Shown here piece after piece: positions 1-12,936 of a DNA stretch of 12,936 nucleotides (positions are counted from its first letter, which is position 1; each line of letters begins with the position of its first letter). The notes beneath the pieces were generated by a model. The model was not told the DNA's origin. It did not search any database and saw only the letters and a program-made list of their open reading frames with translations. Made by a program: the position numbers and the translations under genes. Source of the DNA: Flavobacterium psychrophilum (GTDB lineage Bacteria > Bacteroidota > Bacteroidia > Flavobacteriales > Flavobacteriaceae); NCBI GenBank assembly GCA_945866505.1, contig CAMBHH010000098.1, forward strand, positions 1-12,936, in the 5' to 3' direction.

Positions 1-326
1 GCCATTTCTAGTTCAGATTCGTCATTCAAAATCGAAATTCCTTTGATGTCACTGTCTGTTTTTGCAGCTTCAATAGCATTGATAATGTCCGAAAGGCCAA
101 CTTTTTCGCCATCGGATAAAATGGTCATCCACGGATCTTCGTATTTTCCCGCATAGTCATTTTTGATGTTTTCTAATTTCAATTCGATAACCGAATCGTT
201 TTTTACCGATATTTCGTCAGAATCACCACCAAAAATGGCAGCAATAAGGATTATTCCAAAAAAGAATAGCATCAAAAAAACAAACAACCCAACTATGGTT
301 GCCAATACATTTCCTAAAAATTTCAT
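1..326 (-). CDS. sppA: Signal peptide peptidase SppA, N-terminal part (gene runs off the left edge)
   Basis: Reading leftwards from the ATG at 326, 108 codons are visible before the window ends, so the catalytic part is missing. The protein starts MKFLGNVLATIVGLF and has one strongly hydrophobic segment at about residues 7-32, a typical N-terminal membrane anchor. A soluble stretch follows, with VIELKLENIKNDYAGKYED and an LSDIINAIEAAKTDSDIKG region. This fits the start of the long (67 kDa-type) SppA family, membrane-bound serine proteases that degrade cleaved signal peptides. The pattern of a short anchor, then a VIELdL strand, then a helix of the 'I..AI..AKtD..IKGI' type is what I recognise from flavobacterial SppA. 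The gene is divergent from folK-dNK, with 135 bp between the two starts. The family call is inferred from the N-terminus alone; the Ser/Lys catalytic dyad cannot be seen here. Confidence 0.8.
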   Translation of the reverse strand, partial: MKFLGNVLATIVGLFVFLMLFFFGIILIAAIFGGDSDEISVKNDSVIELKLENIKNDYAGKYEDPWMTILSDGEKVGLSDIINAIEAAKTDSDIKGISILNDESELEM

Positions 327-414
327 AATTATATTTTTCTAATAAGTAGTAATAATTGTCGGTTTGTTACAATTTTAGGTTTAAAAACCGTAAAAATAGT
401 TATCAACACGGGCA

Positions 415-422
415 CAAATATA
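415..422 (-). promoter_or_regulatory. Possible -7 element for sppA
   Basis: On the minus strand this reads TATATTTG, a full match to the Bacteroidota -7 consensus TAnnTTTG. It lies about 90 bp upstream of the sppA ATG. No clear TTG -33 element is seen about 19 bases further upstream, so the call is weak. The predicted leader would be long and contains a 6-bp inverted repeat, CGGTTT/AAACCG, at about 359-390. Confidence 0.3.
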
Positions 423-461
423 GGGTATTTCTAAAATTGTTTTAGTTAATTTGTGGTCAAT

Positions 462-1598
462 ATGGAATCTCAACATCAGGTCGTTTTATCGCTAGGAACC
501 AATCAAGGCAATCGTCCTCGAAATATTGAAAATTGCATCCAATTGATTCATCAAGAAGTGGGAACGGTTATCAAAATTTCAAAGATTTACGAAACGCCGT
601 CTTGGGGTTTTGACAGCGATGCGTTTTATAATTGTGCTTTGGTTTTGCATACATTTAAGTCGGCGACTGCGATTTTGACCAAAATTTTGACCATTGAAAA
701 GCAGTTAGGACGTGTTCGTGCTTCGACTTTAGAATATCAATCCCGTATTATTGACATCGATTTAATTGCATTCAATGAAGAGATTATTGATACTTCAACT
801 CTTCAAGTTCCACATCCTTTAATGCAAAATAGAAATTTTGTTTTGTTGCCAATGCGAGATTTGAATCTGAATTGGATTCATCCTGTTTTCCATAAAAAAG
901 TTCCTGAATTACTTGAAATTTCTCCTGACGAAAGTGTTTGCAATGAGGTGCAGAAAATCCAAAATCTTTTAGATTTAATTCCTTTAGAACAATTCAATTA
1001 TATCGCTTTTGAAGGGAATATTGGCGCAGGAAAAACAACATTGGCTACAAAAATTGCCGAAGATTTTAATGCAAAAACGGTTTTAGAACGTTTTGCCGAT
1101 AATCCTTTTTTACCCAAATTTTACGAAGATCAAAACCGGTATGCTTTTCCGCTCGAAATGTCATTTCTTGCCGATAGATACAAACAATTGTCTGATGATT
1201 TGGCACAATTCGACCTTTTTAAGGATTTTATTGTAGCCGATTATCATATTTTTAAATCCTTGATTTTTGCCAAAGTAACGCTTCAAGAAGACGAGTTTAG
1301 ATTGTATAAAACGCTTTTTGATATCGTTTACAGGGAAATGCCAAAACCGGATTTGTATATTTATTTGTATCAAAATACGGAGCGTTTATTAGCCAATATC
1401 AAAAAAAGAGGCAGAAGTTACGAACAAAATATTCCAGCCGATTATTTGGATAAAATCAATAGTGGTTATCTCGACTACATCAAATCACAAACCGATTTAA
1501 ATGTTTTAATCATTGATGTTTCGGATCGTGATTTCGTAAAAAACCAAGAAGATTATCTTTTTATTTTGGAAGAAATTAGACAAAAAATAGTTAAATAA
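462..1598 (+). CDS. folK: Bifunctional FolK (HPPK) - deoxynucleoside kinase fusion
   Basis: The 378-residue protein joins two enzymes. Residues 1 to about 165 are 6-hydroxymethyl-7,8-dihydropterin pyrophosphokinase, which transfers pyrophosphate from ATP in folate synthesis. Visible marks are the N-terminal VVLSLGTNQGNR, the YETPSWG loop, the family signature around SRIIDIDLIAF and the VPHPLMQNRNFVLLPM block. Residues about 178-378 are a deoxynucleoside kinase of the dAK/dGK type for nucleoside salvage. It has a P-loop GNIGAGKTT (185-193), LERFADNPFLPKFYED, the DYHIFKSLIFA segment, MPKPDLYIYL and a lid KKRGRSYEQ. ATG at 462 is preferred; an in-frame GTG at 453 would add only three residues. 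The gene converges on surface protein A with only 14 bp between stop codons. Fusion of these two enzymes is, to my knowledge, known in Flavobacteriia. A decayed copy of the kinase half lies at 4671-4943. Both halves look intact here; substrate preference cannot be read from the sequence. Confidence 0.92.
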   Translation: MESQHQVVLSLGTNQGNRPRNIENCIQLIHQEVGTVIKISKIYETPSWGFDSDAFYNCALVLHTFKSATAILTKILTIEKQLGRVRASTLEYQSRIIDIDLIAFNEEIIDTSTLQVPHPLMQNRNFVLLPMRDLNLNWIHPVFHKKVPELLEISPDESVCNEVQKIQNLLDLIPLEQFNYIAFEGNIGAGKTTLATKIAEDFNAKTVLERFADNPFLPKFYEDQNRYAFPLEMSFLADRYKQLSDDLAQFDLFKDFIVADYHIFKSLIFAKVTLQEDEFRLYKTLFDIVYREMPKPDLYIYLYQNTERLLANIKKRGRSYEQNIPADYLDKINSGYLDYIKSQTDLNVLIIDVSDRDFVKNQEDYLFILEEIRQKIVK

Positions 1599-1612
1599 TG
1601 TACTTTTGGCGA

Positions 1613-4456
1613 TTATCTTTTAAGCGAAAAATGCCCTCTTTTTTCGGGTGAGTTTTCGTCAATTCGTAGTACATACCAATAATCATCTGAAGGCAAAGGA
1701 TTTTTATTTAACATTCCATCCCAATTTGCTTTTGTTCCGTTTAAAACGGAAATTAATTTTCCATATCTGTCAAAAATGCTTACTTCTGCTTTAGGATAAT
1801 TATTCAATCCTTTGACTTCCCAATAGTCATTGTAGGTATCGCCGTTTGGGGTGAAATATTTTGGAATGATAAGAACACTAAATGTTTGGCTATCAATGCT
1901 ACATAAATTTGTTTCTCTAACATAAGCAGTTTGCAAGCCGCCTTGCACATTAAAAAACACGTTCGAATTTTGATAATTTATTCCATCTACTGAATATTCA
2001 AAATATGGCTCGTCTTTTTTCAAATAAATAACAACAGTCGTTTCGTTAACGTCAATGCGATCTATTTCAGGGACGTCATATTCAAAAACAGTAATTTTCT
2101 TGGTACTAGAACAATTTTCTGGAGCTGGACTAGTAACAACCACAGAATAAATTCCGGATGTTAAAACAGTAATTTTTTGTGTTTTCTCACCCGTTGACCA
2201 AGAATAAAACATTCCAGGAACTCCAGCATCAAGTTCGATATCTGAAGACTTGCATTTGGTCACCTCTTGATCTACAACTACTGGTTTCGTATAAACAAGG
2301 ACATCGACTTGTAACCGATTTCCGTCGCTGCATCCGTTATTAAATGCTTCTGCATAATAAGTTGTATTCGCAGTTATATTCGGGATTGGAAAACTACTTC
2401 CTGTTGCGACAACTGTGGATCCCGTTTTAGATGCATACCAATTTATCGTTCCGCTTGTAGACGTAGCTTGAAGTGTGACTGGGCCTGAACCGCATAGTGA
2501 GATGGGAGTATTAGTACTTGTAATAATTGGAATTGTATTTACAGTTACGGTAATTGGAAATCGGGTTGGGCATCCATTATCTACATAATAAGTGGTATCA
2601 GTGGTAAGTGCGGGTGTTGTAAAATTAGTGCCAGTTTTTAACAATACTCCTCCGATGTCATACCAATTTATTGTTCCTGATCCAGCACTTGCTTGGAGAG
2701 TTGCTTTTTCACCAAAACAAATTGGACTCGGAGTTGTGACGGTTAGTTGAGACATTTTCATTGTTGTACTAGCCGAAATCTTGAGGACTGGATCGCCAGC
2801 CATTCCTCCAAATTCTACAATAAAACCTTTGGGTTGGTAATCGCCACTTGAACTTCCTGTGTTACTTAGGTCATTCCAACTTCCAGGAATTCCAGAGACA
2901 TTATTTGATTTAATGTGAGCGTAATCTTCATCTCCAAGATTGTTAGGTTCGCCGTTTGAGGAGTTCCAATAAGCGAAATTTGGTGTTGATCCATTGCCTG
3001 TTCCATTCCAGAATACAATGCCATTTCCTCCATTAGCCAAACCTTCGGGTCCTGTTACCCATCTCCATTCTCCCTCTGTCACCGAGTCGCTTCCGCCAAT
3101 CCATCCTGCTCCTTGGGCTTGTTCGCCAGATATTTTTGCTTCTTCTAATGATAATAAAGTTGCCAGATACCCTTTTAAACCATAATAATTAAGTGCTTCT
3201 GCGGCTGTTTTTGCACTAGTCCAAGTGATTCCTAAGTTTGAAACATATTGATAATAATGACCAGTCGATGGAAGGTAATTGGCCTGACCAATTGTAATAG
3301 AAAAATTTCGTGTTCCTGATGGTGTTGTAGATGAATTGCTAAACTCAACATCGTAAATTGCGGATACAAAGTCTGAATAAGGAATTTTATTCCCTGTAGG
3401 ACTGAATAACTTTAGTTTTCCTGTGGCTGCATCCCAATTTCTCGTTATTGTAGGATGCGCTGGCAGATTAGCAAGTTCTAATTTATCTTCACCATTTACA
3501 TAACCCGCAGCTATTTGAATATAAATAGCATCTGTATCGGGTTCAAGAGGATCGGTCGTAATATTGATGCTTTCAACAATTTTTAATGAAGTTCCAGGAC
3601 AGTAGGTTTGATTTCCTATTGCGGTGATTTCAGGTGGTTGGATGGCATTGGTTGTTTTGCTACAGTCTTCTGAATAACTGGCTGTGGCGTCTTTTTTGGA
3701 TGACCAGTTGGCATCAGAATAGGCTTTGTTATCTACTTGTATGCAGGTGAGGTTGGGGTTGTTTGTAAAGTCAACGCTCGTAAGTTTTGTGTTATTGCCG
3801 TTTTTTAGATTTAAATTTGTTAATAGGTTAATATTACAACCAACTGACTCCAAACTTTTATTGTTCGATAAATCTAAATCGGTAATCGGGTTATTAACAC
3901 AAGAAAAAACCCTTAACTTAGTGTTTTTTGACAAATCCAATGTTGCTAATTGATTTGATGTACAATACAACAAAAGTAACTCAATGTTTTTAGTAACATC
4001 GAGAATCTTTAATTGGTTTGAATAACAGTATAAATTAGTTAATGCTGTATTTTTAGAAAGGTCTAAATTAGTTAACAGATTACTTCCACAATCTACAAAT
4101 TGTAAATCCTTGTTATTAGATAAGTCTAATGTCGTTAGTTTATTATCATCACAACTTAAACTTTGTAATACAATGTTTTTGGAAATATCTAATTTGGTTA
4201 ATTGATTATTTATACAAGTCAAAGTTAATAGATTTACAAAATCTTGAATACCGGTTAAATCTTTAATTGCTGCACCATTAGCTTTAAATACAGTTAGATT
4301 TTTTACACTTGAAGTCAGTACCTTTCCATCAGGCACGCCACTATCAATTCCATCATTAATCAAAGCCTTCTCAAAATTAGCATCAGGAATTAAAGTATAC
4401 TGAGCATAGCCAAAAAAAGTAGAGAGTAGTAAAACGAGAAAGAGTAATTTTTTCAT
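1613..4456 (-). CDS. T9SS-secreted surface protein A: LRR, C-type lectin-like, Ig-like, type B sorting domain
   Basis: A 947-residue secreted protein. Residues 1-19 (MKKLLFLVLLLSTFFGYAQ) are a signal peptide. Residues about 76-240 hold roughly eight leucine-rich repeats of 21 residues with the pattern LxxLxCxxNxLxxLDLSxNxx. A cadherin-like/beta module follows (about 275-387). A C-type lectin-like domain (about 393-551) shows GHYYQYV, a WIGGSD strand, the EPNN motif and SWND, the last two being typical positions for calcium and sugar binding. Two Ig-like modules (TINWYD and TINWYA) and a WSTGEKTQKITV segment come next. The end (about 864-947, YFTPNGDTYNDYW to GHFSLKR) is the gliding-motility-associated type B C-terminus recognised by the type IX secretion system. 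The reading frame stays open up to 4513, but the extra 19 codons lie before the signal peptide and partly in a trmH remnant, so ATG 4456 is chosen. Likely role, by inference: adhesion to, or recognition of, glycans outside the cell. The last ~205 residues are related to those of protein B (4958-7777). Confidence 0.9.
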   Translation of the reverse strand: MKKLLFLVLLLSTFFGYAQYTLIPDANFEKALINDGIDSGVPDGKVLTSSVKNLTVFKANGAAIKDLTGIQDFVNLLTLTCINNQLTKLDISKNIVLQSLSCDDNKLTTLDLSNNKDLQFVDCGSNLLTNLDLSKNTALTNLYCYSNQLKILDVTKNIELLLLYCTSNQLATLDLSKNTKLRVFSCVNNPITDLDLSNNKSLESVGCNINLLTNLNLKNGNNTKLTSVDFTNNPNLTCIQVDNKAYSDANWSSKKDATASYSEDCSKTTNAIQPPEITAIGNQTYCPGTSLKIVESINITTDPLEPDTDAIYIQIAAGYVNGEDKLELANLPAHPTITRNWDAATGKLKLFSPTGNKIPYSDFVSAIYDVEFSNSSTTPSGTRNFSITIGQANYLPSTGHYYQYVSNLGITWTSAKTAAEALNYYGLKGYLATLLSLEEAKISGEQAQGAGWIGGSDSVTEGEWRWVTGPEGLANGGNGIVFWNGTGNGSTPNFAYWNSSNGEPNNLGDEDYAHIKSNNVSGIPGSWNDLSNTGSSSGDYQPKGFIVEFGGMAGDPVLKISASTTMKMSQLTVTTPSPICFGEKATLQASAGSGTINWYDIGGVLLKTGTNFTTPALTTDTTYYVDNGCPTRFPITVTVNTIPIITSTNTPISLCGSGPVTLQATSTSGTINWYASKTGSTVVATGSSFPIPNITANTTYYAEAFNNGCSDGNRLQVDVLVYTKPVVVDQEVTKCKSSDIELDAGVPGMFYSWSTGEKTQKITVLTSGIYSVVVTSPAPENCSSTKKITVFEYDVPEIDRIDVNETTVVIYLKKDEPYFEYSVDGINYQNSNVFFNVQGGLQTAYVRETNLCSIDSQTFSVLIIPKYFTPNGDTYNDYWEVKGLNNYPKAEVSIFDRYGKLISVLNGTKANWDGMLNKNPLPSDDYWYVLRIDENSPEKRGHFSLKR
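3737..4231 (-). repeat. Leucine-rich repeat coding array, 63-bp period
   Basis: About eight diverged 63-bp units encode the 21-residue leucine-rich repeats of surface protein A. Conserved positions are a Cys after the first strand (for example SCDDN, YCYSN, YCTSN), an Asn three residues later and LDLSxN. In the last units the Cys is lost (VDFTNN) and spacing slips by two residues (NLKNGNNTK). The repeats are much less alike at DNA level than those of protein B, so this array is older or less homogenised. Confidence 0.75.
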
Positions 4457-4495
4457 AAATAATGGAGAAAAAGAATTGAGAAGTTCAATTTTTAA

Positions 4496-4503
4496 CAAAG
4501 CTA
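4496..4503 (-). promoter_or_regulatory. Possible -7 element for surface protein A
   Basis: On the minus strand this reads TAGCTTTG, matching TAnnTTTG, about 40 bp upstream of the preferred ATG at 4456. That distance would give a leader of roughly 30 bases. No good TTG -33 element is visible; the bases at that distance lie in the trmH remnant. If real, the promoter sits at the edge of the duplicated trmH fragment. Weak on its own, but the position is right and it supports the short start over the extended frame. Confidence 0.33.
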
Positions 4504-4507
4504 CAAA

Positions 4508-4670
4508 TTCCATTTCATTTTTTGGAATAAATAGCTAATTACAATCCCTGTGCTTATGAAAATATTTAAAGACTATTTTGTCCCCAACCGCGGAATTTCG
4601 ATCCAAGCATTACAAATAGCAACTGCTTCTTGCGATACTCCAAATACTTCGTTGCCAATAACCAGGCATA
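4508..4670 (-). pseudogene. Remnant of a trmH/spoU-family RNA methyltransferase gene (3' end only)
   Basis: This stretch aligns, in the same orientation, with the 3' end of the intact methyltransferase gene at 8290-8826, covering about its residues 123-177. Shared blocks include CGGAATTTCGAT, CAAATACTTC and CCATTTCATTTTTT. Read on the minus strand it gives EVFGVSQEAVA, IEIPRLGTK and GIVISYLFQKMKW, matching GNEVFGVSQEAVA, IEIPQLGTK and GIVVWDLFKKMKW of the intact gene. One base is lost just before the GNE motif, causing a frameshift, and His155 of the parent has become a TAG stop. The 5' two thirds of the gene are absent: the sequence ends abruptly at 4670, where a dNK remnant starts. It cannot make a working enzyme. 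Confidence 0.88.
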
Positions 4671-4943
4671 CCTTTAGACCAATTCAATTATATTGCTTTC
4701 GAAGGAAATATTGGAGCGAAAATATACAAACTTAATTACAAAAATAGCTGAAGATTTAAATGCAAAAACAGTCTTGGAATGCTCAGATTACTTAGATAAA
4801 ATCAATAATGGCTAATTGAATTACTTTAAATCTCAAACGAATTTGAACGTTTTGATTATCGATATTTCAAATCGAGATTTTGTAGAAAACCAGAAAGATT
4901 ACATTTATATTTTGGACGACAGTCAACGGAAAATGTACAGTTA
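4671..4943 (+). pseudogene. Remnant of the deoxynucleoside kinase gene (internally deleted, frameshifted)
   Basis: This stretch aligns with the kinase half of folK-dNK (981-1598), starting at codon 174 of that gene. It opens with PLDQFNYIAFEGNIGA, equal to PLEQFNYIAFEGNIGA in the parent, and then shifts frame inside the P-loop, so the GKTT is lost. AEDLNAKTVLE follows in another frame. About 345 bases (114-115 codons) are missing, after which SDYLDKINNG, a TAA stop in place of a Tyr codon, KSQTNLNVLIIDIS and RDFVENQKDYIYIL match the parental C-terminus. Its TAA at 4943 lies 14 bp from the stop of surface protein B, exactly the spacing seen between the intact kinase and surface protein A. It has no start, no FolK half and no ATP-binding loop, so it is a dead copy. 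Confidence 0.92.
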
Positions 4944-4957
4944 ACGGTTTAAAAACA

Positions 4958-7777
4958 CTATCTTTTCAAGGAAAAATGCCCTTTTACTTCGGGTATGGTG
5001 TTGTCCAATTTTAAAAGATACCAATAATCATCTGCCGGCAAAGGATTGGTATTGAACTTCCCGTCCCAACTATATTTTGAGGAGTTTAGATTTATTATTA
5101 ATTTTCCGTATCGGTCATAAATCGAAGCACTCCAATTAGGAAAATTTTTCATTCCATTTATTTCCCAAAGGTCATTAAATCCATCATTGTTGGGTGTAAA
5201 GAATTTTGGAAGGGGCAAATGAAAATAGGCCAACGATATTATGCTTGTGCAATTTTGCTGTTTTACAAATATATTGTAAAGGCCAGCATCAACATTTGAA
5301 AATATATTACTAGATTGATAAATGTTTTCATCTAAAGAATACATAAAATCTCCAGCATTTGAAGTGGTTATAATGATGTCATTACCATAAGAAATTACAT
5401 TTTCAATTATTGGTTTTTCTAAAAGGGTTACATTAAAGATTCTTGTTTCAAAAGAACAAACACCAGCGGTAATATCAACGGTAAAAGTTCCCGCACTTTC
5501 AATAGTTATATCCTTTGTAATTGCTCCAGTGCTCCAAGAATAACTTGGATTAGTTATATTTGTTTGCGCTTGTAACGTTAATGTTGAGCCTTCACATAAT
5601 TCTAGATTCTCCGAAGTTATATTCCCTGGTGGAATCCCTGTGTTATCCCATGCACAAGTGGTTGTATTAAAAACCCAGGTATCCCAACAGTTTACTATTG
5701 CTGGCGGCGTAGGTTTGCTTCCTGTAACATCCCAAGAACATGTCGCGTCATTAAAAGTGACTGTTTCCCAACAAAGTAAAGTGGGTTGTATTGGTTGGTT
5801 TCCTGAAACATCCCAAGAACATGTTGAATCATTAAAAGTAGCTGTTTCCCAACATTGCAAAGTAGGCTGTGTTGGTTTGGTTCCTGAAATATCCCAAGAA
5901 CAAGTTCCCGTGTTAAATATCGATGTTTCATAACATTTAGTTGTAGGTTGAGCGGGTTGTGTTCCGTTTTTATCCCAAACGCAAGTTGTCGTATTGAATA
6001 CATATTTATCCCAGCAGTTCACTGATGTTGGTTTGATTGGTTGGTTGCCTGTATTATCCCAAACGCAAGTTGTCGTATTGAATACATAATTATCCCAGCA
6101 GTTCGCTTTTGTTGGTTGGATAGGTTTATTTCCAGTGTTTTCCCAAAGGCAGCTTGTGGTGTTGAAAATATAATTATCCCAGCAGTTCACTTTTGTTGGT
6201 TGGGCAGGTTGCTTTCCAGTGTTTTCCCACAGGCAGGTTGTGGCGTTGAATACATATTTATCCCAGCAGTTCACTTTTGTTGGTTGGATAGGTTTATTTC
6301 CAGTGTTTTCCCAAAGACAGCTTGTGGTGTTGAACACATAATTATCCCAGCAGTTCACTTTTGTTGGTTGGGCGGGTTGGTTGCCTGTATTATCCCAAAC
6401 GCAGGTTGTCGTATTGAATATATAATTATCCCAGCAGTTCACTTTTGTTGGTTGGGCGGGTTGGTTGCCTGTATTATCCCAAACGCAGGTTGTCGTATTG
6501 AACACATAGTTATCCCAGCATTTCACTTTTGTTGGTTGGGTAGGTTGGCTTCCTGTATTATCCCAAAGGCAGGTTGTGGTGTTGAACACATAATTATCCC
6601 AGCAGTTCACTTTCGTTGGTTGGGTGGGTTGCTTTCCAGTGTTTTCCCATAGACAAGTTGTGGTGTTGAACACATAATTATCCCAGCAGTTCACTTTCGT
6701 TGGTTGGGTGGGTTGCTTTCCAGTGTTTTCCCACAGGCAGGTTGTGGTGTTGAACACATAATTATCCCAGCAGTTCACTTTTGTTGGTTGGGTAGGTTGC
6801 TTTCCAGTATTTTCCCAAACGCAGGTTGTCGTATTGAACACATAGTTCTCCCAGCAGTTCACTTTAGTTGGTTGGGCAGGTTGGCTTCCTGTATTATTCC
6901 AAAGGCAGCTTGTTGTGTTGAACACATATTTATCCCAGCAGTTCACTTTCGTTGGTTGGGTGGGTTGCTTTCCAGTGTTTTCCCAAAGACAGGTTGTCGT
7001 ATTGAACACATATTTATCCCAGCAGTTCACTTTTGTTGGTTGGGTAGGTTGCTTTCCAGTATTATCCCAAACGCAGGTTGTGGTGTTGAATACATAATTA
7101 TCCCAGCAGTTTACTTTTGTTGGTTTGACATGTTGGCTTCCTGTATTATTCCACATACAACTAGTAGGATTCAAAACATAGTTATCCCAACAATTTACTA
7201 TTGTTGGTTTAATAGGTGTTATGTCTGCAACCGTAACTGTGACTTTTATAGTATATTGATAACTTAAATAACCCTTAATCACAGGATTGCAACCTGGTGT
7301 ACCGACAGGTATTATATCTATACTAAAATTATCTCCAAAATCTGGAATAATAGTAGAATTGCGAGGGCTGTTTAATGGACTTCCGAAATTAAATGGCGGA
7401 GGGCTTATTTTGGGAGGGTAATTAGGTTCTGCAACCAAATTAGTCGCAGGCAAACACGTAGCTCCGCCAGCGTATGTAGTACAACCATAAAATAAATTGT
7501 AATAGGTTGTAAAATGGGGACAAACATTGTTATTTGAGTAACTTAGAAGACTGATCTCTACCTTTATACCTGTAATTTTTTGACAAGAAGTTGTCCTTGC
7601 TGGTAATGTGAAATCATGGGCATAACCATCGCTATTTGAAGAGGTATTACCTAAACCATTCCAAGCTTTTCTGTCAATGCCTATTTTAGCATCACTTTGG
7701 GTCTGAATCATAACTATCTGGCCAAAGGAGAAATCCGTTTCTAAGATTAAAAATAATACTAAAAGGTACTTAAACAT
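4958..7777 (-). CDS. T9SS-secreted surface protein B with 19 tandem Cys/Trp repeats
   Basis: A 939-residue secreted protein. Residues 1-20 (MFKYLLVLFLILETDFSFGQ) form a signal peptide. Residues 21-190 are a unique, Cys-containing N-terminal region that I do not recognise, including a Pro-rich stretch (NYPPKISPPPFNFGSP). Residues 191-714 are 19 tandem repeats with the core C-W-x(9)-C-x-W and a linker of the NTGxQPxQPTKVN type. An Ig-like PKD/SprB-style module follows (SYSWSTGAITKDITI), then SLDENIYQSSNIF. The C-terminus (about 857-939, FFTPNNDGFNDLW to GHFSLKR) is the type B sorting domain of the type IX secretion system. The protein is therefore expected to be exported through the outer membrane and kept on the surface or released. 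Similar CW..C repeats occur, as far as I recall, in other flavobacterial surface proteins, but I know of no assigned function. Protein A is its C-terminal paralogue. An extended stalk or adhesin is a reasonable inference, not shown. Confidence 0.9.
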   Translation of the reverse strand: MFKYLLVLFLILETDFSFGQIVMIQTQSDAKIGIDRKAWNGLGNTSSNSDGYAHDFTLPARTTSCQKITGIKVEISLLSYSNNNVCPHFTTYYNLFYGCTTYAGGATCLPATNLVAEPNYPPKISPPPFNFGSPLNSPRNSTIIPDFGDNFSIDIIPVGTPGCNPVIKGYLSYQYTIKVTVTVADITPIKPTIVNCWDNYVLNPTSCMWNNTGSQHVKPTKVNCWDNYVFNTTTCVWDNTGKQPTQPTKVNCWDKYVFNTTTCLWENTGKQPTQPTKVNCWDKYVFNTTSCLWNNTGSQPAQPTKVNCWENYVFNTTTCVWENTGKQPTQPTKVNCWDNYVFNTTTCLWENTGKQPTQPTKVNCWDNYVFNTTTCLWENTGKQPTQPTKVNCWDNYVFNTTTCLWDNTGSQPTQPTKVKCWDNYVFNTTTCVWDNTGNQPAQPTKVNCWDNYIFNTTTCVWDNTGNQPAQPTKVNCWDNYVFNTTSCLWENTGNKPIQPTKVNCWDKYVFNATTCLWENTGKQPAQPTKVNCWDNYIFNTTSCLWENTGNKPIQPTKANCWDNYVFNTTTCVWDNTGNQPIKPTSVNCWDKYVFNTTTCVWDKNGTQPAQPTTKCYETSIFNTGTCSWDISGTKPTQPTLQCWETATFNDSTCSWDVSGNQPIQPTLLCWETVTFNDATCSWDVTGSKPTPPAIVNCWDTWVFNTTTCAWDNTGIPPGNITSENLELCEGSTLTLQAQTNITNPSYSWSTGAITKDITIESAGTFTVDITAGVCSFETRIFNVTLLEKPIIENVISYGNDIIITTSNAGDFMYSLDENIYQSSNIFSNVDAGLYNIFVKQQNCTSIISLAYFHLPLPKFFTPNNDGFNDLWEINGMKNFPNWSASIYDRYGKLIINLNSSKYSWDGKFNTNPLPADDYWYLLKLDNTIPEVKGHFSLKR
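5636..7207 (-). repeat. Tandem 84/81-bp repeat array, 19 units, within surface protein B
   Basis: The array codes for 524 residues: 15 units of 28 residues, three of 27, and a last partial unit of 23. Units 2-15 are close variants with the core NCWDNYVFNTTTC followed by xWxNTG and QPTQPTKV. Units 16-18 (nearest the C-terminus) form a second subtype, C[YW]ET..FN...CSWD.[ST]G, and unit 19 returns to the first. Each unit has two Cys ten residues apart and two or more Trp. Neighbouring units can be almost identical in DNA: the two at about 6367-6417 and 6451-6501 match over about 50 bases at an offset of 84. The blocks at 6125-6165 and 6293-6333 match at an offset of 168, that is, two units. This points to recent unequal exchange or conversion. 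Confidence 0.93.
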
Positions 7778-8289
7778 TTGATTTATTTTTCAAAAGGAAG
7801 GTGATTTTTAAAACTAAGGTGATCCAATTTGAGTTTAGAAAACTAGAATTTATTGAACAAAAAACTTAATTGTGGCTTGCATCTTTAAAAACAAAAAAAA
7901 TGAATAGAAAATTATTTTCAGAATTATTTAAATTTTTATAACCCTTAGCTTATTTTTCAAAATAATTTAATACTATTTTTAAATTTTTCCAAATTAAGTC
8001 AATTAAGATTAGTCATTCTAAAAAATCACCTATATAAAAACTATACATAGTGAAAGACTGCCGTGCAAAAGACTTATTTAAATGCAAAGATGTAAAGTTA
8101 TGCTAATTGTTGCTACAATATTCGCATAAGTAATGGGGTAGTACGGATATGGATTTGAGGTAAATACAAAAGCGTCGAAGGCATAAGTGGTGTTAGAAAT
8201 AAAAAATAAAATAATCAACACTGTCTGGAAAAATCAGTGTATCACATTTGGTGAATGTATTATTTTTTTTTTTGAATTTTTAAAAAATA
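7778..8289. other. Gene-free AT-rich spacer between surface protein B and the RNA methyltransferase
   Basis: No open frame of useful length is found on either strand. The first ~250 bases are A/T-rich and hold the presumed, unidentified promoter of surface protein B. A less AT-rich island lies at about 8050-8200. Its plus strand can be read as MLIVATIFA, then YGYGFEVNTKASKA interrupted by stops, and its minus strand stays open for about 38 codons without a start. Neither is convincing as a gene. An imperfectly supported 6-bp inverted repeat (ACACTG at 8218-8223, CAGTGT at 8235-8240) and a run of T follow. The matching spacer next to the duplicated copy (4457-4507) is only about 50 bp, so most of this sequence was either inserted here or lost there. 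Confidence 0.6.
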
Positions 8290-8826
8290 TCATTTTTGCC
8301 ATTTCATTTTTTTGAATAGATCCCAAACGACTATTCCTGCACTAACCGAAATATTTAAAGAATGTTTGGTACCCAATTGCGGAATTTCGATACAGCCATC
8401 GCTCAATGCAACTGCTTCTTGAGAAACTCCAAATACTTCATTGCCAAAAACCAAAGCATATTTCGCGTCCTTTTCAATCTGGAAATCTTGAAGAAAAACA
8501 GCGCTCTCCACTTGTTCGATGGCCAATACGGTGACTTTTTTATCTTTTAAATTTTGTATCACTTCAAGAACGTCTTTACAATGTTCCCAAGTCACAGTTT
8601 CGGTTGCACCAAGAGCCGTTTTGTGAATCTCCTTGTTGGGTGGAGTGGCGGTTATGCCGCACAAATATATCTTTTCAATCAAGAAAGCATCGGCAGTTCT
8701 AAATACGGACCCAATATTATGCAAACTCCGAATGTCATCTAGAACAATGATGAGGGGCGTTTTTTCAGAATGTTTAAAATCTTCAATAGATTTTCGGTCG
8801 AGTTCACTGTTTTCAAGCTTTCGCAT
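8290..8826 (-). CDS. SpoU/TrmH-family RNA 2'-O-methyltransferase
   Basis: A 178-residue protein of the SPOUT fold that should transfer a methyl group from S-adenosylmethionine to a ribose 2'-OH in tRNA or rRNA. All three family motifs are visible: motif 1 around LDDIRSLHNIGSVFRTADA (residues 29-47, with the conserved Asn37 and Arg43); motif 2 ALVFGNEVFGVS (residues 124-135); and motif 3 IEIPQLGTKHSLNISVSAG (residues 146-164), which forms the knot and cofactor site. It lacks an extra N-terminal substrate-binding domain, so it is a minimal TrmH-like protein of ordinary length. The target (for example tRNA G18, or position 34 as in TrmL) cannot be settled from the sequence. It follows the DUF1573 gene on the same strand, separated by a terminator. 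A truncated copy of its 3' end lies at 4508-4670. Confidence 0.9.
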   Translation of the reverse strand: MRKLENSELDRKSIEDFKHSEKTPLIIVLDDIRSLHNIGSVFRTADAFLIEKIYLCGITATPPNKEIHKTALGATETVTWEHCKDVLEVIQNLKDKKVTVLAIEQVESAVFLQDFQIEKDAKYALVFGNEVFGVSQEAVALSDGCIEIPQLGTKHSLNISVSAGIVVWDLFKKMKWQK

Positions 8827-8843
8827 AGCATCAATTATAAATT

Positions 8844-8876
8844 ATAAAAAAGGCTTCCTAAAATTAGGAAGCCTTT
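8844..8876 (-). terminator. Rho-independent terminator after the DUF1573 gene
   Basis: The arms AAAGGCTTCCTA (8849-8860) and TAGGAAGCCTTT (8865-8876) pair perfectly over 12 bp around a four-base loop. On the minus strand the hairpin is followed by a run of T (8844-8851 region, TTTTTTATAATTT). It lies 20 bp beyond the DUF1573 stop and just before the methyltransferase start, so that gene must rely on read-through or on a promoter hidden in the short remaining gap. Confidence 0.9.
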
Positions 8877-8896
8877 CAGTTATTTCTAAAAAAAAA

Positions 8897-9361
8897 TTAG
8901 CTTTTCGTGTCTGGAGTTGGATCTGGTAAAACAGTTCCTTTAATGGTAAGTGTTTTTGTTGGCATTCCTTCTGCATTTGAAGTTACTGTCACTGTTTTTG
9001 TGAAAGGGCCAACTCTGTCTGTAGCATATTTTACACCAATAACACCTTTTGCTCCAGGAGCGATTGGTTCTTTCGGTGTAGTAGGAACAGTACATCCGCA
9101 AGATCCTGCGGTGTTTGTAATAATTAACGGTTTGTTCCCGTTGTTTGTGAATTCAAATTTACGATTACCATCAGAATTGTGAGCAATGGTTCCATAGTCG
9201 ATAGTCTCTGAATTGAAAACCATTCCAGCTCCATCTACTTTAGGTAAAGCTGTTGTTTTGGCGTTTATTTTTTTTGACGTTTTTGAAACTTTTGACGTTT
9301 CTTGCGCATTTGAAAAAGTAAATGCTAAAAGAGCTATTGAAAGTGCAATAATTTTTTTCAT
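8897..9361 (-). CDS. Secreted DUF1573 domain protein
   Basis: A 154-residue exported protein. Residues 1-20 (MKKIIALSIALLAFTFSNAQ) are a signal peptide; a Lys/Ser/Thr-rich linker follows (about 21-42). The rest is a DUF1573 domain, a small Ig-like beta sandwich common in Bacteroidota. Marks are FNSETIDYGTIAHNSDGNRKFEFTNNGNKPLIITNTAGSCGC in outline (about 48-90), with the typical SCGCTVP motif and the later PGAKGVIGVKY and KTVTVTSNA strands. The function of this family is not known to me; a periplasmic or surface location is expected. The protein ends in DPTPDTKS without a T9SS sorting signal. The gene is divergent from mutS, with 153 bp between starts, and ends in a strong terminator. Confidence 0.9.
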   Translation of the reverse strand: MKKIIALSIALLAFTFSNAQETSKVSKTSKKINAKTTALPKVDGAGMVFNSETIDYGTIAHNSDGNRKFEFTNNGNKPLIITNTAGSCGCTVPTTPKEPIAPGAKGVIGVKYATDRVGPFTKTVTVTSNAEGMPTKTLTIKGTVLPDPTPDTKS

Positions 9362-9386
9362 TGTTAGTAATTTTAAAATTGAACTA

Positions 9387-9394
9387 CAAATTTA
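9387..9394 (-). promoter_or_regulatory. Likely -7 promoter element for the DUF1573 gene
   Basis: The minus strand reads TAAATTTG, a full match to the Bacteroidota TAnnTTTG element, about 26-33 bp upstream of the DUF1573 ATG at 9361. The -33 TTG is not evident. For the divergent mutS gene only the near matches TAAATTTT are seen in the same intergenic region, so no promoter is called for it. Confidence 0.45.
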
Positions 9395-9514
9395 TAGAAA
9401 ATATCGAAACTCCATACTAAATTTTTCTTAAAAATATTTTAAAGTTCCCGAGCGTTCATTTTTCGCCATAAAATTTATTAAATTCGCTTTCTATTAAATT
9501 TTAAAGAATACATT

Positions 9515-12121
9515 TTGTCATCAAAAGAGAAATTGGTCAAGGAAACACCTTTAATGAAGCAATACAACGAAATTAAAAGGAAGTATCCTGATGCCTGTTT
9601 GTTGTTTAGAGTGGGAGATTTTTATGAAACTTTCGGAGAAGATGCAGTTCGTGCTTCCAAAATTCTTGGTATCACATTGACCAAACGTGGCGCAGGATCT
9701 GAGACCGAAACGGCTCTCGCTGGATTTCCACATCATTCTATAAATACCTATTTACCGAAATTGGTCAAAGCGGGGCTTCGGGTGGCGATTTGCGACCAAC
9801 TTGAAGATCCAAAAATGACCAAAACCATCGTGAAACGCGGCGTTACAGAACTAGTAACTCCAGGTGTTTCTATGAATGATGAGGTGTTACAATCGAAGAC
9901 AAATAATTTTTTGGCAGCTATTTATTTTGCCAATAAATCCATTGGTATTTCATTTTTGGACGTTTCTACAGGCGAATTTCTTACTGCGCAAGGTAATGCA
10001 GAATATATTGATAAACTATTGCAGAACTTCAATCCAAGCGAAGTTTTAATTCCAAAAAATAAAAAAACCGATTTCCGAGAAACTTTCGGCGAGGATTATC
10101 ATAGCTTTTATTTGGAAGACTGGATTTACAAAGAAGATTATGCTTTTGAAATCTTGACCAAGCATTTTCAAACGATATCACTCAAAGGTTTTGGAATCGA
10201 AGAATTGCCAGAAGGAATTATTGCTTCTGGAGCGATTTTGTATTATTTATCAGAAACGCAACACAATAAAGTACAACATATCACGGCTATTCAACGCATT
10301 GCAGAAGACGCTTATGTTTGGATGGACAGATTTACGATTCGAAACCTTGAATTGTATCACAGTTATAATCCCAATGCGGTAACGCTTTTAGATGTTATTG
10401 ACAAAACGCTTTCGCCTATGGGTGGTCGTTTATTAAAACGTTGGTTGGCATTGCCATTGAAAGATGCGAATAAGATAAGAAACCGCCATCAAGTAGTTTC
10501 TTATTTGAAAGAAAATCAGGAAGTTTTACAACACATTCAAAAGCAAATAAAACAAATATCTGATTTAGAACGCCTGATTTCAAAAATTGCAGCGGGAAAA
10601 GTTTCGCCGCGGGAAATTGTTTATCTAAAAGAATCCTTGGATGCTATTATTCCAATAAAAACCTTGTCGTTGGCAAGCCCGCAAGAAGCTGTAAAAATCA
10701 TCGGCGACAGCCTGCACAGTTGTGATTTACTGCGCGAAAAAATTAAAACGGTTTTAAACCAAGATGCTCCGGTGGCTATTGCCAAAGGGAATGCCATTGC
10801 CAAAGGAATTAACGAAGAATTAGACGATTTACGGGCAATTTCAACATCTGGAAAAGAATTTCTCGAAGGAATTGAAAAACGGGAATCCGATAGAACAGGT
10901 ATTTCATCCCTGAAAATTTCTTTCAACAATGTTTTTGGATATTATATTGAAGTTCGAAACACGCATAAAGATAAAGTTCCAACGGAATGGATTCGAAAAC
11001 AAACCTTGGTCAATGCTGAACGTTATATCACCGAAGAATTAAAAGAATACGAAACCAAAATCCTTGGTGCCGAAGAAAAAATTCATAAAATAGAAGTTGA
11101 GTTATTCGAGCAATTGGTTAGTTGGATTGCCACTTATATCAAGCCAGTTCAAATGAATGCCAACTTGGTGGCGCAGTTGGATTGTTTATGCTCGTTTACA
11201 CAATTGGCTATAGAAAATAAATACGTTTGTCCAGAACTAGATGATACTTTCGATTTAGATATAAAGAACGGAAGACATCCCGTTATCGAAAAACAATTGC
11301 CTGTTGGAATCCCTTACATTGCTAATGATGTTTTTTTAGACAGAGAAACACAACAGCTGATTATGATTACCGGACCCAATATGTCTGGAAAGTCAGCGAT
11401 TTTGCGTCAAACGGCCTTAATAGTGCTCTTGGCTCAAATGGGAAGTTTTGTTCCGGCTGAGAGCGTGAGAATGGGAATTATTGATAAAATATTCACGAGG
11501 GTAGGTGCGAGCGATAATATTTCGATGGGAGAATCCACTTTTATGGTCGAAATGAATGAAACGGCTTCTATTTTGAATAATATTTCAGATAGAAGTTTGG
11601 TGCTATTAGACGAAATCGGAAGAGGAACGAGCACGTACGACGGTATTTCTATTGCTTGGGCGATTGCCGAGTTTTTACACGAACATCCATCGAAACCTAA
11701 AACGCTTTTCGCGACGCATTATCACGAGTTGAATGAAATGAGTGAATCCTTGCCGAGAATCCAGAATTACAATGTTTCAGTAAAAGAATTGAAAGACACG
11801 GTGCTTTTTATTCGAAAATTGGTAAAAGGAGGAAGCGCCCACAGTTTTGGAATTCACGTGGCGAAAATGGCCGGAATGCCACAAATCGTAATCTTGAAAG
11901 CACAAAAATTGTTGAAGAAATTGGAGAAAGATCATTCTAGTGAAGCCTTGAGCGGTATTAAATCATCTAAAGACGATATGCAAATGAGTTTCTTCAATTT
12001 AGACGATCCTTTGTTAGAAGAAATCAAAGATGAGATTCTTAGTCTCGATATCAACACGATTACACCCATTGAAGCTCTAATGAAACTCAATGAAATAAAG
12101 AGAATGTTAGTTAAAAAATAG
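9515..12121 (+). CDS. mutS: DNA mismatch repair protein MutS
   Basis: An 868-residue MutS, normal length for the family, which binds mismatches as a dimer and uses ATP to signal repair with MutL. The N-terminal mismatch-binding domain carries the Phe-x-Glu wedge in [10 protein letters not shown] (Phe36, Glu38), followed by the conserved [19 protein letters not shown] stretch. The connector, lever and clamp regions run through the middle. The ATPase domain has Walker [10 protein letters not shown] (620-628), the [11 protein letters not shown] block, Walker B and D-loop [11 protein letters not shown] (697-707) and the FATHYHEL switch. The C-terminus has the usual helix-turn-helix interface ([16 protein letters not shown]). 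Walker A ends in GKSA instead of the common GKST. The start chosen is TTG at 9515, because [21 protein letters not shown] resembles other flavobacterial MutS N-termini; the first ATG, at 9554, would remove 13 residues but leave the wedge. Confidence 0.97.
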
Positions 12122-12190
12122 TTCTATTGCCTTTAAAGTTGCAGTTATCAGAAGCTTAGCTTTTGACTATATTTTTTTTACAAAAAACGC

Positions 12191-12220
12191 TTGCGTAATT
12201 GAATTAATGTATTAAATTTG
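12191..12220 (+). promoter_or_regulatory. Promoter of the tRNA-Gly/tRNA-Leu unit
   Basis: A TTG at 12191-12193 and TAAATTTG at 12213-12220 are separated by 19 bases, the arrangement of the Bacteroidota housekeeping promoter (TTG, about 19 bp, TAnnTTTG). The elements sit about 40 bp before tRNA-Gly. No TTTG occurs between the two tRNAs, so this is the only good promoter candidate for both. Confidence 0.7.
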
Positions 12221-12260
12221 CATCCGCAATACGATTAAGTATTACGTTCTTTTTATGAAT

Positions 12261-12333
12261 GCGAAAATAGCTCAGTTGGTAGAGCGCGACCTTGCCAAGG
12301 TCGAGGTCGCGGGTTCGAGCCCCGTTTTTCGCT
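12261..12333 (+). tRNA. tRNA-Gly (anticodon GCC)
   Basis: A complete 73-base cloverleaf without encoded CCA. Acceptor arms GCGAAAA and TTTTCGC pair fully; the D-stem is GCTC/GAGC, the anticodon stem CGACC/GGTCG holds the loop TTGCCAA (anticodon GCC), and the T-arm GCGGG-TTCGAGC-CCCGT closes with one G-T pair. The discriminator base is T. It is followed after 423 bp by tRNA-Leu with no hairpin-plus-T-run terminator between them. Confidence 0.97.
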
Positions 12334-12360
12334 CAAAAGCATACGCTTAGGAGTTGTGAG

Positions 12361-12756
12361 ATCTAATTGATTTTTCAATTGGATTTAATATCAATAAGTA
12401 AAATGCTCGGATGATGTTGTATTTAATTATTTTTTTTCAAAAAATTAGATATAACATAAAAATAGCAAATTAAAAATGCTCGGATGGTGCTTTATTTAAT
12501 TAATTTTTTCAAAAAATAAGATATAACATCAAAATAGCAAATTGAAAATGCGCGGATGGTGCTTTATTTAATTAATTTTTTCAAAAAATTAGATATAATA
12601 TCAAAATAGCATATTAAAAATGCTTGTGTGGTGGGTATTTAATTTATTTTTCTAAGAATTAGATATAACATCAAAATAGCAAACTGAAAATGCTCGGATG
12701 GTGCTTTATTTAATTAATTTTTTCAAAAAATTAGATAAAACATTTAAAAGCAAAAT
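12361..12756 (+). repeat. Tandem ~72-bp repeats, each a tRNA-Leu leader plus the first 12 bases of tRNA-Leu
   Basis: Copies of GCTCGGATGGTG, the exact first 12 bases of the downstream tRNA-Leu, start at 12405 (one mismatch), 12478 (exact), 12550 (one mismatch), 12622 (three mismatches) and 12692 (exact). The real tRNA starts at 12757. The steps are 73, 72, 72, 70 and 65 bp. After those 12 bases each copy continues with CTTTATTTAATTAA-like sequence instead of the tRNA body. It then has an A/T-rich inverted repeat, best as AATTTTTT-C-AAAAAATT, then AGATATAACATCAAAATAGC and AAAAT before the next copy. A sixth, more diverged leader (12361-12404) begins the array and has its own inverted repeat, AATTGA-TTTT-TCAATT at 12365-12380. 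The unit is not a multiple of three, and no frame suggests a protein. Confidence 0.9.
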
Positions 12757-12842
12757 GCTCGGATGGTGAAATTGGTAGACACGCTGGACTTAAAATCCAG
12801 TGAACAGCAATGTTCGTGCGGGTTCAAGTCCCGCTCTGAGTA
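12757..12842 (+). tRNA. tRNA-Leu (anticodon TAA)
   Basis: An 86-base class II tRNA without encoded CCA. Acceptor arms GCTCGGA and TCTGAGT pair with two G-T pairs, one of them the terminal G1-T72. The anticodon arm CTGGA-CTTAAAA-TCCAG gives anticodon TAA (reads UUA/UUG). The long variable arm is TGAACAGCAATGTTCG, with stem GAACA/TGTTC. The T-arm is GCGGG-TTCAAGT-CCCGC, and the discriminator is A as expected for Leu. Its first 12 bases are repeated five times upstream. Confidence 0.97.
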
Positions 12843-12850
12843 CTCTTGAA

Positions 12851-12890
12851 AACCGTAAAGACTTAATTGTTAATTCTTTGCGGTTTTTTT
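12851..12890 (+). terminator. Rho-independent terminator after tRNA-Leu
   Basis: AACCGTAAAGA (12851-12861) pairs with TCTTTGCGGTT (12875-12885) over 11 bp with one G-T pair. The 13-base loop can close further through TTAA/TTAA, and the arm runs into TTTTTTT (12884-12890). It starts eight bases after the tRNA ends and closes the tRNA unit. The last 46 bases of the window hold nothing I recognise. Confidence 0.9.
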
Positions 12891-12936
12891 ATGCCTTGTT
12901 GCCAAACTGTTAAGAAGCATATTTTAACTGACAAAA

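Follow-up and report, generated by a model that had tools for sequence, protein, structure and literature searches.

Arrays of false RNA gene ends joined to a conserved A/T hairpin core in Flavobacterium, probably built by repeated insertion of a short non-coding element

The DNA analyzed in this work (hereafter the window) is a stretch of 12,936 nt from Flavobacterium psychrophilum (contig CAMBHH010000098.1 of assembly GCA_945866505.1). It carries mutS, followed by tRNA-Gly(GCC) and then by tRNA-Leu(UAA). The gap between the two tRNA genes is 422 nt long and consists mostly of a tandem array (Tandem Repeats Finder: 12400–12754, period 72, 5.0 copies). Each unit of the array is composed of a false gene end, which copies the start of the adjacent tRNA-Leu(UAA) gene, and a conserved hairpin core, TTTAATTAATTTTTTCTAAAAATTA. 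The features of the locus are as follows.

9515–12121: MutS, 93% identity to the MutS of F. fryxellicola
12213–12220, plus strand: TAAATTTG, a Bacteroidota-type -7 promoter-like box upstream of tRNA-Gly, found by pattern scan
12261–12334, plus strand: tRNA-Gly(GCC), Rfam agrees
12340–12404, plus strand: a possible older, decayed sixth unit or right arm, consisting of a short A/T hairpin and a leader copy (inferred)
12405–12477, plus strand: unit 1; false end 12405–12416, 1 mismatch; core 12422–12446, 5 mismatches to the 25-nt consensus; leader copy
12478–12549, plus strand: unit 2; false end 12478–12489, exact; core 12495–12519, 2 mismatches
12550–12621, plus strand: unit 3; false end 12550–12561, 1 mismatch; core 12567–12591, 1 mismatch
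12622–12691, plus strand: unit 4; decayed false end 12622–12633, GCTTGTGTGGTG, 3 mismatches; core 12637–12661, 7 mismatches
12692–12756, plus strand: unit 5, adjoining the gene; false end 12692–12703, exact; core 12709–12733, 1 mismatch; leader copy AGCAAAAT
12757–12843, plus strand: tRNA-Leu(UAA), the true gene, Rfam agrees; the false ends copy it as far as base 12 (12768)
12849–12890, plus strand: terminator-like hairpin and T run 3' of tRNA-Leu, seen by eye and not listed by a scan

Thus, the first 12 bases of tRNA-Leu(UAA) are copied upstream of the gene in four clear versions and one decayed version, and the distance from each false end to the next start is 73, 72, 72, 70 and 65 nt. A pattern scan of the window with up to 2 mismatches gave 5 matches, including the real gene and excluding the decayed copy. 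The same scan gave a mean of 0.27 matches in 200 shuffles, none of which reached 5; the false ends are therefore not due to chance. Base 13 differs from tRNA-Leu in all five false ends, as read from the alignment. The original prediction of five tandem false 5' ends of tRNA-Leu, cut off sharply at base 12 and accompanied by copies of the leader, describes real repeats, one of the five being decayed. The A/T hairpin that it placed after each false end is also present, as a conserved part of the unit and not as filler. The array proper starts near 12400 and not at 12361, as had been proposed. The possible sixth unit is based on a 78% repeat family that joins 12377–12416 to 12729–12768, and a stretch like 12340–12404 is also seen by eye in three of the collected loci (L081, L082 and L085).

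Between 11230 and the window's end, TAnnTTTG is matched solely by the TAAATTTG box; we take a box of this type to be a promoter element, and its frequency in the window is no higher than in shuffles. Since the pattern scan revealed no TAnnTTTG box between the two tRNA genes (12335–12756), transcription of tRNA-Leu probably starts upstream of tRNA-Gly and runs through the array. It should be mentioned that the window contains another tandem repeat at 5970–7209 (84 nt, 14.8 copies), which encodes a Cys/Trp-rich repeat of 28 residues and sits in an ORF of 939 aa on the minus strand (4958–7777).

In all 13 loci of the MutS set that hold both tRNAs the gap is 11–21 nt long and contains no array. 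These loci come from 12 named Flavobacterium (L001–L012) and one Flavobacteriaceae MAG (L014), and the array is thus an addition, present in some species and absent from others. When the window array was used as a query, matches were found in 198 of 398 Flavobacterium genomes, which is not a count of arrays, since many of the weaker matches represent the core alone or may be due to chance. A search for the repeats in relatives had been proposed together with the original prediction, and it was positive: 26 of the 30 best loci contain at least one unit in the same gap between tRNA-Gly and tRNA-Leu(UAA). In two of these 26 (L085 and L088) only tRNA-Gly was called, and the contig ends there. The other four of the 30 (L100, L104, L108 and L109) carry their units upstream of tRNA-Leu(CAA) instead, and the false ends there have that gene's own form, GCCCGGATGGC. 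In L086, where tRNA-Leu(UAA) starts with GCTTGGGTGGTG, two of the three units copy this form, and in L098, where the gene starts in the same way, the copy differs by one base. Arrays were found on chromosome-sized contigs of other genomes (L083, 3.10 Mb; L090, 3.85 Mb; L111, 5.88 Mb; L112, 3.67 Mb), and misassembly was therefore rejected as a general cause.

The mutS–tRNA-Gly–tRNA-Leu locus also contains partial tRNA copies that have no A/T core (L001, 5750–5830; L056, 5754–5825; L043, 5793–5929; L010, 6276–6330). They comprise false Gly 5', Leu 5', Gly 3' and Leu 3' ends, each with a GC-rich palindrome as judged by eye. Entire second copies of tRNA-Gly and tRNA-Leu were revealed at the same locus in other species (L011, 5976–6049; L019, 6032–6118).

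The distribution of the core was studied with a 25-nt pattern allowing up to 2 mismatches, the reversed pattern serving as a control. In total, 135 matches were found in 58 of 150 Flavobacterium genomes, and the control gave a single match in the same 150. In a sample of the family the core was present in 11 of 299 genomes, with one match in each, and the control matched in 3; one genome (G061) belongs to both samples. Comparison of the two samples indicates that the core is largely a feature of Flavobacterium. The fetched stretches cover all 135 places, and at 121 of them a real tRNA gene follows the core on its right at a distance of up to 1 kb, with one polarity throughout. The genes are tRNA-Cys (87 places in 44 genomes), tRNA-Ser(GGA) (13 in 3), tRNA-Leu(UAA) (11 in 7), tRNA-Leu(CAA) (6 in 5) and tRNA-Ala(GGC) (4 in 2), the genomes being related and hence not independent samples. 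The remaining 14 places include two with 5S fragments, six at contig ends, all of which show Leu- or Cys-like false ends, and six without an RNA gene. Twenty regions taken at weaker matches of the array contained tRNA-Cys (15), tRNA-Ser(GGA) (2), tRNA-Leu(CAA) (1) or no tRNA (2).

The copied end is the 5' one at the Leu genes and the 3' one at Cys, Ser, Ala and 5S. At tRNA-Cys and tRNA-Ser the core is located downstream of the gene in the reversed direction, and the unit is composed of the core and a copy of the tRNA 3' end, to which a terminator-like hairpin is added at Cys; in the Cys arrays that we read the core lies beyond this hairpin. False copies at tRNA-Cys start at various points, some in the T-arm and some near the anticodon. 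This variation of the break, both between genes and within tRNA-Cys, points to several independent events. The false 5S copies were assigned by alignment to 5S loci, and Rfam called none of them. The copy in L237 matches the 5S gene of its genome, which was located with Rfam, at 110/110 positions across the 3' part and the trailer; the copy in L230 has diverged, and no 5S match was found in that genome.

Several other elements were encountered in these regions. A Flavo-1 RNA (RF01705) lies 3' of the 5S fragments in L230 (401–481) and L237 (865–953). Core-like sequences with no RNA gene nearby were found in L125 (892–917), L215 (1246–1271), L218 (1283–1308), L126 and L203; the left flanks are alike among the first three and between the last two, and these sequences may be unrelated conserved elements. 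In L112 an insertion with two ORFs (1540–2910; 144 and 288 aa, IS3-type transposase-like by eye) interrupts the core of a tRNA-Cys array, and in L128 an ORF of 145 aa (314–751; IS200/IS605-type TnpA-like by eye) is located between tRNA-Cys and the array.

To compare false ends with their genes we used 91 arrays comprising 199 units, with one array per distinct context; units were counted at up to 5 core mismatches and up to 1.3 kb from the gene. From one to five units were present in 88 arrays, and six or seven in three. The false end matched its own gene in at least 10 of 12 positions in 37 of 41 Leu(UAA) units, 11 of 12 Leu(CAA) units, 104 of 124 Cys units, 17 of 18 Ser units and 3 of 4 Ala units. 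In the Leu units no tRNA-Cys, tRNA-Ser or tRNA-Ala end reached 10 of 12, the two Leu genes being outside this test with respect to each other. At Cys and Ser the end of another tRNA often reached this level as well (73 of 124 and 16 of 18 units), because the T-arm is common to many tRNAs; the own end was the better one in 98 of 124 and in all 18 units, respectively. The Ala units showed no preference (own end better in one of four, another end better in one, two tied). Thus, the false ends follow their own gene, clearly at Leu and weakly at Ala.

The arrays also have a direction. In 56 arrays with at least two contiguous units, the false end of the far unit was worse than that of the near one in 32, better in 2 and tied in 22 (sign test, 7e-8), and the core of the near unit had fewer mismatches in 29, more in 6 and an equal number in 21 (sign test, 1e-4). 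With a stricter core limit, which left 52 arrays, the far false end was worse in 25, better in 2 and tied in 25. Units near the gene are therefore better kept. The order in the window array is not clean, its cores having 5, 2, 1, 7 and 1 mismatches from the far to the near unit. A plain tandem repeat offers no reason for fresher units at one edge. The decay of far units could instead reflect exchange of the near units with the real gene, and not age.

We suggest that the array was probably formed by repeated insertions of a short non-coding A/T-hairpin element at set sites inside stable RNA genes. An insertion would break the RNA gene and duplicate everything between the break and a point past the gene end; the gene would remain whole, and a false end would lie across the core from it. 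The restored gene would be a target again; the false end would not, having lost the rest of the gene. New units would thus accrue beside the gene, and older ones would be pushed outward and decay, the order of insertion being reflected in the decay. The break would fall after base 12 at Leu(UAA) and near base 11 at Leu(CAA), with the 5' end copied, and further in at Cys, Ser, Ala and 5S, with the 3' end copied. The core, as the putative moving part, might be mobilized in trans, and a guess at the agent would be GIY-YIG nucleases like those found at other tRNA genes. Insertion of this kind would explain why the copies end abruptly at base 12 and include the leader, why the false ends match their own gene and why the units stand in tandem with one polarity. 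As the whole gene would again be a target, new units would arise next to it, in agreement with the direction observed. Neither a donor or excised copy nor a linked transposase was found, and so we only infer the mobility of the core.

A neutral origin would require no mobile element: the leader and tRNA end would have been duplicated once by template switching at the A/T hairpin and then multiplied by slippage and unequal crossing-over, with exchange with the gene keeping the near units fresh. The copy number does vary from 1 to 7 per array among the 91, long runs of near-identical units occur (L150), and L056 contains a partial duplication of the tRNA-Leu start without the core. Slippage, named in the original prediction as a neutral alternative, may thus partly explain the amplification. 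However, it gives unrelated loci no common core, whereas six RNA genes (two Leu genes, Cys, Ser, Ala and 5S) share one core with one polarity and this core is seldom found beyond Flavobacterium, so that we consider a purely neutral duplication unlikely. Even lower is the probability of another proposed role, that of a regulatory or buffering leader, in which the false ends would bind RNase P as decoys or compete for the 3' acceptor strand, or in which processing would be paced by the hairpins. The probable read-through of the array into tRNA-Leu is consistent with such a leader, and so is part of the folding data. The Leu units for folding, 43 in 33 loci, were collected by a matching rule that missed the outer units of the window; we dropped those with matches below 9/12 or a right arm of at least 40 nt and kept one unit per locus, which gave 32 loci. 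The false end is paired with the right arm in its own predicted hairpin in 30 of these 32 loci, a pairing not equaled by any of 300 composition shuffles in each of two sets. Of the five units in the window, 1, 4 and 5 have folds lower than those of their own shuffles (z of -4.7, -3.6 and -2.5), but 2 and 3 do not (-0.1 and -0.8). Swapping of arms favored the own arm at Leu(CAA) (-8.1 own versus -3.8 swapped) but not at Leu(UAA) (-5.1 versus -8.5). RNAalifold, applied to 27 of the 32 units (L082, L087, L090, L097 and L107 were left out by choice) on a sequence-only alignment, which makes it a weak test, gave three pairs, none of them changed on both sides. Covariation of the Leu hairpin had looked convincing by eye; given the RNAalifold result and the mixed arm swap we claim neither covariation nor selection on this hairpin.

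Moreover, the predicted hairpin would keep the false end from competing, which is the opposite of a decoy. Arrays with the same core are located downstream of Cys, Ser, Ala and 5S and carry 3'-end copies, those Cys arrays that were read lying past the terminator-like hairpin, and the 13 relatives from the MutS set have no array at all; a decoy or leader function at tRNA-Leu is thus highly improbable. The units might alternatively be a domesticated small-RNA gene, by analogy with rrA, rrB and rrF of E. coli, and be processed from tRNA precursors into trans-acting hairpin RNAs. According to the text of PMC8144298, the E. coli repeats that follow 5S are transcribed, processed and bound by Hfq and CsrA, and units of our arrays are likewise found after tRNA and 5S genes. 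This reading is weakened by the decay of copies, by their varying number and by their patchy distribution, and there is very little chance that the analogy extends to the window. Nothing that we found requires a function for the array, and the inserted elements suggested above would have none in the cell.

A parallel series of structures was revealed at other tRNA genes. Its layout, as judged by eye, is a tRNA, a terminator, a GIY-YIG gene, a false tRNA 3' part, often with a palindrome, and a terminator, either single or in tandem. Such loci include tRNA-Pro (L186, L187, L257), tRNA-Met(CAU) (L165, L182, L249), tRNA-Val (L247, L248, L255), tRNA-Arg (L250), tRNA-Asp (L258) and tRNA-Leu (L010, L241); the stretch L246 carries GIY-YIG genes and Pro-like false ends and no whole tRNA. 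Tandem GIY-YIG genes (about 80–110 aa, in steps of about 350–390 nt) are located at tRNAs or tRNA-like ends in L187, L246, L247, L248, L249 and L250; a false tRNA 3' part follows each of them, and a hairpin often replaces its anticodon arm or T-loop. A tRNA lies directly upstream on the same strand for 14 of the 64 GIY-YIG ORFs in the collected loci. In 9 of these 14 the last 16 nt of the tRNA recur (at least 14/16) within 260 nt past the ORF, a ratio that is not a frequency, since the loci were partly picked as tandem-looking and an array may contribute several ORFs. The recurrence is below the 14/16 mark in L165, L247, L255, L258 and L259, and roughly one in two GIY-YIG loci lacks a nearby tRNA.

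Both types of structure meet in one case, L241, where tRNA-Leu(CAA) has a core unit on its 5' side and a GIY-YIG cassette on its 3' side; the false copy of the cassette begins at about base 10, a point near the break seen in the 5' units. No window ORF of at least 55 residues matched a profile of eight tRNA-linked GIY-YIG proteins at 1e-6, and no likeness by eye was seen that would point to an origin of the core from a GIY-YIG gene. In phage T6 the GIY-YIG enzyme SegB, encoded beside tRNA genes, promotes tandem repeats of tRNA-Tyr and segB, according to the text of PMC13096335. On this indirect ground, a GIY-YIG enzyme is a plausible candidate for the core arrays as well. In the combination of a GIY-YIG gene by a tRNA with tandem repeats of the tRNA region, the system described in PMC13096335 resembles L187, L246, L247 and L250. 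The phage repeat, as given there, is 718 bp long and contains tRNA-Tyr and a truncated segB, whereas the units of the window are geneless. To connect SegB-type systems with the window element is a guess.

Among the titles and abstract openings of the open-access literature we found no such family in Flavobacterium, no copies of tRNA 5' ends and no parallel GIY-YIG series. It can be tentatively hypothesized, with more doubt than confidence, that the arrays belong to an undescribed mobility system of Flavobacterium, in which a nuclease cuts tRNA or 5S genes at set positions and the cut receives either a short non-coding element or a GIY-YIG cassette, the 5' or 3' gene end being duplicated; the arrays would then be ordered records of insertion, the youngest unit lying by the gene. 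The shared core, its two orientations, the six RNA genes, the ordered decay and the gene-bearing parallels make the origin of tRNA-linked repeats testable. A partial tRNA end in a Bacteroidota genome is not necessarily a gene, and the arrays are strain markers that may change quickly.

Short non-coding hairpin elements present in many copies within a bacterial group include the Rickettsia palindromic elements, REP and NEMIS. The core element resembles such palindromic repeats and MITEs in being short, non-coding, hairpin-forming and multi-copy in one bacterial group, and the core is itself an imperfect palindrome. We know of no palindromic repeat or MITE that duplicates the end of an RNA gene at each insertion. 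MITEs of DDE transposons have terminal inverted repeats in common with a parent that bears a transposase, and no such parent of the core was noticed. Target duplications of MITEs are short and of fixed length. The stretch duplicated with the core differs between loci, being by eye about 24 nt at Leu, 33 at Ser, 58 at Cys and longer at 5S, and in this it is unlike ordinary target-site duplications. The 3' ends of tRNAs also serve as insertion sites for prophages and integrative elements, which restore the gene end and leave a partial copy on the far side. Such elements measure kilobases and encode an integrase, whereas the core element has about 33–45 nt besides the copied end, carries no gene and is found also at 5' ends and at 5S. 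The window array contains no integrase gene: the units are 65–73 nt long, and no ORF of at least 80 residues is present in 12122–12936.

The closest likeness in plan, as distinct from sequence, is to the tRNA-linked repeats (TLRs) of E. coli, and the comparison with tyrT made in the original prediction pointed in the right direction, since the tyrT repeats belong to them. As described in the text of PMC8144298, TLRs have been known since 1978 and comprise 22 units at ten loci, with one to five units per locus; no function of theirs was known before the data on three members given there. The main text of that paper does not contain the words evolution, insertion, duplication or mobile, and so offers no origin of TLRs with which ours could be compared. 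TLRs, including those of tyrT and rrnA/B/D (PMC8144298), resemble the window array in that one to five units lie by tRNA or rRNA operons and copy the end of a neighboring gene. The same holds for the other arrays: the window array and 121 of the 135 core places are located within 1 kb of a tRNA, two places are at 5S fragments, and the number of units is five in the window and one to five in 88 of the 91 arrays. In a TLR, 18–19 bp equal the 3' end of the upstream tRNA or rRNA, so that the unit is a downstream copy of a 3' end (PMC8144298), whereas the window array lies upstream and repeats the first 12 nt of the gene downstream of it. At Cys, Ser, Ala and 5S, in turn, the arrays repeat the 3' end of the gene that precedes them. 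In plan, the latter arrays look like TLRs, and the window array, which lacks the defining 3'-end copy, appears as their mirror image at the 5' end.
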